From Granulicella aggregans (GTDB lineage Bacteria; Acidobacteriota; Terriglobia; Terriglobales; Acidobacteriaceae), in NCBI RefSeq assembly GCF_025685565.1, contig NZ_JAGSYE010000001.1, positions 2,108,001 to 2,172,000 on the forward strand: a stretch of 64,000 nucleotides of DNA, given 5' to 3'. Position 1 is the stretch's first letter; each line of letters starts with the position of its first letter. Shown piece after piece: positions 1 through 64,000 of this stretch. The notes under the pieces were generated by a model, which was given only the letters and a program-made list of their open reading frames with translations, searched no databases and was not told where the DNA came from. A program made the translations under genes and the position numbers.

Positions 1-590
1 ATGCCCATCAGGATGGTGGGCAGGCCTTCGGAGAGGAAGAGCCATTGCCAGCCGTGCAGGCCGGAGCGGCCTTCGAGCTTGAGCAGGAAGCTTGAGAGCG
101 GGCCTCCGACGACTCCGGCGAGTGAGGTGGCGGTCATGAACTTGGCGATAGCGCGGGCGCGCTCGGCCGAGGGGAACCAGAAGGTGAGATAGAGGATCAT
201 GCCGGGGAAGAAGCCGGCCTCGCCCAGGCCGAGCAGGAAGCGCAGCAGATAGAAGCTGTGCGCTCCGGTGACGAAGGCCATGCCCGTGGCGACGATACCC
301 CAGGAGATCATGATCCGGGCGATCCAGCGACGCGGCCCGAACCGCGTGAGCAGGAGATTGCTGGGGAGGTCGAAGAGCGCGGAGCCGAGGAAGAAGATGC
401 CTGCGCCGGTGCCGTAGACGGTGTTCGAGAGGTGGAGATCGCGCTGCATGTCGGCAGCGGCGAAGCCTACGTTCACGCGGTCGAGGTACGCGAGGATGTA
501 GAGGATGAAGATGTAGGGGATGAGCCGCCAGGTGATCTTGCTGTAGAGCTTCGAGGCGTCTATCGATTGAAGGGATTGGGCCGGGGGCAT
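1..590 (-). CDS. MFS transporter, ACS (anion:cation symporter) family, C-terminal part outside window
   Basis: Reading the minus strand from an ATG at 590 gives an uninterrupted frame to the window edge, about 196 residues, so the C-terminal half or more is missing. The visible part has the hallmarks of ACS-type MFS carriers: a cytoplasmic start, a first helix ending in YLDRVNVGFA, then the loop after helix 2 with LLTRFGPRRWIARIMISWG, and a helix 4 region with FLLGLGEAGFFPGM. Such carriers take up organic anions (tartrate, glucarate, phthalate and similar) with cations across the inner membrane; the substrate cannot be told here. An in-frame upstream ATG at 662 would add 24 residues, but neither start has a clear Shine-Dalgarno, and family alignment favours 590. 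It runs in the same direction as ada but is 129 bases downstream of it, so co-transcription is uncertain. Confidence 0.85.
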   Translation of the reverse strand, partial: MPPAQSLQSIDASKLYSKITWRLIPYIFILYILAYLDRVNVGFAAADMQRDLHLSNTVYGTGAGIFFLGSALFDLPSNLLLTRFGPRRWIARIMISWGIVATGMAFVTGAHSFYLLRFLLGLGEAGFFPGMILYLTFWFPSAERARAIAKFMTATSLAGVVGGPLSSFLLKLEGRSGLHGWQWLFLSEGLPTILMG

Positions 591-719
591 TTCACTAATG
601 TAACTGGCGTGCCGATCGGATGAGAACACGGTCGTTTGCTGCCGCAAACGATACCCACTCATCGCAAAGACAGAAGCGCGATGAATGGGGCACCCAAGAC
701 CGAGCAGAGTCGAAAGGGA

Positions 720-1862
720 CTAGAGGTGTTCGGCGGCCAGGATCTTCTGCTTGCGGTCGAGGCCCCAGCGGTAACCGGTGAGTGAGCCGTCTGAGCCTAC
801 GAGGCGATGGCAGGGAACCGCGATCGCTATGGGATTCGCCGCGCAGGCTGCGGCTACGGCGCGGGAGGCAGTGGGTTTGCCGAGCTCGCGGGCTAACTCT
901 CCGTAGCTTCGTGTCTCGCCGCGTGGAATCGCCTGCAGGGCCTTCCAGACGCGCTGTTGGAAGGCGGTGGCACGGACGTCGAGCGGGAACTTGGCAGCGG
1001 TTGGAGACTCCGTGAGCTGCGATAGGACGAAGGCGACGGCTTCGGCTAGCCAGCCGGTGTTGCCTCGGGCCGGGGTCAATTGAGCTTTGTTGAAGCGCAG
1101 GCGGAGGTCGGCCTCGAGCTCCTGCTGGTCGCGACCGAAGAGGATGGCGCAGATGCCGAAGTCGGTGGTGGCGACGAGCATCTTGCCGAGGGGGGAGTCG
1201 GCGAGGGTGTAGCGTATGATCAGACCGGCACCGCCTTCGCGCATGACGCGTGGAGTCATGCCGAGTGAGACGGCGGAGTTTTCGTAGAGGCGGCTGGATG
1301 ACCCGTAGCCTGCTTCGTAGATGGCATCGGTGACGCGCTTCTTGGGCTCGCGGACCTTGTCCTTGAACTTTGCGAGGCGCTGCTCTTTGGCGAACTCGCC
1401 TGGTGTGACGCCGAGGACGCGCTTGAAGCCGCGGAGGATGGTGAGGCGGCCGACGCCCGTAGCTTTCGCGATATCGGCGAGGCGGGTGCGCTCGGCGGCG
1501 TGGTCTTTCAGGTAGTCGGCGACGGTGGCGATGGCTTCGGCCTGCGGATCTGGCTTGTCAGAGACTCTGTCGGGTTCACAACGGAGACAAGCGCGATAGC
1601 CTGCGGCCTCAGCGGCGGCGGCCGTTGGGAAGAAGGCGACGTTCTTGCGGTTCGGCTTGCGGCTGGGGCAACTGGGCTTGCAGAAGATCTTGGTGGATTT
1701 GACGGCGTAGAAGAACTGGCCGTCGGCAGAGGTGTCGCGTGCTAGGACCTGCTGCCAGGACTTGCCGGGAAAGAGGCTTGGGACGTTGGCGGATTTGATG
1801 GGCTGCGAGGACATGACGGGATTGAGAGTTACGGTGGCTGTGCTCATTTCAGTATCGTGCAT
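720..1862 (-). CDS. ada: Ada: bifunctional transcriptional regulator / O6-methylguanine-DNA methyltransferase
   Basis: Full-length Ada-type protein of 380 residues that repairs alkylated DNA and activates the adaptive response. The N-terminal zinc domain carries Cys61, Cys65, Cys92 and Cys95 (FCKPSC ... CLRC); in E. coli Ada the first of these accepts a methyl group from phosphotriesters. An AraC-type HTH follows at roughly 105-205 and the C-terminal methyltransferase domain ends with the acceptor motif PCHR (Cys351) and the usual GYRWGL segment. Two nearby starts are possible (residue 1 MHDTEM or residue 6 MSTATV). It is divergent from the small secreted DUF3455 gene with only 72 bases between them. 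No alkB or alkA partner is visible. The domain order is that of E. coli Ada, so self-regulation is likely, but no operator was identified. Confidence 0.95.
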   Translation of the reverse strand: MHDTEMSTATVTLNPVMSSQPIKSANVPSLFPGKSWQQVLARDTSADGQFFYAVKSTKIFCKPSCPSRKPNRKNVAFFPTAAAAEAAGYRACLRCEPDRVSDKPDPQAEAIATVADYLKDHAAERTRLADIAKATGVGRLTILRGFKRVLGVTPGEFAKEQRLAKFKDKVREPKKRVTDAIYEAGYGSSSRLYENSAVSLGMTPRVMREGGAGLIIRYTLADSPLGKMLVATTDFGICAILFGRDQQELEADLRLRFNKAQLTPARGNTGWLAEAVAFVLSQLTESPTAAKFPLDVRATAFQQRVWKALQAIPRGETRSYGELARELGKPTASRAVAAACAANPIAIAVPCHRLVGSDGSLTGYRWGLDRKQKILAAEHL

Positions 1863-1934
1863 CGGACCGGCGATGGATACACTCCGGATTGTTCAGGGGA
1901 AGTGGGGCGCCACGTATGATCTACACTTTGGAGT

Positions 1935-2423
1935 ATGCAAAGACTCTTGGGGATTCTTGTTGGAGCAACGTTTGCGTGCGCGGCGTATGGGCAGGATGCT
2001 ACTTTGCCGCCGACAAATGAGCACGCGGTGCTTACAGTTCAGGGGCGTGGAGTGCAGATTTATAGCTGCAACCTGGTCTCTGGGACGGTTCAGTGGGTGT
2101 TCGTCGCACCGGCGGCGCGTTTGTTCGATAAAGACGGCGTCGAAGTTGGGACGCACGGTGACGGGCCAGTCTGGCACTTGCAGGATGGGAGTTCCGTCTA
2201 CGGGCAGGTGGTTACGAAGTCTTCTTCGCCAGTCACAGGCGCTGTACCCTGGCTGCTCCTGAAGGGGGTAAAGTTCGATGGGACCGGGGTGCTGAGTAAG
2301 GTGGAGTTTGTGCGGCGAACGGAGACCAAGGGCGGCGCGGCTCCCGGTGGCGCGTGTGACGTTGGAGCGCTAACGCGGGTGCCTTATGAGGCGACCTACA
2401 CGTTCTACTCCTCGAAAAATTAG
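1935..2423 (+). CDS. Secreted DUF3455 family protein
   Basis: A 162-residue protein with a signal peptide (hydrophobic core LLGILVGATFACA, likely cleavage near AYG-QD). The mature part matches the DUF3455 pattern as I recall it: VQIYSC near the start, then a W-x-F strand, a LFDKDGVEVGTHGDGPVW segment, DGSSVYG, and a terminal YEATYTFY strand. The function of the family is unknown; members are periplasmic or extracellular. It is followed by a hairpin at 2432-2460 and then by a convergent gene. The start ATG has GGAG only one base upstream, which is unusually close, but the signal peptide begins right there. Confidence 0.8.
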   Translation: MQRLLGILVGATFACAAYGQDATLPPTNEHAVLTVQGRGVQIYSCNLVSGTVQWVFVAPAARLFDKDGVEVGTHGDGPVWHLQDGSSVYGQVVTKSSSPVTGAVPWLLLKGVKFDGTGVLSKVEFVRRTETKGGAAPGGACDVGALTRVPYEATYTFYSSKN

Positions 2424-2431
2424 TGGGTTAG

Positions 2432-2460
2432 GGAAAGGAGCAGAATGGCTGCTCCTTTCC
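2432..2460. terminator. Bidirectional hairpin between convergent genes
   Basis: Perfect 11-bp inverted repeat GGAAAGGAGCA / TGCTCCTTTCC with a 7-base loop, placed between the stop of the DUF3455 gene (2423) and the stop of the convergent small secreted protein (2466). There is no strong T-tract, so efficiency is uncertain. Confidence 0.6.
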
Positions 2461-2465
2461 GGTGA

Positions 2466-2882
2466 CTAATTTTTCGGCGTGGGAGCTGGCGAGGCTGACG
2501 CCGTCTCCGGCTTGGCATCCGCGGCGGGTTGCGCTGCCTTCAGTTTGGCCAGCGAAGCGTCTACCCGGGTCTTGAAATCGTTAGCATCGTTGTTGACGAA
2601 GCCACTGAAGGCGGTCTGTACCTGCATCTCGCAGCCGGTGCCAGCAGGGTTGAGAAGAACCGTGTTGGTACGTTTCGCCGTGAGGTTCCCTCCGATATTG
2701 TAGGAAGCCGTCATCTCTTCGTTGCTGATGCCGATGATTCCGTACTTGCCGGAGAATTTGAGGGTGTCCTTAACCGCTGGCCAGAGTGTGGCGCAGGAGA
2801 CGGTGTAGGCATCTTTATGAGTCTTAGCGACCGCTGGAACCGCGGCGGAGAGGAACAAAACTGGGATCAAGGCGCGCTTCAT
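2466..2882 (-). CDS. Small periplasmic protein of unknown function
   Basis: A 138-residue protein starting MKRALIPVLFLSAAVPAVA, a clean signal peptide. The chosen ATG at 2882 is preceded by GAGGAG at proper spacing; the longer open frame upstream lacks these features. The mature part (KTHKDAYTVSCATLWPAVKDTL...) looks like an alpha/beta fold with two cysteines and a C-terminal tail rich in Ala, Pro and Lys. I do not recognise a named family with certainty; similar proteins are common as 'hypothetical exported protein' in acidobacteria. It may share a transcript with the transglutaminase-like gene that starts at 3929 and ends 126 bases upstream. Confidence 0.7.
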   Translation of the reverse strand: MKRALIPVLFLSAAVPAVAKTHKDAYTVSCATLWPAVKDTLKFSGKYGIIGISNEEMTASYNIGGNLTAKRTNTVLLNPAGTGCEMQVQTAFSGFVNNDANDFKTRVDASLAKLKAAQPAADAKPETASASPAPTPKN

Positions 2883-3008
2883 GGCTTCTCCTCTACGTGA
2901 CTTCTGGAGTTCCAGATACGAATCAGCCGTCAGATTACACCAGATCGAAGCACTTTGGATTGGACCCGGCTGTGCTCGCAGGCGAGGTTGATTCGTTCGC
3001 AAACTGGA

Positions 3009-3929
3009 TCATGACGAAACCGGAGCGGGCATACCGGGGATGGGAAGCTTGCTGCCTGACTCATCGACCTCGAAGCTGTCGACGTAGAAGTGAGAGAGGT
3101 AGGCGTCACCGAAGGACGTGGTGATGGCGACGTCGGCAGCATCGCGGCCAGTGGCCATCAGGACGCGACCGTAGCGGGAGTCGTTATGGCGCGCATCCAT
3201 GGTCATCCACCTGCCGTCGAGGAAGACCTCGTACCAGGCGCTGAAATCTCCCGCGCCGCTGTAGGGGTGATTGATGTCGCCGAGATAGCCGGTGACGTAG
3301 CGGGCAGGGATGTTCTGGCACCGAGTTAGCGTGATGGCGAGATGCTGGAAGTCGCGGCAGACGCCGATGCGCTCTGTGTAGACATCCATTGCGGTCTTGG
3401 TGGGCCGTGCGGTCTGGTAGTTGAAGGCGACCTTGTTGTGGACCCAGTCGCGGATGGCAGCGGCCTTAGACCAGCCGGGGGAGGCCCAACTGAACAAGTC
3501 ATGCGCAATCGCCACGAAACGGTCGACCTCGCAGTACCGGCTGGGCAGCAGGAACTGCAGGACCTCATCGGGCAGATCTTCGACGGGGGCCTGCTGCGCA
3601 TCGGCGGCAATCTGGTCGGGGAAGCCATCATCCAGCGTGACGGCTGAGGCCTTCAGGCGGAGGGTGCCTGCTGGGGCGACGAACCGGGTGCACCGGTTGC
3701 CGAAGCTGTCGTGGTACTCCGTCGAGGGGACCAGCACGGGTTCGCCGGCAGTTTGGCCGGAGCCTGCTTCCTGGATCTGCTCGACGTAGAGGTGGTTTCC
3801 GCTTTGCAGGTCCGCTTCGAGCGAGGGATGCAGGTGCAGCAGGGCCACCATGGCAGTGGGATAAGACAGCCGAAACTGTATATCGAACTCAGATTGAATA
3901 AGCATCGGTCGTCCATTCATTTCGTGCAT
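3009..3929 (-). CDS. Transglutaminase-like cysteine protease family protein
   Basis: A 306-residue cytoplasmic-looking protein with the N-terminal all-beta domain (residues about 10-115) and a transglutaminase core. The nucleophile region is GVCRDFQHLA with Cys191, followed by IPARYVTGYLGD. The Asp of the triad is in MDARHN (Asp245). At the usual His position the sequence reads DFSAWYEV, so Ser230 stands where canonical members have His. I recall DFSAW in related bacterial sequences, so this may be a subfamily trait and not an inactivating change. The conserved end motif GRDAADVAITTSFG is present. The family includes peptidases and amide-bond enzymes; the substrate is unknown. Confidence 0.85.
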   Translation of the reverse strand: MHEMNGRPMLIQSEFDIQFRLSYPTAMVALLHLHPSLEADLQSGNHLYVEQIQEAGSGQTAGEPVLVPSTEYHDSFGNRCTRFVAPAGTLRLKASAVTLDDGFPDQIAADAQQAPVEDLPDEVLQFLLPSRYCEVDRFVAIAHDLFSWASPGWSKAAAIRDWVHNKVAFNYQTARPTKTAMDVYTERIGVCRDFQHLAITLTRCQNIPARYVTGYLGDINHPYSGAGDFSAWYEVFLDGRWMTMDARHNDSRYGRVLMATGRDAADVAITTSFGDAYLSHFYVDSFEVDESGSKLPIPGMPAPVSS

Positions 3930-4062
3930 AGATGTAGCCAGGCCGCGTTTTTACGAGACATGACGTAGGTGTTTGGATGCAAATCGCGCGGCAGAAGGCA
4001 AACATCAACGCAGGAGGGATTACTTTCGAGTAGAAAGTCGCAAGGAGGGACGTTTTAAGGCA

Positions 4063-4099
4063 TCAAAAAGCGGATGCGACCCATGTGGGCGCATCCGCT
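4063..4099 (-). terminator. Rho-independent terminator of metK
   Basis: Stem AGCGGATGCG / CGCATCCGCT (10 bp) continued by CCCA/TGGG with one bulged A. On the minus strand it is followed by CTTTTTG, and it lies just after the metK stop at 4118. Confidence 0.85.
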
Positions 4100-4117
4100 C
4101 TGTTGAGTGCCGCGCAG

Positions 4118-5293
4118 TTACTTTGCTGCGAGTTCGGCGGTGATACCGGCCTGCTCCGCGAGCGCGGCGGCCTTGTCGGTCTTCTCCCAGGTGAAGCCCT
4201 CGCCTTCGCGGCCGAAGTGGCCGTAGGCAGCGGTCGCCTTGAAGATGGGACGGCGGAGGTCGAGTGTCTCCATGATGCCCTTGGGCGTCAGCGAGAAGTT
4301 CTTGCGGACGAGGGTCTCGAGGAGATCATCGGCGACCTTGCCGGTGCCGAAGGTGTCGACCAGAACGCTGACCGGCTCGGCGACGCCGATGGCGTAAGCG
4401 AGCTGAACTTCGACGCGGCTGGCGAGGCCGGCTGCAACGAGGTTCTTGGCGACGTAACGGGCCATGTAGGCGGCCGAACGGTCGACCTTGGTCGCGTCCT
4501 TGCCGGAGAAGGCTCCGCCGCCGTGACGGCCCATCCCGCCGTAGGTGTCGACGATGATTTTGCGGCCGGTGAGGCCGGAGTCGCCCATGGGACCGCCGAT
4601 GACGAAGCGGCCAGTTGGGTTGATGTGGTACTTGGTGTCGGCATCGAGCAGGTGCGCGGGAATAACAGCCTGGATGACGTTCTTCAGGACTTCAGCACGA
4701 AGCTGGTCGTTGCCGACTTCTTCGGCGTGCTGGGTCGAGATGACGACTGCGTCGACGCGGACAGGTTTGTGGTTGGAGTCGTACTCGACCGTGACCTGGC
4801 TCTTGCCGTCGGGACGAAGGTAGGCCATCAGGCCGGACTTGCGGACTTCCGAGAGCTTCTGGGCGAGTTTGTGTGCGAGCGAGATCGGCGTCGGCATCAG
4901 TTCGGGGGTCTCGTCCGAGGCGTAGCCGAACATCATGCCCTGGTCGCCAGCGCCGCCGGTGTCGACGCCCATGGCGATGTCCGGAGACTGCTTGTTGATG
5001 GTCGAGATGACGGCGCAGGTGTTGGAGTCGAAGCCATGGGTGGCGTCGTTGTATCCGATGGCGGAGACGGTTTCGCGGACGAGGGTCTGGAAGTCGACGT
5101 AGGCCTTGGTGGTGATCTCACCGGCGATGACGACGAGGCCGGTGCAGGTGAGGGTCTCGCACGCGACGCGGCTGTAGGGGTCCTGCGCGAGGCAAGCGTC
5201 AAGGATGGAGTCGGAGATCTGATCGGCGATCTTGTCGGGATGTCCCTCGGTCACTGATTCGCTGGTAAATAGAAAACGGTCACGCTTAGCCAA
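4118..5293 (-). CDS. metK: S-adenosylmethionine synthetase
   Basis: MetK makes S-adenosylmethionine from methionine and ATP. The protein has the three-domain family layout and the diagnostic motifs: [17 protein letters not shown] near the N-terminus, [12 protein letters not shown] in the middle (about residue 116) and [10 protein letters not shown] place the start at a TTG (5293), giving 391 residues beginning [15 protein letters not shown] sits five bases upstream, and homologues begin M-A-K at this point. A GTG at 5320 in the same frame would add nine residues ahead of this, with the Shine-Dalgarno falling inside the gene. A strong terminator follows. The 136 bases between metK and the RodZ-like gene upstream show no recognisable SAM riboswitch. 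Confidence 0.97.
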
Positions 5294-5456
5294 AACTGCT
5301 CCTTCGAAACGATCGGTCACTGATTAGAGAACGCAAAATTACTTAATACGCGGACGTTCTGACCCGACGGAGGAGAGGATGACGGATGCAGTCCAAGGGG
5401 ATTGCGAGCGTCGCCGATCAGTTCCATCGAGGTGCGGAGGATCCAATCGTATTATT

Positions 5457-5951
5457 TTACATTTGCAGCGGCGCGAGGGCTACCAGGAGGGGCGAGGCAG
5501 ATACCGGTTGCGAGATGCCGGCATGCTGATCGGGGTGCATTCTTGGCAGCAGAACGAACTTCCAGACGCAGGCGGCGAGCAGCGCGACAAGAACGGCCAT
5601 GCCCAGGACGCCGAGCCATTTTCTGCTGTATCCAGAAGACTTTCCGGCGAGGCGGTTGTTTCGAACGTTCTCCGCAAAACCGGCCCAGTCGGGTTCCTGG
5701 CTGTCTGCAAGTCCGCTGGCGCGGTAGCTGGATTCGAAGCGTTCGAGCCAAAGTGGCTCGTCGAGCTGTAGGGCACGGAGGTAACTGCGGACAAAGCCTT
5801 TGCGGAAGATTCCGCCGGGAAGCTCGCGGAAGTTACCAGCCTCGACATCGAGCAGCTGTCTGACGGAAAGCTTCGTTGAAGCGCACATGGCCTCGAGCGA
5901 GACGCGACGCTGCTCCCGCTCCAGACGCAACTCGTGCCCGAATTGAACCAT
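5457..5951 (-). CDS. RodZ-like helix-turn-helix membrane protein
   Basis: A 164-residue protein with an N-terminal HTH_25 domain (about residues 1-65; FGHELRLEREQRRVSLEAM ... STKLSVRQLLDVEAGNF, LPGGIFRKGFVRSYLRAL) and one transmembrane helix near 110-134 (LGVLGMAVLVALLAACVW), then a short tail. The LP-x-x-x-F-x-(K/R)-G-F-(V/L)-R-x-Y pattern is the signature of RodZ-type cell-shape proteins, which link MreB to the wall machinery, and of related membrane-bound regulators. The periplasmic part is much shorter than in E. coli RodZ (about 30 residues here). It could instead be a general HTH_25 regulator; no mre genes are nearby. It reads toward metK and is divergent from the glycan cluster. Confidence 0.8.
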   Translation of the reverse strand: MVQFGHELRLEREQRRVSLEAMCASTKLSVRQLLDVEAGNFRELPGGIFRKGFVRSYLRALQLDEPLWLERFESSYRASGLADSQEPDWAGFAENVRNNRLAGKSSGYSRKWLGVLGMAVLVALLAACVWKFVLLPRMHPDQHAGISQPVSASPLLVALAPLQM

Positions 5952-6212
5952 GCTCTCCGCTGTCAGCCACCTGGCGAGGACCTGTCAACGTCATTACTAT
6001 AATATAGGTTTGCGTCTGGTTCTATAGCCCTGATGTGTCAGCGTTTCGTCCCAGAACGGAAGCCGGCTGATTACCAAAGGCATACAGGAGCTCACGGCCA
6101 TTGCCTTGCCGCACCGCTGCCCTGAATTGTTATTGTTTTGCCACGCTGTAGGCTTTCGCCCGTGGTCGACAACCGCCGTTTCACGACTATGCTGGAGCCC
6201 TGAGCCGACCGA

Positions 6213-7742
6213 GTGCGCATCCCGTTTCCAATTCGAATCCCGCTTTCCTATAGCTGTGCGTTTGCGGTGTTGCTGTCTTTGATCCAGGTGATCGAGGGTA
6301 CGCCGCTCACCTTCAGCCTGATGAGTCTGGCATTCATCCTGATCGCTACCGTCGCGTTCAACGTCGCTGGGGGATTCGCGCGTCCTTCCGGCTCCTATAT
6401 CTTCTTTTACGCGATGTTTGCGGTCATCGTCGGGTTGACGTACAAGGCGATCCTTGGCGAACCGGCGGACTCGAATCTTCTGGCTCCCCAGACCACGATG
6501 ATGGTGTATGTAGCCGGAATCTTCGGGATGTTATGCGTTGCTTACCTGAAGAACCTGGTCCTGCCCGCCAAGGGACTTCTCGACGACCTGACGAAGCGTA
6601 TCGATCTGGATGGGGCGAGCATCGGCTGTGTGGTTGTGGGCTTTGTCATTTACTTTGCTGGCGTTCTGACGGTCAGGGGAGGCGAGACGGCCGAGGAGAT
6701 CTACGCAAACAACTCAGGAACCGTGCTGAGCGCGCTGAATCAGGTGAACCACTTCATTCCCCTGGGACTGATCCTTGGCGTGACGTACACGATCAAACGG
6801 AGCAATGGCCGGCGATTCCTGAACGTGACTGTCACCGTGGCAGCGATCCTCTCCATGATCTTCTCCGGGATCATCGCGACCTCGAAGCAGGGCCTGTTCG
6901 AGCCGCTGATCTGCATCATGGCTGCGGCCGCGGCGCTGCGCTACCGGTTTTCGACGGGGCAGGTCGCGACGTTCATGCTGGGAATGGCCTTCACGTTTTA
7001 TTACCTCGTTCCCTATATTCAGGCAGGAAAGGGCGTGGTGGCCGCGCCGACGTTCTCGCAGACGGCCGAGAACGCTTATACGCTGCTGACCGATCTCGAA
7101 GGCGCGCGGCAAAGGACGGCTGAAGCAGGGCGTGAGGCGATTGAGGTCGACGATTACTCGATTCATTACTTCAATACATCGCAGGGAATCTTCGACCGTC
7201 TCCAGATGATCTCGATTGACGATGCTCTGATTGACGTCACCGAGCAAGGACACGTCTTCGGTCTGATGCCGCTGCTCTACGACGTCTATAACCTGGTGCC
7301 GCACTTTATCTGGCCGGACAAGCCGCTGATCGCGCTGGGCAATATCTACTCGCACGAGATCGGGTTGGCACACTACTCGACGGCCGGCGAAGACGACAAC
7401 ACTACCGGCGTCTCGTTCAGCCCTACAGCCGACGCGTTCCATATGGCGCGCTGGACGGGCGTGCTGCTGGTCGCTCCGGCGCTCTGGTTCTGCTGCTTCT
7501 TTGTGATGGATTTCATCTGCGGAGATACTCGAAAATCTCCATGGGGGCTGCTGATGTTCGCCATGTGCGCGCACATCGCTCCAGAGGGCATGATGAACGG
7601 GCCGTTTTACCTGACGACCTTTGGCCCGATGGTGGTCATCTTTGTCACGCTGCTCTCGGTCTATGTGTTGCCAGTGATTGGAAATGTCTTGACGAGGCGT
7701 TCGCAGGTAGCTCTGCGCGAGGGCGACGTTGAGTTTCCGTAG
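6213..7742 (+). CDS. Polytopic membrane protein, Wzy-like oligosaccharide repeat-unit polymerase
   Basis: A 509-residue protein with about ten or more hydrophobic segments, starting at a GTG (6213). A large hydrophilic loop at about residues 280-360 precedes WPDKPLIALGNIYSHEIGL. A proline/tryptophan-rich stretch of this kind in a large periplasmic loop is typical of O-antigen/exopolysaccharide polymerases. Such enzymes polymerise lipid-linked oligosaccharide repeats on the outer face of the inner membrane. The next gene, an acyltransferase, begins 45 bases later and the run continues with a permease and GT-C-like proteins, all rightward, which supports a surface-glycan role. The exact glycan and the polymerase assignment are inference from topology and context. 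Confidence 0.65.
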   Translation: MRIPFPIRIPLSYSCAFAVLLSLIQVIEGTPLTFSLMSLAFILIATVAFNVAGGFARPSGSYIFFYAMFAVIVGLTYKAILGEPADSNLLAPQTTMMVYVAGIFGMLCVAYLKNLVLPAKGLLDDLTKRIDLDGASIGCVVVGFVIYFAGVLTVRGGETAEEIYANNSGTVLSALNQVNHFIPLGLILGVTYTIKRSNGRRFLNVTVTVAAILSMIFSGIIATSKQGLFEPLICIMAAAAALRYRFSTGQVATFMLGMAFTFYYLVPYIQAGKGVVAAPTFSQTAENAYTLLTDLEGARQRTAEAGREAIEVDDYSIHYFNTSQGIFDRLQMISIDDALIDVTEQGHVFGLMPLLYDVYNLVPHFIWPDKPLIALGNIYSHEIGLAHYSTAGEDDNTTGVSFSPTADAFHMARWTGVLLVAPALWFCCFFVMDFICGDTRKSPWGLLMFAMCAHIAPEGMMNGPFYLTTFGPMVVIFVTLLSVYVLPVIGNVLTRRSQVALREGDVEFP

Positions 7743-7787
7743 AGGTTTCCCGCAAGGCATGGGGGATTTCGAAGTGATGGTCCGCAG

Positions 7788-8885
7788 ATGCAACCTGGCG
7801 GGAGCGAGGTTGCCTTGGTGACTTCAGATAAGCCGGTCGTGGCCGAAGAGGTCGCCTCCCGTGATCGACGGCCCTATTACCCGCAACTGGACGGTGTGCG
7901 GGCGATCGCCGCCGTGATGGTGATGGCGTTTCATTTCTCCCAGACATTTGTTCCGATGCGATTGCTGATGCTGGGACAGACCGGGGTTGACCTCTTCTTT
8001 GTGCTCTCAGGGTTCCTCATCTCCACGATCCTGCTTAAAGCGCAGCATGCGCGATGGGAAGAGGTTCGGAACTTCTATGTTCGGCGATCTCTCCGCATCT
8101 TTCCGCTCTACTTTGGGTATCTTGTGGGCGCCAGTCTGCTTGGGGCCGGTGTTTCGTGGTGGTTCTGGGTCTACCTGCAGAACTTTCCCATGGCGTTGAA
8201 CTATCCCTTGCGGGGGCCGAACCACTTCTGGTCGCTGGCGGTAGAGGAGCAGTTTTACCTGGTCTGGCCATTTCTGGTTCTCTTCCTTCCTAGACGATGG
8301 CTGGCAGGCGCAATGTGGGGAGCGATTGCGTTTTCTACGTTGCTTCGAATCCTAGTGGTTCACACCCAGGTAAGTCCTTTCTACCTGACCTTTACGCGAC
8401 TTGATGGTCTGGCTGCCGGTGGACTACTGGCGCTGTATCTGCACCGCGGTCAGCTTTCGCGGGCGCGGCGATATTTCTTGCCAGGAGCGGCGGCCTCGGC
8501 GCTGTTGCTGGTGGGTGGAGCGTGGGCGTCGCACGGACAGGGGGTTGCCTGGGTGCAGGTGACGAAGTTTACCGCGGCTACGGGGATGTACGCCTGCCTG
8601 GTGGGTTGGCTCTTGACACACGATGGATGGATTGTGAACGGGTTGCTGGCGTCACCTCCGATGCGCGCAATCGGGCGGGTCAGCTATGGGTTGTACGTGT
8701 ATCACCCGGCCATCATCGGAGTGATTGCGCTGCACCTTGCAGGTTTTTCGCTGGCTTCACGTCTGGCCGCCTTCGCGCTGCTGAGTTATGGGGTGGCGGT
8801 GGTGAGCTTCTATGGAATTGAAAAGAGATTTACGGACCTGAAGCAGCGTCTGGCACCGGAGATTCCGTTCGAGCGGGCCAGGTAA
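7788..8885 (+). CDS. Acyltransferase 3 family membrane protein
   Basis: A 365-residue integral membrane acyltransferase of the OafA/NodX type. The family's opening motif is plain: YYPQLDGVRAIAAVMVMAFHF, with the conserved His in the first helix, then GVDLFFVLSGFLI and FYVRRSLRIFPLYF. The segment NHFWSLAVEEQFYLVWP is the second diagnostic motif, with the conserved Glu pair. Proteins of this family move acetyl or other acyl groups from the cytoplasm to sugars outside. The preceding gene is a putative glycan polymerase, so O-acetylation of a surface polysaccharide is the likely role. The first about 30 residues are hydrophilic and variable. Confidence 0.9.
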   Translation: MQPGGSEVALVTSDKPVVAEEVASRDRRPYYPQLDGVRAIAAVMVMAFHFSQTFVPMRLLMLGQTGVDLFFVLSGFLISTILLKAQHARWEEVRNFYVRRSLRIFPLYFGYLVGASLLGAGVSWWFWVYLQNFPMALNYPLRGPNHFWSLAVEEQFYLVWPFLVLFLPRRWLAGAMWGAIAFSTLLRILVVHTQVSPFYLTFTRLDGLAAGGLLALYLHRGQLSRARRYFLPGAAASALLLVGGAWASHGQGVAWVQVTKFTAATGMYACLVGWLLTHDGWIVNGLLASPPMRAIGRVSYGLYVYHPAIIGVIALHLAGFSLASRLAAFALLSYGVAVVSFYGIEKRFTDLKQRLAPEIPFERAR

Positions 8886-8946
8886 ACAGGCGGTCGGCTG
8901 ATCTCAAAGCCTAGAAGCGTGGCTCGGGCAGTTACACTAGGAGAGC

Positions 8947-10038
8947 ATGAACAAACTGGTATTCGGCAATCTGGTACATCGTCCGCTGCGCTCGGTCATC
9001 AGCGTCTTCGCAGTCGCCATTGAAGTGGTGATGATCCTGTCGATCACGGCGATCCTGATGGGCAAGCTGAACGGCTTCAAGGACCGCACGAACGGGATCG
9101 GGATGGATATGTTCGTGCGGCCCCCGACGACGAATAACTTTGTTGGGTTGAGTTCGGCGAGCGCCTCGATCAAGATTGGCAACATCATCGCGCAGGTGCC
9201 ACACGTCAAGGTGGTTGCGCCCGTAAACATCCAGATCACCGGAGCGCTCGATAACATCTACGGCATCGACTTCGCGACCTTCAACGCGCTGGCTCCGTAC
9301 ACGTTTCTGTCCGGCGGACCGTTCCAGGAAAAGTACGACATCATCGTGGATGAGTACGCGGCGGCGGGGAAGAAGGTAGGCGATTCGCTTACTGTGCTGA
9401 ATCATCCGTTCCGCATCTGCGGCATCGTGGAGCATGGCAAGGGTGGCCGCAAGTTCATCCCGATCGATACCATGGGCCAGTTGACCGGGACCGAAGGTAA
9501 AGTCACGGCGTTCTACCTGAAGACCGACGACGCGCCGAAGTACGAGGATGATGTGAAGGCGGGCATCCAGGCGATCGATGGCTTGCAGGGTTATAGCGTT
9601 CTCAAGACGGCTGAGTATCTGGACATGATGACGCCGGCTCGGTTGCCAGGGTTCAACATCGGACTTGAGGTGGTGATCGGCATCGCGGCGGTGATCGGGT
9701 TCATGGTGATCTTCCAGTCGATGTATACGGCAGTGATGGAGCGGACGCGCGAGATCGGGATCCTGAAGTCGATGGGAGCGTCGAAGAGCTACATCATCGG
9801 GATCGTGATGCGTGAGACCGGGTTGCTTGCGGTCGCAGGCATCGTGGTCGGCGTGGTGGGGAGCTTCGCGTTGAGCGCGATTCTGCAGAACCGGTTCCCG
9901 ACGCTCGACTTCGTGATCAATCTTCCCTACGTATGGAAGGCGGTCGTGATCGCGTTCGCTGGAGCTCTGCTGGGGGCTTTCTATCCGGCGCTGAAAGCGG
10001 CAAGCAAAGATCCGATCGACGCTCTGGCTTACGAATAG
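8947..10038 (+). CDS. ABC transporter permease, FtsX/MacB type
   Basis: A 363-residue protein with the MacB/FtsX topology: one N-terminal helix (about residues 17-37), a large periplasmic domain (about 40-235) and three C-terminal helices. The conserved cytoplasmic loop between helices 2 and 3 reads MERTREIGILKSMGASKSYIIGIVMRE, the coupling helix of this family, and the protein ends in PALKAASKDPIDALAYE. The ATG has AGGAG four bases upstream. No ATP-binding subunit lies beside it, which is unusual since permease and ATPase are normally adjacent. The partner must be elsewhere, or it was lost. It sits in a run of glycan-related membrane genes with a 61-base gap before and 33 bases after, so it may export a lipid or glycan intermediate or take part in envelope stress relief. 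Confidence 0.88.
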   Translation: MNKLVFGNLVHRPLRSVISVFAVAIEVVMILSITAILMGKLNGFKDRTNGIGMDMFVRPPTTNNFVGLSSASASIKIGNIIAQVPHVKVVAPVNIQITGALDNIYGIDFATFNALAPYTFLSGGPFQEKYDIIVDEYAAAGKKVGDSLTVLNHPFRICGIVEHGKGGRKFIPIDTMGQLTGTEGKVTAFYLKTDDAPKYEDDVKAGIQAIDGLQGYSVLKTAEYLDMMTPARLPGFNIGLEVVIGIAAVIGFMVIFQSMYTAVMERTREIGILKSMGASKSYIIGIVMRETGLLAVAGIVVGVVGSFALSAILQNRFPTLDFVINLPYVWKAVVIAFAGALLGAFYPALKAASKDPIDALAYE

Positions 10039-10071
10039 GCTAACGTTCCAGGCACAGAGGATTGTCTTCGC

Positions 10072-11616
10072 ATGGTGAGAACATATCGGATCGTGATTCC
10101 CTTGCTGGCTGTGTGGCTGCTGGGATGGGTCTTTCTCTCATGGCCCGCGATCCAGGACGATGCGCTGATCCATCTCCGCTACGCGGACAATCTCGTCCGT
10201 TGCCACTTCATTACGTATGACGGCGTGCATCGGGACTATGGGGCATCAAGCCTTCTGTACGTGGCTTTGCTGGCGTCGCTGCGGGAGTTTTCGGCTTCGG
10301 CGAATCTGGCTCGGGGAGTCTCGAGCGCGGTTCATGTGCTGCTCTTTACAGGATTGGCGTGGGGATTCTGGTCGCGTGGCAAGAACTGGGGCTCGATAGC
10401 GCGCCTGGCTGCTCTGACCTTGCTGGTGATGATCGTTCTGCCGGGCGCGGTGCGCTGGCTGGATGATGGCATGGAGACGGGGATCGTGGCCGGATTCGCG
10501 ACGGTGCTGGCTTGGCTGCTGCATGGCGAGAGCTCGCGGGCAGATGGTGACGGGGCGAAGCACAGCGCGATTCGATTCATCGCGATGGTGGCGCTGGGGT
10601 TTTTCACCGTGGTGCTGCGGACAGAGTTGTCGCTTCTTTGTGCCGTCGGGTTTTTGCTCCTGCTGGTTTCAATGAATGCGGGGCGGAACGGCAAAGGCAA
10701 CCTGGCCGCAGGAGCGGGTTCGGCCCATCTCTTGCTGGGGGCGTTTGCTGCGATCGGATTGATCTATGCGACCATGCACACGCTGCTGCCGGACACTGCG
10801 TTGGCAAAGTCGCACGGGATTGCCCACTGGTTCAACCCGATCCACGATACGGCCGTGACGCTGGGTGGCGCGATGTCCTTTGGCGCGGGGATGCTGATCT
10901 TCTGGTTGATCACTCTAACGCTGGTGTTGATGCGGCGAGGCATCTCATTGAAGCTCCTGCTGGCGAACTGCTTCTTTCCGGTGGTGCTGGCGCTGGCGGC
11001 TTTGAGAGGGCAGGAGATTCAGGGCGTGCGGTACTTTGCGTGGACGTTCTTCTTCGCGATCGTCTGGAACATCCTTGAGCTTGGGAGCAGTGAAGCTGGC
11101 GATCCTCGAGGGCGGTGGCTGGTGTATGGGTTTCTGGTCTTGCTGGCGATCGAGTTACCGTTCGAGGCGATTGCGATGCATCGCGTCCTGACCCATCGCG
11201 GCGAGATGATGCGAGAGTTCGAGGCGGAGCGGTTGAGCCTGCTTCGGAATGAGCGGGGGATTGCTTCAGATATTGGTTACATCGGCTACTTTACGGGGGC
11301 GAAGATATGCGATCTCGCTGGGTTGGTGAATGGTCGAGAGGCTGCCCGGTTGAGCAGCCTGGAGCGGGCTCATGCGTGCGTGGAGACCAGCCCGGACTTT
11401 ATCTTCGCAAACGTAAGCCAACTGGCCCCGCTAGCGCGGATGATGGACCTCTCACAATGGAAGGTCTGCGGGCGATATGAGTTCACGAACGTGACGACTC
11501 CTGACACGCACTATCTGGTGGTGCGGCCCAAGGTCGCTCCGGCGGCGTGCTCGGCGACGGCGGGATCGCCCGAGTCGCTCGAAAGCATCCTCCCAGCCGC
11601 CCCTGTCGCGCGCTAG
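10072..11616 (+). CDS. GT-C-like polytopic membrane glycosyltransferase
   Basis: A 514-residue membrane protein with about ten helices. After the first helix comes QDDALIHLRYADNL, which fits the DD-x-x-I-x-x-R-Y-A-x-N-L motif found in the first extracytoplasmic loop of several GT-C enzymes that use polyprenyl-phosphate sugars; the aspartates are the presumed metal/donor-binding residues. A soluble domain of about 125 residues closes the protein. The acceptor is unknown. Its stop codon shares the palindrome CTAG with the stop of the convergent gene on the other strand. The position after the permease suggests membership in the glycan block. Confidence 0.65.
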   Translation: MVRTYRIVIPLLAVWLLGWVFLSWPAIQDDALIHLRYADNLVRCHFITYDGVHRDYGASSLLYVALLASLREFSASANLARGVSSAVHVLLFTGLAWGFWSRGKNWGSIARLAALTLLVMIVLPGAVRWLDDGMETGIVAGFATVLAWLLHGESSRADGDGAKHSAIRFIAMVALGFFTVVLRTELSLLCAVGFLLLLVSMNAGRNGKGNLAAGAGSAHLLLGAFAAIGLIYATMHTLLPDTALAKSHGIAHWFNPIHDTAVTLGGAMSFGAGMLIFWLITLTLVLMRRGISLKLLLANCFFPVVLALAALRGQEIQGVRYFAWTFFFAIVWNILELGSSEAGDPRGRWLVYGFLVLLAIELPFEAIAMHRVLTHRGEMMREFEAERLSLLRNERGIASDIGYIGYFTGAKICDLAGLVNGREAARLSSLERAHACVETSPDFIFANVSQLAPLARMMDLSQWKVCGRYEFTNVTTPDTHYLVVRPKVAPAACSATAGSPESLESILPAAPVAR

Positions 11617-12644
11617 ATATCTTCCGTGGCTGTCTGCATTGCGGCCTGCACGGTCGCTGGAATGAGGGCGACGGCGAAGGGAAGAAAGATTCTGACCTCG
11701 TCGATCTTGCCTACGACACACCAGAGCAGAAGGAAGATCGTCGAGCCTCCGAGCAACGCCGCCGATGGGCCGGGCAGAGCTTCGCGGCGGCGAATGAAGA
11801 AGTTCATCGTCCAGGCCCAGGGCAGCATGAAGATCAGGAACGGAAAGATCCTGAGATGATCGGTGACGTTCAGGACTAGCTGGAAGACCGGAGTCGATCC
11901 GTAGCTGGCGTGGGGATAGGCGACGTGCATCAGGTAAAACTGGATGCCGCCGCTGAGCAGAACGCCTGCCAAGGCAGTCGCGGCCATCGTCCAGCGGGAT
12001 AGCGAGAATCCCTTTAACCCGCTGAGGCAGACGAGCAGAAGGCCTAGATTGACTGCGACTGCGAGGTCCGCTCTAACCAGGCCCTGAGCGGAGGAGAAGA
12101 GCAATATGCCGGCGAAGGTCGCCCATGCGGGCCTTGGCCAAGAGGCATCCGGAAGCGGCGTTAGCAGCCAGAGAGCGGCCACGACGAGGGCGGCGGAGGG
12201 AAGTGTCTCTGGGCGTTGATACCAGATGAGCCAGGCGAGATAGAACTGAGTCATCGCAAGAAACGCCGCCGAACCGGCCCAACGAAGGGAGTTGCTCGCG
12301 GTACGGTAGAGGGCCGAGTTGCGCAGGAGTGAGTAAAGGAGAAAGACCGCCAACAGGCCTGAGAGGCCGTCTAGCAGCGTCATGGCGTGACGAAGGCCCA
12401 CATGGCCGTGCGTGGCGATGAAGTTTGCCAGCCAAATCGCGCCCACTCGATATTGGTTGGGAGCGGCGGCGGTTCCGGCGAGCACGTCACGGAAGGCTTG
12501 CGGCTCGCTGTAGAACTGCCGGCTGTAGCTCCAGTAGTCGAGGAACGTTGCGGCGAAGACGATGCATGCCAGGAGGGTCTTCGTAATCTTTTCCGGAGAC
12601 CGCGGATTCCGCAGGTTCGTAGGGGATTGTGTAGGAGCGGACAT
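11613..12644 (-). CDS. Polytopic membrane protein of unknown function
   Basis: A 343-residue protein with roughly nine hydrophobic helices and no soluble domain of note. After helix 1 the sequence reads FLDYWSYSRQFYSEPQAFRDVLAG, then QYRVGAIWLANFI. The mix of charged residues in the first outer loop followed by an amphipathic segment is reminiscent of GT-C proteins without a convincing catalytic Asp pair. I do not recognise a named family. It is the only gene in the 6-16 kb block on the minus strand; it overlaps the end of the upstream gene by four bases and is divergent from the following GT-C gene with a 38-base gap. It may be an accessory or sugar-lipid flipping protein, but this is a guess. 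Confidence 0.6.
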   Translation of the reverse strand: MSAPTQSPTNLRNPRSPEKITKTLLACIVFAATFLDYWSYSRQFYSEPQAFRDVLAGTAAAPNQYRVGAIWLANFIATHGHVGLRHAMTLLDGLSGLLAVFLLYSLLRNSALYRTASNSLRWAGSAAFLAMTQFYLAWLIWYQRPETLPSAALVVAALWLLTPLPDASWPRPAWATFAGILLFSSAQGLVRADLAVAVNLGLLLVCLSGLKGFSLSRWTMAATALAGVLLSGGIQFYLMHVAYPHASYGSTPVFQLVLNVTDHLRIFPFLIFMLPWAWTMNFFIRRREALPGPSAALLGGSTIFLLLWCVVGKIDEVRIFLPFAVALIPATVQAAMQTATEDI

Positions 12645-12682
12645 TAGGAGCGGGCAGGGGCCTTTCGCAAGAGGCTGCGTTG

Positions 12683-14488
12683 ATGAAGCGCGGCGGTCGG
12701 TTTAGTTCCGTTACTATACAGGAAACCCAGACAGCTTCTTTTGACCTTGATCGGCGACAAAAATCGTCCGGAGACGCGAATTTGAACGTTGCCCCTACTG
12801 CATTACCCAACCCGAACTCCCACTCTTCAGCGGAAGACCGAAGAGAGGCGCAGTCCGGCGCGCGGCGCAGGAGAGATGCGCTTCCGGCGAGGCTGGCGCG
12901 ATGGTGTCTCCTTGCAGTTGCGGCAGTCTTCTTCGCGTTTCACTTCGTTCATCTGAGCGCGGACTTCCCGAACCATTCGCCCTGGATGGACTGGTCGAAG
13001 TACACGGATGAAGGCTGGTATGGCGATGGAGCGATCCGGCAGATTCAGCTTGGGCACTGGTATCTTCGCGGGGATTTCAATCCGGCTGCGGCGCTGCCGG
13101 TGTGGCCGCTGCTGGAGTGGTGCTTGTTCTCGTTCACGGGCGTGAGTCTGATTGCGGCAAGGGCGCTTTCGGTCAGCGTGTTCGGAGCGACGTTGCTGGT
13201 TGCGTACCTATTGATGCGGCGGTGTTCGATCACTGGCCGGACCGGTGCGGACGGTTATTTTGCAGTGGCTCCTTCAGCGGGTGTTGCACTGCTTGCGGCG
13301 AGTCCTTTCTGCTACGCGTTTACACGGTTGGCTATTCTTGAGCCGTCGCTGGTCTTGCTGGGCATGCTGGCGTTACTGGCGGCGACGGCGGAGCGGCGAT
13401 GGTTGGCGACGATGTCTCTGGGAGTTCTGCTCCCTGCGATGATCCTGACGAAGACGACCGCAGTGTTTCTTGTGCCATCGATCGCCTGGATGCTCTGGGC
13501 GGCTTCGGGGCATCGGATTATCAGGTTTTTTCGGATCGGGATTCCGGCGGCGATTGTGGCGGCTGCGATATGGGCCGGCTACTTCTACCTTGTCGTCAAG
13601 CCGCGATTTCTTGAGGACTATCGCTATCTCTTCAGCGCGAACGCGTACACGGGCATCACGCGAGAGAACGCCTGGGAGGTTGTGGCGACGACTGTTCGAG
13701 ATGGGATCTGGATGGGGAAGTTGACCTATCCGGCGGCGTTGCTCGCTATGTTCGTGGCGGTGATCTATTGCCGAAGGCTATTTCGGAATCCGCTGATTCC
13801 CTCCTTGATGTTCTGGGCGTTCGGCTATGCTGGCTTCCTGGCGTATCACAACAATCTGCAGCCGAGATACTACCTGGTGATTGCGGTTCCGCTGACGATG
13901 TTGCCGGTAATTGTGGCGGAAGAGATCTATTTCGCGGCACCTGGATGGTTGACGCCTGCCCTGCCGATTGCGCGAGGCACGTTTGTTGCGATCACCGGAA
14001 CGGCACTCGCGGCGATTCTTTCCGTGAACACGCTGCAGACGGCGAAGTTTATTGGTCAGCCGGAGTACACCTTTCTGGACGCAGCGAAGCGGCTGAAGGG
14101 CGTGGTTGAGGGCGACAAAGCTGCCCGGAATCACCTTGTGCTGTCGATCAGTGGGTCGGATCTATCGTTGATGACCGGGTTGCCGTCGATCTGCGATGAC
14201 TTTGGAACGATGGCTCTCGAAGACCGCGTGGCCGCGTACAAGCCAGGGTGGTATGCGACCTGGAACCAGGTCGACGATGACAAGATGGACGCGCTGGCGC
14301 CGATGTATCACCTGCAGCGGGTTGCGGCGTTTCCGGCGTTCGATGATCCGGAGAGGAACCTGCTGATTCTGTACCGGCTCGATCCGCCGGTCGATGAGGT
14401 TCCGCGGCGGAAGCAGCACAAACTGGTCCCTAAGCGGCTCCAGACGGAGCTTGGGCAGCAGCCAAGCACGATCCAGTTGGCTCACTGA
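12683..14488 (+). CDS. GT-C glycosyltransferase, ArnT/PMT-like (GT39-type)
   Basis: A protein of about 601 residues. The N-terminal about 65 residues are hydrophilic and charged, followed by a first helix and an outer loop with SKYTDEGWYGDGAIRQIQLGHWYL. This matches the D-E-x-x-Y motif of ArnT/PMT-type glycosyltransferases, in which the acidic pair is catalytic. About ten further helices and a C-terminal soluble tail of about 140 residues follow. These enzymes transfer a sugar from a polyprenyl phosphate to an outer-leaflet lipid, glycan or protein. I chose the ATG at 12683, with GAGG eight bases upstream; a TTG sits immediately before it, and the true start may be further in because the N-terminal extension is poorly conserved in type. 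The gene is followed by another membrane protein 28 or more bases later. Confidence 0.7.
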   Translation: MKRGGRFSSVTIQETQTASFDLDRRQKSSGDANLNVAPTALPNPNSHSSAEDRREAQSGARRRRDALPARLARWCLLAVAAVFFAFHFVHLSADFPNHSPWMDWSKYTDEGWYGDGAIRQIQLGHWYLRGDFNPAAALPVWPLLEWCLFSFTGVSLIAARALSVSVFGATLLVAYLLMRRCSITGRTGADGYFAVAPSAGVALLAASPFCYAFTRLAILEPSLVLLGMLALLAATAERRWLATMSLGVLLPAMILTKTTAVFLVPSIAWMLWAASGHRIIRFFRIGIPAAIVAAAIWAGYFYLVVKPRFLEDYRYLFSANAYTGITRENAWEVVATTVRDGIWMGKLTYPAALLAMFVAVIYCRRLFRNPLIPSLMFWAFGYAGFLAYHNNLQPRYYLVIAVPLTMLPVIVAEEIYFAAPGWLTPALPIARGTFVAITGTALAAILSVNTLQTAKFIGQPEYTFLDAAKRLKGVVEGDKAARNHLVLSISGSDLSLMTGLPSICDDFGTMALEDRVAAYKPGWYATWNQVDDDKMDALAPMYHLQRVAAFPAFDDPERNLLILYRLDPPVDEVPRRKQHKLVPKRLQTELGQQPSTIQLAH

Positions 14489-14516
14489 GGTTGTCGACGC
14501 GGCAGTTTGAACTACC

Positions 14517-15809
14517 GTGTCGCGTAAGCTGACTGAAGGAATGATGAACGGCTCACAAGCACTTACTGCCCGCATCGCACTTGGCATCGTGGCTGCCCTG
14601 GCGAGCGTGCTACTGACACTCTGGCCCAGGCTGAGGACCCTCTCGCAGGAGAGCTTCGACCGGATGGTCTTTGGGCTATTCGCATTGAGCAGGCTTGGAC
14701 TCTTTGCGCTCATATTTCTTGTGTTTCGGATAGCGCCGCGCGGTGACGTTCCCGGGTACTACTTTGGGCAGGCACGGCAGGTGCTGGCGGGACTGCTGCC
14801 CTATCGCGACTTCGTCAGCAGCTATGCGCCGCTGCATCCGTATCTCGATGCGGGATTGATCTCGGCATGGCATTCGCCGCTTGCGATTGTGTTGTTCTCC
14901 GCTCTGGTTGAGTTAGCCATCCTTCCCCTGTGGCTGAGCGCTGGCAGAGTTTTTCTGCCGGAGGGGGAGCTTCGTGTAGCGGCGCTGCTCTACCTGGCCA
15001 GCCCGATCAGCCTGCAGTTCGTCATGATCGACGGGCAGGACAATGTGGTGATCGCGGTTCTGCTCGCGCTGTCGGCGCTGCTGGTGCTGCGGTCGCACGT
15101 CTTCGCGGCGGGGGCATCGTTTGGAGCGTCCGTGGCGGCGATCAAGTTCCTGCCGCTACTGTATGCTCCGGCGTTCTTCTTCTCCGTGCCGCGCCGGTGG
15201 AAGATGGCGGCGGGGGCGGTGGTGGTCTGCGGGGTGGTGTATGGCGGATTTCTGCTGGCGGGGGCGCCGATCCTGACCCCGCTGGCGGCGGAGGGCGATC
15301 TCTGGTCGGCGGGCGATCTGCCTTATGTGATTGAGGCGATCTTCGGGATCAGCGTTCCGCCGAGGCTGAGCGATGCGTTTGTGCTCCTGGTGCTGCTGGG
15401 GATCTTTGGGCTGACAGCCAGGGCGGCGCTTCGCGCCGATACTGCGACCCGTATGCGAACCCTGACCTACGGGATGGCGGCGCTGACGCTGGCGTTTCTG
15501 GTGTTTTCGAAGAAGTCGTGGCCGCCGTACCTGATGCTGGCGCTGTTTCCGGTTTGCCTGCTGGTCGTTGGCGGGGGAGTGGTTCGTGAGCGGTGGAAGG
15601 TGGCGGCTTTCGCAGTGTTTAGTGTCGTTTCGGTGACGGAGCACAGCTATTGGGCGAGTTCGCTGGCGCAGTTCAACTCGGCGAAGTTTCATCAGGCGCT
15701 GCTGGCGGGGGAGTCGGAGGCGGTTCTAATGCTGTTGCTGGAGTTGCTGCTGATTGCGGGGTATCTGTGGCTGCTTTGGGAGGCGGTGGGGCGGATTCGG
15801 AAGGGGTAG
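14517..15809 (+). CDS. GT-C-like membrane protein (GT87/DUF2029-like mannosyltransferase family)
   Basis: A 430-residue polytopic protein starting at a GTG or at one of the ATGs at 14541/14544. The first large outer loop has RGDVPGYYFGQARQVLAGLLPYRDF followed by YAPLHPYL, the layout of GT87-type lipid-linked mannosyltransferases (D ... Y ... A ... G-x-x-P-Y-x-D-F ... P-x-x-P). About ten helices follow. Activity and acceptor are unknown. It is the last of the rightward glycan genes; the next gene (15973) has a different base composition. A GAAGGA stretch abuts the ATG at 14541, which makes the exact start uncertain. Confidence 0.6.
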   Translation: MSRKLTEGMMNGSQALTARIALGIVAALASVLLTLWPRLRTLSQESFDRMVFGLFALSRLGLFALIFLVFRIAPRGDVPGYYFGQARQVLAGLLPYRDFVSSYAPLHPYLDAGLISAWHSPLAIVLFSALVELAILPLWLSAGRVFLPEGELRVAALLYLASPISLQFVMIDGQDNVVIAVLLALSALLVLRSHVFAAGASFGASVAAIKFLPLLYAPAFFFSVPRRWKMAAGAVVVCGVVYGGFLLAGAPILTPLAAEGDLWSAGDLPYVIEAIFGISVPPRLSDAFVLLVLLGIFGLTARAALRADTATRMRTLTYGMAALTLAFLVFSKKSWPPYLMLALFPVCLLVVGGGVVRERWKVAAFAVFSVVSVTEHSYWASSLAQFNSAKFHQALLAGESEAVLMLLLELLLIAGYLWLLWEAVGRIRKG

Positions 15810-15972
15810 CACCTGAAGAGGCAGAATGCTCGAAAAGTTAGTTGTGGGCTTAGAGTAGGTGTCGCGTTGTGAACATTTTGCATTTCAAAGCTCGGAGCCA
15901 TTCAAGCGTATGGTATCCTCTTGAAAGAATATTTTCGCTTAATGTTCGCCATTGAGCACGGGGAGGTGCATG

Positions 15973-16482
15973 ATGTCGGCCACAATCCAAAAGCCAAACT
16001 ATGGGCTTGCGCAATCTAGAGCGCTGGAACTTCTTTTCAATGCAGGGATCGGTGTGCCTCCTGTGAATCCGATTTCGATTGCGGAAGAAATTCTTAAGAT
16101 TCCCGTTCGATTTGTCACTTTCAAAGCAAGTGAAAGCGAGCGAATTTCGGGATTCTATGACGGCGAAGATGACGTGATCGTTGTAAATCGAGATGAATTT
16201 CCGCTTCGGCAAACGTTCACAATAGCTCATGAATTAGGGCATAAAGTGCTCCATGAAGAGTGGGCGCGATCTTCCGAGTATCAAGTTCTTCTGCGAAATC
16301 CTCTCGAGCAAAATCGGGACTTCAGGGAGAAGGAAGCAGACGCGTTTGCTGCCAATCTTCTTATGCCCCGGTTCATGATGGACGAATATTACTCAGACCT
16401 ATCACACTCTGAACTATCCCGGCTCTTTGCAGTGTCTGTCCCTGCGATCAAGGCACGTCTCTCATTCCTGTATGGCATCTGA
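15973..16482 (+). CDS. ImmA/IrrE family metallo-endopeptidase
   Basis: A 169-residue zinc peptidase of the ImmA/IrrE (COG2856) family. The catalytic HELGH motif is at residues 86-90, and the third ligand is expected in the FREKEADAFAANLLMP segment; the substrate-facing NRDEFPLRQTFTIA precedes it. Members cleave repressors or toxins' partners, usually an XRE protein encoded beside them, but no XRE gene is present here. I chose the ATG at 15973, six bases after GGGGAGG; an adjacent ATG at 15970 is too close. The stop overlaps the start of the downstream small membrane protein by 11 bases, so the two are translationally coupled. Hand counts give about 42-47% GC over 16081-16260, well below neighbouring genes, which points to recent transfer. 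Confidence 0.93.
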   Translation: MSATIQKPNYGLAQSRALELLFNAGIGVPPVNPISIAEEILKIPVRFVTFKASESERISGFYDGEDDVIVVNRDEFPLRQTFTIAHELGHKVLHEEWARSSEYQVLLRNPLEQNRDFREKEADAFAANLLMPRFMMDEYYSDLSHSELSRLFAVSVPAIKARLSFLYGI

Positions 16483-16849
16483 ACGGGACAAAGCCAAAAG
16501 CGCTATTACGAACACGGATTCCACTGATCCGGAACTGAATGCTGCTCTTGCTGACGCCGCCGGTCTGCAACATCGTCTGGCCGTCGAGGCTAATCGTCAC
16601 AAAGAGGCCATGCGGACTGTTGAACTAGGCGTGATAGGGCGCTTGGTTGGTGGCGAAGCGAATTCACCTATCGCAGTGGCAACAATCGTAGTGGTCGCAG
16701 GAATAGCTGCGGTAGTCATCTCTGTGTGGATGGCCTCTCGAAGCCAAAAGCCAGAATCTGCTGAATATTGGTCGAAGATGGTCGAACGCTTCCTAGCGCT
16801 GATAATAAGCGGAATGTCATTCATATTCGGCCGCAGCGGTCGTCGTTAG
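16472..16849 (+). CDS. Small two-helix membrane protein coupled to ImmA-type peptidase
   Basis: A 125-residue protein whose ATG lies inside the end of the peptidase gene (11-base overlap), so it is almost certainly made from the same transcript. Residues 1-60 are hydrophilic and probably helical (ELNAALADAAGLQHRLAVEANRHKEA would suit a short coiled coil, about residues 20-50). Two hydrophobic segments follow: about 65-88 (IAVATIVVVAGIAAVVISVW) and about 103-120. The end is basic (FGRSGRR). No family is recognised. The layout, a protease overlapping a small membrane protein, recalls defence or stress modules in which a protease controls a membrane effector, but this is inference. Confidence 0.75.
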   Translation: MASERDKAKSAITNTDSTDPELNAALADAAGLQHRLAVEANRHKEAMRTVELGVIGRLVGGEANSPIAVATIVVVAGIAAVVISVWMASRSQKPESAEYWSKMVERFLALIISGMSFIFGRSGRR

Positions 16850-17318
16850 GTTGCAATTTCAATTGCGGCCTCACCGAATGTCGATCCTCGTTGACTCTCC
16901 GGGCACTCTCGGCTATCTTTAAGACTCGCGCAGTCCCGCGTCTGCACGTCTGTGTCTTTCTGTCCTGCGGGGCAGGCTCTCCAGGCAGGTACTTCCAAGG
17001 GACAGCGGTGGCAGCAGCATTCGATGGATCCAGTAGGAGTCGCCGGCAGTTTGGCCGCCCCTGAAGCACCCATCCCACAGGCAATGCGCGTTCCAGCAGC
17101 CGGTTCAGCCCTTTCAGGCGTCCCGTCCTTTGCGTGATTCGAGCGATTTTGCTCATTCGCGCTGATCGGATGTGGTTTGGAATGTTTGAGTTCGGGGCGG
17201 ATCCCAGGTTTCGCGGAGGGTAGCTTTTTGCCCCTCGCACGGTACTAAAAATCAGCACCACCTTTCTTCATGCACCACGCCGAACACTGAAGACGGCAGA
17301 ATCAGGGAGTAAACAACG
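16850..17318. other. Intergenic region, no convincing gene
   Basis: About 470 bases between the small membrane protein and rplM. Short open frames exist on the minus strand (for example a cysteine-rich one within 16846-17073), but they lack a Shine-Dalgarno and recognisable sequence, and I do not call them. A ribosome-binding GGGAG lies nine bases ahead of the rplM start. No clear L13 autoregulatory leader or terminator could be drawn by eye. Confidence 0.5.
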
Positions 17319-17783
17319 ATGTCCACTACGATTCCGAGCGGAAAAGATATCAAGCGCAAGTGGTACGTACTCGACGCCAGCGGCAAGACGCTGGGCCGTC
17401 TCGCGACCCAGGCTGCTTCGATGCTCGCCGGCAAGCTCAACCCGCTCTACACCCCGTATATCGATATGGGCGACCATGTCGTCATCGTCAACGCCGAGAA
17501 GATCGTTCTGACCGGCTTAAAGGGTGAACAGAAGCTGTATCGCCGCTACACCGGGTTCCCCGGCGGTCTGCGTGAGGAGAGCTTCATCAAGCTGCTCGCC
17601 CGCCGTCCTGAGGCGATCGTTGAGCAGGCTGTGAAGGGCATGTTGCCGAAGAGCAAGATGGGCCGTCAGATGGCGACCAAGCTGAAGGTGTACAAGGGCG
17701 GACAGCATCCGCACCTGGCGCAGCAGCCGGTGCCGTATGAGTTCCACGCTTCGAACGCGCCGAAGGCAGCCGCTAACGCCTAA
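17319..17783 (+). CDS. rplM: 50S ribosomal protein L13
   Basis: A 154-residue protein with the standard L13 sequence: [20 protein letters not shown] near the start, [14 protein letters not shown] in the middle, [11 protein letters not shown] near the end. L13 binds 23S rRNA early in assembly of the large subunit. Slightly longer than E. coli L13 (142) owing to an alanine-rich tail. The start ATG has GGGAG nine bases upstream. rpsI follows 102 bases later, the usual bacterial pair. Confidence 0.98.
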
Positions 17784-17885
17784 AGAGACATCGTTGTGCG
17801 ATTGGGCTGATCGTTCGCCAATCGCTTGAGAGAGTTTGAGTTACGAGATTCGGGGCAACGCCCTGAAGCAGGTTTAAGGAGCAGT

Positions 17886-18281
17886 ATGGCAGATCTGATC
17901 CAGTACTACGGAACCGGCCGTCGCAAGTCGTCGATTGCGCGCGTGTTCCTCCGTCCCGGCAGCGGCAAGTTCACGGTCAACAAGAAGGAAGTAGACGTCT
18001 ACTTCGTGACCGCGCAGCAGCGCGCCGCCGCCAAGCGTTCGCTCGGCATCGCCGGCATCGAAGAGACCTTCGACGTCTTCACCACCGTAAAGGGTGGCGG
18101 CGTGATGGGCCAGGCCGATGCGGTAAAGCTCGGCATCGCCCGTGCACTGATGGAGTTCAACCCTGAGCTGCGTAAGGCGCTCAAGTCGGAAGGCCTTGTC
18201 ACCCGCGATTCGCGTGGCAAGGAGCGCAAGAAGTACGGGCAGAAGGGTGCTCGCGCACGCTTCCAGTTCTCCAAGCGCTAA
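17886..18281 (+). CDS. rpsI: 30S ribosomal protein S9
   Basis: A 131-residue S9: it begins [20 protein letters not shown] and ends in [14 protein letters not shown], the basic tail that reaches the decoding centre. The start is the ATG at 17886, preceded by AAGGAG (five-base spacing); the open frame upstream of it is not conserved. Co-transcribed with rplM. An inverted repeat follows at 18291-18349. Confidence 0.98.
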
Positions 18282-18290
18282 GTGCTTCGT

Positions 18291-18349
18291 TGTACGTTGT
18301 AAGTTTTACGTCGTGCGTTTTGCGTTCAACGGACCACTTACAACGTACA
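18291..18349. repeat. 14-bp inverted repeat between rpsI and rpsB
   Basis: Arms TGTACGTTGTAAGT (18291-18304) and ACTTACAACGTACA (18336-18349) are perfect reverse complements around a 31-base loop. The loop is itself rich in CGT/GCGTT repeats. There is no T-tract after it. It may be a terminator-like fold separating the L13-S9 unit from S2, or a small palindromic mobile repeat. Confidence 0.6.
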
Positions 18350-18482
18350 GCTGCTTCACTCGCATCACCCCCGGACCGCACTTTCATTCGGGGTAAGGAA
18401 TTCAATCTCCCGAAGCTTGATTGCAAGGGATCAATCCAGGCACCGGTGGTTGCACCCGGCTGTCTTCACCAAGGAGCTCAAT

Positions 18483-19424
18483 TTGGCAAACATCACAATG
18501 AAAGAACTGCTCGAAGCTGGCGTTCACTTCGGGCATCAGACCAAGCGCTGGAACCCCAAGATGAAGGAGTACATCTTCGGCGAGCGCAACGGAATTTACA
18601 TCATCGACCTGCAGAAGACCTTGAAGATGTTCAAGGAAGCTTCGAAGTTCGTTACCGATCTGACCTCGACCGGCAAGCTGATCCTGTTCGTCGGCACCAA
18701 GCGCCAGGCCCAGGATGCGATCGCCGAAGAGGCGAACCGCGCCGGCATGCCGTACATCAACAGCCGCTGGCTGGGTGGTCTTCTGACCAACTGGGTTACG
18801 GTACAGAAGTCGGTGAAGCGTCTCCAGGAGCTCGACGACATGTCGACCGATGGCCGCTACGAATTGCTGACCAAGAAGGAAGTCATCAAGCTCGAGCGCG
18901 AGCGCAAGCACCTCTCGACGAACCTTTCGGGTATCAAGAGCATGAAGCGGCTGCCGGATGCGCTCTTCATCGTCGACTCGAACAACGAAGCGATCGCCGT
19001 TGCGGAAGCGCGCAAGCTCGGCATCCCGGTCGTTGCGGTCGTCGACACGAACTGCGACCCGACGGTTGTGGACTACGTGATCCCCGGTAACGACGACGCG
19101 CTGCGTGCGATTCGCCTGTTCACCACGAAGATCGCGGACTCCGCTGCTGAAGGCGTCCAGATGGTCTCCGAGCGTGCCTTTGCGACCGAGACTTCGGACA
19201 TTCAGCCGATCGAGGTTGCTCCTGAGTACGTCGGCGAAGAGGGTGAGTTTGCTGATCCCGCTCTCGCTGAGGTTGCCGAGTCGGCTGGCGTTGCTGAAGC
19301 GTCGGTTGAGGACGAAGAGGTCGTTGACCTTGACGCCGTTCTCGGCGGAGGAATCCGCAAGGCTCCCGTTGCTGTCGAGAGCGAGCCAGAGCCGGAAGCC
19401 GTTCACGCAGAAGCCACCGCATAA
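18483..19424 (+). CDS. rpsB: 30S ribosomal protein S2
   Basis: A 313-residue S2 beginning [19 protein letters not shown], with [19 protein letters not shown] and [11 protein letters not shown]. The start is a TTG at 18483: AAGGAG lies six bases upstream, and homologues start M-A-N-I at this point, whereas the open frame beginning at 18417 adds unrelated residues. The last about 70 residues form an acidic extension ([13 protein letters not shown] ...) longer than in E. coli S2 (241 residues), a feature I associate with acidobacteria and some other phyla. tsf follows, the usual partner. Confidence 0.97.
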
Positions 19425-19495
19425 TCTGCCTCCACGAATGGAGCCGGTTACGCGCACAGCGTTAGCCGTGCCGTAATCAGACTCGATTAGTTTAG

Positions 19496-19522
19496 GTGGC
19501 GCGGGCAAATTGCCCGCGCCAC
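19496..19522. repeat. 27-base near-perfect palindrome between rpsB and tsf
   Basis: GTGGCGCGGGCAA, a single central A, and TTGCCCGCGCCAC: 13 bp arms with essentially no loop. It has no following T-tract. As RNA it would need to open its centre, so a mild transcription attenuator or a REP-like DNA palindrome are both possible. Confidence 0.6.
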
Positions 19523-19579
19523 TCCTACAAGTGCCGTCCCTAAGGGCTGGCCGAAGCAAATGCACTATCAAGGATGATC

Positions 19580-20245
19580 ATGTCTACCGAGACCGCAGTA
19601 AAAGTTGATGCCAAGCTGGTGAAGGAACTCCGCGAGAAGTCCGGCGCGCCGATGGGCGACTGTCTGAAGGCCCTGCAGGAAGCCAAGGGCGATATGGAAG
19701 GCGCGTTCGTCGTGCTGCGCAAGCGCGGCATGGCTTCGGCTGCCAAGAAGGCATCGCGCTCCACGAACGAGGGCGCTGTGGGGACCTACATCCACGCTGG
19801 CGGTAAGATCGGCGTGCTGCTCGAGCTGAACTGCGAGTCGGACTTCGTGGCCCGCACCGAGGACTTCCAGGAGCTGCTGAAGGACATCGCCATGCACATC
19901 GCCGCCGTTGATCCGCGCTACGTGGGCAAAGACGAGGTGACCGAAGGCGACATCGAGCGCGAGAAGGAGATCTATCGCGCCCAGGCTGCCGCCAGCGGCA
20001 AGCCAGCGGCGATCGTCGAGAAGATGCTCGAGGGCAAGCTCGGCAAGTTCTACGAGGAGTTCTGCCTGTTGGAGCAGCCGTTCATCAAGGACCAGTCGCA
20101 GTCCATCGCGCAGATCATCGCGTCGAAGGTTGCCAAACTTGGCGAGAACATCAGCGTTCGCCGCTTCGCACGGTTCAAGATAGGCGAACCGAACTCGACC
20201 CTAGCCACGGCTAAAGTATCATCGGAGGAAGCACCCCAGGCGTAA
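19580..20245 (+). CDS. tsf: Elongation factor Ts
   Basis: A 221-residue EF-Ts, the guanine-nucleotide exchange factor for EF-Tu. The N-terminal UBA-like domain has LVKELREKSGAPMGDCLKAL, and the core has GGKIGVLLELNCESDFVART. It is of the short form, comparable to EF-Ts of other acidobacteria and thermophiles, with one core subdomain less than in E. coli (283). I place the start at the ATG at 19580 (MSTETAV), with AAGGA five bases upstream; an ATG at 19574 overlaps that ribosome-binding site. A strong terminator follows the gene. pyrH, often next to tsf, is here at 33.4 kb. Confidence 0.97.
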   Translation: MSTETAVKVDAKLVKELREKSGAPMGDCLKALQEAKGDMEGAFVVLRKRGMASAAKKASRSTNEGAVGTYIHAGGKIGVLLELNCESDFVARTEDFQELLKDIAMHIAAVDPRYVGKDEVTEGDIEREKEIYRAQAAASGKPAAIVEKMLEGKLGKFYEEFCLLEQPFIKDQSQSIAQIIASKVAKLGENISVRRFARFKIGEPNSTLATAKVSSEEAPQA

Positions 20246-20273
20246 GCCTAGCTTACTAACCCGTTTGACCAAC

Positions 20274-20300
20274 AAGCCCAGGCGACAGCCTGGGCTTTTC
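20274..20300 (+). terminator. Rho-independent terminator of tsf
   Basis: Stem AAGCCCAGGC / GCCTGGGCTT (10 bp) with loop GACA and a run of T, 28 bases after the tsf stop. Confidence 0.9.
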
Positions 20301-20398
20301 ATTTGCGTTCGAAGCGATTCGCGCGACGGCCGCACCCAGCCTGACTGGAAGATCGCGAGTCAACGCTCGTTGATTCCCGTCGAGAAAGGAATACAGCA

Positions 20399-21580
20399 AT
20401 GCAGTTCATCGATGAGATCCCTGTTTGGGGAAAGCATGAAGACAACACGCTGGAGCAGGCGAAGGTCTGCGCGCGGCACGCGGAGTACTTCGCTCTGATG
20501 GCCGATGGCCATCTTGGTTACGGCGTACCGATCGGCGGAGTGATCGCCTCCGAGGGCCGCATCAGCCCCACCGCTGTCGGGTTCGATATCGCCTGCGGCA
20601 ACAAGGCGGTGCGTCTCGACATTCCGGGTGCGGAAGTCCGTCAGAACATCCACAAGATCATGGATGATATCTGGCAGACGCTCTCGTTTGGCGTTGGGCG
20701 GAAGAACCGTGAGCGCAACGATGACTCACCGTTCGTCACTGACACGCACGAAGGCTGGAATACGGAAGCGGCGAAGCCTCTGCGGCACAAGGCGAACGCG
20801 CAGTTGGGGACGATCGGCAGCGGCAACCACTACGTCGACATCTTCGTCGACGAGCAGGATCGCGTCTGGGTCGGAGTACACTTCGGCAGCCGTGGTCTTG
20901 GTCATGGCATTGCGACGTGGTTCCTGAAGGCGGCTGGAGCGTCGGACGGAATGATGGTCGATCCTGTCTTTCTCGACGTTGAGAGCGATCTGGGTACGCA
21001 GTACATCCACGCCATGCAACTCGGCGGAGAGTATGCGTATGCCGGTCGTGACTGGGTCTGCGCGCGTGTTGCGAAGCTGCTGGGAGCGTCGATCGAGGAG
21101 GAAGTGCACAACCACCACAACTTCGCGTGGCTGGAAGAGCACAACGGCAAGAAGCTCTGGGTCTGCCGTAAGGGAGCGACGCCTGCATTTCCGGGGCAGC
21201 GTGGCTTTGTCGGCGGGACGATGGGCGAGATGTCCGTGATTCTCGAAGGCGTCGATAGCCCGGAGTCAGTGACCGCGCTCTACAGCACGGTGCACGGAGC
21301 TGGCCGTGTGATGGGACGTAAGCAGGCGACTGGTACTACCGATCGCAAGACCGGTGAGGTCAAGCGCGAGGGGCTCATCAAGCCGGAGATGATGCAGGAG
21401 TGGCTGACCCGTTCGAACGTCGTGCTTCGCGGCGGCGGAGTGGACGAGTCGCCTCACTGCTACAAGCGTCTGGATGAGGTGCTGGCGGCGCATGGAGAAA
21501 CGATCCGTGTGCTGCACACGCTGACTCCGCTGGGCGTTGCGATGGCCGGAGCGAACGAGTTCGATCCTTACAAGGATTGA
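20399..21580 (+). CDS. rtcB: RtcB-type RNA-splicing ligase
   Basis: A 393-residue RtcB, which joins RNA 2',3'-cyclic phosphate or 3'-phosphate ends to 5'-OH ends using GTP and Mn. Diagnostic parts: FALMADGHLGYGVPIGG, then DIACGNKAVR (metal-binding Asp and Cys), GSGNHYVDIF, the His-rich EVHNHHNFAW, and the guanylylation motif STVHGAGRVMGR with the nucleophile His. Length and motifs are complete, so it should be active. It starts 150 bases after the tsf stop and ends with its own terminator, so it is a single-gene unit. No archease or rtcA/rtcR lies beside it, so repair or tRNA-related ligation is the likely role. Whether it is stress-regulated cannot be told. Confidence 0.95.
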   Translation: MQFIDEIPVWGKHEDNTLEQAKVCARHAEYFALMADGHLGYGVPIGGVIASEGRISPTAVGFDIACGNKAVRLDIPGAEVRQNIHKIMDDIWQTLSFGVGRKNRERNDDSPFVTDTHEGWNTEAAKPLRHKANAQLGTIGSGNHYVDIFVDEQDRVWVGVHFGSRGLGHGIATWFLKAAGASDGMMVDPVFLDVESDLGTQYIHAMQLGGEYAYAGRDWVCARVAKLLGASIEEEVHNHHNFAWLEEHNGKKLWVCRKGATPAFPGQRGFVGGTMGEMSVILEGVDSPESVTALYSTVHGAGRVMGRKQATGTTDRKTGEVKREGLIKPEMMQEWLTRSNVVLRGGGVDESPHCYKRLDEVLAAHGETIRVLHTLTPLGVAMAGANEFDPYKD

Positions 21581-21606
21581 GTCTCTAAAGCAGCTTCAAG
21601 AGAAAG

Positions 21607-21630
21607 GCCCAGACTATGGTCTGGGCTTTT
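21607..21630. terminator. Hairpin after rtcB, shared with the convergent transporter
   Basis: Stem GCCCAGAC / GTCTGGGC with loop TATG followed by TTTT. The transporter operon on the other strand ends at 21645, so the hairpin can serve both directions. Confidence 0.85.
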
Positions 21631-21644
21631 CATTTGAGGCGCAG

Positions 21645-23507
21645 CTATAGATACCAGGGGATGTTGATTACCATGATGCGCTGGTTGCCGCGCAACAGAA
21701 GCAGGAGCTTCAGCAGCTGTGCTCGCTGGTTGTGTAGAGGTGCCTGCCACCAGTGTTTTACGACCAGCTCAGGGACGAGGACGGCGATCTGACGGTCGGG
21801 ATGTTCTTGCTCGATTTGGAAGATATGGTCAACCAGAGGCATCAGGACGAAGCGATAGGGCGAGGGGACGAAGACCAGCTTTGGCACCTCTCTGCCCGCC
21901 TGCGACAGGGGCGTGGCCACGTTGAGATTCCACATTGCGTCTACCTCGTTGCGGCACTCTTCGGCGTCTACATGGACGGCTTCGACGTGATCGCTTAGCT
22001 TCATGGCAAAGCGAAGGCCCTTCTCGGTGATGCGGGACCAGCGGTCGAGCGGAACGATGACCAGCGGCGATGCGAGGTTGTCGACACGCATGGGGCAGTC
22101 GGTGGTAGTGGCGGTCTCGACGCCTTTGTAGTGGCGTTTGATGCCCATCATCAGGAACATCAGTACGGGAATGAGGATGGCTACGATCCATGCGCCTGCC
22201 GCGAACTTCGCCACCAGAACGACGAGCAGCGTGATGCCGGTGGCCACGGCGCCGATGCCGTTGATGACCATCCGGTAGTGGCGGCCCGGGCCGGTCTGAT
22301 TCTTCCAGTGGATGACCATCCCGGCCTGCGAGAGCGTAAAGGCCAGGAACGCTCCTATGGCGAAGAGCGGGATGAGGCGGTCCGTGATTCCACCGAAGGC
22401 GATCAGCAGAGCTGCGGTGAATCCCACCAGAGCGACGATGCCGTGGGAGTAGAGCAGGCGTCGACCACGGATCTTGAAGACGTGCGGCAGGTAGTCGTGC
22501 ATCGCAATGGCACGGGTAAGACGAGGGAAGTCCGCGTAGGAGGTATTGGCCGAGAGTGCGAGCACGAGCAGGATGGAGGCGCTGCCGACGTAGTAGAACC
22601 AGCCGCGTCCGATGACCGCTGCAAGAAGCTGAGAGAGCACGCTCTGGTAGCCGGCGCTGGTGGGGTCGGTCGCGCCGATGCTGTAGGCACGGCATAGCAG
22701 GGCGATGCCTCCGAGCAGGACCATCAGCAGAACGATGATGATGGTCAGCGTCTTCTTCGCGTTGCGTTGCGTGGGTTCGCGAAAGGCTGCGACGCCGTTC
22801 GAAACGGCTTCGACTCCGGTCATGGCCGCGCATCCGCTGGAGAAGACCTTGGCCAGCAGCCAGAGCGAGAGCATCGACGTAGCGATGGGCAGGCGTGGCG
22901 GCGCGATGACGGGGATGGGATGTCCGTGGGATGCGATGACGCGGTAGGCTCCGAGTCCAAGGACGAACAGCAGTGTCCCGATGAACATGTAGGTCGGGAT
23001 GAGGAACGCGATGCCCGTGTCCTTGGTGCCGCGCATGTTGATGAGGGTGAGGATGGCGAGGATGCCGAGGCAGAAGGCGAGGCTATGGGGAAGCAGGGAA
23101 GGGAAGGCGGAGACGAGAGCCTCGACGCCCGCGGAGATGCCTACGGCGGCGTTGAGGATGTAGTCGATCATGAGCGCAGCCGCGGCAAGGAGGCCGGCCG
23201 TCTCGCCCAGGTTTTCGCTGGCTACGGTGTAGCTGCCGCCGCCGTTGGGATAAGCCTCGATGGTCTGGCGGTAGGAAAAGAAGACGATGGCCAGCAGGCC
23301 GATAATGGAGAAGCTGATGGGGACGATGTGCGCGACGCCGGCCATGCCGAGCGGGATGAGCAGGGTGAGCGCTGCTTCGGGACCGTATGCGGCGGAGCTG
23401 AGCGCGTCCAGGCCGAAGACCGGGATGCCGGAGATGGGGCCAATATGCTCCGCTCGTTCTTCAGAGGTTGCGAGGGGTTTGCCGGCTACGAGGTGGAAGA
23501 AGGACAT
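21645..23507 (-). CDS. KimA-like APC superfamily potassium transporter
   Basis: A 620-residue protein with 12 predicted helices and a cytoplasmic C-terminal domain of about 150 residues. The N-terminus has FGLDALSSAAYGPEAAL and, further on, FSYRQTIEAYPNGGGSYTV, which match the KimA (YdaO) potassium importer subfamily of APC proteins. KimA imports K+ with protons. General amino-acid permeases of the superfamily are the alternative, but KdpD/KdpE-like genes in the same operon favour potassium. It is last of four leftward genes, 103 bases after the 69-residue protein; that gap contains a 6-bp hairpin (23521-23535) and GGAG before the ATG, but is too short for a c-di-AMP (ydaO) riboswitch. Confidence 0.85.
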   Translation of the reverse strand: MSFFHLVAGKPLATSEERAEHIGPISGIPVFGLDALSSAAYGPEAALTLLIPLGMAGVAHIVPISFSIIGLLAIVFFSYRQTIEAYPNGGGSYTVASENLGETAGLLAAAALMIDYILNAAVGISAGVEALVSAFPSLLPHSLAFCLGILAILTLINMRGTKDTGIAFLIPTYMFIGTLLFVLGLGAYRVIASHGHPIPVIAPPRLPIATSMLSLWLLAKVFSSGCAAMTGVEAVSNGVAAFREPTQRNAKKTLTIIIVLLMVLLGGIALLCRAYSIGATDPTSAGYQSVLSQLLAAVIGRGWFYYVGSASILLVLALSANTSYADFPRLTRAIAMHDYLPHVFKIRGRRLLYSHGIVALVGFTAALLIAFGGITDRLIPLFAIGAFLAFTLSQAGMVIHWKNQTGPGRHYRMVINGIGAVATGITLLVVLVAKFAAGAWIVAILIPVLMFLMMGIKRHYKGVETATTTDCPMRVDNLASPLVIVPLDRWSRITEKGLRFAMKLSDHVEAVHVDAEECRNEVDAMWNLNVATPLSQAGREVPKLVFVPSPYRFVLMPLVDHIFQIEQEHPDRQIAVLVPELVVKHWWQAPLHNQRAQLLKLLLLLRGNQRIMVINIPWYL

Positions 23508-23610
23508 TTGTGCTCCGACCGTCCTTTAGAAGGACAGATGACAACCCCGGTAGACTACTGCGATCGCCATAAGCAAGTCGTAAAGGCAGGCAGCCATCTG
23601 CAGGCGTTCG

Positions 23611-23820
23611 TCATGCGGGGCGGAACGCGCGATAGACGAGGACGACGATGGCGAAGAGCACGGCGGCGAAGAGAATCATGGCTGCCAGTTCGGTCCAGCC
23701 GTTATCTTTCGCGGGAGGCTCATCGGAGTTGGAGATCTTCTTCGCCTTGAGAAAGAAGAGGAATCTGGGGTGAGCTTGGCTAACCTGCGTGGGCTTTTCA
23801 TCGGCGGTGGATTTGAACAT
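23611..23820 (-). CDS. 69-residue single-pass membrane protein in the potassium operon
   Basis: A 69-residue protein: about 40 hydrophilic residues, then one hydrophobic segment (about 45-64, LAAMILFAAVLFAIVVLVY) and a short basic end, so N-in/C-out is expected. Its ATG abuts the stop of the KdpE-like regulator (regulator stop 23821-23823, start 23820), which makes it a co-translated operon member. It does not resemble KdpF (about 29 residues) or any family I know. The setting between a K+-sensing two-component system and a KimA-like importer suggests a regulatory or stabilising subunit of one of them. Confidence 0.7.
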   Translation of the reverse strand: MFKSTADEKPTQVSQAHPRFLFFLKAKKISNSDEPPAKDNGWTELAAMILFAAVLFAIVVLVYRAFRPA

Positions 23821-24543
23821 TTAGCGACCTGCCTCCTCTTTTTCGTCCAGGCTTGGCCGGAACCTGTAGCCGATGTGGCTCTCCGTCAGAATGTAGGCAG
23901 GGCGAGAAGGGTCGTCCTCGAGCTTCTTTCTCAGCTGATTGACGACGACGCGGAGGTACTCTCGCTCTGTGCCGTAGAGCGGCCCCCACACGGCGGCGAG
24001 TAGGCGATCATGACGCACTGGTCGGCCTGCGTGCTGCATCAGGTAGCGGAGTGTCTCGAACTCCTTCGGAGCGAGGTGGATCTCTTCGCCTCGCTTTTCG
24101 ACGCGGCGGCGATCGGCATCGAGAGAGATTTCGCCGACGACGCTTAGAGGTTCAGCGCTGGCAAGCGGTGCATGCGGGCGGCGTATCGCGGCGCGAATGC
24201 GGGCGGTAAGTTCGCGGATCTGGAAGGGCTTGGTGACGAAGTCAGAGGCTCCCGCGTCGAGCGCTTCGACGATGTCGTCTTCCTCGTCGCGCACCGTCAG
24301 CATGATGATCGGAAGGCCGGGATGTTGCTGCGCGATGCGACGGCAGGTCTCGATGCCACCCATGCCGGGCATGTTGATGTCGAGAAGGACAGCGTTGTAG
24401 GTCACCATGCGGAGGCGCTGCAGGGCCTCTTCGCCGTTGTGGGCCTCGCCGACGGAGAATCCGAGGGCACCGAGTGTCTCGAAGAGGCTGCGGCGAATTC
24501 CGGCGTCGTCTTCGACGACCAGGATTCGATTGTTTTGTTCCAT
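23821..24543 (-). CDS. KdpE-like OmpR-family response regulator
   Basis: A 240-residue response regulator. The receiver domain spans about 1-120 with the acidic pair at 12-13, phosphoacceptor Asp55 (AVLLDINMPGMG), the conserved Thr, and Lys in VTKPF. A winged-helix DNA-binding domain follows (about 130-230; LAPKEFETLRYLMQHAGRPVRHDRLL ... VNQLRKKLEDDPSRPAYILTESHIGYRF), typical of KdpE/OmpR proteins. The start is two bases after the kinase stop, with AGGAGG inside the kinase end. It is expected to be phosphorylated by the neighbouring kinase and to activate genes for potassium uptake, the adjoining transporter being the obvious target. Confidence 0.92.
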   Translation of the reverse strand: MEQNNRILVVEDDAGIRRSLFETLGALGFSVGEAHNGEEALQRLRMVTYNAVLLDINMPGMGGIETCRRIAQQHPGLPIIMLTVRDEEDDIVEALDAGASDFVTKPFQIRELTARIRAAIRRPHAPLASAEPLSVVGEISLDADRRRVEKRGEEIHLAPKEFETLRYLMQHAGRPVRHDRLLAAVWGPLYGTEREYLRVVVNQLRKKLEDDPSRPAYILTESHIGYRFRPSLDEKEEAGR

Positions 24544-24545
24544 GG

Positions 24546-26003
24546 CTAGATGCCTCCTGCGATTCTGGGTAGCGCGATGGTGAAGGTGGTTCCGCTGGCG
24601 TGATCGCTGGTGACCCAGGCACGGCCACGGTGGGCTTCCGTGATGCGCCGCACGACGGAGAGTCCGATGCCGGTGCCCGAGATAGCGCGGGCTGATTCCG
24701 GGCCGCGATAGAAACGCTGGAAGACCTTCTCTCTCTCTTCCGCGGGGATGAAGGAGCCTTCGTTGTTGACGGTCACCAGGAGCTCCGAACTCTCTTCGAA
24801 GACACGAACGATAATGCGAGAGCCGGGCTTGCCGTACTTGCAGGCGTTGTCGAGCAGTTGCAGCAGGGCCATCTGGATGAGCTTTCTGTCTGCCTTCACG
24901 AGCTCTGGTTGGGGCGGGATCACCACTTCGATTGCATGGCCGGTAATCTCTGGGAAAGATGCCGCAGTGGTCTCCTGAACCACCTCATTCAAATCGATCG
25001 GCTCGCGCCGTAGCTTCAGGTCGCCGCCGTCGAGCCTCGCCGTCAGCAGCAGATGTGTGGCGAGTTCGTTCATCCGGCTCGCCTGGTGGTCGATCAGCGT
25101 GACGAGCCTTTGCTCGGTGCCGGAGAGCGTGTTCATGGCCAGCAGCCCGGAGCTTGAGGTGAGGATCGTGGTCAGCGGGCTTTTGAAGGCATGGGCGAGG
25201 CCGTCGAGGATTGCGGCGCGCAGTTGTTCGCTCTGCTTCGCGGCCTTGGCGTCGGCTTCTGTCGAGAACGAACGCGCTCTCTCTATCGCGACCGCGACCA
25301 GCGACGCGGCAGCGGTGATGGTCGCCGCGTCCAGCGCGTGGCCGGACAGAACGAGCGCTCCGATGGGCCGTGTACCTGCGCGCAGCACGCGCTGTGAGGT
25401 CGTGGTGGCTTCATCATCGTTTGTGGTTTCGCGATAGAAGGTTGAACGCACCTCATCGTCGGTGAGAGTGCATTCGCCACTGCGGGCGAGGTGAAGGTCG
25501 TAGGCGTTCCAGAGGGCGACGCCGCGTACCTGCAGCGTTGAAAGGATGATGCTGGTGAGGCGCTGCTCGATGGCTGCATCACGGTCGAGCAGGAGGATCT
25601 GCTGGCTCAATTCATAGAGCTTCTGCAACTGGTCGCGATGCAGTTCCGCCTGCCGGGCATGTCGGCTGGCCTGGTTCGAGAGTGTGCTGACGAGAAGCGC
25701 CGCAGCCTCGAAGGTGACAATGGCGATCCAGTCGCGGGAGTCCGTGATGTAGAGGACGAAGAGCGGATCGGTGAAGAAGTAGTCGAGGCACAGAACGGAG
25801 AGCACGGAGACGACGCTGGCTTCGAAGAAGCCCCAACGCAGGGCGATCGCGGCGATGAGGAAGAGGTGAAGCGACGTCGCCGCGGAGAGGTTCAGGTGCA
25901 GCCGAAACGCAAAGAGGGTGATCACAATGGCGATAGCGCATCCGGCTACCGCCTTTGCTAGCCTCTGCCGGATTTTGCCTGGTGCCACGATATGCTGTCC
26001 CAT
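24546..26003 (-). CDS. KdpD-like sensor histidine kinase without the KdpD N-terminal domain
   Basis: A 485-residue kinase. Residues about 15-110 form the DUF4118 membrane unit with four close helices, as in KdpD. A coiled linker and a GAF-like region (about 130-245) follow. The dimerisation/phosphoacceptor box contains His271 (LAHAFKSPLTTI). The ATP domain ends with GTGIGLSVVRRI and GTTFTIALPR. The large KdpD N-terminal turgor/USP part (about 400 residues) is absent, so this is a truncated-form KdpD, a type common outside enterobacteria. It is first in a four-gene leftward operon and is divergent from a TonB receptor gene. Stimulus is presumably low K+ or ionic strength. Confidence 0.9.
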   Translation of the reverse strand: MGQHIVAPGKIRQRLAKAVAGCAIAIVITLFAFRLHLNLSAATSLHLFLIAAIALRWGFFEASVVSVLSVLCLDYFFTDPLFVLYITDSRDWIAIVTFEAAALLVSTLSNQASRHARQAELHRDQLQKLYELSQQILLLDRDAAIEQRLTSIILSTLQVRGVALWNAYDLHLARSGECTLTDDEVRSTFYRETTNDDEATTTSQRVLRAGTRPIGALVLSGHALDAATITAAASLVAVAIERARSFSTEADAKAAKQSEQLRAAILDGLAHAFKSPLTTILTSSSGLLAMNTLSGTEQRLVTLIDHQASRMNELATHLLLTARLDGGDLKLRREPIDLNEVVQETTAASFPEITGHAIEVVIPPQPELVKADRKLIQMALLQLLDNACKYGKPGSRIIVRVFEESSELLVTVNNEGSFIPAEEREKVFQRFYRGPESARAISGTGIGLSVVRRITEAHRGRAWVTSDHASGTTFTIALPRIAGGI

Positions 26004-26048
26004 TGCGACTATAGCGAGAGCGTCATAAGCAAACCGTAAAGGAGAAGG

Positions 26049-26070
26049 TTATGCCTCGCTAACGGCATAA
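26049..26070. repeat. Inverted repeat in the divergent region between the kinase operon and the TonB receptor
   Basis: TTATGCC and GGCATAA (7-bp arms, 8-base spacer) lie 46 bases from the kinase start and about 50 from the TonB receptor start. It could be an operator for the KdpE-like regulator or for the receptor gene, or an RNA hairpin. The sequence supports only the symmetry. Confidence 0.35.
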
Positions 26071-26118
26071 GAGGTTCACTGGAAGTGCCGGGTTTTTTGG
26101 CATATGAGGTGATTCAAA

Positions 26119-29100
26119 GTGAACTTCTTTAGAGGCTGTTCGACGCACGGGCATTTGATCGGCAGCACGAGATCAGCTATTTCAAAAGCAATTCTTTTAC
26201 TCTTCCTCGTCGCATCCGCGGCGATGGCGCACGGACAATCCACGTTCGGCAGCATGCGCGGTACAGTGCAGGATTCGACTGGGGCAGCGATTCCCGGCAC
26301 GCATCTGACGCTGCACAGCATGGATGAGAACACCGATCGCGCTGTCGACACCGATACCGACGGCAACTTCGTCTTCGAGAATGTGAAGGCCGGCAAGTAC
26401 AGTCTGCGCGCGCATCGCGACGGATTCGCGGATACAGTTGTTTCGGGCATCTCGATTGAGGCACGGCAGGACCTGCGTATTCCCACCACGATGAATGTGG
26501 CCGCAGAGACCACGACGGTCGAGGTGACCTCGGGCGCCGACCAGATCAATTCGGAGAATGCGACGCTCGGTGATTCGAAGACCAACATTGAGATGACGCA
26601 GCTTCCGCTAAACAATCGCGCGACGACGACGAGTCCGCTTGGTTCGCTGGCTCTCTCGCCCAATGTGCAGACGGACAGTTCAGGCAACATCGCCCTTGGC
26701 GGCGCAAGTTCTTCGATGGTGAACTTCTCGGTCGACGGCATCTCAACGGCGAACGTTCGTCAGAACGGTGCGCTGCAGGACGCCTATCCTTCGCAGGAAG
26801 GTATTGCCGCTGTGAAGGTGACAGCGTTCAACAATAGCGCCGAGTTCTCGCAGATTGGCGATGTTACCTTCACTACGAAGAACGGCACCAACCATATCCA
26901 TGGCAGCGCCTTCGAGTATCTGCAGAACCAGGCTCTGGATGCGAACCCTTATGGCTTTGATGGCAAGGCTCCAAAGAAGTTCAACACGTTTGGATTCTCA
27001 CTGAATGGACCCGTCGTTGTTCCGTACCTCTACGACGGACACAGCAAGACGTTCTTCTTTGCGGACTACGAAGGGAATCGTCGCAGCACGGCGACGCTGC
27101 AGCAGTTCGTTGTGCCGACAGTGAAGGACCGCGCGGGCGATCTCTCCGACATTGGCGGTCCGCAGATCGCAGCGTCTCAGGTCAGTCCCACGGCAAAGGC
27201 TGTGCTGAACTATATCCCGCTGCCGAACGTGGGTGATGGATCCACTGCGAGCACGATCAACTACACGAACTTTCAGTCCACGCCCGCGAGAACGGATGGC
27301 GCCGACCTTCGCCTGGACCAGACGATTTCGAAGAAACAGTCCGCGTACGCGCGTTTCAGCCGCAAGAACATCACGGCAGACTATGCGAACCCCTTCCTGC
27401 CCAACGATATCGACTCTATCCACAACCGCAGCCTGCTGGTGTCGCATACTTACACCATCACGCCCAAACTGCTGAACGAGTTTCGTTTTGGGTTCACCAA
27501 TGTCACTACAAGCGTGGACTTTCCTATCCAAGGTTCCGAGGCGCTGAGCCAGTTGGACCTGACGGGGGTTGATATCAGCCAACACCCGCTGACTCATGCG
27601 TTCCCGACCTTCAACTTCAATGCAGGGACGAACTTCACTCCGATCGGCCGCGACAAGGCTGGCGTGACGCAGTCGAAGACGCTGCAGTTCAGCGACAACG
27701 TCACCTACACCCTGGGCAAGCACACGCTGAAAGCTGGCCTTGATGTGCGGCATGTGCGGTACTTCGACCTGGAGAGCTTTGCCCCGGCGTTCGCCTCGGA
27801 TGACTTTGGCAGCTTCACCTTCCAACCGAACTTCACGGGGAACGCGTTTGGAGACTTCCTTGAAGGTGCTCCAACCACGCTGAACTTCGCTGTATCCAGC
27901 CCTGATGTAGGTGGCACCGCGAACCAGTACAGCATCTTCGCCCAAGATGAGTTCCAACTGAGCAGCCGCATCACGTTGAGCTATGGCCTTCGCTGGCAGA
28001 TTCTGCCTGGCTTCCAGGAGGATGGCGGCAACCTTGCGAACTTCGACCAGAAGAACAATGCGATCGTCGTTCCCGATTCACTGGCGGCGTACCTGACCGC
28101 CCAAAACATCACATCGTCGAATGTGGCGTTCCAACAGTCCTTCAACGCATGCAATCTGAACGTCAACAGCCTGCCTTGCACGAAGTATCTGACGGCGAGC
28201 CAGGACCACCTGCCGCAGAGTCTTCGCAATACTTACAAGGGCAACTTCCAGCCTCGGGTGTCCATTGCCTATCGGCCCTTCAACGATACGAAGACCGTGT
28301 TGCGGGCGGGCTTTGGCATCTACACCATGACGAACCTCGGACCATTGTCGTTCAACAACAGCGGTAACCCGACTTCGAACCTGCACACCTACTCCAACGT
28401 GAATACGGCTGGCGCGAACACGCCGCAGATCGTCTTCCCAAACACTGCGCCCCCAAGCACTACGGTGCAGATTGGCGGCGGCGGTCTTGACCAGGGAGTG
28501 GACCCGAACTTCCGCGATCCGCAGGCGAATCAGTGGAACGTTACCGTGGAGCGCGAGTTGACCAGCGCCACGGCGGTGCGTGCCAGCTACGTGGGTATGC
28601 ATACCTACCGGCTGAGCATCACCGAGGACCTGAACCAGATCCCGGCGAGCACCACGCCGTTCACGACGACGGCAACAAGCCCTTACGTCGATCCGCGTTC
28701 GCCCTATACCAACTGGCTCGAGCTTTACACCACGCTGAACGCTGGCGAGTCCAACTATCACGCCTTTGAAGTAGAGGCGACCCATCGCATGCAGCATGGG
28801 CTCTACTACGAAGCAAATTACACCTACGCCAAGAACGTGGCTGACAACCAGGGCGATGCTCCCAGCTCCTTTGCTAGCGAGGTGAACTACGGTCTGCCGA
28901 TCACGGATCGTTTCAATATCAAGAGGAACCTGGGTAATGTGGAGGGCACTCGCCGCAACCGGATGCTGCTCACGGGCGTCTATCAGCTCCCGTTCGGCAG
29001 CGGACGGAAGTACATGAACGCAAATCGCCTGACGGACGCCGTGATCGGTGGCTGGGACGTGACCACCATTGCGCTGCTGGAGACGGGCCCATGGCTCACG

Positions 29101-29508
29101 CCCAGCATCAGCAGCTCCGCGGACCAATCGAACACGAACGTGGTGAACCGTGGCGCTCTGCTCCGTCCGGATCGTGTACCGAACGGGACGGATGGAGCCG
29201 TGACGTACGACGGGCAATCGTTCATGGCTACTCCCGTCGGCGCCGGCAGGTTTGGCAACGCAGGAGTTGGTGTTCTCCAGGGGCCGGGAACGGCGACGGT
29301 GAGCCTGGGCGTGGCGAAGCAGTTCCTGGTGACGGAGCGGGTGCATGCACGGTTCGAGACGACGTTCACGAACGTCCTGAACCACACCAACTTTGCTCCG
29401 CCGCTTACTGCGATCGACAACTCTCTCTTCGGGCAGTTGACGGGGCCGCAGACGGCGGAAAACGCGGGGAACAGGGCTGGACAGGCGGCTCTCAGAATTG
29501 ATTTCTAG
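26119..29508 (+). CDS. Oar-like TonB-dependent receptor with carboxypeptidase-regulatory N-terminal domain
   Basis: A 1129-residue outer-membrane protein starting at a GTG. A signal peptide ends near AHGQSTFG. Residues about 45-125 form the Ig-like carboxypeptidase-regulatory domain (GSMRGTVQDSTGAAIPG ... NFVFENVKAGKYSL), followed by a plug (about 130-250) and a long beta-barrel with many Asn/Thr/aromatic strands. It ends in RIDF, with a terminal aromatic residue as in BAM-inserted barrels. Such proteins are numerous in acidobacteria and probably take up oligosaccharides or other large substrates; ligand unknown. It is divergent from the KdpD-like kinase (115 bases) and closed by a strong terminator, so it is a single-gene unit. 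Confidence 0.92.
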   Translation: MNFFRGCSTHGHLIGSTRSAISKAILLLFLVASAAMAHGQSTFGSMRGTVQDSTGAAIPGTHLTLHSMDENTDRAVDTDTDGNFVFENVKAGKYSLRAHRDGFADTVVSGISIEARQDLRIPTTMNVAAETTTVEVTSGADQINSENATLGDSKTNIEMTQLPLNNRATTTSPLGSLALSPNVQTDSSGNIALGGASSSMVNFSVDGISTANVRQNGALQDAYPSQEGIAAVKVTAFNNSAEFSQIGDVTFTTKNGTNHIHGSAFEYLQNQALDANPYGFDGKAPKKFNTFGFSLNGPVVVPYLYDGHSKTFFFADYEGNRRSTATLQQFVVPTVKDRAGDLSDIGGPQIAASQVSPTAKAVLNYIPLPNVGDGSTASTINYTNFQSTPARTDGADLRLDQTISKKQSAYARFSRKNITADYANPFLPNDIDSIHNRSLLVSHTYTITPKLLNEFRFGFTNVTTSVDFPIQGSEALSQLDLTGVDISQHPLTHAFPTFNFNAGTNFTPIGRDKAGVTQSKTLQFSDNVTYTLGKHTLKAGLDVRHVRYFDLESFAPAFASDDFGSFTFQPNFTGNAFGDFLEGAPTTLNFAVSSPDVGGTANQYSIFAQDEFQLSSRITLSYGLRWQILPGFQEDGGNLANFDQKNNAIVVPDSLAAYLTAQNITSSNVAFQQSFNACNLNVNSLPCTKYLTASQDHLPQSLRNTYKGNFQPRVSIAYRPFNDTKTVLRAGFGIYTMTNLGPLSFNNSGNPTSNLHTYSNVNTAGANTPQIVFPNTAPPSTTVQIGGGGLDQGVDPNFRDPQANQWNVTVERELTSATAVRASYVGMHTYRLSITEDLNQIPASTTPFTTTATSPYVDPRSPYTNWLELYTTLNAGESNYHAFEVEATHRMQHGLYYEANYTYAKNVADNQGDAPSSFASEVNYGLPITDRFNIKRNLGNVEGTRRNRMLLTGVYQLPFGSGRKYMNANRLTDAVIGGWDVTTIALLETGPWLTPSISSSADQSNTNVVNRGALLRPDRVPNGTDGAVTYDGQSFMATPVGAGRFGNAGVGVLQGPGTATVSLGVAKQFLVTERVHARFETTFTNVLNHTNFAPPLTAIDNSLFGQLTGPQTAENAGNRAGQAALRIDF

Positions 29509-29545
29509 ATTTTGGGATTGCCGGAACAGCGGCGGACAAAAAGGA

Positions 29546-29569
29546 TGGCCCGGCAGCGATGCCGGGCCA
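29546..29569. terminator. Strong hairpin between the TonB receptor and a convergent small gene
   Basis: Perfect 10-bp stem TGGCCCGGCA / TGCCGGGCCA with loop GCGA. A T-run (TTTTTT) appears 12 bases later on the plus strand. Confidence 0.8.
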
Positions 29570-29593
29570 ACTCATAAAGGTTTTTTCGAAAAG

Positions 29594-29947
29594 CTATACA
29601 GTAGCGTCCGCGACCTTGTTCTTGGTGCCGCCGTGGAACCACTGGCGCAGGCGCGTGGCAAAGGGGATGATCTCCGCGCCTTCACGGTAGACGCTCAGGT
29701 TGGCGGTCAGGAGGATGGCCAGGGCTTCGCGCTCGGCTGGACTGGTCTCTTCCTGCTTCACCAGCCGTGAATCGAGCAGGTATTCGATCGCATGGCTGAC
29801 GGTCATAAGGGCTGTGCCCTGCTCGCGGGTGCGGCAGCGGCGCAATGTGGTTGTGGCGGAGGAACCGGCGCTTTGGCCGAGTGTGGTCTCCGTCGCTTCG
29901 TTGAACCCGGCAGTGAGGTCCCGCAGGGTTAGGCTTGCCAAATCCAT
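29594..29947 (-). CDS. Hypothetical protein, 117 residues
   Basis: Starts at an ATG (29947) with GGAG nine bases upstream; a TTG five codons earlier in the same frame is an alternative start. The sequence (MDLASLTLRDLTAGFNEATE ...) is mainly helical with a basic central part, no cysteine pair, no signal peptide and no membrane segment. I recognise no family. It is convergent with the TonB receptor and divergent from coaBC, with a 206-base AT-rich gap toward coaBC. Confidence 0.5.
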   Translation of the reverse strand: MDLASLTLRDLTAGFNEATETTLGQSAGSSATTTLRRCRTREQGTALMTVSHAIEYLLDSRLVKQEETSPAEREALAILLTANLSVYREGAEIIPFATRLRQWFHGGTKNKVADATV

Positions 29948-30153
29948 CTTCAGACGCTCCAACGTGAACAGGGCATATTCACAAAACGCCTTATAGTAAA
30001 CGCTTAACTAGACGATTGGCGAGGGTTTCAGAGTTTTTTTAGAAATTTATTTTGTTTCCGGAAAACTTTTTGGAAGATTGCTGCATCCCGTCTTGAAACC
30101 GGTAAAAATGAACCATTTTCGGTGCACTTTGTCGCCTGTGAGAACATCGTTGG

Positions 30154-31437
30154 GTGGGTATGAACTCTAAAATCGAGCTGGGAAAGGCCCAACGGCGGAA
30201 GGTGACCGTCGGAGTTTCGGGCGGCATTGCGGCCTACAAGGCGCTTGACCTGGTTCGCGCGCTGCAAAGAGCAGGGCTGGATCCCCATGTGGTGATGACA
30301 CGGTCGGCGGAGAAGTTCGTGACGCCGCTCACTTTTGCGGCGATCACGGGGCATAAGGTCATCACAAGTCTGTGGGCGAAGCCGGGATCGGCTGCGGAAG
30401 CTCAGGAGAGTACGCTGGACTCCGCCATTGAGCACATCGCGGAGGCGCAGACGACGGAACTGCTGATCGTGGCCCCGGCTACTGCCAATACCCTGGCGAA
30501 GTTCGCGCGCGGAGTGGCAAACGACTTCCTTTCGACCTTGTATCTGGCGACCAAGGCTCCGGTGCTGCTCGCTCCGGCGATGAACGTGAATATGTGGGAG
30601 CATCCGGCGACACAGGCCAATGTTCGGCTGCTGGAGGAGCGCGGAGCGACGATTATTGCTCCGGGTAGCGGCTATCTGGCCTGCGGGATGACCGGTAGTG
30701 GCCGACTGGCGGAGACACCGTGCCTGGTGGAGGCGGTGCTGAAGGTGCTGGACCAGCGGAAGGATCTGGCCGGAGAGACGATTCTGATCACCGCGGGCGG
30801 GACGCGAGAGGCGATCGATCCAGTGCGTTTTCTCGGCAATCGTTCGAGCGGAAAGATGGGCTATGCTCTGGCGCGGGCAGCGCGTGAGCGGGGAGCACGG
30901 GTGATTTTGATCTCCGCCCCGACTGCGCTGGCGGTGCCTGCGGACTGCGAAGTTGTTCCAGTCATTTCGGCAAGCGAGATGCGCGCGGCGGCAATGCAGC
31001 ATCTGGCGCAGGCGACTGTGGTGATTGGCGCGGCTGCGGTCTCGGACTTCCGGCCGGCGACGGTTGCCACAGAGAAGCTGCGGCGCAGCGGGCCGATGAC
31101 CCTTCAGCTTGAGCCGACTGAAGATATCCTCGCCGAGGTTGGCCGGCGCCGGGCTCCCGGGACAGTTTTGATCGCGTTCGCGGCGGAGACTGATTCGGAG
31201 AATGCTGTCGAGAATGGGCGCGAGAAGCTGCTGCGGAAGGGCGCCGACGCGATTGTGGTGAACGATGTTTCGCTGCCGGGGCTGGGTTTCGACTCCGAGT
31301 CCAACGCCGCGACATTGCTGACGTTGGAGGGTGAGGTAGATCTACCGCCCATGAGTAAGTACGCGCTCGCGGGGCGCATTCTTGATTGTTTCGTGGAGTT
31401 GCGGGCGGCGACCTCAGCGCGGCTGAGCACGGTGTAA
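30154..31437 (+). CDS. coaBC: Bifunctional phosphopantothenoylcysteine decarboxylase / phosphopantothenate-cysteine ligase
   Basis: A 427-residue CoaBC (Dfp), which makes 4'-phosphopantetheine from 4'-phosphopantothenate and cysteine. The FMN-binding decarboxylase half (about 1-200) starts VTVGVSGGIAAYKALDLV and contains the catalytic His in SAIEHI, ATANTLAKFARGVANDFLS, PAMNVNMWEHP, and the Cys of SGYLACGMTGSGRL. The CTP-using ligase half begins ILITAGGTREAIDPVRFLGN with RSSGKMG. All key residues are present. The start may be at residue 1 or at residue 3 (second Met). panB follows 122 bases after the stop, making a local pantothenate/CoA group. Confidence 0.96.
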   Translation: MGMNSKIELGKAQRRKVTVGVSGGIAAYKALDLVRALQRAGLDPHVVMTRSAEKFVTPLTFAAITGHKVITSLWAKPGSAAEAQESTLDSAIEHIAEAQTTELLIVAPATANTLAKFARGVANDFLSTLYLATKAPVLLAPAMNVNMWEHPATQANVRLLEERGATIIAPGSGYLACGMTGSGRLAETPCLVEAVLKVLDQRKDLAGETILITAGGTREAIDPVRFLGNRSSGKMGYALARAARERGARVILISAPTALAVPADCEVVPVISASEMRAAAMQHLAQATVVIGAAAVSDFRPATVATEKLRRSGPMTLQLEPTEDILAEVGRRRAPGTVLIAFAAETDSENAVENGREKLLRKGADAIVVNDVSLPGLGFDSESNAATLLTLEGEVDLPPMSKYALAGRILDCFVELRAATSARLSTV

Positions 31438-31559
31438 CGCTTGCCACGAGACTTGCATAAGGGGTAGTCTCAATCTCGGTGATTGGCGGTATCCGGCCAA
31501 AGTCGCACACGCCTCCCGGCGAGCGACACGCGGTGGAACTGCACTGGGAGTCCACCGAG

Positions 31560-32447
31560 ATGAGCCTTACTACGTTTGATCCAGAAGGATCTGCTGGAAT
31601 CAAGCAGGCCAGTGGCAGCGCGGCGACCGCAAAGGTGACCGTACCTTCGCTTCAGCAGAAGAAAGAACTTCGCAACCCCATTACAGCCGTTACAGCTTAC
31701 GACTACGCGACCGCGAGGTTGATCGACGAGGCCGGCCTTGACGTGATCCTGGTGGGCGACTCGCTTGCCATGGTGATGCAGGGGCAGCCGGACACGCTCG
31801 CCATCACGATGGACGAGATGCTCGTCTACACGCGCGGCGTTCGCAGGGCGGTGAAGCGTGCCCTGGTGGTTGCAGACATGCCCTTTGGCAGCTACCAGAC
31901 CGATGAGCGCGATGGCGTTGCAAACGCCATCCGGTTTGTGAAAGAGGCCGGAGCCGAGGCCGTGAAGATTGAAGGCGGAGCGAACCGGGCATCGCTTGTC
32001 CGCCGACTGACCGATGCCGAGATTCCTGTGATGGGACATATCGGGTTGACGCCTCAGTCGGTGCACCGCATGGGGGGCTACAAGGTGCAGGGGAAGACAC
32101 TTGCAGCCGTCGATCGTCTTCGGGGAGACGCCCTGGCCTTGCAGGAGGCCGGATGCTTCTCCCTTGTGCTGGAGGGGATGCCGCGCGAGTTGGGGACGAT
32201 TCTTTCGGCAGAGCTCGAGATTCCTACGATTGGGATCGGAGCGGGGCCGGACACGGACGGGCAGATTCTGGTGCTGCACGATATGCTGTCGCTGACGTTT
32301 GCGCCGCCAGCGAAGTTCGTCAGGCGGTATGCGGATATCGGGACCAGTATCCGGGCGGCGATCGGGGAGTACAAGCAGGATGTCGAATCGCGCAGCTTCC
32401 CGAGCGAGGCAGAGAGCTACCATCTGCCCACGGGAGTACAGCTTTAG
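31560..32447 (+). CDS. panB: 3-methyl-2-oxobutanoate hydroxymethyltransferase (ketopantoate hydroxymethyltransferase)
   Basis: PanB converts 2-oxoisovalerate and methylene-tetrahydrofolate to ketopantoate. Motifs: TAYDYATARLIDEAG, ILVGDSLAMVMQG (metal-binding Asp), ADMPFGSY, EAVKIEGG, GHIGLTPQSVH, and PTIGIGAG. I start at the ATG at 31560 (295 residues), nine bases after GGGAG; the first 35 residues are variable and homology proper begins near VTVPSLQQKKE. An open frame reaching upstream to 31479 is not conserved in style. panC follows after six bases, so the two are coupled. Confidence 0.95.
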   Translation: MSLTTFDPEGSAGIKQASGSAATAKVTVPSLQQKKELRNPITAVTAYDYATARLIDEAGLDVILVGDSLAMVMQGQPDTLAITMDEMLVYTRGVRRAVKRALVVADMPFGSYQTDERDGVANAIRFVKEAGAEAVKIEGGANRASLVRRLTDAEIPVMGHIGLTPQSVHRMGGYKVQGKTLAAVDRLRGDALALQEAGCFSLVLEGMPRELGTILSAELEIPTIGIGAGPDTDGQILVLHDMLSLTFAPPAKFVRRYADIGTSIRAAIGEYKQDVESRSFPSEAESYHLPTGVQL

Positions 32448-32453
32448 CCATCG

Positions 32454-33293
32454 ATGCAGATCATCAGGACAATCGAGGAGATGCAGCGGTTGGCTCGGGG
32501 GCTGGGTCGCAAAGGGACGGTAGGACTCGTCCCGACGATGGGAGCGCTGCATGAGGGACACCTGTCGCTGGTGCGGCGCGCACGAAGCGAGTGCGATGCG
32601 GTGGTTGCGACGATCTTTGTGAACCCGCTGCAGTTTGGGGCCAACGAGGATCTCGACAAGTATCCACGGACCTTTGAGTCGGACTGCGAACAACTGGAGC
32701 GGGAGCAGGTAGATCTTCTCTTTGCGCCTGCACCGGAGGAGATGTATCGCTCTGGCGCAACGACGATCGTCGACGTTGGCGCGATAGGGACACGATTGGA
32801 TGGCGCGTCCCGTCCGGGGCATTTTGTGGGTGTGGCGACCGTTGTGGCCAAGCTGTTCCACATTGCGATGCCGGACCGGGCTTACTTTGGGCAGAAGGAT
32901 GCCGCGCAGTTGGCGGTGATTCGGCAGATGGCCAGGGACCTCAACTTTCCGCTCGAAGTGGTGGCTTGCCCGATTGTCCGCGATGAGGATGGGCTCGCGC
33001 TGAGTTCGCGGAACAGGTATTTGAGCAGGGAAGCGCGTGGGGCGGCGCTGATTCTCCCGCGGACCCTGGTTGCACTCGCAGAGAAGATTCGTGGAGGAAT
33101 ACGGGACAGCGGGGTCTTGAAGGACTCGCAGATGCGGCTTCTTGAAGGGGCGCGGGACTTCGAGTTAGATTACCTTGCGATTGTCGATCCCGACACGCTG
33201 CTTCCAGTGGCGGAAGCTCTTCCTGGAACATTGATCGCGATTGCGGGGACGGTGGGCGGGACGCGGCTGATCGACAACTTCATTGTGGGCTAG
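32454..33293 (+). CDS. panC: Pantothenate synthetase (pantoate-beta-alanine ligase)
   Basis: A 279-residue PanC, which joins pantoate and beta-alanine with ATP. Signature segments are VPTMGALHEGHLSLVRRA (HIGH-like motif), TIFVNPLQFG, DRAYFGQKDAAQL, and LSSRNRYLS (KMSKS-like). The gene begins six bases after the panB stop. No panD or panE was seen in the window. Length is normal for the family. Confidence 0.97.
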   Translation: MQIIRTIEEMQRLARGLGRKGTVGLVPTMGALHEGHLSLVRRARSECDAVVATIFVNPLQFGANEDLDKYPRTFESDCEQLEREQVDLLFAPAPEEMYRSGATTIVDVGAIGTRLDGASRPGHFVGVATVVAKLFHIAMPDRAYFGQKDAAQLAVIRQMARDLNFPLEVVACPIVRDEDGLALSSRNRYLSREARGAALILPRTLVALAEKIRGGIRDSGVLKDSQMRLLEGARDFELDYLAIVDPDTLLPVAEALPGTLIAIAGTVGGTRLIDNFIVG

Positions 33294-33397
33294 GACTGTC
33301 CTGCCGGACGGGCCCGCTTCGCGCTGTGGCGATCACTTCGTGACTTGTAGTCCGCTTCGCGGGGTGGTTCGGGGCGACCGTGAGATACTTAAGCGAC

Positions 33398-34102
33398 ATG
33401 TACAAGCGAGTTCTCCTCAAGATCTCAGGCGAAGCCCTGGCTGCGGGTAAGGGTTTTGGCATCGACGCGGTATTCATCCACAAAGTAGCGGAAGAGATTG
33501 CGGCGGTCCATGCCCTGGGCTGCGAGATCGGCATCGTGGTCGGAGGAGGGAACTTCTTCCGCGGCGTCGCTCAGCAGGCGATCGATATGGACCGCGTTGC
33601 CGCAGACCACATGGGCATGTTGTCGACCGTGATCAATTCGATTGCGCTGCAGGATGCGATTGAGAAGCGCGGGCTCTACTGCCGGGTGATGTCGGCGATC
33701 GAGATGCACCAGGTCGCAGAGCCCTACATTCGCCGGCGCGCGATGCGTCACCTGGAAAAGGGAAGAATTGTCATCTTCGCGGCGGGCACTGGAAATCCCT
33801 TCTTTTCGACCGATACGGCAGCGAGTCTGCGAGCGATGGAGATCAAGGCTGAGATTCTGCTCAAGGCAACCTCAGTAGACGGTATCTACACTGCCGACCC
33901 CAAGGTCGATGCGACTGCGACCAAGCTCGAGACGCTGACCTACATGGACATCCTGCGGTTAAACCTGCGGGTCATGGATCAGACGGCGGTCTCGCTCTGC
34001 AAGGACAACAATATGCCGATGATGGTCTTCAGCATGCGCGAGCAGGGAAACATTGTGCGCGTGGTCAGCGGAGAGAAGCTGGGTTCGCTGGTCACGGCCT
34101 AG
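33398..34102 (+). CDS. pyrH: UMP kinase
   Basis: A 234-residue PyrH of the amino-acid kinase family, which phosphorylates UMP to UDP. Segments: [48 protein letters not shown], and [10 protein letters not shown] start at the ATG at 33398 ([10 protein letters not shown]) because family N-termini begin here; a GTG at 33380 would add six residues. pyrH usually neighbours tsf and frr, but here it follows panC by 105 bases and no frr is adjacent. Confidence 0.95.
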
Positions 34103-34207
34103 CTCTGTGCTTGTCCCCACTGCCTTGTCTTTTACCCAATGTACCCAGATTCGGCGGGCGGCTTTGCGGTCTTTTTGCCTCTTCCGGTCGTCTCATAAGG
34201 AGGCGGC

Positions 34208-35467
34208 GTGGCGCCTGCGTGGGTTCCGTTGCATCCAATCTGCCAGCGCAATCCCTTGATACGGAAACAAACCGTCAATGAGTATGGAAAAGAGCACTGT
34301 AATTTGAGTTCCGCCCCAGCAATCCGAAAGGCCTCCCTCCCGGCGCTCACCGGACTTCGGACTCTTCTGGCCCTCTCGATCGTGTTCTTTCACTTCACGC
34401 CGCCGCACATGTCCGCTGTCGCGCCGATCATCGAGAACGGATACATCTTCGTCGGTTTTTTCTTCCTGATGTCGGGGTACATTCTCTCTTACAACTATGC
34501 CGACCGCGTGAATATGAACAAGCGCGAGTTCTGGCTGGCGCGGTTTTCGCGGCTCTATCCGGTCTACCTGTTCGCGCTGGTGCTTTCGTTCCAGATGCTG
34601 CGGAACGAGTGGAGCGCCCGCTCGCACACGGAGTTCTGGCAGGGTGTGCTGCTGACTCCCTTCCTGTTGCAGGGATGGTTGCCGAATCTTGCAACGTTCT
34701 GGAATACGGTGGCCTGGACGCTCTCCTGCGAGATGATGCTCTACCTTGCGTTTCCGTATCTTATCCGCGTTACGCTGCCGCGGCAGCCGTGGAAGTTGAT
34801 CGCGCTCTTTCTTGGGCTTTGGCTGGCAGGGATGGTTCCACATGTCCTGTATCTGATCTTCAATCCGGACCATCTGTCGGCTCCGGCAGACCGCTATACG
34901 GCGACCTACCTCATGCGCGTCCTCAAGTACACGCCGCCGTCTTATATCTGCACTTTTCTTGCTGGCCTCATTCTCGGGCAGTTGCAATCAGTTCTGACGC
35001 TGCGACGACGCGAGCGGACTGCCATTGCGATGTTAGCTCTTGCGGCCATTGGGGCGGCTCTGTACGTGTTTCTGCCATCGTTACCCTACGTACTGCTTCA
35101 TGGCGGCCTTCTGATGCCTCTGTTTGCGGCTCTGACCATCGGTCTGAGCGGGGTGAATCCTGTCGCAAGCCTCTTTGCTTTCGCGCCCCTGGTCTACGTG
35201 GGTCAGGCGACATTCTGCCTGTATCTGCTGCATTTCAACGCGCTGGTGCTCCTCCAATCGAACCATATTACGGAGAAGCTGCATCTTGAGGCGTACGATC
35301 CCTGGCTCTCCTACGCGGCTGTGATCTTGCTGGCGCTTGCGGCCCATCGCTTTATCGAAGTGCCGGCGCGGAAGTTGATTCTGCGCTCTTTCGGACGGAA
35401 GGAAGCTATCGTAAAGAATGAAGTTGCAGAAGGCGCATTGAGCGAATTGTCCTACAGCCAGAGGTAG
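34208..35467 (+). CDS. Acyltransferase 3 family membrane protein
   Basis: A 419-residue OafA-like protein, second of its type in the window and not closely similar to the one at 7.8 kb. The family start is LTGLRTLLALSIVFFHF with the conserved His, followed by YIFVGFFFLMSGYIL and REFWLARFSRLYPVYL; NTVAWTLSCEMMLYLAFP matches the second motif. About ten helices. The GTG start at 34208 is supported by AAGGAGG five bases before it, giving a hydrophilic N-terminal stretch of about 40 residues. A TTG at 34304 is less likely. Function is probably O-acylation of an extracellular sugar. A strong terminator follows. Confidence 0.85.
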   Translation: MAPAWVPLHPICQRNPLIRKQTVNEYGKEHCNLSSAPAIRKASLPALTGLRTLLALSIVFFHFTPPHMSAVAPIIENGYIFVGFFFLMSGYILSYNYADRVNMNKREFWLARFSRLYPVYLFALVLSFQMLRNEWSARSHTEFWQGVLLTPFLLQGWLPNLATFWNTVAWTLSCEMMLYLAFPYLIRVTLPRQPWKLIALFLGLWLAGMVPHVLYLIFNPDHLSAPADRYTATYLMRVLKYTPPSYICTFLAGLILGQLQSVLTLRRRERTAIAMLALAAIGAALYVFLPSLPYVLLHGGLLMPLFAALTIGLSGVNPVASLFAFAPLVYVGQATFCLYLLHFNALVLLQSNHITEKLHLEAYDPWLSYAAVILLALAAHRFIEVPARKLILRSFGRKEAIVKNEVAEGALSELSYSQR

Positions 35468-35504
35468 AGCGACTGGCGGAAGAAAAGGCAACTTGACAGC
35501 CGTG

Positions 35505-35547
35505 AAAACAGGAATGGCCCCGCAGTTTGCGGGGCCATTCCTGTTTT
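35505..35547. terminator. 20-bp stem bidirectional terminator
   Basis: Arms AAAACAGGAATGGCCCCGCA (35505-35524) and its exact complement (35528-35547) around a 3-base loop. The A-run before and T-run after make it function on both strands. It lies between the acyltransferase (stop 35467) and the convergent propeller lipoprotein (stop 35572). Confidence 0.9.
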
Positions 35548-35571
35548 GCTGCTGCTTTCCGGTGGTTCTAA

Positions 35572-36786
35572 TTACCGCTCCAGCACCTGGGTGGGGTGTG
35601 AGCCGTTGGCCACGATCACCACGCTGGTTGGTGACCCTGCGGAAGGATAGGGCGTGTTCTGGATCCCGGACAGGGCCCCCGTGCTCGGATTCAGTTGCAA
35701 TCCGCTGACCGAAGCTTCCTGGAAGTTCGAGGTGTAGAGGTAGATGCCGAGTGCGGGATCAAGAGCGATGGCATTTGGCCCGGTGCCCGTCGTGACGCTG
35801 GTGCCAGCGACGCCGGATGGAGTTCCGTTGGAGACGTTCAGAGCGTAGGCGCTGATCGTCTTCGCGTTGTAGTTGGAGACGTAGATGTATTCTCCACGGG
35901 GATCGACCAGCAGGGCAACCGGATAGAGCCCGGTGGCGAACGGGCCGTTGACCATGGGAAGGAGTGTTCCTCCGGCCAGGACGGTGTAGCCAATCAACTG
36001 ATTCGCGGCTTTATCCGTGACATAAACGAAGCGGCCGGTGGGATCTTCGGCGATGGCGCTGGGCTGGACTCCTGCCGCGTATCCGGCGAGTGCGGTAGTC
36101 CCTGTGACTGGCGTCAACGCGCCAGAGGAGGTGTCTTCCGTGAAGGCAAGGACCTGAGGCGTGGTGGGATCCTGCGAGACGACGTAGACGGTCGGGTTGA
36201 AGTTGGCTATTGCGACCGACACAGGATTGTTCGCCGTGTTTACGTTGACTGCAGCGCCAAGGCTGTTGTCACTGCCGATGGGAAATACACTGATGGCACC
36301 GGCACCTGAGGTGTTGGTGCCCTGGTATTTGCAGGTTACGAAGAGGAACTTACCGGCCGTGTCGATGGCGATGGCGGTAGGAGTGTTGCCGGTGGTCGCG
36401 GAGGTGCCCTTTGAGGTGAGCGTGCCATCGCTGCCAACTGCGAACTCCTGCACATTGGAATCGCCCTGGTTGACGACATAGATGAACTTGGCGTTTGGCG
36501 CGGCGACGGAGGCGACAGGATTCTTTCCGGCAGTAGGCGGGCTGTTGACGTCACCGATCTGGACCAGAGCGCCGGACTGGTAGTCCACCGCGTACTGGTT
36601 AATGACACCCGGTGAGCTGCTGGTCGTCGTGACGTAGAGATAAGCGAGCGTGTAGTCACGGGTGCAGGCGGTCAGGCCGAGGGCCACCGAGAGAGAGGCG
36701 ATCGAGGCAACGGTCTTGATGGCTCGGGAGACTGTACGTGTGGTCCTGATACTGGACTTGGTCTGGCCCGTCTTCTGAAGGTACAT
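35572..36786 (-). CDS. Beta-propeller lipoprotein 1 (lactonase/YncE-like)
   Basis: A 404-residue lipoprotein: about 40 N-terminal residues, then the lipobox LTAC (LGLTACTRDYTLAY). The mature chain has repeating blades with the pattern D-x-x-G-(K/R)-F-(L/V)-(Y/F)-V and GTxPxAIAID, the signature of seven-bladed lactonase (PF10282) or YncE-type propellers. The start ATG is preceded by AAGGAAGCGC. Role unknown; related proteins bind or hydrolyse small lactones or sit in the cell surface. It is third of three tandem paralogues transcribed leftward, with 166 bases before it. Confidence 0.85.
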   Translation of the reverse strand: MYLQKTGQTKSSIRTTRTVSRAIKTVASIASLSVALGLTACTRDYTLAYLYVTTTSSSPGVINQYAVDYQSGALVQIGDVNSPPTAGKNPVASVAAPNAKFIYVVNQGDSNVQEFAVGSDGTLTSKGTSATTGNTPTAIAIDTAGKFLFVTCKYQGTNTSGAGAISVFPIGSDNSLGAAVNVNTANNPVSVAIANFNPTVYVVSQDPTTPQVLAFTEDTSSGALTPVTGTTALAGYAAGVQPSAIAEDPTGRFVYVTDKAANQLIGYTVLAGGTLLPMVNGPFATGLYPVALLVDPRGEYIYVSNYNAKTISAYALNVSNGTPSGVAGTSVTTGTGPNAIALDPALGIYLYTSNFQEASVSGLQLNPSTGALSGIQNTPYPSAGSPTSVVIVANGSHPTQVLER

Positions 36787-36803
36787 GCGCTTCCTTTATC
36801 CAA

Positions 36804-36818
36804 GGGGCCGTCGGCCCC
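36804..36818. terminator. GGGGCC/GGCCCC hairpin upstream of propeller 1
   Basis: GGGGCC GTC GGCCCC (6-bp stem, 7 bp if the loop closes to one base) lies 18 bases upstream of the propeller-1 start, in the gap after propeller 2. It may attenuate read-through from the gene upstream or lower translation. Confidence 0.4.
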
Positions 36819-36952
36819 CTTTGAAAATATCTTTGCGAAACTCTACGGAATCGATGGTTCCGGTGGCCGGCTTCGGTGAACTGTGGGTCTCAGCCGGGCC
36901 GGCATGCCTGTCTCGATCCTACTAGAACGGCAGTCGAAGCTAATACCCTGAC

Positions 36953-38206
36953 CTAATAACCAGGCGTCGGGTTCGGAACCGTGATCGCGCAGATTGGTAG
37001 TGTGGCGGCTTCGTAGGGAGAGTGGAAGATCGGCCTCAGTGATCCGTCTGACTGGATCTCCTCTCCTACGACCGAGTTGCTCAGCGAGCCGGAGGCGTAG
37101 AGATACTTCCCGCGCGTGGGTTCTACCGTCACGCAGGTAGTTCCGTTGCCTGCGGCCGTGCTGGCTGCAGATGTGGAGGTGACCGGCGCGCCGTTCGAAC
37201 CCAGGTTGTATTCGCCGACGGTACCGTCGTAGTTCGCCACGAAGAAGAGCTTGCCGGTGGAATCGAAGGCCATGCCGCGAGGGCCAAGCCCGGTGGGCGC
37301 GGTTCCATTCGCGATCGCCGACGGGATACCGCTTGCAGGTGTGGTGTAACTGATCACGATATTGCCGGTGCCATCTGTCACATAAAGGTGGGTGCCGGAG
37401 GCATCGGTGGCTATCCCGCTGGGCAGAGTGCCTGTTGCGAAGCCCGAGGAGGGCTGATTGGCGGAGACAATGGTCTCACCGGCGACTGGCGTCAGATTCC
37501 CGCTGCCATCGGTAGAAAAGGCGAACAAGTTGAGCGTCGTGTCAGAAGCCGAGGTAGACGCGGAGTTTGTCGCCGCTGAGTCCTGAGCGATCACATAGAC
37601 CGTGCTTCCACCGTTGCCGACCGCGATTCCCACGGGAGCACGACCGATGGAGAAGTTCTTGATCGCTCCGAGAGTCCGATCCGCGTTGATCGGAAATACG
37701 CTGATTCCGCCGGGACCCGGGCTGGCTGTCGTGAAGCCGGCCTGATACGTGTAGGCCACGTAGAGGAACTTGCCGTCAGGCGATATGGCGACCGAAGTCG
37801 GGAAGCTCCCGGTGTCATAGGTGTTCTGCGGATAGAGTTTTCCATCGGATCCGATGAGGAAGCTGACGACGTTGCTATCGTCGTGATGGATGACATAGAT
37901 CGCCGGAATAGCCAGGCCTGCTGGCGTAGCCACGAGGCCGGAGGGCTTGCGTCCGCCCGAGGGAATCGGGGAGTCAGGCAGGAGCGTAAGCTGGCCGTTC
38001 TGGTAGTCGACGCGGTAGGCGTTGATGAGGCCTGAAGTCAGGCTGGCCGACGGAGCGTAAACCCAGGCCAGGGTGTAATCGTGGCTGCAGGCGGTGAGGC
38101 TGAGGCTGAGCGCGAGAGCTGCGGCGGATGCCGCCTTGGGTAGCCAACCTCTCTGGCTGGGCGGTTGAGAGTTCGGCCCACGGCTTATGTTGCTGACTGA
38201 CTTCAT
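36953..38206 (-). CDS. Beta-propeller lipoprotein 2 (lactonase/YncE-like)
   Basis: A 417-residue paralogue of the neighbouring propeller gene. The lipobox LTAC (LSLTACSHDYTLAWVY) is nearly the same as in propeller 1, and so is the stretch after it. Blades show GKFLYVAYTY, GTGLGPRGMAFDSTGKLFFVANYDGT and similar. I start at the ATG at 38206 (MKSVSN), five bases after AAGGA; the longer frame to 38233 has no such signal. Middle of the three tandem genes. Confidence 0.85.
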   Translation of the reverse strand: MKSVSNISRGPNSQPPSQRGWLPKAASAAALALSLSLTACSHDYTLAWVYAPSASLTSGLINAYRVDYQNGQLTLLPDSPIPSGGRKPSGLVATPAGLAIPAIYVIHHDDSNVVSFLIGSDGKLYPQNTYDTGSFPTSVAISPDGKFLYVAYTYQAGFTTASPGPGGISVFPINADRTLGAIKNFSIGRAPVGIAVGNGGSTVYVIAQDSAATNSASTSASDTTLNLFAFSTDGSGNLTPVAGETIVSANQPSSGFATGTLPSGIATDASGTHLYVTDGTGNIVISYTTPASGIPSAIANGTAPTGLGPRGMAFDSTGKLFFVANYDGTVGEYNLGSNGAPVTSTSAASTAAGNGTTCVTVEPTRGKYLYASGSLSNSVVGEEIQSDGSLRPIFHSPYEAATLPICAITVPNPTPGY

Positions 38207-38297
38207 GTATTTCCTTGACTCCGGTGCAGGCACTGCCCGCTGAAGATGCTGAGGTCTTTCTTTCGACTCTCTGAACCACTTAGCCCAGAAGCAGAGG

Positions 38298-38324
38298 GGC
38301 GGCGTCGAACACTTCGACGCCGCC
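38298..38324 (-). terminator. Hairpin after propeller 3
   Basis: 12-bp perfect stem GGCGGCGTCGAA / TTCGACGCCGCC with loop CAC, located 26 bases after the stop of the propeller-3 gene (38350). No T-run follows on the minus strand. Confidence 0.55.
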
Positions 38325-38349
38325 GACTCTTACATACCGCTATCCACGA

Positions 38350-39591
38350 TCAATAACCCGTGTTGGCGCTTATGACGAGGCAAGTCGGGTTGGCCACGGT
38401 CGGGAAGGATGAGCCGCGATCCAATGCGCTAAGTGCGCCCGTCTTAGCGCTGATACGTTTGCCGGTCACAGTACCCGAGTTTGAATCGGAGGTGTAAAGG
38501 TACTGCCCCGTCGGATCGATCGCCATGCAGGTCGGTCCTGAGCCTACGGCGTAAGGATTCAGCGTGGGGTCACCGCCCGGTCCGAGCGCCCCCGTTGAAA
38601 GGATGGTGAAGACTGAAACCGAGCTATTCGCGTAGTTGGTGTTCGGTGTCGACTTATTCAGCACGAAAAGGAACGGATTCGTCGCATTGCTGGTGTTCAG
38701 TGTCTGGTCGGGATAGCTTGTTCCGGCAAGGTTGGGAACGGTTCCGACATTCACCGTAGAGAGCGAGCAGTTGCTGCCTGCAGTGTAGGGAAGAATCGTT
38801 CCGGGGCCGCCTGCCGTCGATCCGGCATCGGTCACGTAAATGTAGCTTCCGTTTACGTTGACGGAAGTAGCGTTCGCGGTGCCCAGAGCGAGGGTAGAGT
38901 TCGTCGGCTGGGTCAGCTGCCCGTTCGAGGAGCTGAGAGAGTACGGGAAGACCGTCTGATCGCCGGAATCAAGCGTATAGATGCAGCTTGAAGAAGCGCG
39001 CATCTGAATGGGGTGATTGCCGACCTCAAAATAAGTGAGCTGGGTGCCGTTGGCATCCTTCACCTGAGCGTTGGTGATGAGAGACGGGCGTCCAGTGTTC
39101 GGGTCGAGTGAGAACGCCGTGATGGAGCCGTTGAAGTTGGTCTTGCCGTCGTAGTCAGGTGCCTGCTGGTCAAGGACGAAGAGATAGTTGCCCGTGCTGT
39201 CGGTCGCGATCCAGACGGGAACCTTACCTTGGCTGGAGTACGACTGCTGATAGCTCAGAACTCCGTCGCCGCCGACGCTGAAGAGCGCGATGTCGCCGGC
39301 GGTCGTGGAGCTTCCGCCATTCAACACATACAAGTAGCGGCCACCGGACTTCAGTGCCAGCATCACCGGGTTGGCCCCTCCGGACGAATACGGGGAACCA
39401 ACAGTGGCGGTCAGATTGCCGGTGAAGTTGTCGATCTTGAATCCACCGATCTGGCCCGTCGACTCGCCAATTTGCGAACCGATGACCCACATGAAGCCGA
39501 CGGTCCCGCCTCCACATGAGGTCATACCCAGACCCATTGCTACCGAAACCAACAAGGCCATTGAAATCCGGCCAATCCTGCTCAACGTCAT
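38350..39591 (-). CDS. Beta-propeller lipoprotein 3 (lactonase/YncE-like)
   Basis: A 413-residue lipoprotein with the lipobox MTSC (MGLGMTSCGGGTVGFMWV) and at least five blades with GxYLYVLN, GxYLFVLD and GQYLYTSDSN. It is less like propellers 1 and 2 than these are to each other. The ATG at 39591 is preceded by AAGGAAGCGC, the same leader as propeller 1, which supports a common origin by duplication. It is the first gene of the leftward trio, with a 360-base gap from the MlaD-like gene upstream. Confidence 0.83.
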   Translation of the reverse strand: MTLSRIGRISMALLVSVAMGLGMTSCGGGTVGFMWVIGSQIGESTGQIGGFKIDNFTGNLTATVGSPYSSGGANPVMLALKSGGRYLYVLNGGSSTTAGDIALFSVGGDGVLSYQQSYSSQGKVPVWIATDSTGNYLFVLDQQAPDYDGKTNFNGSITAFSLDPNTGRPSLITNAQVKDANGTQLTYFEVGNHPIQMRASSSCIYTLDSGDQTVFPYSLSSSNGQLTQPTNSTLALGTANATSVNVNGSYIYVTDAGSTAGGPGTILPYTAGSNCSLSTVNVGTVPNLAGTSYPDQTLNTSNATNPFLFVLNKSTPNTNYANSSVSVFTILSTGALGPGGDPTLNPYAVGSGPTCMAIDPTGQYLYTSDSNSGTVTGKRISAKTGALSALDRGSSFPTVANPTCLVISANTGY

Positions 39592-39951
39592 GCGCTTCCT
39601 TAATCCTCGCGAGTGGCCGGAGTGCGCCACCACTTTGCTGCGAGCAATTCTGTAGGGATACGATCCTTGGCCAATTGTAGAAGGTGACGCGAGTTTATGC
39701 CACCCGGAGGGCTAGATTGTCGGCTGGTTTGCAAGTGAAGAGACGTTTGTTTCCATGGAACGGTTAGCAGGTCGGGCAAGAAAGCAGAAGGCCGGGCTGA
39801 TGTGCCCGGCCTTTTGCGAAGCGATTGCGATGGGTGCGGAGGAGTCGATCTACCGGTCTCGGCAGGATTTCGCCGTTCTCGGCGGTTGACAGTCAATGCA
39901 GCCACAAAGCCGAACCATGCCAACTGCGGATCAGGGTCAACCTCGCCTGCG
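39592..39951. other. Intergenic region upstream of the propeller genes
   Basis: About 360 bases between propeller 3 and the MlaD-like gene. It contains the terminator hairpin at 39788-39813 and presumably the promoter of the propeller trio. No small gene was found; the open frames here are short and lack ribosome-binding sites. Confidence 0.5.
39788..39813 (-). terminator. Terminator after the MlaD-like gene
   Basis: Stem AAGGCCGGGC / GCCCGGCCTT (10 bp) with loop TGATGT. It lies 139 bases after the MlaD-like stop at 39952 in the direction of transcription; a T-run exists on the plus strand too, so it may work both ways. Confidence 0.7.
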
Positions 39952-41037
39952 TTAGAAGATCTTCAGGTGGATGGTCAGGTACTTCTTGGGGTCCTTGCGG
40001 ATGGTCGTGACGAGGTTTGTGCTCTCGGAGAGCAGCTTATTCAGATTGGTATAGGCCTCATCGTCGGTGGCGAGTTTGCCAAGAGTACCCTTGCCGCTGC
40101 TGACTCCAGCCACCAACGTGTTGACCTGGGTGAGAGTATCGCTCAATTCGCTGCGAAACTTCGGGTCCTTCAACATCAGGCCGAGAGCGCCCTTGCCAGC
40201 GTCGGCGTCCGACATGATGGAGTTGGCGTGGACGAGCGTGGAGTTGAGGTTGTTGTAGAGGGTCTCATCCTTGAGCAGTTTGCCGGCTGTGCCCTGTCCC
40301 TTATCGAGGCCGGAGACGATATTGTCGAGCTTGCCCAGAGTGGCGTTGAGGCGGTTGTAGAGAGCGTCGTCGCTGATCAGCTTGCCGATCGTGCCGCGTC
40401 CCTGGTTCAGATTGTTCGTGAGCGTGTTCAGCTCACTCACAGTGGCGTTGGCCCTGTTATACAGACCGGGATCGTTAATGAGCATGCCGATCGAGCCCTT
40501 GCCGGACTGGAGGTTGTCGACGATATTATTTGCCTTGGCGAGGATGACGTTGAGGCTTTCGAGCGTGCCCTGGCTTGCCTTCACGACGTCGGTGAGGCTC
40601 GGCGTCTCGAGCGTCTTCAACTCGTCGCCATCCTGGAGCATTGGTCCCGTCGCGTACTGGCTATTGATGTCGACGACAGTGTCTCCCAGCACGCCGAGAG
40701 TGGAGAGCGCGGCCTTCGAGTCCTTGTGAAGGCCTTTCTGATACTTTCCATCGATCTTCATCGTGACTTCGACTGGCGTCAGATGGCGCTGGGGGTCGGT
40801 GACTACATTGACGGCCTTGACCGTTCCGATGGTGACGCCTTGCAGATTGACCGGAGCTCCGACCTTGAGGGCTGCGGAGTTTTCAAAGTAAGTGGTGATC
40901 GTCAGCTTGTGCGAGAAGACACCCAACCCAGAGGAACTGGTGATGAGAAAGAGGAGCGTCGTCAGGATGACTACAGCGATGAGGACAATTACGCCAACCT
41001 TCAATTGTGACCATCGAACTTCCTGCTGGCTTGGCAT
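39952..41037 (-). CDS. MlaD/MCE-domain protein with five C-terminal repeats
   Basis: A 361-residue inner-membrane-anchored periplasmic protein. One N-terminal helix (about 13-33) is followed by the MCE domain (about 42-120: TYFENSAALKVGAPVNLQGVTIG ... VTMKID). From about 165 on, five repeats of about 33 residues occur, with the pattern G-(K/R/Q)-G-x-x-G-x-L-(I/L)-x-D-x-x-(L/F/A)-Y-x-x-L and a helix after each. MCE proteins move phospholipids between the membranes together with MlaE and MlaF. Those partner genes are not next to it, so the complex must be assembled from other loci. The repeats probably form the long tail that spans the periplasm. Confidence 0.88.
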   Translation of the reverse strand: MPSQQEVRWSQLKVGVIVLIAVVILTTLLFLITSSSGLGVFSHKLTITTYFENSAALKVGAPVNLQGVTIGTVKAVNVVTDPQRHLTPVEVTMKIDGKYQKGLHKDSKAALSTLGVLGDTVVDINSQYATGPMLQDGDELKTLETPSLTDVVKASQGTLESLNVILAKANNIVDNLQSGKGSIGMLINDPGLYNRANATVSELNTLTNNLNQGRGTIGKLISDDALYNRLNATLGKLDNIVSGLDKGQGTAGKLLKDETLYNNLNSTLVHANSIMSDADAGKGALGLMLKDPKFRSELSDTLTQVNTLVAGVSSGKGTLGKLATDDEAYTNLNKLLSESTNLVTTIRKDPKKYLTIHLKIF

Positions 41038-41324
41038 ATCTCCCCTTATATCCTGCTGTGGTCTGCGTCCTAAAGCGAAATCGTACTCACGGCTTCCGCG
41101 GCTCTCGATCGCGCGGCGAATGTTTGATCAAAGCTGCCCCGGGCAAACTTTAGCTTTGAGCTGAATCGGAGAATGAGCAGTTTCGTCTTTTCAGCGAGGA
41201 TACACGAGTGTCGAGACATCCTGGAGAAGCTTCAACTGGGTGCGCCGTTCCAATATGGATGCCGAAATTCGAATGGAGGTTTCAAAAGTGCGGCGTTTGG
41301 CGGGGCGGAAGGAGAGTGTCGTAC

Positions 41325-41702
41325 TCAGTCTTCGAGCACGACCACGGCCATGGCGACGTCACGGCTATGGGTGAGGGTCAACGCAGCTGTTCGTACGCCG
41401 AGTTTCAAAGCGCGTTCGCGGGCGCGGCCCGTCCAGTGCAGAGTGGGCTTGCCGCTGAGCTCGCGACGCACTTCGATCTCCGGCCAGGAGATGCCGTGGC
41501 TGATGCCGGTGCCCAGTGCTTTCGCCCCAGCCTCTTTCGCAGCAAACCGCGCGGCGAAGCTTTCGGCTGCATTGCGCTTTCTCTGGCAGTAGGCGATCTC
41601 TTCGGGAGTGAAGACGCGGCGGAGGAAGCGAGTGCCGAATCGGTCGATACTCTTTGCCACGCGCGCAATCTCGATCAGATCGGAACCGAGGCCAACTACC
41701 AT
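41325..41702 (-). CDS. acpS: Holo-[acyl-carrier-protein] synthase
   Basis: A 125-residue AcpS, which attaches 4'-phosphopantetheine from CoA to acyl carrier protein. The active-site parts are GLGSDLIEIARV (Asp8) and RFAAKEAGAKALGTG (Glu of the metal site), with the terminal LTLTHSRDVAMAVVVLE. Complete at normal length. It is separated from other genes by 287 bases on one side and is divergent from a hypothetical gene, so it is likely monocistronic. It uses the product of the CoA pathway genes at 30-33 kb. Confidence 0.96.
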   Translation of the reverse strand: MVVGLGSDLIEIARVAKSIDRFGTRFLRRVFTPEEIAYCQRKRNAAESFAARFAAKEAGAKALGTGISHGISWPEIEVRRELSGKPTLHWTGRARERALKLGVRTAALTLTHSRDVAMAVVVLED

Positions 41703-41836
41703 TTATCTCTCCCGCCGGGTCTTGCCCAGTCTGTCATGTGACCTATGTACCTGAAAACAGCTTCACGAGGACCGCATCGGGGTCCGATGAACAGTCTAAC
41801 GGCCAAGCAGACAGAGCCGGGAAGGAAGCTCAGCGA

Positions 41837-42202
41837 ATGCAGGTTCTTGACATCCAGGGCTACAGTTATGAACCGAGCGAGGGCCTGCTCCGCACCCTCA
41901 ATCGTAGCCTCGTCACCTCTGGTGGATGGATCATCGACCGGAGGCCCATCTCCTCAACGAACTACGAGTTCACTCTCGAGATCGAACTGCGCTTCGTGCT
42001 GGATCTCTACGCCGGAGTGATCGCTTCGGGCGTGGAACTGACCCGGGCCAACCACCTGGCATTCACTGATCTCTGCACCTGCAGGCTGCACCTGCGGGGC
42101 AGCAGCGAGCTTCGTCAGATCATCGGCATCCGGCTCGAGGTTTGCTTTCTAAGTCAGCAGGGCTCGAACGCCCTACTGCACCCCGGCTATAGCGTTGCTT
42201 GA
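41837..42202 (+). CDS. Hypothetical protein, 121 residues
   Basis: The ATG at 41837 opens MQVLDIQGYSYEPSEGLLRTLNRSL. AAGGA lies 12 bases upstream, a little far. The protein is alternating alpha/beta, contains two cysteines in LCTCRLHLRG and one near the end, and has no signal peptide or membrane segment. I do not recognise the family. It is divergent from acpS and its stop lies seven bases from the stop of the convergent HAD-UbiA gene. Confidence 0.55.
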   Translation: MQVLDIQGYSYEPSEGLLRTLNRSLVTSGGWIIDRRPISSTNYEFTLEIELRFVLDLYAGVIASGVELTRANHLAFTDLCTCRLHLRGSSELRQIIGIRLEVCFLSQQGSNALLHPGYSVA

Positions 42203-42209
42203 AGCAGCC

Positions 42210-43739
42210 CTACAAAGCAGAGATCACGATGATGACGACGAGAGCACCCAGCAAGAGGCTCCGCTTGTCCGTGATCGCATAGACGACCGGATCTTCATCG
42301 AGCTCGCCGCGCGATGCGAGCAGCCAGAGGCGGCTGATCCACAAGAGCAGGACAGGCAGCAGCAGCCATAGTCGCGTGGTGTGCGTGTAGAGCGGCTCTG
42401 CGTTCAGGCCGGAGATGTACTGCGTCAGGACGAAGACGGAGACGTAACCGCTGGCTGAACCGAAGCTACGAAGCTGTTCGATGTCGGAGATGAGGTAGCC
42501 GCGACCGTTTGCTGGAGCTGCTCCCCGAAGTCTCAAACTTTCAAGTTCCGCAAAACGTTTGACGAAGGCGAGCGAGAGGAAGAAGAAGATGCTGAACGCC
42601 GCCAGCCATGGCGAGATGGGAATGCCCGTGGCAGCTGCGCCCGCGATGATGCGGATCGTATAAAGGCCCGAGAGCACGATGACATCAACCAGCACCATGC
42701 GCTTCAGGGAGAAAGAGTATGCCGACGTGGTGACCGCGTAGATGCACAGCCACATCACGAACTTGTAGGGCGCCAACAGGGTTTGTGACGAATCAATCAG
42801 GGTAACGATGTTGGGCAGCAGGAAAGCGAGTGTGAAGGCTGCAAGAAGAAACAGGACGACCACGGCGACGCCCTTGATCGCTGAGAGATCTCCGGACGCA
42901 AAGGGCCGACGGCGCTTCTTCAGGTGCTTGCGGTCAGCTTCGATATCCAGAAGATCGTTGACGATGTAGGTGCCGGAAGCGCAGAGGCCAAAGCTGAGGA
43001 AGGCAACCAGTGTCCCGGTAATGAGGCCGCCGTTCCAGCGGTGCGCGAGCAGTAGCGGCAGGAAGATAAGGATGTTCTTCGACCACTGATGCAGCCGGAT
43101 CGCCTTCAACCATGCCTTTAGTGTGGACGCCTTGTCGATGAAGCTGCGGACAGGCGTGACCTTCGCGCTGCGAAGGCCTGCTTTGAGTCCAGCCGTGGGA
43201 TTGGCGACCATGGGTGCCTGGCAGTGGGTCAGCAGTGGAATGTCCGGCGAAGCGTTGCCGATGTAGCAGAAGTTGTCGCCGAAGCGGTCGCGGAAGGCAG
43301 CCAGCTTATTTTTGCCGGCAAGGTTCACGGCTCCGTCGGAAGCGAGAACCCCTGTAAAGAGGCCGAGATGATCGGCAACGCGCTCGGCGAGAGCCTTGTC
43401 CGCGGCAGTGGCCAGGTAGATCGCTCTTCCTGTCGCGTGCTCCTGCTCGAGGAACTGAATCAGCTCGCGGTTGTAGGGAAGATGGGTTACGTCGAGCGTA
43501 ACGGCTGAAGTGATGTGCTTCTTGAGCGCGGCCTTGCCTTGCATGAGCCATCCCGGCAGCTGAAGCAGGGCTTGCGGCTTCTGACGCGCGAGCGCCAGTG
43601 TGGAGTCGACCAGGGTGTCGGATTTCACGAGGGTGCCATCGAGGTCGACGCAGAGCGCGACATCGAGCGGTAACGCCAGACCATCGACGATCGTTGCTTC
43701 AGGGAGTAACGCCGTGGGTGTGTCCATGGGGATCGACAT
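42210..43739 (-). CDS. HAD-like phosphatase - UbiA prenyltransferase fusion
   Basis: A 509-residue two-domain protein. Residues about 25-200 form a haloacid-dehalogenase domain with DLDGTL (Asp32 and Asp34), the phosphate-binding loop later on, and YIGNASPDIPLL. From about 210 the UbiA membrane domain begins (WLKAIRLHQWSKNILIFLPLLLAH), with the Asp-rich NDLLDIEADRKH and YTIRIIAGA segments, and eight to nine helices. The second domain resembles decaprenyl-phosphate phosphoribosyltransferases (DPPR synthase). The fusion suggests a two-step process: transfer of phosphoribose to a polyprenyl phosphate and removal of the phosphate, giving a lipid-linked sugar for envelope glycans. This is inference from domain order. 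Confidence 0.88.
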   Translation of the reverse strand: MSIPMDTPTALLPEATIVDGLALPLDVALCVDLDGTLVKSDTLVDSTLALARQKPQALLQLPGWLMQGKAALKKHITSAVTLDVTHLPYNRELIQFLEQEHATGRAIYLATAADKALAERVADHLGLFTGVLASDGAVNLAGKNKLAAFRDRFGDNFCYIGNASPDIPLLTHCQAPMVANPTAGLKAGLRSAKVTPVRSFIDKASTLKAWLKAIRLHQWSKNILIFLPLLLAHRWNGGLITGTLVAFLSFGLCASGTYIVNDLLDIEADRKHLKKRRRPFASGDLSAIKGVAVVVLFLLAAFTLAFLLPNIVTLIDSSQTLLAPYKFVMWLCIYAVTTSAYSFSLKRMVLVDVIVLSGLYTIRIIAGAAATGIPISPWLAAFSIFFFLSLAFVKRFAELESLRLRGAAPANGRGYLISDIEQLRSFGSASGYVSVFVLTQYISGLNAEPLYTHTTRLWLLLPVLLLWISRLWLLASRGELDEDPVVYAITDKRSLLLGALVVIIVISAL

Positions 43740-43843
43740 ATCCTTTCGGGGTTCTGGGGCTGACTTACCTTATTATCGTCTATCTGTTGCTCTTACGGAC
43801 GATTTTGGGGCGTGCAACTTCAAGGTCAGCGCCCGTGGATCTG

Positions 43844-44131
43844 TCACCACTGATGGGTTGCGAAGCCGACCTTGAGAAAGAATCCTGCAAGCGCGGCAAG
43901 CACCAGGGCAATCGTAAGAGGCAATGCCGACGAGGCGAACCGCTTGCGTGCCGCGCCTACCAGGAGCAGCAACAACCATGCAAGCAGCATGAAGAGGATG
44001 CCATCCCAGGCGAAACTTCTTGCTCCGGATAACTGAGTCTCTATGTGAAAAGGGTGATAAAAGACGCCGCCGATGACATCCAGCAGGAGAAACAGCGAGA
44101 ATTCCGCAACGATGGCAAGAAGCTTTTTCAT
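43844..44131 (-). CDS. Small membrane protein, 95 residues
   Basis: Starts MKKLLAIVAEFSLFLLLDVIGG with GGAAG upstream of the ATG at 44131. Three hydrophobic segments (about 5-22, 43-62 and 70-90) and an RK-rich loop between the last two. No family is recognised. It precedes the HAD-UbiA gene by 104 bases and follows the deaminase-like gene by 57 bases on the same strand, so it could be part of a run with either. Confidence 0.6.
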   Translation of the reverse strand: MKKLLAIVAEFSLFLLLDVIGGVFYHPFHIETQLSGARSFAWDGILFMLLAWLLLLLVGAARKRFASSALPLTIALVLAALAGFFLKVGFATHQW

Positions 44132-44188
44132 AGATGACTTCCGAGCTGACTCTGTTTCCAAGAAAGTTGGACGTCAAGAGATGGGAGA

Positions 44189-45817
44189 TTACTGCACGGT
44201 GGACTCGAAGATGTGGAAGCGGTGCTCCAGTTGCCATTGCTGACTTGCTTTATCGCTATTCTTCAGGAACTCGCCGCATTTGCCCTTCGGCTCGTCTGCT
44301 CCAATCGGTTGACCGGCGCAGGCAGCGACGACCGCGGTGAAGCGGTCGTTCTGCTGCCAGAGGCTGTCGCCAGCGAGGAAGCTGTGCTCGAGGCCGGTAC
44401 GCACCATGGTCTTCAGCTCGGTGTAGCTCAGCCCGTACTCCATGGCTGCCCGGGTGTACTCGTGCGTCATGTCGATGCGGCTCACGCCTTCGTCGTCCGT
44501 AGAGAGGGCGACTGGTACGTGCGCCGCGAGATAGTCAGGCAGCGGGTGGAATGGAGCTTCAATGCCCAGGATGCCGTCATTCGAGGTCAGGTTGATCTCC
44601 GCCATGATGTGGCGGTCTGCCATCTCCTTGAGCAGCGCTTGCGGGTCGTCCTCGTACATGACATCGACCCCGTGGCCGATGCGCTCTGCATGGCCAAGGT
44701 CGATCGCCTCGCGGATATGGAAGCGAAGTCCCTCGGGCGGAACCAGGCCGGGTGCGAGCTCGCCGGCGTGCAGGCTGATGTGGACCTTGGGATAGACCGA
44801 GTGGAGATAGTCGAGTATCCGCATCTGGCGGCGATACTCGCTCATTGCCATGTAGTCGTCCTCTGGCTGGACGAAGTTCAGGCCCACCACGTTGGAGTCG
44901 GCGGACGCGACCTCGAATCCCAGCAGCGTCTGCGCAAAGACCTGCTGCGGAGAGTTCGAACGGAGGATCTGATAGAGGAAACGGATGGTGACCGAGCATC
45001 CAGCCTTTGCGTCGGGCTGACCGCAGTGCTCGATCTGGTTGCGGTCGGCGAGAGCGTCCGCGTACTCGCGCCGGTCAGTGGCCACTTCATCCCGCAATCC
45101 GGCAGCGAGCAACTGATCGCGCAGCTTGCTGAGTTCCGCCGGGGACGTTCCTGTAACGTCGTCTTCGGCGGTGACACGTGCTGAAGCGGGTCGCGCCGGC
45201 CAGCCCGCTTGATAGCCCAACTTCGCGGCTGCGGAGAAACTGGGGGTTTCCATGATCTCCAGATACTGCTCGTTCTGAGCGGAGGCGCGAGTCGCAACCT
45301 CATCCAGCCACTCTCCAAGATGATTCTTCTCGACGCCTCCGAAGCGGCCGAAGGTATCGAAGAACTGGTCGTGGCCACTCCTGCCGCTGACCGGCACAAA
45401 GCTGCGCATGGAGAAGGTGTCGATCAGCGACTTGTACAGCTCTTGATTCTTGAAAGCGTCCGCTGCGGGAACCGAGCCCTCCGCGCACACTGCTTGCGCC
45501 GGCAGGCCTTTGGAAGTTCCGACGTTCTTCTCGAACTTCATCTTTGAAAGGTTCACACACAACAGATCAGCGGCTGCGTCGCGAAGAAACGTCTCCGCGT
45601 AGATGGCACCCGAGAGATGCATGTGCAGGTCCGCCCCCTTCGGCATCCGTTCAATCAGCGCGTGTAGCGCGAGTGGATTCTTGCGCGTCGCCTCAAGCGT
45701 TCGGGAGGTCTTTTGTTCCAGCGGCGTCGACGCACTGTTCTGTCCCAGGACGGATGTCCCGATGGCTGCGGTCCCAAGTGATAGAGAGAGAAGAGCGAGG
45801 CGGATGACGCGAGGCAT
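44189..45817 (-). CDS. Secreted adenosine deaminase-like metal hydrolase (ADGF type)
   Basis: A 542-residue protein with a signal peptide (VIRLALLSLSLGTAAIGTSVLG). Zinc-site motifs of the adenosine/AMP deaminase family are all present: HMHLSGAIYAE (HxH), SLHAGELAPG, RIGHGVDVMYE, and STDDEGVSR near the end. An insertion of about 60 residues after the first motif and the total length resemble extracellular adenosine deaminase growth factors (ADGF), so export to the periplasm or medium to degrade adenosine-like purines is likely. I start at the ATG at 45817, preceded by AAAGGA; a longer frame to 45886 lacks that. Confidence 0.87.
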   Translation of the reverse strand: MPRVIRLALLSLSLGTAAIGTSVLGQNSASTPLEQKTSRTLEATRKNPLALHALIERMPKGADLHMHLSGAIYAETFLRDAAADLLCVNLSKMKFEKNVGTSKGLPAQAVCAEGSVPAADAFKNQELYKSLIDTFSMRSFVPVSGRSGHDQFFDTFGRFGGVEKNHLGEWLDEVATRASAQNEQYLEIMETPSFSAAAKLGYQAGWPARPASARVTAEDDVTGTSPAELSKLRDQLLAAGLRDEVATDRREYADALADRNQIEHCGQPDAKAGCSVTIRFLYQILRSNSPQQVFAQTLLGFEVASADSNVVGLNFVQPEDDYMAMSEYRRQMRILDYLHSVYPKVHISLHAGELAPGLVPPEGLRFHIREAIDLGHAERIGHGVDVMYEDDPQALLKEMADRHIMAEINLTSNDGILGIEAPFHPLPDYLAAHVPVALSTDDEGVSRIDMTHEYTRAAMEYGLSYTELKTMVRTGLEHSFLAGDSLWQQNDRFTAVVAACAGQPIGADEPKGKCGEFLKNSDKASQQWQLEHRFHIFESTVQ

Positions 45818-45930
45818 GAGTTGTCCTTTTGCGGGCAGACGTCGTAATTCAGAGTTGCGGTCGGTGACCTGAGGAACGGATGGCACCAGAATACCCGACG
45901 ACTGGCCTGGCGAGTACCCCAGGACAGAGT

Positions 45931-45959
45931 TTGGCGGCGAGGCGTTCCGTTGCTATACT
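45931..45959 (+). promoter_or_regulatory. Candidate sigma-70 promoter for tRNA-Phe
   Basis: TTGGCG (45931-45936), 17-base spacer, TATACT (45954-45959). The tRNA starts about 145 bases later, rather far for a tRNA promoter; a weaker pair nearer the tRNA is also possible. Confidence 0.35.
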
Positions 45960-46104
45960 GAAGAAGTCGTTTGGGCCGCTTGCGTGCACAGCGGTCAGCT
46001 ACTCTGTCCTATCCCCAACAGGCAGGCTGGTTTTACAGACGCAGAGAATGTGTGCGGGCGACCTTGGCGGCCCCGCGACACTCGTTGTTTTACACATCAG
46101 CCAA

Positions 46105-46179
46105 GGCCAGATAGCTCAGTGGTAGAGCGCGGCCCTGAAAAGGCCGGCGTCGGCGGTTCGATCCCGTCTCTGGCCACCA
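46105..46179 (+). tRNA. tRNA-Phe (GAA)
   Basis: Cloverleaf drawn by hand: acceptor GGCCAGA / TCTGGCC, D-stem GCTC/GAGC, anticodon stem CGGCC/GGCCG with loop CTGAAAA (anticodon GAA), T-stem GGCGG/CCGTC with one G-T pair and loop TTCGATC, discriminator A and an encoded CCA. All stems pair apart from that wobble. Confidence 0.96.
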
Positions 46180-46554
46180 CTTCGAATCAACGACTTACGA
46201 GCTGGTCGCAGAAGCGCTTCACTCTAGGGGCAAGCCTGATTTTCGCCCTAAGTTGCTTATTTTGAATAACATATTTTTTGGGCACTCAAAGGGCTGGCGT
46301 CTAAGACTGCACTTTCTAAGTAATTCATTTTGAGGGACTTATCGAACCCCCAAAATCGCAACCGTTCACAGACACATATAAGACACATTTCTGGTACGGC
46401 ACAGGCAGTTTCATGCCCAATTCATCGGGGTTTTGTGCGTTCCGGGCGAGACACTTTTCGATTTCTTTGGCCTTTTTCAAATTGAGCAGGTCTTGAACGA
46501 TGACTTTCATCCAACGCGGAAGCGCTTGCCGGCCCTGCTGCAGGTTATGCCGAA
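46180..46554. other. AT-rich segment downstream of tRNA-Phe, no confident gene
   Basis: Hand counting gives about 40% GC in 46261-46380, against about 60% or more elsewhere. A minus-strand frame (46325 up to about 46550) encodes WMKVIVQDLLNLKKAKEI and a following 40 residues with no family I know, and it has no start of its own because it runs into the pseudogene next to it. A relic of an integrated element beside the tRNA is the simplest explanation. No copy of the tRNA end was found as a second attachment site. Confidence 0.45.
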
Positions 46555-46922
46555 TTGAGCTGGCTTGCTGAGGATGAGTGAGTGCCTTGCGGAGGCGGGT
46601 GGTCCTCGCCATAGATGGCGTGGGAGAGCAGGACATGATCGCCCGCCACATGGCAAGGCAGGATGTGCTGATCGTGGCCATGCCGAAGCGGAAACAGAGC
46701 GCGGAGTTCGAACCTTCAGTCGCAGCAATCGACCGCTCGAGCGCGTTGACCGTGGGGGTTGGCTACGCGGGAGTAGCCGTAGCCCTTATTCACGCCCACG
46801 GTTTCGTGGACGCATGTCGCGGTCTGATGGATAGGGAAGAGAATGGATTTGGACTGGCTCTCGTAGACACGGTTAGAGTGAATGACGAGAGTAGACAGTT
46901 GGAAGGCAGGACGGTCGGACAT
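46555..46922 (-). pseudogene. Cystathionine gamma-synthase/lyase N-terminal fragment, frameshifted
   Basis: From the ATG at 46922 (AAAGGAG six bases upstream) the frame gives MSDRPAFQLSTLVIHSNRVYE ... FPIHQTATCVHETVGV and GYGYSRVANP, the beginning of a Cys/Met-metabolism PLP enzyme. Just after ANP one extra C shifts the frame; the reading continues in another frame as TVNALERSIAATEG and FRFGMATISTSCLAMWRA. Two further shifts are needed for DHVLLSHAIYG and RLRKALTHP. Homology ends near 46555, long before the PLP lysine region. So this is a dead, 3'-truncated gene of about 120 codons. The original probably made homocysteine or related thiols. Confidence 0.85.
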
Positions 46923-47164
46923 AGGCCTCTCCTTTGAGAGCGGAGCACGAATAGCGTATGGCTGGATGATTGCGCTTAGCCTCAGCCGGCCGCTCAGAAA
47001 AGAGAGAGTCTACCTGTCTTTTTATGGCTTGATGCCATCGGGGTACGCACGGCCATAACGTTTCGTGCAATGCACGGGAAGTTATTTTGAGTCATGTCGG
47101 ATTGCGTTCCTTCTGTATGATCACCAATTCCATCGCTGCGCTGCAATAGCGCCTGCCAAGAACG

Positions 47165-47193
47165 AAGGCCCGCTCGAGCTGCAAGCGGGCCTT
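47165..47193 (-). terminator. Terminator of the HisC-like gene
   Basis: Stem AAGGCCCGCT / AGCGGGCCTT (10 bp) with a 9-base loop, 27 bases after the stop at 47220 in the leftward direction. Confidence 0.75.
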
Positions 47194-47219
47194 GCAGGAT
47201 CGGTTGGGTTGGCGGACCG

Positions 47220-48341
47220 CTACACTGTTCCGGGTTTGAGGACCTGTTGCAGTGCTCTTCTCGCCTTGTCGTTTTCCGCAGCAGTTCCGATCGTGATGCG
47301 AACCCAGTTGTTATACGGGGGAAAGGCGCGCGCGATTTGAATGCCGCGGTCTAGCATCGGCTTAGCAACGTCGTCATGGGGTCGGCCCGCGTCGAAGAAG
47401 ATGAAGTTGGCTCCGGAATTGGTATGCGGCAGATGAAGCTGCTCTAGAAGGGCGAGCCACTTCTTCCGTTCGCTGGCGACGGTCGCGCGAACGGTCTCGA
47501 CGTGCTGCTTGTCCGCGAGCGCGGCTGAGGCTGCCGCCATGTTCAGACGCCCAAGGGATTCGGCATCGCCCAGCCCCTGCCCGCGCAACGTTGCCCCGAG
47601 CTTCTTCGGAACAAGCGTGTAGCCGATGGGCAGGCCTGCGAGGCCGTGAATCTTATCGAACGTGCGAAAGACGAGAACGTTTGCGCCATCGCGTACGAGC
47701 GACACGGCAGACCTTGCCTCGAAGTCCTGCGTGAACTCCAGATAGGCTTCATCCACGATGACCGGTGCCTGCTTTGAAGCTTCACCGAGAAAGGCCTTGA
47801 AGGCGTGGCTATCGCTGACCGTGCCAGTTGGGTTGTGAGGGTTGATGAGGTAGATGGCGCGGGTTTTTGCGCTTACCTTTGACTGCAAGGCGACAAGGTC
47901 GTTCTCATACCTCTCATTGAGAGGGACAGGAACACCTACTCCGCCAACGTGAGAAGCTGCGTCGATCAGGGCGAGGTAGCCGGGGGTCGAGTAGATGAAC
48001 TCGCCTCCCGGGCCGCCGTCGCTTCCGAGGTAGAGGCCCAACGCTCCGAGGATCTCGCCGAGTACAACCTGATCTGCGTCGATGCGTTCGTAGGCCGCGA
48101 TCTGTTCGGTGAGGTCCTGTGCTGCCTTGTTGTCGCCGTAACGGGAGAGGCGTGATAGCTCCCGTTGAATTGCTGGAGCTACGTTCGCTGAAGCCCCGAA
48201 GGCATTCTCGTTGAGATTGAGATGCACGAGATCCTCGTGACCTCGTGCATCTGGAAGAGCTTCTGCTCCGTTTGTAAAGATGCCGGCGGCGAGCGCAAGG
48301 CCGGAGGTCTTTAGAAGGGACCTGCGTGTCAAAGATTCCAT
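47220..48341 (-). CDS. Tat-exported HisC-like aminotransferase
   Basis: A 373-residue fold-type I PLP aminotransferase of the histidinol-phosphate type. The N-terminus MESLTRRSLLKTSGLALAAGIF is a twin-arginine signal with cleavage near AEA. The mature chain has LNLNENAFG, YLINPHNPTGTV, VIVDEAYLEF and FRTFDKIHGLAGLPIGY, in which the Lys is the PLP Schiff-base residue. Export of such an enzyme is unusual; known Tat-dependent aminotransferases of this group exist, and PLP loaded in the cytoplasm would explain folded export. It lies 24 bases after the TonB receptor at 48366-51821, so the two form an operon. The substrate is unknown; a phosphorylated or imported amine is possible. Confidence 0.9.
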   Translation of the reverse strand: MESLTRRSLLKTSGLALAAGIFTNGAEALPDARGHEDLVHLNLNENAFGASANVAPAIQRELSRLSRYGDNKAAQDLTEQIAAYERIDADQVVLGEILGALGLYLGSDGGPGGEFIYSTPGYLALIDAASHVGGVGVPVPLNERYENDLVALQSKVSAKTRAIYLINPHNPTGTVSDSHAFKAFLGEASKQAPVIVDEAYLEFTQDFEARSAVSLVRDGANVLVFRTFDKIHGLAGLPIGYTLVPKKLGATLRGQGLGDAESLGRLNMAAASAALADKQHVETVRATVASERKKWLALLEQLHLPHTNSGANFIFFDAGRPHDDVAKPMLDRGIQIARAFPPYNNWVRITIGTAAENDKARRALQQVLKPGTV

Positions 48342-48365
48342 GATTCTTCTTTCCTTCTTTGTTGT

Positions 48366-51300
48366 TTAGAATCCGATGCGCAAGCCTAGTTGGAGGTAGC
48401 GTGGGAAGTTCGACTGGGTTGTGATCTTGCCGAAGTTGGCGCTGCCGAAGGCCGTGTTTGGACCCGCGAAGTAAGGAGTGTTGAAGGCATTGAAGGCCTG
48501 GGCACGGAACTGTAGGTTGGCGCGATCGCGGATGGGAACGCTCTTGAACAGGGAGATGTCCCAGTTCTCTAATCCCGGACCGCGGAGCGATGTGGTGCGC
48601 GGAGCATCACCAAACGTGTAGGCAGCCGAGGTGGTGAAGGCCGCCGGATTGATGTATCCGTTTAAGCGGTCGTAGAGACTGCCTTTGGTCCCGAGCGACG
48701 TTCCGCGAACCAGGTTTGGACGCTGCACCCCGTTGCCGGCGATGGAACTGTTGGGATTGCTAGTCTGACGGATGGAGACGGGGAAGCCAGCCTGAAACGT
48801 CGGAAGCACGTTGAGCTGCCAGTGCCCGATCACCTCGTCGAGCCAGCGGTTGCCGGTCGCATACTTTTCGCCTGCACCGACGGGAAGGTCGTAGAGCACG
48901 CCGGCGACGAAACGGTAAGGCGTATCGGTGACCGAGCGAGAGTACTCGGCTTCGAGGTCGTAGACGTTCTGTGGAGCGGCGAAGCCGGGACTCTGGATAC
49001 TGTTCGTTGCGGCGAAAGACGAGTCGTTGTTGCGCGACCACGTGAACGATGTCACGAGGTTCAGGCCGTGACCGGCTCGCTTCTCGGCCTTGATCAGAAG
49101 AGCGTTATAGTCGGCGTGGGCAGAGCTCACGAAGAGGTTGACTGACGTGAACTGGGGGAAGGGACGCAGAGTCTGGGAGCGGGCGACGGTCGCTTGACCG
49201 AGGATGCCTGCACCACCCGCAACGTAGTCGGGGTTCGGGACCTGATCGCTGAGGGCGCTCCCCTGAGCAAAGTTCGAAGGATTGAGCTGGTTGATGTTGA
49301 TCGGCGTGCTCGCTCCGGGCGAGGGCGAAAGGTTGGTTGAACGCGCGCCAATGTAGGACGCATCGAGAGCGATGTGCCAAGGCAACTCGCGTTCCACGCC
49401 AACCGAGAACTGCTGCACGCGGGGCGCGTGGAAGTTCTGGTCGTAAGATGTTACGGAGTTTCCGACGCCGGTAAGCAGACCGGCGGAGTTTCCAGCCGGC
49501 TTCTGCAATCCTGCTGGAAAGGGATTGCTGAGAGTGTTCGCCGGGGTCTGATCGTTGTCGTTGCTTGCGACATACGAACTTGTCTGCGTAAAGCCGGGAG
49601 CGAGCGCAGCGATGGGGTCATAGCGAGTAGGCGCATAGAGAATTCCGTATCCACCGCGAACGACCGTCTTCGGCGTCAACTGATAGGAAGCACCGAGGCG
49701 AGGAGCAAACTTGGTGCGCGAGAGGCTGCCGATATCCCGCTGGTTGCCGTTCACGCCAGCGAAGAGAATGCCGCCCGTCACCTGCGTGCCACTGGCAAGA
49801 TTCGCGGTTGCATTGCGGTCGAAGCCAACGGCGAGCTGGTTGTTGTCTTCCTTCAAACCGGTCTCTGATTCCCAGCGCAGGCCAAGGTTGAGCGTAAGCT
49901 TTGAGTTCACGCGCCAGTCATCCTGTGCAAAGACTGCGTTGTAGTCGAGGTAAGTCTTAAGCGGAGTCGTGATGTCGATCTGGCCGGAGATGGGGAGCCC
50001 AAGCAAGAGGTCCGCGATATCTGAGCCTGACTTGCCGTCGGAAGAGTTAGGATTCGCCTGCGTGAATGCTCCTGAGAAAGAGTAGGTGCCAGGAGCGTTT
50101 CCGAAGTCCTGATAGTTCATCCGGATGCGGCGGTACTCCGCGCCAAAGGTGAGGTTGTAGCGACCGATCGTCTTCGCCAGCGTGCCATTCAAGATCTGCG
50201 ACTTCCAGTTGTCGAGCTGGCTGGTGTTCTGGCCGAGCTGATCGTAGTTGGCGAAGAAGATTGTCGGGAAGAACTTTGACTGGAGCTGATTGGTGAGCGT
50301 GGTGGGAAATCCCAACGCTGCCGGATCGAAGCCCTGGCTGACCTCGGCGATGAGGTTGGGGAAGCGGTTCGTTCCGTATCGCGCCGTGACGACGGTGGTC
50401 GGATTCAGGATCCATGTGCTGTTCACCTGGATGGCATCGACCTGGCGGTGATAGGTGTAGGAGTAACTTCCTGGCAGCGTGTGCAGCGGATTGCCGAGCG
50501 GCTGGAGCGCCTCGTAAAAGATGTACGAGCCACTCACGTTCCACCAGGGACGAATCTGCTGATCAATCTTTGCGGTCACCTCCTGCGCGTGGTCGCGGAC
50601 GTTGTCAGTACCGGTGTAGCTGTTGGTGCCGGGCGTGGGCGAAGGGAAGTAGGACGCGATGTTGCTGCCGATCGTATTCAGGTTGGTGATCTTGTTGCCG
50701 GCGAAGGGTGTGCGATGAACGCCTGACGCATCGGTAAACGTGTCGTTCGGGTTATAGATGACGTGCAGGCTGCCATCTGCGTTGAAGGTCTGCGAGAAGT
50801 CGCCCGTGCGCTGCAGATCGGTAGGGACGGTGAATGTCTGTGTGTAGGGCGAGGTCTGAATGTAGCCTTCGGAACCGATCCAGAAGAATGTCTTGTTGCG
50901 GCCGTCGTAGACATGCGGGATGACAAGGGGGCCGCCGAGCGACGCACCCCAGTTGTAGTACGGGCTGTCGGGGCGAGGCGTGCCGGTACGATTGGCAAAG
51001 AAGTCATTCGCCAGCCATTCAGTCTGGCGAGTCTCGCCAAAGAGAGAGCCGTGAATCGTGTTCGAGCCGGAACGCAAGAGCGTGTTGAATACACCCCCGC
51101 CGGTGCGGCCCACCTGCGCATCATAGGTGAGGGCCTGTACTTTCACGTCCTGGATTGATTCAATGGTCGGGATGACCACGGGACGATTATTTGTGTCTGT
51201 GATCGGCACACCATCAATCAGGTAGAGGTTTGATCCTACCGGGCCGCCTGCTACCGATGTGGCGGACGTGCCATTCTGATCAGCAAATCGAATGAACTGC

Positions 51301-51821
51301 GGATTGCCGGTATTTACGAACACTCCTGAAAGCTTCGCGGTGATGAAGGGGTTGCGGCCGAGGACCGGGGTGTCTTCCAAACGCTTCTGGTCGAAGTTCG
51401 TGCTGATCGAAGCTGTGGAGCCATCGACGAGGGGAGCATCGGCAGAGACCTGCACCCTATCGGTCGAGGTCGTTACGGAAAGCGAAATATCGATGGTGAG
51501 AAAGTCCTGTGTCGCGACTATGATGTTCGTTCTGTCGGCGTTGCCAAAGCCAGTCGCCGTAACATGCAGGGAGTAGGTTGACGGACGAAGAGCATTGAAG
51601 ACATAGACGCCAGCGCCGTCGGTCCTGCTTTCGCGTATCTGGTGGGTGGCTTCATCGGTCAGCGTAATTTGCGCACTTGGCAATGCGGCTCCGGTTGCGT
51701 CGCTTACAGCGCCTCGAATCGCTCCGTTATACGTTTGGGCGAAGGCAGCTGTTGACGCTATAACCATCCACACGACGGCAGATAGAACACTTTGTAGCTT
51801 GAAATGTCTCGAGTGATACAT
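48366..51821 (-). CDS. Oar-like TonB-dependent receptor with carboxypeptidase-regulatory domain
   Basis: A 1151-residue outer-membrane receptor. Signal peptide (SVLSAVVWMVIASTAAFAQTYNGA), then the Ig-like regulatory domain GAIRGAVSDATGAALPSAQITL, a plug (about 140-270) with LVDGSTASISTNFDQK and NPFITAKLSG, and a barrel rich in aromatic strands that ends in GLRIGF. I start at the ATG at 51821, with AGGAG six bases upstream; the longer open frame to 51869 is not supported. It probably imports a sugar or peptide polymer. It is first in an operon with the exported aminotransferase. Confidence 0.92.
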   Translation of the reverse strand: MYHSRHFKLQSVLSAVVWMVIASTAAFAQTYNGAIRGAVSDATGAALPSAQITLTDEATHQIRESRTDGAGVYVFNALRPSTYSLHVTATGFGNADRTNIIVATQDFLTIDISLSVTTSTDRVQVSADAPLVDGSTASISTNFDQKRLEDTPVLGRNPFITAKLSGVFVNTGNPQFIRFADQNGTSATSVAGGPVGSNLYLIDGVPITDTNNRPVVIPTIESIQDVKVQALTYDAQVGRTGGGVFNTLLRSGSNTIHGSLFGETRQTEWLANDFFANRTGTPRPDSPYYNWGASLGGPLVIPHVYDGRNKTFFWIGSEGYIQTSPYTQTFTVPTDLQRTGDFSQTFNADGSLHVIYNPNDTFTDASGVHRTPFAGNKITNLNTIGSNIASYFPSPTPGTNSYTGTDNVRDHAQEVTAKIDQQIRPWWNVSGSYIFYEALQPLGNPLHTLPGSYSYTYHRQVDAIQVNSTWILNPTTVVTARYGTNRFPNLIAEVSQGFDPAALGFPTTLTNQLQSKFFPTIFFANYDQLGQNTSQLDNWKSQILNGTLAKTIGRYNLTFGAEYRRIRMNYQDFGNAPGTYSFSGAFTQANPNSSDGKSGSDIADLLLGLPISGQIDITTPLKTYLDYNAVFAQDDWRVNSKLTLNLGLRWESETGLKEDNNQLAVGFDRNATANLASGTQVTGGILFAGVNGNQRDIGSLSRTKFAPRLGASYQLTPKTVVRGGYGILYAPTRYDPIAALAPGFTQTSSYVASNDNDQTPANTLSNPFPAGLQKPAGNSAGLLTGVGNSVTSYDQNFHAPRVQQFSVGVERELPWHIALDASYIGARSTNLSPSPGASTPININQLNPSNFAQGSALSDQVPNPDYVAGGAGILGQATVARSQTLRPFPQFTSVNLFVSSAHADYNALLIKAEKRAGHGLNLVTSFTWSRNNDSSFAATNSIQSPGFAAPQNVYDLEAEYSRSVTDTPYRFVAGVLYDLPVGAGEKYATGNRWLDEVIGHWQLNVLPTFQAGFPVSIRQTSNPNSSIAGNGVQRPNLVRGTSLGTKGSLYDRLNGYINPAAFTTSAAYTFGDAPRTTSLRGPGLENWDISLFKSVPIRDRANLQFRAQAFNAFNTPYFAGPNTAFGSANFGKITTQSNFPRYLQLGLRIGF

Positions 51822-52447
51822 ATGGCTCTCCTGGGAAGTGGTGCGATCTTCTTGGCCGATCCGCGGCACGGTGGGAGTGCTCCATATAAATCCATCGAAG
51901 TGACGGACTACCGTGACATCGGAAGCTTGTTTTGTTTTTTGAGGTGAGAGGGAAGCTAGCGACAGGAACAGAACGCCGGGGCACTCGATTCAGAGGTACA
52001 GGCATCTGAAGAGCAGCAACATGGCGTGAAGTTGGTCGGCATGACCCAAGGATAGATGGACATCCGCCAAGAGGTCAATGCGCGGAGCCTTCGTAGCGCG
52101 GGGACTTCGATGGTCGCCGGTCCCAGGACGCTTCCTCATGCATCCTGATTAACCACGGAGGCGGCGCGATGAGCGAGCTGTTAAGCTGACACGCGCTCTC
52201 GATCAATATCAGCGTTCAACGCTGCCAGGAATAGTGTTCTCTATCCCTGCGTGAAACTCGAAGCAATGCTCGATAGCTCTAAGGCACGGTGTCCTTACGA
52301 AGACGCGACGTTGAAACCTCGAAGCCAGTAGAGACTAGTTCGACCGCTGGGATGAGGTATCTGTCCACTGTCAAAGAGTGATGGCCTCGCGCAGGCTAGG
52401 TGGAGACCTGAGCCGATGCCTTCGGCAACCACCTGAAGACTCGGCTG
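51822..52447. other. Long intergenic region between a TonB receptor and the M1 peptidase
   Basis: About 625 bases without a convincing gene on either strand. It should contain the promoter of the TonB-aminotransferase operon and the 3' end of the peptidase transcript. Small open frames lack ribosome-binding sites and recognisable sequence. No strong hairpin was found by eye. Confidence 0.5.
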
Positions 52448-54508
52448 CTATGGCGTAGTAAACGTGTTGTTCGACCGATCGTCGTCCGGCAGGAAGTGGT
52501 CGGGATCGATGGTGGCCGAGGCGACTGGCTTTCCAGTCTTGAAGGTGAAATTGCCGACACCCTTCTGCAGCCAGGCTTCGGCGGGGAGACGGATGCGGTC
52601 TTTCGTTCCATCCTTGTAAGTCACCTCAAGCGTGGCGGGCAAAACAAGCTGGCGTAGGTTGGCCACGGTGACGACGACTCCCTTTGCCTGATCACCATCC
52701 ACATACTTTACGTCCTTGACGGCGAGATCGAGCGTCCAGTTGTTTTCATACCAGCCGCGCCAGAAGTAGCTGAGGTCCTCTCCGCCTTCACTCTGCATCG
52801 CGCGGAAGAAGTCTGATGGAGACGGGTGCTTGTAGGCCCAGTCGCGGATGTATTTGCGGAAGGCCCAGTCGAAGCGCTCGGGGCCGAGGATCTGTTCGCG
52901 CAGAAGGACATTGCCGTAGGCTCCCTTGAAGTATTGAACGGGATGGCCGAGTTGGCCGGGGAAGGCGTCGGCGGGAGTAAGGATGACCGGTGCCTGTGGG
53001 TTGTCGAGGACCTTGAGGATGGTGTCCTGGGGCTCGCCACCGGCAGAGTATTCGCTATCGCGCTTGGGGGCGTACTTGCCGTGGGCGTAGTCTTCGGATT
53101 CGAAGATGTCGATGAAGGTGTTGAAGCCCTCATCCATGAAGGCGTTGCGGCGCTCGTTGGAGCCGACGATCATGGGGAACCAGTCGTGGCCAATCTCGTG
53201 CGCGGTGACCCAGAAGAGGAAGTCGTCCTTGTCGTGGATGCCGTCGAAGACGACGCCCGGATATTCCATGCCGGTGGAGAATCCGGCGACGCTGACCGCC
53301 GCTGGATACGGGTAGGGGAACCAGCGCTTCGACATGTTCTCGACTGTGTCTTTTACGTATTCGGTGGAGCGGGTCCAGGTGTTGTCGCCGACGCTCTCGA
53401 GGGGGTAGACGGACATGGCTAGAGGGATTTTGCCTGCTGGCAGCGCGTTTGCGGGGTGGTCGTCCTTGGGCAGGTTGATGCGTGCGGCATCCCACACGAA
53501 GGTTGGAGAGGCGGAGAAGACGACGTCGCGGGTGTGGTCCATGCGGAAGTGCCACGTAAGGGTGCCGCTTTGTTTGGGGCGGCTGGTGGGGTCGGTGGTC
53601 TCTTCGGGCTTGCGGATGTAGACGGTCTTGTCGGAGTGGCGGGCTTCTTCGAGACGGGCGATCTCGGTCTTGGTGAGGACTTCGGCGGCGTTGACGAGCT
53701 CGCCCGAGCCCGCGACGAGGAAGTTCCACGGAACGTTGACGTAGTAGTCGAAGTGGCCGTACTCGAGGTAGAACTCTGCGCCAATGTAGGGCAGCGTGTC
53801 CCAGCCGCGGAGGTCATCGTAGACGCATATGCGCGGATACCACTGGGCGATGTCGTAGATGTCGCCGTGCTCGGCAGTGCCCCAAGAGGTGCGTCCGCCC
53901 CAGAAGCCGGGGATGGTGTAGTGGTACTTGATGCGGATGCGAAGCTTCGTGCCATGTGGCTTCATGGGCGTAGCGAGCTTGACCTGCATGCGAGTGTCGG
54001 AGACGAGATAATCGGCCTTGATGAAGCGAGGTGCGGGTGTCCCATTTTCGATCTCGACGGAGTCGAACTCGATGCCGTTGGTGATGCCGCGCTCTGGCCT
54101 CGCAGGTGCAGCTCCTGCGGGCGTGCCGGCCTTGCGGCGCTGGTCGCCACCGATGGGCGTGCCGAGGTTGTGCCCGCGAGAGTCGTTGCGGTAGATGTTC
54201 TGCTCGAGATGAATCCAGAGACTGGTCAACGTGTCTGGGCTGTTGTTGGTGTAGGTGATGGTCTCATCGTTCGTCAGTGCCTTCGCCGTAGTGTCGATGC
54301 TGGCGTGCATCTCGTAGTCGGCTTCGTTCTGCCAGTAGGAGGGGCCCGGGGCACCGTTCGATGAGCGATAGGCGTTGACAGGCTCGGGCAGGGCGAGCGG
54401 GGCGAAGGTCACGCGTGGGTCGTAAGTGCTCTGTGTCTGGCAGAAGGCGACAGCGGTGGTTGCGAATAAGGTGATGAGCGATAGACGAGACAACGTTCCT
54501 GCAGTCAT
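52448..54508 (-). CDS. M1 family zinc aminopeptidase, exported
   Basis: A 686-residue peptidase with a signal peptide (LSLITLFATTAVAFCQ). The gluzincin site is HEIGHDW (His437, Glu438, His441) with Glu460 in MDEGFNTF, spaced as in M1 enzymes; the GMEYPG segment before it is the counterpart of the GAMEN exopeptidase motif. An N-terminal beta domain and a C-terminal beta/alpha region flank the catalytic part. It is a periplasmic or outer-membrane-associated aminopeptidase and may trim peptides brought in by the neighbouring receptors. It follows the third TonB receptor on the same strand, but a strong terminator lies in between. Confidence 0.92.
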   Translation of the reverse strand: MTAGTLSRLSLITLFATTAVAFCQTQSTYDPRVTFAPLALPEPVNAYRSSNGAPGPSYWQNEADYEMHASIDTTAKALTNDETITYTNNSPDTLTSLWIHLEQNIYRNDSRGHNLGTPIGGDQRRKAGTPAGAAPARPERGITNGIEFDSVEIENGTPAPRFIKADYLVSDTRMQVKLATPMKPHGTKLRIRIKYHYTIPGFWGGRTSWGTAEHGDIYDIAQWYPRICVYDDLRGWDTLPYIGAEFYLEYGHFDYYVNVPWNFLVAGSGELVNAAEVLTKTEIARLEEARHSDKTVYIRKPEETTDPTSRPKQSGTLTWHFRMDHTRDVVFSASPTFVWDAARINLPKDDHPANALPAGKIPLAMSVYPLESVGDNTWTRSTEYVKDTVENMSKRWFPYPYPAAVSVAGFSTGMEYPGVVFDGIHDKDDFLFWVTAHEIGHDWFPMIVGSNERRNAFMDEGFNTFIDIFESEDYAHGKYAPKRDSEYSAGGEPQDTILKVLDNPQAPVILTPADAFPGQLGHPVQYFKGAYGNVLLREQILGPERFDWAFRKYIRDWAYKHPSPSDFFRAMQSEGGEDLSYFWRGWYENNWTLDLAVKDVKYVDGDQAKGVVVTVANLRQLVLPATLEVTYKDGTKDRIRLPAEAWLQKGVGNFTFKTGKPVASATIDPDHFLPDDDRSNNTFTTP

Positions 54509-54634
54509 GGACGAGATCTTTCTCGGAGTTTCGTAGAGTTGAATGGGATGAGCCGGTAGCTCTTGATACGTGCGGGCATTGGGTAAAGTCGCATGCTTTG
54601 TGTTGTGCTTCCACGCAAGCGTTCGTGGAGATAA

Positions 54635-54668
54635 GCAAAGGCCGGAAGCTTGCGCTTCCGGCCTTTGC
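54635..54668 (-). terminator. 15-bp stem terminator between the third TonB receptor and the M1 peptidase
   Basis: GCAAAGGCCGGAAGC / GCTTCCGGCCTTTGC, perfect over 15 bp with loop TTGC, 21 bases after the TonB receptor stop at 54689 (leftward). Confidence 0.85.
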
Positions 54669-54688
54669 GGTTTGCGTGTTCGAAGGCG

Positions 54689-57600
54689 TCAGAAGCTGAC
54701 CTTGAAGGCGAACTGGATGTTGCGCGGCTCGCCCTGGCCAAGTCCCGGAGCCAACGACGAGTAACGGGTTGCGGAGAGCACACCGAAGCTCGAGCTGGTC
54801 AGTGTGCCGCTCGGATTTGCGAAGTTCGACTGGTTGGCGAAGTTGAAGACCTCTGCACGGAGTTCTGTGCTGATCCTCTCAGTAACAGGCGTCACCTTCA
54901 CGAACGACAGATCCACGTCGCCGAAGCCGGGTCCGATGATGCTGTCACGACGCTCGTTGCCGAATGTGCCCGAAGGCGCAGGGGTCCAGGCAGCTTTGTT
55001 CAGGTAAGAGTAAGTACGGCTCTTGGTCGTGGCGGTGGTGACCCGCGGAATGCGGGCCTTTACACCGGCGACGCGGTTGGGACGGTCGCGGCTCGCTTCG
55101 CCTGAGCCGCTGGTATTCGTTCCAGCCAGGATGTTCACCGGCGTACCACCGGCAAAGACAAAGAGTGCATTCATTTCGTAGCCCCGAGTCAGCCGAGGTG
55201 CGAAGTTGGTGAACTTCGGAATGGTGTAACGAGCGGAGCCGGTGAAGTTGTTGCGCACGTCGAAGGTCGACAGACCGTAGTCGCTCCGAAGATTGGTGCT
55301 GTCCTGCGGTGTGGTGGCGCTTGACGAATCATCAAGCGACCTCGACCAGGTGTAGTAGACCTTGGCTGAAAGTCCGTGCCACTGGGCCTGCACCAGCGAC
55401 ACCTGCAGCGAGTTGTAGTTTGAGTTTGCCCCGCTATTCACCTGATTGATGGCCGTCAGGTAGGGATACTGCGAAGCGAAGGGACGAACGCGAGCTGCTG
55501 CGTTGGTCGTGATGGGGTACTGATTCAGGTCCGCTACGTAGGCGAGGTGGCGTCCCACGCTGCCGGCATAGGTGACGGTCAGCAGCGTGTTCCTGGCGAG
55601 CTGCTGCTCGACGTTCAGGTTGTAGTTCTGCATGTAGGCAGCGCGGTAGTTCGGATTGATGGCCAGGATACCCAGCGAAGTGGTCGGCTGGCCGTTCGTG
55701 CCGAATTGCACGCCGCTCGGGAAGGTACTTTGGCCGAGCACAAATCCTGCTCCTCCATTCACCGTGATGGCAGCATTGGCATCGCCGGGGCTGCCGAAGA
55801 TACCGGCGCTGGCACCGTTGCCCACACTGTTGTAGACGAACTGGCCCACCGTCGGCTGATCGTAGAACCAGCCAAATCCTCCGCGAAGAACGGTAGTGGG
55901 CTCCTTGAACGGCGTGAAGGCGAAGCCGACACGCGGAGCAACATTGGTGAGATTCCGTTCGTAGAGCGGGGCTTTGAAGTAGCCGCGTGCGGGCGTGAAG
56001 TTGTAGATGGAGTTGCGATCATCGCTGACGGCACCTGGGTAGCTCCAGCGCACACCGTAGTTCAGGGTCAGACGCTTGTTCACCTTGAAGTCGTCGGCGG
56101 CAAAGACGTCAAAGGTGTTCACGATGTAGACGCGCTCCGGGTTATTGCGCAGGATGGTTGCGCCGGAAGCAGTATCTCTTGTAAGGCCAGCCACAAAGTC
56201 CGCAACCTGGACCCCCGTGGAGCACTGGTTGAGGCTTGTCTTGTCAGAGGTGATGGCTAGCCCAGCCGCCGTGCACTCCGCATCCGTTACGGGGTTCGCT
56301 CCGTTGTTGGTGTAGCGCGTGCCGTCAAAGTTAAACGTACCGCGACCATTGACGTAATACGCGACGTCCAGATTCGCGTGACGATACTCGCCGCCGAACT
56401 TGAGCTCGTGGCGGCCTAACGAATAGTGCAGCGTATCGTCGATGTGACCGGTGACGTCCTGGCGGCCAAGAGGCGGTGTTGCGCCCGTGTAATCGAATGA
56501 TCCGACGTAGAACTGAGGAGCGCCGGTAGCCAGCACCCCCGTAAGACCGAGATTCAGGCCGTCACCCTGCACGTTGAAGCTCTGGTTGCGGTCGTTGAAC
56601 TTTTGCAGGAAGGATTGCGCGGCAGCTGTGACCTGGTTGACGATCTTGCTGTTGAACGTGCTGGTCTGTGAGATCTGGAAGTTGTGGATGTGCATCGGTG
56701 CCGTCTCGAAGTAGTCGGCGAAGTGCGAGCCTACGTCCGCGGACTGCTTGCCTGTGGTGCCCAGGTAGTGTGCGGAGATGCTGTATTTGTCGTTGAAGTT
56801 GTGGTCGAGCTTGATGATGCCGTTGTAGCTGTTGTACGTATTCACGCCGTTCGACTGGTACTGGTTTACGTAGCCGGTGGACGCGCGCGACACCGCCGGA
56901 AACAGCAGGGTGTACATATTGAGCGCGACCTGATTCTGCGCGATACCGCGGCTTGCGAGCAGGCTCTTACCGGCTGCGATCCAGGTATCGTTCAGGACGG
57001 TATCCGCGAGGCTGTTATTCGCCTGCGCGATCTGCACTTCGCCAGCAAGGAAGAAGAACGTCTTGTCCTTGAAGATGGGACCACCCAGGGTGAAGCCACC
57101 CTGATGGTTCCGGATCTCCGGGATGCGGCTACCTACGGCTACGGACGGGCTGAGCCACGCGAAGAGTTCGTTCCGATCGAAGTAGAAGACGTCGCCGTGA
57201 AGGTGGTTGGTACCGGTGCGTAGCACCATGTTGCTGTTCGCTCCGCCGTTACGGCCCTGGTCTGCTTCTCCGGCTGCCTGCAGCGAGAATTGATCGATCG
57301 CTTCCACAGGAATAAGTCCGCCAGCGATACCAGCGATACCGCCCTGGTTCGAAGCCACCTGATTTGACCACGGATCGTTGTTGTCCGCGCCGTCGATCTG
57401 GTAGTTGATGCCTGCAGTACGCGAGCCGTTTACGGTGTTCTGGCCAAGATACGGGTTGATGCCAGGAGCAAGTTTCACCAACTGCATGAAGCTGCGGCCG
57501 TTGAGAGGGATCTGCTGCACCGATTTTTGATCGACGACGGAGACGAGCTGGCTATTGGTGGTGTCGAGCTGCACGCCCGATGCCTGCACGTCGACTACCG

Positions 57601-57958
57601 TGGCTTCGGAGCCAGCGGCAAGCTGGACCTTCTGGTCGCGAACCTTTGAGACTTCGATGACGATGTTATCGAGCGATTGGGCCGAGAATCCCGGAGCAGT
57701 GACAAGCAGCTTGTAGGTGCCCACAGGAAGTTCGGGAAAGCTGAAGTTTCCAGTCCCGTTGGTCTTGATGTCCGAGGCATCGTTCGTCGCCAGATTAGTC
57801 AACCGGACGGTCGCGTTGGGGATGGCTGCGTCGGAGGCGTCCACCACGGTGCCGGTGAGCGAACCTCGAAAGGTCTGTGCGCCTGCGGCCACAGACAAGA
57901 TCAAGACCGTAGTCATGGCCAAAAGAGACCTGATTGATGATCGAGAAGAAAATATCAT
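54689..57958 (-). CDS. Oar-like TonB-dependent receptor with carboxypeptidase-regulatory domain
   Basis: A 1089-residue receptor starting MIFSSRSSIRSLLAMTTVLIL, a signal peptide ending near GAQTFRG. The regulatory domain is GSLTGTVVDASDAAIPNATVRL ... GNFSFPELPVGTYKL, then a plug with QIPLNGRSFMQLVKLAPGIN and INYQIDGADNND, and a barrel that ends FAFKVSF. AGGAGG is ten bases before the ATG. Closest in plan to the other two receptors of the window, though not a recent copy. A terminator follows. The ligand is unknown; the redox group upstream may be co-regulated but is not clearly in the same operon (188-base gap). Confidence 0.92.
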   Translation of the reverse strand: MIFSSRSSIRSLLAMTTVLILSVAAGAQTFRGSLTGTVVDASDAAIPNATVRLTNLATNDASDIKTNGTGNFSFPELPVGTYKLLVTAPGFSAQSLDNIVIEVSKVRDQKVQLAAGSEATVVDVQASGVQLDTTNSQLVSVVDQKSVQQIPLNGRSFMQLVKLAPGINPYLGQNTVNGSRTAGINYQIDGADNNDPWSNQVASNQGGIAGIAGGLIPVEAIDQFSLQAAGEADQGRNGGANSNMVLRTGTNHLHGDVFYFDRNELFAWLSPSVAVGSRIPEIRNHQGGFTLGGPIFKDKTFFFLAGEVQIAQANNSLADTVLNDTWIAAGKSLLASRGIAQNQVALNMYTLLFPAVSRASTGYVNQYQSNGVNTYNSYNGIIKLDHNFNDKYSISAHYLGTTGKQSADVGSHFADYFETAPMHIHNFQISQTSTFNSKIVNQVTAAAQSFLQKFNDRNQSFNVQGDGLNLGLTGVLATGAPQFYVGSFDYTGATPPLGRQDVTGHIDDTLHYSLGRHELKFGGEYRHANLDVAYYVNGRGTFNFDGTRYTNNGANPVTDAECTAAGLAITSDKTSLNQCSTGVQVADFVAGLTRDTASGATILRNNPERVYIVNTFDVFAADDFKVNKRLTLNYGVRWSYPGAVSDDRNSIYNFTPARGYFKAPLYERNLTNVAPRVGFAFTPFKEPTTVLRGGFGWFYDQPTVGQFVYNSVGNGASAGIFGSPGDANAAITVNGGAGFVLGQSTFPSGVQFGTNGQPTTSLGILAINPNYRAAYMQNYNLNVEQQLARNTLLTVTYAGSVGRHLAYVADLNQYPITTNAAARVRPFASQYPYLTAINQVNSGANSNYNSLQVSLVQAQWHGLSAKVYYTWSRSLDDSSSATTPQDSTNLRSDYGLSTFDVRNNFTGSARYTIPKFTNFAPRLTRGYEMNALFVFAGGTPVNILAGTNTSGSGEASRDRPNRVAGVKARIPRVTTATTKSRTYSYLNKAAWTPAPSGTFGNERRDSIIGPGFGDVDLSFVKVTPVTERISTELRAEVFNFANQSNFANPSGTLTSSSFGVLSATRYSSLAPGLGQGEPRNIQFAFKVSF

Positions 57959-58146
57959 TACTAAATTACCTCCTGAAAATGTTGCGAGTCATGCCAATAC
58001 CTGCCACCTTTGACTGTGGCAAGTCCTGCGCGATCTCTTGTCTGCGCAGATACGATCTCTTCAGATGTGGAACTGTTGGATATTTCGAGGTGGGGATGGG
58101 CGTGCCTGCGAGGAGCAAGTACGCCCATCTGTGTTGGAGGGGATTC

Positions 58147-59532
58147 TTATTCGCCTGCCTTCGTGTGGACCACTTCTGCCGGAGTGGCCTGTTGGGTTGC
58201 GTTCTCAGCGAGCAGCTTCTCAATCGTGGCGGTGAACTCTGCCTTTAGCTGGTCGTTGAACTCTCCGCTGGCTGGAGATGCGAAGCCTGAGTGGACACCC
58301 TTCACCAGGCCATCGCGTCCGATGAAGAAGGTCGCCGGCCAGGTGTTCAGATTGACGGCTTGAGGGACTTTCTCCCACAACTCAGCAGGTGCGCCGGCGA
58401 TCAGATAGGTGTACTCAACGCCATACTGCTTTACGAAAGCATGTTCACGGTTGAGTTTGCCCTGTTCCTCGGGCTCTTCGAAGTCGAGAGCGACGATGGC
58501 GAGACCCTTGTCGCGATACTTCTTATCGAGCTGAACGAGATACTGTGCCTCATCGTGGCAGTTGGGGCACCAGGTGCCGGTCACGATGGCGAGCACAACC
58601 TTGCCCTTGAAGCGAGGATCATCGTTCGATACGAGCTTTCCGTTGACGTCGGGGAAGTTGAAGGTGAACTTCTCGTTGACGTCACGAACGGTGGTGTGGG
58701 TTGCGTAGTTCTCTGGTTCAGGCAGACCCTTGGCGCGGGCTACTTCCGGACGATATGCAATCAGCTTCGTCGTATAACGGCTGTCGGATGGCTCCTCGTT
58801 GTACTGCTTGGTGGCCGTTGTAGTGGTTGTCGCTGGGGCTGCTGCTGCCTTGGGGCGAACGGCGTTCTGAAGTATCTGTAGCGTTCCGTCGGGCAAAGCC
58901 GACACCTCGATAACACCGGGGCGGGAGCCATCATAGTGACTTAGGAGCCACTTGCCGTCCTTGTATGTTCCGCTGTAGGCACCAGTATCCCCGTCGACGC
59001 GAAGTATAGAGGCCGCAACGTCTGCTCCTCGCTGTTCGACGATGAAGCGAAACGCCTTCTCTCCCTTGGACGTGGGACTCTCGAGAGGGACCTCCCATGA
59101 GCCAGATATCCTCGGAACATCAGTCGCTGCTGTCGTTGCCTCAACGTGACGTATGGCCTGGAAACCATAGCCGCCGGTCGCTCCGCGCGACTGGGTGACG
59201 ACGTCACCGACGAGTTGACCGTCCTTGAGAGTAGCCGTGATGGTGGTCAGGTAGTGTTCGACGTTGAGCGTTAGTTTGCCATCGGCGAAGGTCGCGCTGG
59301 TGGTGCCGTCGTAAGGCAAGAATCCGTCATAGAAGGTACCCTTCAACGACGGTGCCGAGCCTGAGATATCCAGGCGAAACGGAATCACGTTGCCATGGTT
59401 GATCAGGCTGGCATCCCAACGGCCGTCAATAGCGGCTGGGCCTGTCTGGTTCTGGGCGGGGGCCTGGGATATGGTGGCTCCGATGCTTCCGGCTATCAAG
59501 AGGATATGTGCTGCCCGCAAAGCTGTTCTCAT
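58147..59532 (-). CDS. Exported TlpA-like thioredoxin with N-terminal beta repeats
   Basis: A 461-residue exported protein. Signal peptide to about residue 27 (ISQAPAQ), then two similar beta-rich segments (about 35-110, IDGRWDASL ..., and 142-225, ISGSWEVPL ...), an Ala/Thr-rich linker, and a redoxin domain from about 285 with the active site WCPNC (about 321-325) and cis-Pro in NTWPATFFIGRDG. TlpA/ResA-type proteins keep cysteines reduced, for example in cytochrome c maturation. It starts 35 bases after the monoheme protein gene, so the two share a transcript. ATG at 59532 with AAAGGA before it. Confidence 0.9.
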   Translation of the reverse strand: MRTALRAAHILLIAGSIGATISQAPAQNQTGPAAIDGRWDASLINHGNVIPFRLDISGSAPSLKGTFYDGFLPYDGTTSATFADGKLTLNVEHYLTTITATLKDGQLVGDVVTQSRGATGGYGFQAIRHVEATTAATDVPRISGSWEVPLESPTSKGEKAFRFIVEQRGADVAASILRVDGDTGAYSGTYKDGKWLLSHYDGSRPGVIEVSALPDGTLQILQNAVRPKAAAAPATTTTTATKQYNEEPSDSRYTTKLIAYRPEVARAKGLPEPENYATHTTVRDVNEKFTFNFPDVNGKLVSNDDPRFKGKVVLAIVTGTWCPNCHDEAQYLVQLDKKYRDKGLAIVALDFEEPEEQGKLNREHAFVKQYGVEYTYLIAGAPAELWEKVPQAVNLNTWPATFFIGRDGLVKGVHSGFASPASGEFNDQLKAEFTATIEKLLAENATQQATPAEVVHTKAGE

Positions 59533-59567
59533 CGTTCTTTTCCTTTCTGTGAGCCTGCGTGAACTGC

Positions 59568-61043
59568 TTACCCCTGAGGAACAGGGACGGAGCGCCTGCC
59601 AGCTATATGCAGGCGGTTGGACTTTGCATAGGTACTCCACTCTTCGGGGAGGCCCTGCTTGGTTGCGAGTAAAATTTCGAGGATCGCCTGGCGGTCGGCT
59701 GCGGAGATCCTGGCGAAGTCGGGGCTATGGTCTTCGCCAGTCAAGACCTGTAGAAGGCGGTGGTAAATGTACAGGCGAGCCGGGTCGGGAAGGGAATCGA
59801 ACGACCTGGTATAGATGAGATAACTGCACGGATACTTGAACGTTCTCGTATGTAGGTCGAAGTCGCGAAGAGAGCGGCCTTTGGCATCGCGCACTCCGCG
59901 GGCGGTGAACTTCTTCGCGAAGGAAGAGGATCCTTCTATTTTGGCGGAGGGAGGAAAGGGCGCTTCATTCGCGAATAGCAGATAGCGCAGCAATTGCTCC
60001 GCAGGCCGCTCATACTGCTGGCGGGCGCTGTCGCCTAGAGGCGTGTCCGTGGGGAGTCCTTCGCTCTTGATGCGATTGGTCTGAGCATAAAGAGCGAGGC
60101 GGGTCTTGTAGTTCGTCAGCGTGATGAGATTGTGCATCTGGGTCTGATGAGCCAGCACAAGGTGCGCGACGACATCACTGTCGGGTGCAAGGTAGGACGA
60201 CTTATCGAACGGCTGAGAGAGGGAGACGATGTGCATCGTGTCCGTCTGATCGGCCGGTCCATTCAGGTCCTTGTCGTCAACGGCTCCATTGCCAAGGTGT
60301 GTCCGGCCGCCGAGCTTGCCGGTAACGTACCAGCCACCCCAGCGCTCGTCGAAGGGTGTCTCCTGATCGATGATGAAGGACTTCGTTCCTGGAGCCTGGG
60401 TGCCTGTCGTCGTGGGGTAGATGGAGCGAAGCAGAACGCCAGGTACCCCGCGGGTTCCGGCTGCAATGTGGCATTGCGTGCAGTCGAGTTCGGCGCGCTG
60501 GAAGGTGGGGTGATCGACTTTGTGTTCGTCGAGAAGATAGAAGATGGCTCCCTGTTGCGGGTCAAAGGAGATAATCTCGATCGCCTTTCCATCATGTACG
60601 GAGCCGACATAAACGTCGTCGCTGAAGTAGAGCGCGCGCGGATGGTCTGGGGAGATCTTCTTATATTGAAAGCTGGTCTTAGAAAAGACGAGAGTCTGAG
60701 AGTTGACGGGAACGTTAAGCAGCTTCAATACCGACTTCAAGTACCCGTGTCCTGGCTCGTACTTTAGGCTACTGGTGCCTGCCGTGAGCTGGCGTTCGAG
60801 CTGCGCTACAGGGTCGCTCAGGTCGTCTGACCGATAATTGATCGGGGCTTCGCTGAACGGAACATATCCCTGATTGCGAACCGCAATTTGAGCGTACACA
60901 TGCAGGTTGGACCAACCTGCGAGCGCGAACGTGCAGACCAATAAACCCTGGATAATGTATTGGCTTCTTTGCGAAGGCGAGAGATCACGCTGGACTGCAG
61001 TTTGTGTTCTCCGGAAGGTTAATAAGCGCTTCAGTATTCTCAC
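59568..61043 (-). CDS. Exported monoheme c-type cytochrome-like protein
   Basis: A 491-residue protein with one N-terminal hydrophobic segment (about 29-50, a signal anchor or signal peptide) and a single CTQCH heme-binding motif near the middle (ELDCTQCHIAAGTRG). The rest has no cysteine-rich motif, and I recognise no named family, though large proteins with one CxxCH are common in acidobacteria. A methionine or histidine could be the sixth ligand; several His lie in the following 100 residues. Upstream is a 367-base gap with a terminator, so it begins its own unit with the TlpA-like gene. It may be an oxidoreductase or a heme sensor. Confidence 0.75.
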   Translation of the reverse strand: MRILKRLLTFRRTQTAVQRDLSPSQRSQYIIQGLLVCTFALAGWSNLHVYAQIAVRNQGYVPFSEAPINYRSDDLSDPVAQLERQLTAGTSSLKYEPGHGYLKSVLKLLNVPVNSQTLVFSKTSFQYKKISPDHPRALYFSDDVYVGSVHDGKAIEIISFDPQQGAIFYLLDEHKVDHPTFQRAELDCTQCHIAAGTRGVPGVLLRSIYPTTTGTQAPGTKSFIIDQETPFDERWGGWYVTGKLGGRTHLGNGAVDDKDLNGPADQTDTMHIVSLSQPFDKSSYLAPDSDVVAHLVLAHQTQMHNLITLTNYKTRLALYAQTNRIKSEGLPTDTPLGDSARQQYERPAEQLLRYLLFANEAPFPPSAKIEGSSSFAKKFTARGVRDAKGRSLRDFDLHTRTFKYPCSYLIYTRSFDSLPDPARLYIYHRLLQVLTGEDHSPDFARISAADRQAILEILLATKQGLPEEWSTYAKSNRLHIAGRRSVPVPQG

Positions 61044-61410
61044 GAAAATTATCCTTAGGCTCGTTGAAAACGCACCGCCATGAATGCGGGACGGCGCATT
61101 TCTATTCGCAAATGCCGGAGGATAGTTTTACGGTGAGCACGCATCAAAGAGGCATGCAGCAAGTGAAAAACCCGCTCCAGCATGGCTGGCGAGCGGGTTT
61201 CGATATCACGAAGGATCCAAGAGGATCAACTTCTAGTTATCGAAAATAGCTACCCATGCGCCAGCGAATTTGCATGGCGAACAACAAAGTGTCATGGATG
61301 GCATGCGCATAAATTGAAAATACAGATGACTAGACTTACTGTCAATCCGAGTGTTGCCGAAAATGAGGCGGATGCAGAAGCAAAAGTATCGATTCAATTT
61401 CTCGGCCTTG
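61044..61410. other. Intergenic region with a terminator
   Basis: Between the monoheme gene and the broken DsbD-like gene. It contains the hairpin at 61168-61200. No other gene or motif was seen; presumably it carries the promoter of the monoheme-TlpA unit. Confidence 0.5.
61168..61200 (-). terminator. Terminator of the LanC-CHRD-cytochrome unit
   Basis: Stem AAACCCGCTC / GAGCGGGTTT (10 bp) with a 13-base loop that has its own short stem (CAG/CTG). On the minus strand it is followed by TTTTTC. Confidence 0.8.
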
Positions 61411-61910
61411 TCACCGCGACGTGATGACGCTTACCGGAATACGAAGGTGGATCGTCTTAGGTGGCATGCAGGTACGGTCGCTACAGGATTGATAGCGAAT
61501 GCTAACGGGGATTTCACCGACACCGGAGGCGCGTCGCTTTTGAGCCGTACCGGAATATTGAGGAAGAATTCTGTCTTGTAGACAGTGGTTTCGAGATTAA
61601 AGCTTGTATCGCGAAGCTTGAGTGGATCTGATTCGTCTATCTTCCCGTTCAGGGACGCGATGAGGTTTTACTCCAACGAAGCTTTCAGAGGAGTCGGGCC
61701 ACCTTCGAGCTGAGCGCTGCCATAGACATGCCAGCCTTCTTTGATATGAGCAGCTATCCGCAAGGCGCTGGTGGTGCCGCGATGAACGGCATGACTGGAA
61801 CCGTCTTCGACGCGCCATTGAACAGGATCCGTGGGCAACTGGCTATGGCCAGGTACGCAACTGGGCAGGAGGATGGCGGACATCAAGGCTGATGCAGAGA
61901 GTAAGCGCAT
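61411..61910 (-). pseudogene. DsbD N-terminal-domain-like protein, disrupted by a stop and a frameshift
   Basis: The ATG at 61910 (GGGGAG upstream) opens a signal peptide and then V-x-W ... HIKEGWHVYGSAQLEGGPTPLKASLE, as in the periplasmic N-terminal domain of DsbD, but a TAA at 61668-61670 stops it after 80 codons. The same frame then continues with meaningful sequence (SLNGKIDESDPLKLRD, NLETTVYKTEFFLNIPVRL). Near 61520 the homology moves to another frame: GEIPVSIRYQSCSDRTCMPP and IHLRIPVSV to a TGA at 61411. The two cysteines of YQSCSDRTC match the thiol pair of the family. So the gene is whole in length but carries two inactivating changes. It could be a fresh pseudogene or contain sequencing errors. 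Confidence 0.85.
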
Positions 61911-61944
61911 GGCGGCGGCTCCCCTTTGAATGAGATAGACGAGG

Positions 61945-62394
61945 CTATGGTTTGGGCTCGAAAGTTGGCGGACTCGTATGACCCTGGTGGCAATTGCCGC
62001 AAGTCAAGGGCTCCGCATAACGCCTGTCACCTAGCTGCGCGAGATAGCGGTTGTTGATATCGTTCGTCATGCGGATCATCAGGCGAGCGGTATCTTTCAT
62101 GGGGTTAGCATCCGAAGCGAAATCCATCTTCTTTGTCTGGGTGTTTTCTTCGTGGCAGTAACCGCACGGAGCACCGATCGCCTTGGTGTAGCTCTGCATC
62201 AAGATACGAAGGTCCTCGGCGGAGATATCTTTCGAAAGCGCTTTAAGGTTTACGGGCTTGGCATTAGCCCCGGAGATGGCCACCGGCGCGGGTGGTGAAG
62301 ACGCCTGCTTTTCAATGGTTTGGGAAGTTGCGCTTTGAATCAGGCCAGCCGCTGTACAAAGTAGCAGCAAGGCCTTTATGTACTGCGTCTTCAT
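61945..62394 (-). CDS. Diheme c-type cytochrome, small, exported
   Basis: A 149-residue protein with a signal peptide (LLLLCTAAGLIQSATSQ). Two heme sites: CGYCH and CGNCH, separated by about 50 residues, with a DFASDANPMKDTARLMIRM segment between, as in the small cytochromes related to the photosynthetic reaction-centre cytochrome subunit that acidobacteria have in number. Likely a periplasmic electron carrier. It is 34 bases ahead of the DsbD-like pseudogene and 89 bases after the CHRD gene, all leftward, so an operon is likely. Confidence 0.88.
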   Translation of the reverse strand: MKTQYIKALLLLCTAAGLIQSATSQTIEKQASSPPAPVAISGANAKPVNLKALSKDISAEDLRILMQSYTKAIGAPCGYCHEENTQTKKMDFASDANPMKDTARLMIRMTNDINNRYLAQLGDRRYAEPLTCGNCHQGHTSPPTFEPKP

Positions 62395-62483
62395 TGCCTT
62401 CCTTTCAATCAGGGATGTGGTGGTTGTCGGAGCGGGCGCACACGTAGGACAAGTCAGTTCGTGCGCGCCCGCGCCGGTTTGGA

Positions 62484-62927
62484 CTACTCCGACTTCACAA
62501 TTTGGCCACGAACTTCACCACCCGGATTGGCGCTGGTGTGCAGGTTGAAGTACCACTTGCCATCCAGCAGGTCCTTTGCCTGTTCCGGTGTGATGGTGGC
62601 TTTACCGTCGAGCGGGCTGGCGATAGGCGTTACCTTAATGGGAAGCTGTGGTTTGGCGTTCGCGCCTTCCGCGGCCGGTCCATGGAAGTGCGCGGCAACG
62701 GCAGGCCCGGTCAGGCCACTGAACTCAATGTGGTACTTGAATTCGTTGGTATCTGTGTCGAGAGTGCCAGTCAACGTTCCCGTTCCCGCGACGTCCTTGG
62801 CAGGCACTTCTGAAGCGCCCTTTATGTCAGCCTTGAGATTCACAATGGCGGCATGTGCTGCGAGAGAGGCAAAGGTCAGTGCGGATGCAGCGACCAACGA
62901 GCGAAACGTACTTTGTAGATTGATCAA
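62484..62927 (-). CDS. CHRD domain protein, exported
   Basis: A 147-residue protein: signal peptide to about residue 27 (ALTFASLAAHA), then a single CHRD domain with the usual segments: IKGASEVPAKDVAGTGTLTGTLD, HIEFSGLTGPAVAAHFHGPA, and LLDGKWYFNLHTSANPGGEVRGQI. The conserved His residues of AHFHGP and LHT are there. CHRD proteins occur in extracellular matrices and in redox or metal-related settings; function is not known. It lies 49 bases after the LanC-like gene. Confidence 0.92.
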   Translation of the reverse strand: MINLQSTFRSLVAASALTFASLAAHAAIVNLKADIKGASEVPAKDVAGTGTLTGTLDTDTNEFKYHIEFSGLTGPAVAAHFHGPAAEGANAKPQLPIKVTPIASPLDGKATITPEQAKDLLDGKWYFNLHTSANPGGEVRGQIVKSE

Positions 62928-62976
62928 GTGTTCCTCCTGGTAAATAACGCCAAAGCACTTCTAAGAAAAATTGTTG

Positions 62977-64000
62977 TTACGGCTCAAAGACGACTGATGG
63001 GGCTGTCTGTTCGTATGCCACCGAAGCCGCCGTCGACTCCGAGCGACTCGTTGGGAAGGGATTGTCTGGAAATCCGATGGTCTGATATTTCCCCTTTTGA
63101 GCAAGCGAGGCCTGGATCAATGCTGCACCGACTCCTGCCGCCCCGATCGAGTATCCGGTCTCTGCCGAGACATCAGCGGGCTTCACGCGTGTCCATGCCT
63201 GATACCAGCGCGCTCCTTTACCGTCGAAGTTCGTCTGATGGCTCAGCGTGTGTTCCGCAAGCTTATTGGCATAGGCATAGTACTCAGGCTTGCCAGTAGC
63301 AGCCCAAAGACCAAGAAAGAAACTCGTGAGACCAGCCGTGCCGCAGCATTGGCACACGACATTCCAGAGTCCGGGTGTTTGATTCTCCGGAACCTCGCTT
63401 TCGATCACGCCGCGAGCCAGGCGCTCTGTCCAGTCCAGGTATGACGGATCCTCTGTCACCTTGTATAGCTGGTAGAAGAGCCGTGCCGTGCCCGCCGGAC
63501 CGTGGCAGAATCCGAGGTAGTAGACCTCCCGGAGATCCGGGTAGCGATAGGAGATGAGAGCTCCTGTACCTTTTTGCGTGGCGATGTTTTGTAGGTGAAG
63601 TGCACCTTGCGTTGCGGCGTAAAGAAAGCGCTTGTCGCTGGTCTTCTCATAGAGCCGAGCGAGCACATAGGCGACGCCTGCGGTTCCCATTTCGAAGTTC
63701 GGGAAGTACGTTTCGTCGGGAAGGCCTAGCGCGGACGATGGCACTCCCTTCCAACTCAGCCCACCGCCGGGATAGGGTCGCCCCGCCGACAGCAGGCGCT
63801 CACCAGCCCGCGTGGCTGCCCTCGCATAATGCTCATCCTGCAGGGCCTCGCTGGCGTAGAGAAGGTACAGGATGACGCTGCCATCGCCGATGATGCCAGG
63901 CGCGGAGGACCAGGCAAGGCCGTTCGGAATAGTCTTTGCGGAGCCGACGATGTACTCGGTCGCGGCGATGGCAGCCTGTTTGTAATGCACGATGCTCGTA
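62977..64000 (-). CDS. LanC-like protein, N-terminal end outside window
   Basis: At least 340 residues, with the frame open to the window edge; a GTG at 63988-63990 is the first possible start in view, but it is probably internal. The chain is an alpha/alpha toroid with repeats: APGIIGDGSVIL, FEMGTAGVAYVLARLYE, LGFCHGPAGTARLFYQLYK, VVCQCCGTAGLTSFFLGLW and SIGAAGVGAALI. The GFCHG and CQCCG segments supply Cys/His for the zinc site of LanC-type lanthionine cyclases, in partly altered form. No precursor peptide or LanB/LanM gene is in view. The setting, with CHRD and cytochrome genes, suggests an exported or envelope role. The missing N-terminus would tell whether a signal peptide exists. Confidence 0.85.
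   Translation of the reverse strand, partial: TSIVHYKQAAIAATEYIVGSAKTIPNGLAWSSAPGIIGDGSVILYLLYASEALQDEHYARAATRAGERLLSAGRPYPGGGLSWKGVPSSALGLPDETYFPNFEMGTAGVAYVLARLYEKTSDKRFLYAATQGALHLQNIATQKGTGALISYRYPDLREVYYLGFCHGPAGTARLFYQLYKVTEDPSYLDWTERLARGVIESEVPENQTPGLWNVVCQCCGTAGLTSFFLGLWAATGKPEYYAYANKLAEHTLSHQTNFDGKGARWYQAWTRVKPADVSAETGYSIGAAGVGAALIQASLAQKGKYQTIGFPDNPFPTSRSESTAASVAYEQTAPSVVFEP

Follow-up and report, generated by a model that had tools for sequence, protein, structure and literature searches.

A LanC-like protein with a twin-arginine-type signal is encoded beside a cassette of putatively exported heme and thiol-redox proteins in Granulicella aggregans

The stretch of Granulicella aggregans DNA analysed here (64,000 nucleotides, hereafter the window) closes with a group of genes that all lie on the minus strand. 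In the order of transcription, these are a LanC-like gene (62977–64000, continuing to about 64488), a gene for a CHRD-domain protein (62484–62927; PF07452, E 3.6e-28), a gene for an exported diheme c-type cytochrome (61945–62394; two CxxCH motifs; NF033196, 1.2e-30), the remnant of a broken DsbD_N-like gene (about 61420–61910), a gene for a monoheme protein (59568–61043; one CxxCH and an N-terminal signal or anchor) and a gene for a TlpA/ResA-like thioredoxin (58147–59532; WCPNC; AhpC-TSA, 1e-11). An intrinsic-terminator-like hairpin with a U tract (61166–61200, minus strand) occupies the interval between the DsbD_N remnant and the monoheme gene. Folding of 61155–61215 gave −25.5 kcal/mol (z −3.66), with 2 of 200 shuffles equally good, though the hairpin was absent from the output of a simple terminator scan. 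The gene set, its order and the terminator are as an earlier note on this DNA, made from the sequence alone, had described them. An Oar-like gene for a TonB-dependent outer-membrane protein (54689–57958, minus strand) comes next downstream of the TlpA-like gene, and its membership in the group is uncertain; several relatives likewise have Oar-like genes close to the cassette. Upstream are three sulfatase genes. An Rfam scan of the region returned 0 matches at gathering scores, and the sigma-70-like promoters (2 observed vs 3.1 expected) were given no weight.

The signals of the five products encoded downstream of the LanC-like gene were read by eye. The CHRD protein has a Sec-type signal, a TTG start and no cysteine, and the diheme cytochrome is a non-photosynthetic relative of the reaction-centre cytochrome c. 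The DsbD_N gene was correctly read before as broken: it carries an in-frame stop (61668–61670) and a frameshift between about 61512 and 61539, with its cysteine pair (CxxxxC) readable in the other frame. The orthologue in Granulicella sp. L60 (locus L014) is intact (PF11412, 6.6e-14), and CxxxxC is present in all five DsbD_N orthologues inspected, which together with the PF11412 match identifies the L014 protein as a DsbD N-terminal domain. For the monoheme protein, no Pfam or NCBIfam match was found at E 0.1, the best PDB match (E 0.32) was unconvincing and the predicted model was poor (pLDDT 51). The TlpA-like protein has a Sec-type signal, an extra N-terminal part and the WCPNC motif; it gave ResA-type matches and contains a thioredoxin-type domain with CxxC, and it falls short of the NCBIfam curated cut-offs for ResA and TlpA. 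The PF11412 and ResA-type matches, CxxxxC and WCPNC are thus shared with known DsbD N-terminal and TlpA-ResA relays; what differs here is that DsbD_N stands alone and is combined with a CHRD protein, a pair of heme proteins and, in three of the genomes, LanC.

Extension past position 64000, as the earlier note had proposed, revealed the start of the LanC-like gene (L002:6977–8488), which encodes 503 amino acids. PF05147 (LANC_like) matched the window part of the protein with an E-value of 2.6e-23 and the whole protein with 6.1e-24 (84.7 bits vs a cut-off of 23.2). The predicted fold (pLDDT 89.9) gave CuvL (Z 36.2), LanCL2 (33.5) and NisC (32.4) as the best structural matches; LanC enzymes headed the match lists among the best 50 structures, and the next non-LanC fold was a GH47 mannosidase (Z 22.2). 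Both its sequence and its predicted fold mark the protein as LanC-type. An (alpha/alpha) barrel with a cysteine zinc site also occurs in GH127, and one may ask whether the protein is instead a carbohydrate-active enzyme or metallo-hydrolase of this kind that works with the nearby sulfatases and Oar transporters. Besides the three upstream sulfatase genes, this is favoured by PF07944 (GH127; cut-off 24.9 bits), which the whole window copy (27.5), L009 (27.6), L014 (26.5) and L044 (36.1) pass; L015 (24.6) and L011 (19.1) score below it, the window fragment of the protein did not pass, and no single stretch of the window copy passes alone. However, GH127 is not the best family of the window protein (84.7 bits for LANC_like vs 27.5), LANC_like scores of 76.4 to 86.1 bits lie far above PF07944 in all six copies, and the LanC structural matches stand well above the glycosidases, so that we regard a hydrolase as improbable. 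The absence of GH127 from the best 50 structures carries no weight here, since such a list says nothing about the GH127 fold.

The alignment indicated that the protein carries a complete predicted zinc triad of C328, C381 and C382 (Cys-Cys-Cys) as well as H329, which corresponds to the second histidine of LanCL1. C328, C381 and H329 are each found in 49 rows of the 52-row alignment and position 382 is Cys in 46 and His in 3, in rows that were chosen with a motif filter; the homologue scan (63 loci) was seeded with a pattern over residues 326–334, and 21 of its 63 loci were left out as duplicate, gapped, partial or remote. Because of this pattern seed and filter, strong out-of-family profile matches obtained with no pattern were checked for the motifs; all 12 carry FSHG, [WF]CHG and CCG. 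Six strong phylum-wide matches outside the alignment (L083–L086, L088, L091) had been missed by the motif filter, yet have the same motifs.

LanC enzymes act in the cytosol. The earlier note had taken the LanC-like protein to be the only member of the group without a signal, but the gene begins beyond the window, and the N-terminus encoded there bears a twin-arginine-type signal, LSRRSFLATGAITAAIAP. The motif SRRSFL is accompanied by a hydrophobic stretch, and TatC is encoded in the genome, as it is in all nine genomes searched. The pattern [ST]RRxFL occurs in the window protein and in 7 of the 63 scan loci, all seven acidobacterial as judged by record title. Curated Tat profiles scored below cut-off or gave no match in all six clade members scanned: PF10518 did not match the window copy or L015 at E 0.1, or L014 at E 0.05, and remained sub-cut-off in L009, L011 and L044, and TIGR01409 did not match the window copy at E 0.1. 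With the twin-arginine-type signal at the LanC-like start beyond the window, all six products look exported. Many members of the wider LanC-like family also start with an apparent signal when read by eye.

Comparison with characterized LanC proteins showed both conserved and altered positions. In the available text of PMC9934072, LanC enzymes are described as forming thioethers, both in the synthesis of lanthipeptides and in the repair of dehydroamino acids in eukaryotes. The eukaryotic glutathione-adding LanCL1 and LanCL2 share the fold of the window protein (Z about 32–33.5), and their zinc ligands Cys276 and Cys322 and enolate-stabilising His277 correspond to C328, C381 and H329. The third ligand, however, is His323 there and Cys382 here, the acid His219 is replaced by Met267 with Glu266 beside it, and the Tat-type export signal belongs to the window protein. 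A three-Cys zinc triad is termed CCC in lanthipeptide cyclase domains, as given in the portion of PMC11251773 consulted, and the aligned CuvL, the closest structural match, has QCCG; in contrast to CCC-type cyclase domains, the window protein is stand-alone, without a dehydratase, kinase or lyase domain, bears an export signal and is missing the acid His. It also shares the G[WF]CHGPxG and CCG motifs with a wider family of stand-alone LanC-like proteins from Planctomycetota, Acidobacteriota, Bacteroidota, Pseudomonadota, Lachnospiraceae and others, but these mostly have S/A-H at 266–267 together with Asp198, and no cassette lies alongside those loci that were read.

The acid residues set the clade of the window protein apart. 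It has E266 where most relatives have Ser and M267 where these carry the acid His, and none of the 11 rows with E266 has His at position 267. By comparison, S/A-H is present at 266–267 in 41 of the 52 rows, and 40 of these 41 His-type rows have Asp198. In the window clade Asp198 is changed to Gly in seven of eight rows and to Ser in one (this comparison leaves aside the partial row L042 and the Terriglobus pair). All 10 rows with E266 and without His267 in a tree that omits L042 and L057 cluster together, with a support of 99/97 from a bootstrap that is not fully settled. In this clade the acid histidine equivalent to His219 of LanCL1 has been lost, together with a conserved acidic residue, and an invariant Glu has been gained. 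This histidine corresponds to His212 in NisC, and its mutation was deleterious in six LanC-type enzymes, according to the part of PMC9934072 at hand. The loss of His267 and Asp198 could mean that the protein is no longer a thioether enzyme and that its LanC fold now serves for binding or as a scaffold after export; in the same direction, all three Cys ligand positions are changed in the Terriglobus-type branch (to Ser, His and Ser, although these copies still have a Tat-type motif and CHRD next door). On the contrary, C328, H329, C381 and C382 are retained in all eight other full rows of the window clade, and class III cyclases function without zinc, as stated in the accessible section of PMC10604976, so ligand loss alone is no proof of inactivity. 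We consider a purely binding or scaffolding role unlikely.

An ordinary lanthipeptide cluster was also considered, given the LANC_like domain and the cyclase fold. All nine genomes searched have one LANC_like match each, and the LanC-like protein is the sole LanC-domain protein of the window's genome; with no second such protein, there is presumably no LanM, LanKC or LanL synthetase. A search for LanB dehydratase matched in none of the nine genomes, but its control was equally silent. The earlier note had suggested looking for a conserved small Cys-containing precursor gene nearby; none was found among 451 small ORFs within 5 kb at seven loci, where comparison gave short low-score pairs only (best E 0.005), and no conserved small ORF lies just upstream of LanC in 10 loci. 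Several loci do have small ORFs immediately ahead of LanC that contain two or three cysteines, such as one of 63 codons in Bryocella, but no sequence in common was seen among them. An ordinary lanthipeptide cluster is unlikely because there is a single LanC-domain protein per genome and no conserved precursor was found; together with the export signal and the absent acid His, this makes a lanthipeptide cyclase of such a cluster extremely improbable. The LanC-like protein probably has no role in the usual biosynthesis of lanthipeptides.

The six genes form two units, namely the LanC-like gene and a five-gene cassette (CHRD, diheme cytochrome, DsbD_N, monoheme and TlpA-like). The monoheme gene is followed by the TlpA-like gene in all 12 loci read (the window and 11 others), and in eight of these loci the pair has the CHRD-cytochrome-DsbD_N trio for a neighbour on the same strand (within about 8 kb in Granulicella L60). 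L014/L142 and L044/L143 are each halves of one locus, and L141, one of the four loci with no trio, spans only 8.9 kb. Gene calls in the relatives were a home-made ORF choice, with the six genes checked by tblastn. The cassette grouping is more than chance. LanC directly precedes CHRD in three genomes, those of the window, Granulicella sp. L60 and Bryocella elongata, and all six genes are adjacent in two of them. The earlier note had proposed looking for this gene order in other acidobacteria. LanC stands beside heme and thiol genes in two further genomes, but in five other Acidobacteriaceae genomes all five cassette genes are present while LanC gave no match at E 1e-10, which indicates that the relay does not need LanC. 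Outside the family, 12 of the 28 monoheme-matching genomes were read at one locus each (~5.5 kb on each side), with no TlpA, CHRD or cytochrome gene; one of these loci, L180, adjoins a gene that by eye resembles a quinol NO reductase.

These distributions raise the question of whether the LanC-like gene and the cassette are merely neighbours without a shared function, LanC being a mobile single gene with its own small-molecule substrate. LanC is patchy in the family (6 of 200 Acidobacteriaceae genomes, including one whose LanC is of the His type), the five genomes above keep the full cassette without it, and LanC occurs without a monoheme match in two genomes (G070 and the 77% complete G142). 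Moreover, among 102 neighbour proteins (of 128 selected) in the wider LanC-like family, the shared neighbours were limited to PALP and SDR enzymes (5 each; CHRD 2), with no common pathway. Against this, LanC stays directly before CHRD in the three genomes though the cassette order is permuted among them, and CHRD, as the sole cassette neighbour, adjoins LanC in the Terriglobus-type loci too. In addition, the monoheme gene is present in three of five genomes with window-type LanC vs 10 of 200 overall (hypergeometric 0.0009; 0.010 without the window's genome; 0.009 by genus). These counts ignore relatedness, and two of the three genomes that have both genes belong to one genus. Taken together, a mere neighbourhood without shared function seems to us rather unlikely.

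The reading that we tentatively prefer, at somewhat less than even confidence, is that of a LanC-fold enzyme with a zinc-thiolate site and altered acid/base chemistry that is exported by Tat and was recruited directly before the CHRD gene of an Acidobacteriaceae cassette for exported heme and thiol proteins. Folding of the LanC-like protein and zinc loading would take place in the cytoplasm, which would keep the four cysteines of the protein reduced (three of these are the ligands); Tat would then export the folded protein. In the periplasm, a thiol on a small molecule or peptide may be activated by the zinc, so that a thioether is formed or cleaved or the thiol is transferred in another way, with the role of the lost acid taken by Glu266 or water, and the DsbD_N/TlpA/cytochrome relay may hold thiols at the proper redox state or accept electrons. 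This link between the relay and the LanC chemistry is the weakest step of the explanation. A thioether-forming reaction by the protein is possible. The periplasmic thiol or thioether process suggested in the earlier note is accordingly favoured by the export signal, the zinc-thiolate site and the thiol-redox neighbours, whereas the cassettes without LanC, the altered zinc positions of the Terriglobus type and the broken DsbD_N of the window count against a tight pathway, and the missing acid His speaks against the process too. That note had named two findings that would tell against it, a LanC-like protein lacking a signal and relatives not keeping the gene beside cytochromes; neither was encountered, since the protein bears a Tat-type signal and LanC lies beside heme/thiol genes in two more genomes. 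The original observation holds and is stronger than first stated.

A broader proposal, which we put forward as speculative, is that LanC-type zinc enzymes are exported in several bacterial phyla and carry out thioether or thiol-transfer reactions outside the cytoplasm, and that in one branch of the Acidobacteriaceae Glu has taken the place of the Asp/His acid pair and the enzyme has become linked to a relay of heme and disulfide proteins. No account of this cassette, or of a LanC-like enzyme that is exported, came up in the literature searches. If true, the LanC fold would have been reused for periplasmic sulfur chemistry with its zinc-thiolate site intact and its acid residues exchanged. The His-acid, Glu-replacement and cysteine-less Terriglobus types would form a natural mutant series for probing the role of the LanC acid, and, in a family common in soil, the analysis points out a cassette with uncharacterised heme proteins that look exported.

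All the genes that the earlier note had named were located where it had placed them by an ORF listing and Pfam searches of the window, which spans bases 2108001-2172000 on contig 1 of the genome. The LanC-like gene was indeed found to extend past the window edge and, when completed from the genome, encodes 503 residues. The DsbD_N-like gene likewise proved to be disrupted, carrying both an in-frame stop and a frameshift, and between it and the monoheme gene lies a terminator-like hairpin. As to signals, the other products carry a Sec-type signal or anchor (by eye), as had been claimed, but the LanC-like protein, taken to lack one, begins with MHQSRSKLSRRSFLATGAITAAIAP, an N-terminus of twin-arginine type by motif that falls below the cut-off of the curated Tat profiles. 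Upstream of this gene, just past the window's right end (L002:9312-13977), lie three sulfatase genes with twin-arginine-like starts; the cassette at another locus, L133, is also preceded by a sulfatase.

We examined the LanC-like protein using an AlphaFold2 model (pLDDT 89.9), whose best structural matches were the LanC enzymes CuvL (Z 36.2), LanCL2 (33.5) and NisC (32.4), while GH47 was the first non-LanC fold (Z 22.2). A GH127 profile matched over cut-off in 4 of 6 whole copies but scored far below LANC_like in all six; hence, a GH127 enzyme is an improbable reading. The protein has only four cysteines (residues 328, 379, 381, and 382), three of which are predicted to be zinc ligands. In a profile alignment, FshG falls on AAHG of LanCL1 (His219), GwCHG on HWCHG (Cys276 and His277; LanCL1 numbering after PMC9934072), and CCG on CHG of LanCL2. 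In a 52-row family alignment, the C328 and C381 positions are Cys in 49 rows each, and position 382 holds Cys in 46 rows and His in three; His occupies the H329 position in 49 rows and position 267 in 41. This motif conservation is partly by construction, because the underlying genome scan started from one pattern spanning residues 326-334 and another near the N-terminus. FSHG, [WF]CHG, and CCG also occur in 12/12 strong out-of-family matches from a separate profile search.

The window protein belongs to a clade with Glu266 and without His267; all ten such rows group together in a 50-row tree (support 99/97, with a bootstrap not fully settled). Compared with the 41 rows having His267, eight clade rows have Asp198 replaced (Gly in seven, Ser in one), and all eight carry Tyr314 and Phe327. 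Within the clade, Terriglobus-type rows show Ser, His, and Ser at the three ligand positions; GFSQG and QHSG replace G[WF]CHG and CCG in the aligned rows L011, L012, and L024 (L012 and L024, with contigs of identical length, being apparently the same contig), and the twin-arginine motif is present in L011, L012, L016, L019, and L024. Elsewhere, two Planctomycetota (L047:3454-6825 and L050:1739-5197) encode the LanC domain within a long reading frame (>1100 codons) that may join it to other domains, and a CCH-type branch with longer C-terminal parts includes Bacteroidales, Gemmatimonadota, and a Thermoplasmatales archaeon (L059, L064, and L065).

The six genes fall into two units, the LanC-like gene and the cassette. 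Among 200 Acidobacteriaceae genomes, the monoheme gene was found in 10 and a LanC relative in 6. In all 11 monoheme loci read (nine from other sample genomes, plus Granulicella sp. L60 and Bryocella elongata), as in the window, a TlpA-like gene follows the monoheme gene, and the CHRD, diheme cytochrome, and DsbD_N trio accompanies this pair in 8 of 12 loci, window included. Five of these eight (L133-L137) lack a LanC gene at the locus, and a search of the corresponding genomes at E 1e-10 yielded no LanC match either. In the other three, counted as genomes rather than genera, LanC directly precedes CHRD: the window reads LanC-CHRD-cytochrome-DsbD_N-monoheme-TlpA, Bryocella reads monoheme-TlpA-LanC-CHRD-cytochrome-DsbD_N, and in Granulicella L60, LanC-CHRD-cytochrome-DsbD_N is followed first by a pair of Cys/Met PLP enzymes, then by one gene that looks deformylase-like by eye and one that is Oar-like, and only then by monoheme-TlpA. 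In Terriglobus-type genomes, CHRD is the sole cassette gene beside LanC (only partly visible in L016), and two of them (G128 and G148) carry monoheme-TlpA elsewhere; no monoheme match was obtained in the LanC-bearing genomes of Acidobacterium sp. S8 and the incomplete G142. Ignoring the relatedness of genomes, the monoheme gene occurs in 3/5 genomes with window-type LanC versus 10/200 overall (hypergeometric 0.0009, changing to 0.010 when the window's genome is removed and to 0.009 when genera are counted). The monoheme homologue at L180:6619-10300 has as its neighbour a gene that resembles one for quinol nitric oxide reductase, which may hint at what the monoheme protein does.

A lanthipeptide cluster is probably not represented here, since each of 9/9 genomes holds exactly one LANC_like match and, therefore, LanM, LanKC, and LanL synthetases were not seen. 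LanB was not found in the genomes searched, where the control was silent too, nor was a conserved precursor ORF near the LanC-like genes. Links to sulfur compounds at other LanC-like genes are suggestive only. A cysteine-synthase-like gene directly precedes LanC in 4/4 Lachnospiraceae loci (Butyrivibrio and others; L038, L039, L040, and L043), whose LanC-like proteins have no evident signal; a D-cysteine-desulfhydrase-like gene (by eye) follows it in L025; and in Granulicella L60, a gamma-glutamyltranspeptidase gene precedes LanC and the Cys/Met PLP enzymes follow the quartet. PALP and SDR are the commonest neighbour families (5/102 each). A second TlpA-like and DsbD_N pair lies near a gene reading as a Cys/Met PLP enzyme in Granulicella L60 (L156:8733-12072).

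Taken singly, the LanC fold, CCC triads, DsbD_N, and TlpA proteins are all familiar. As far as the literature searched shows, the combination is what is new: LanC-type proteins with a putative Tat-type signal and an exchanged acid residue, and their placement in a heme/thiol cassette. Beyond the observed gene order, signal motifs, predicted fold, ligand conservation, and acid loss, we propose that the LanC-like protein would be loaded with zinc in the cytoplasm and exported folded via Tat, and that, with its changed acid, it may perform zinc-activated thiol chemistry in the periplasm, which a DsbD_N/TlpA/cytochrome relay would support.
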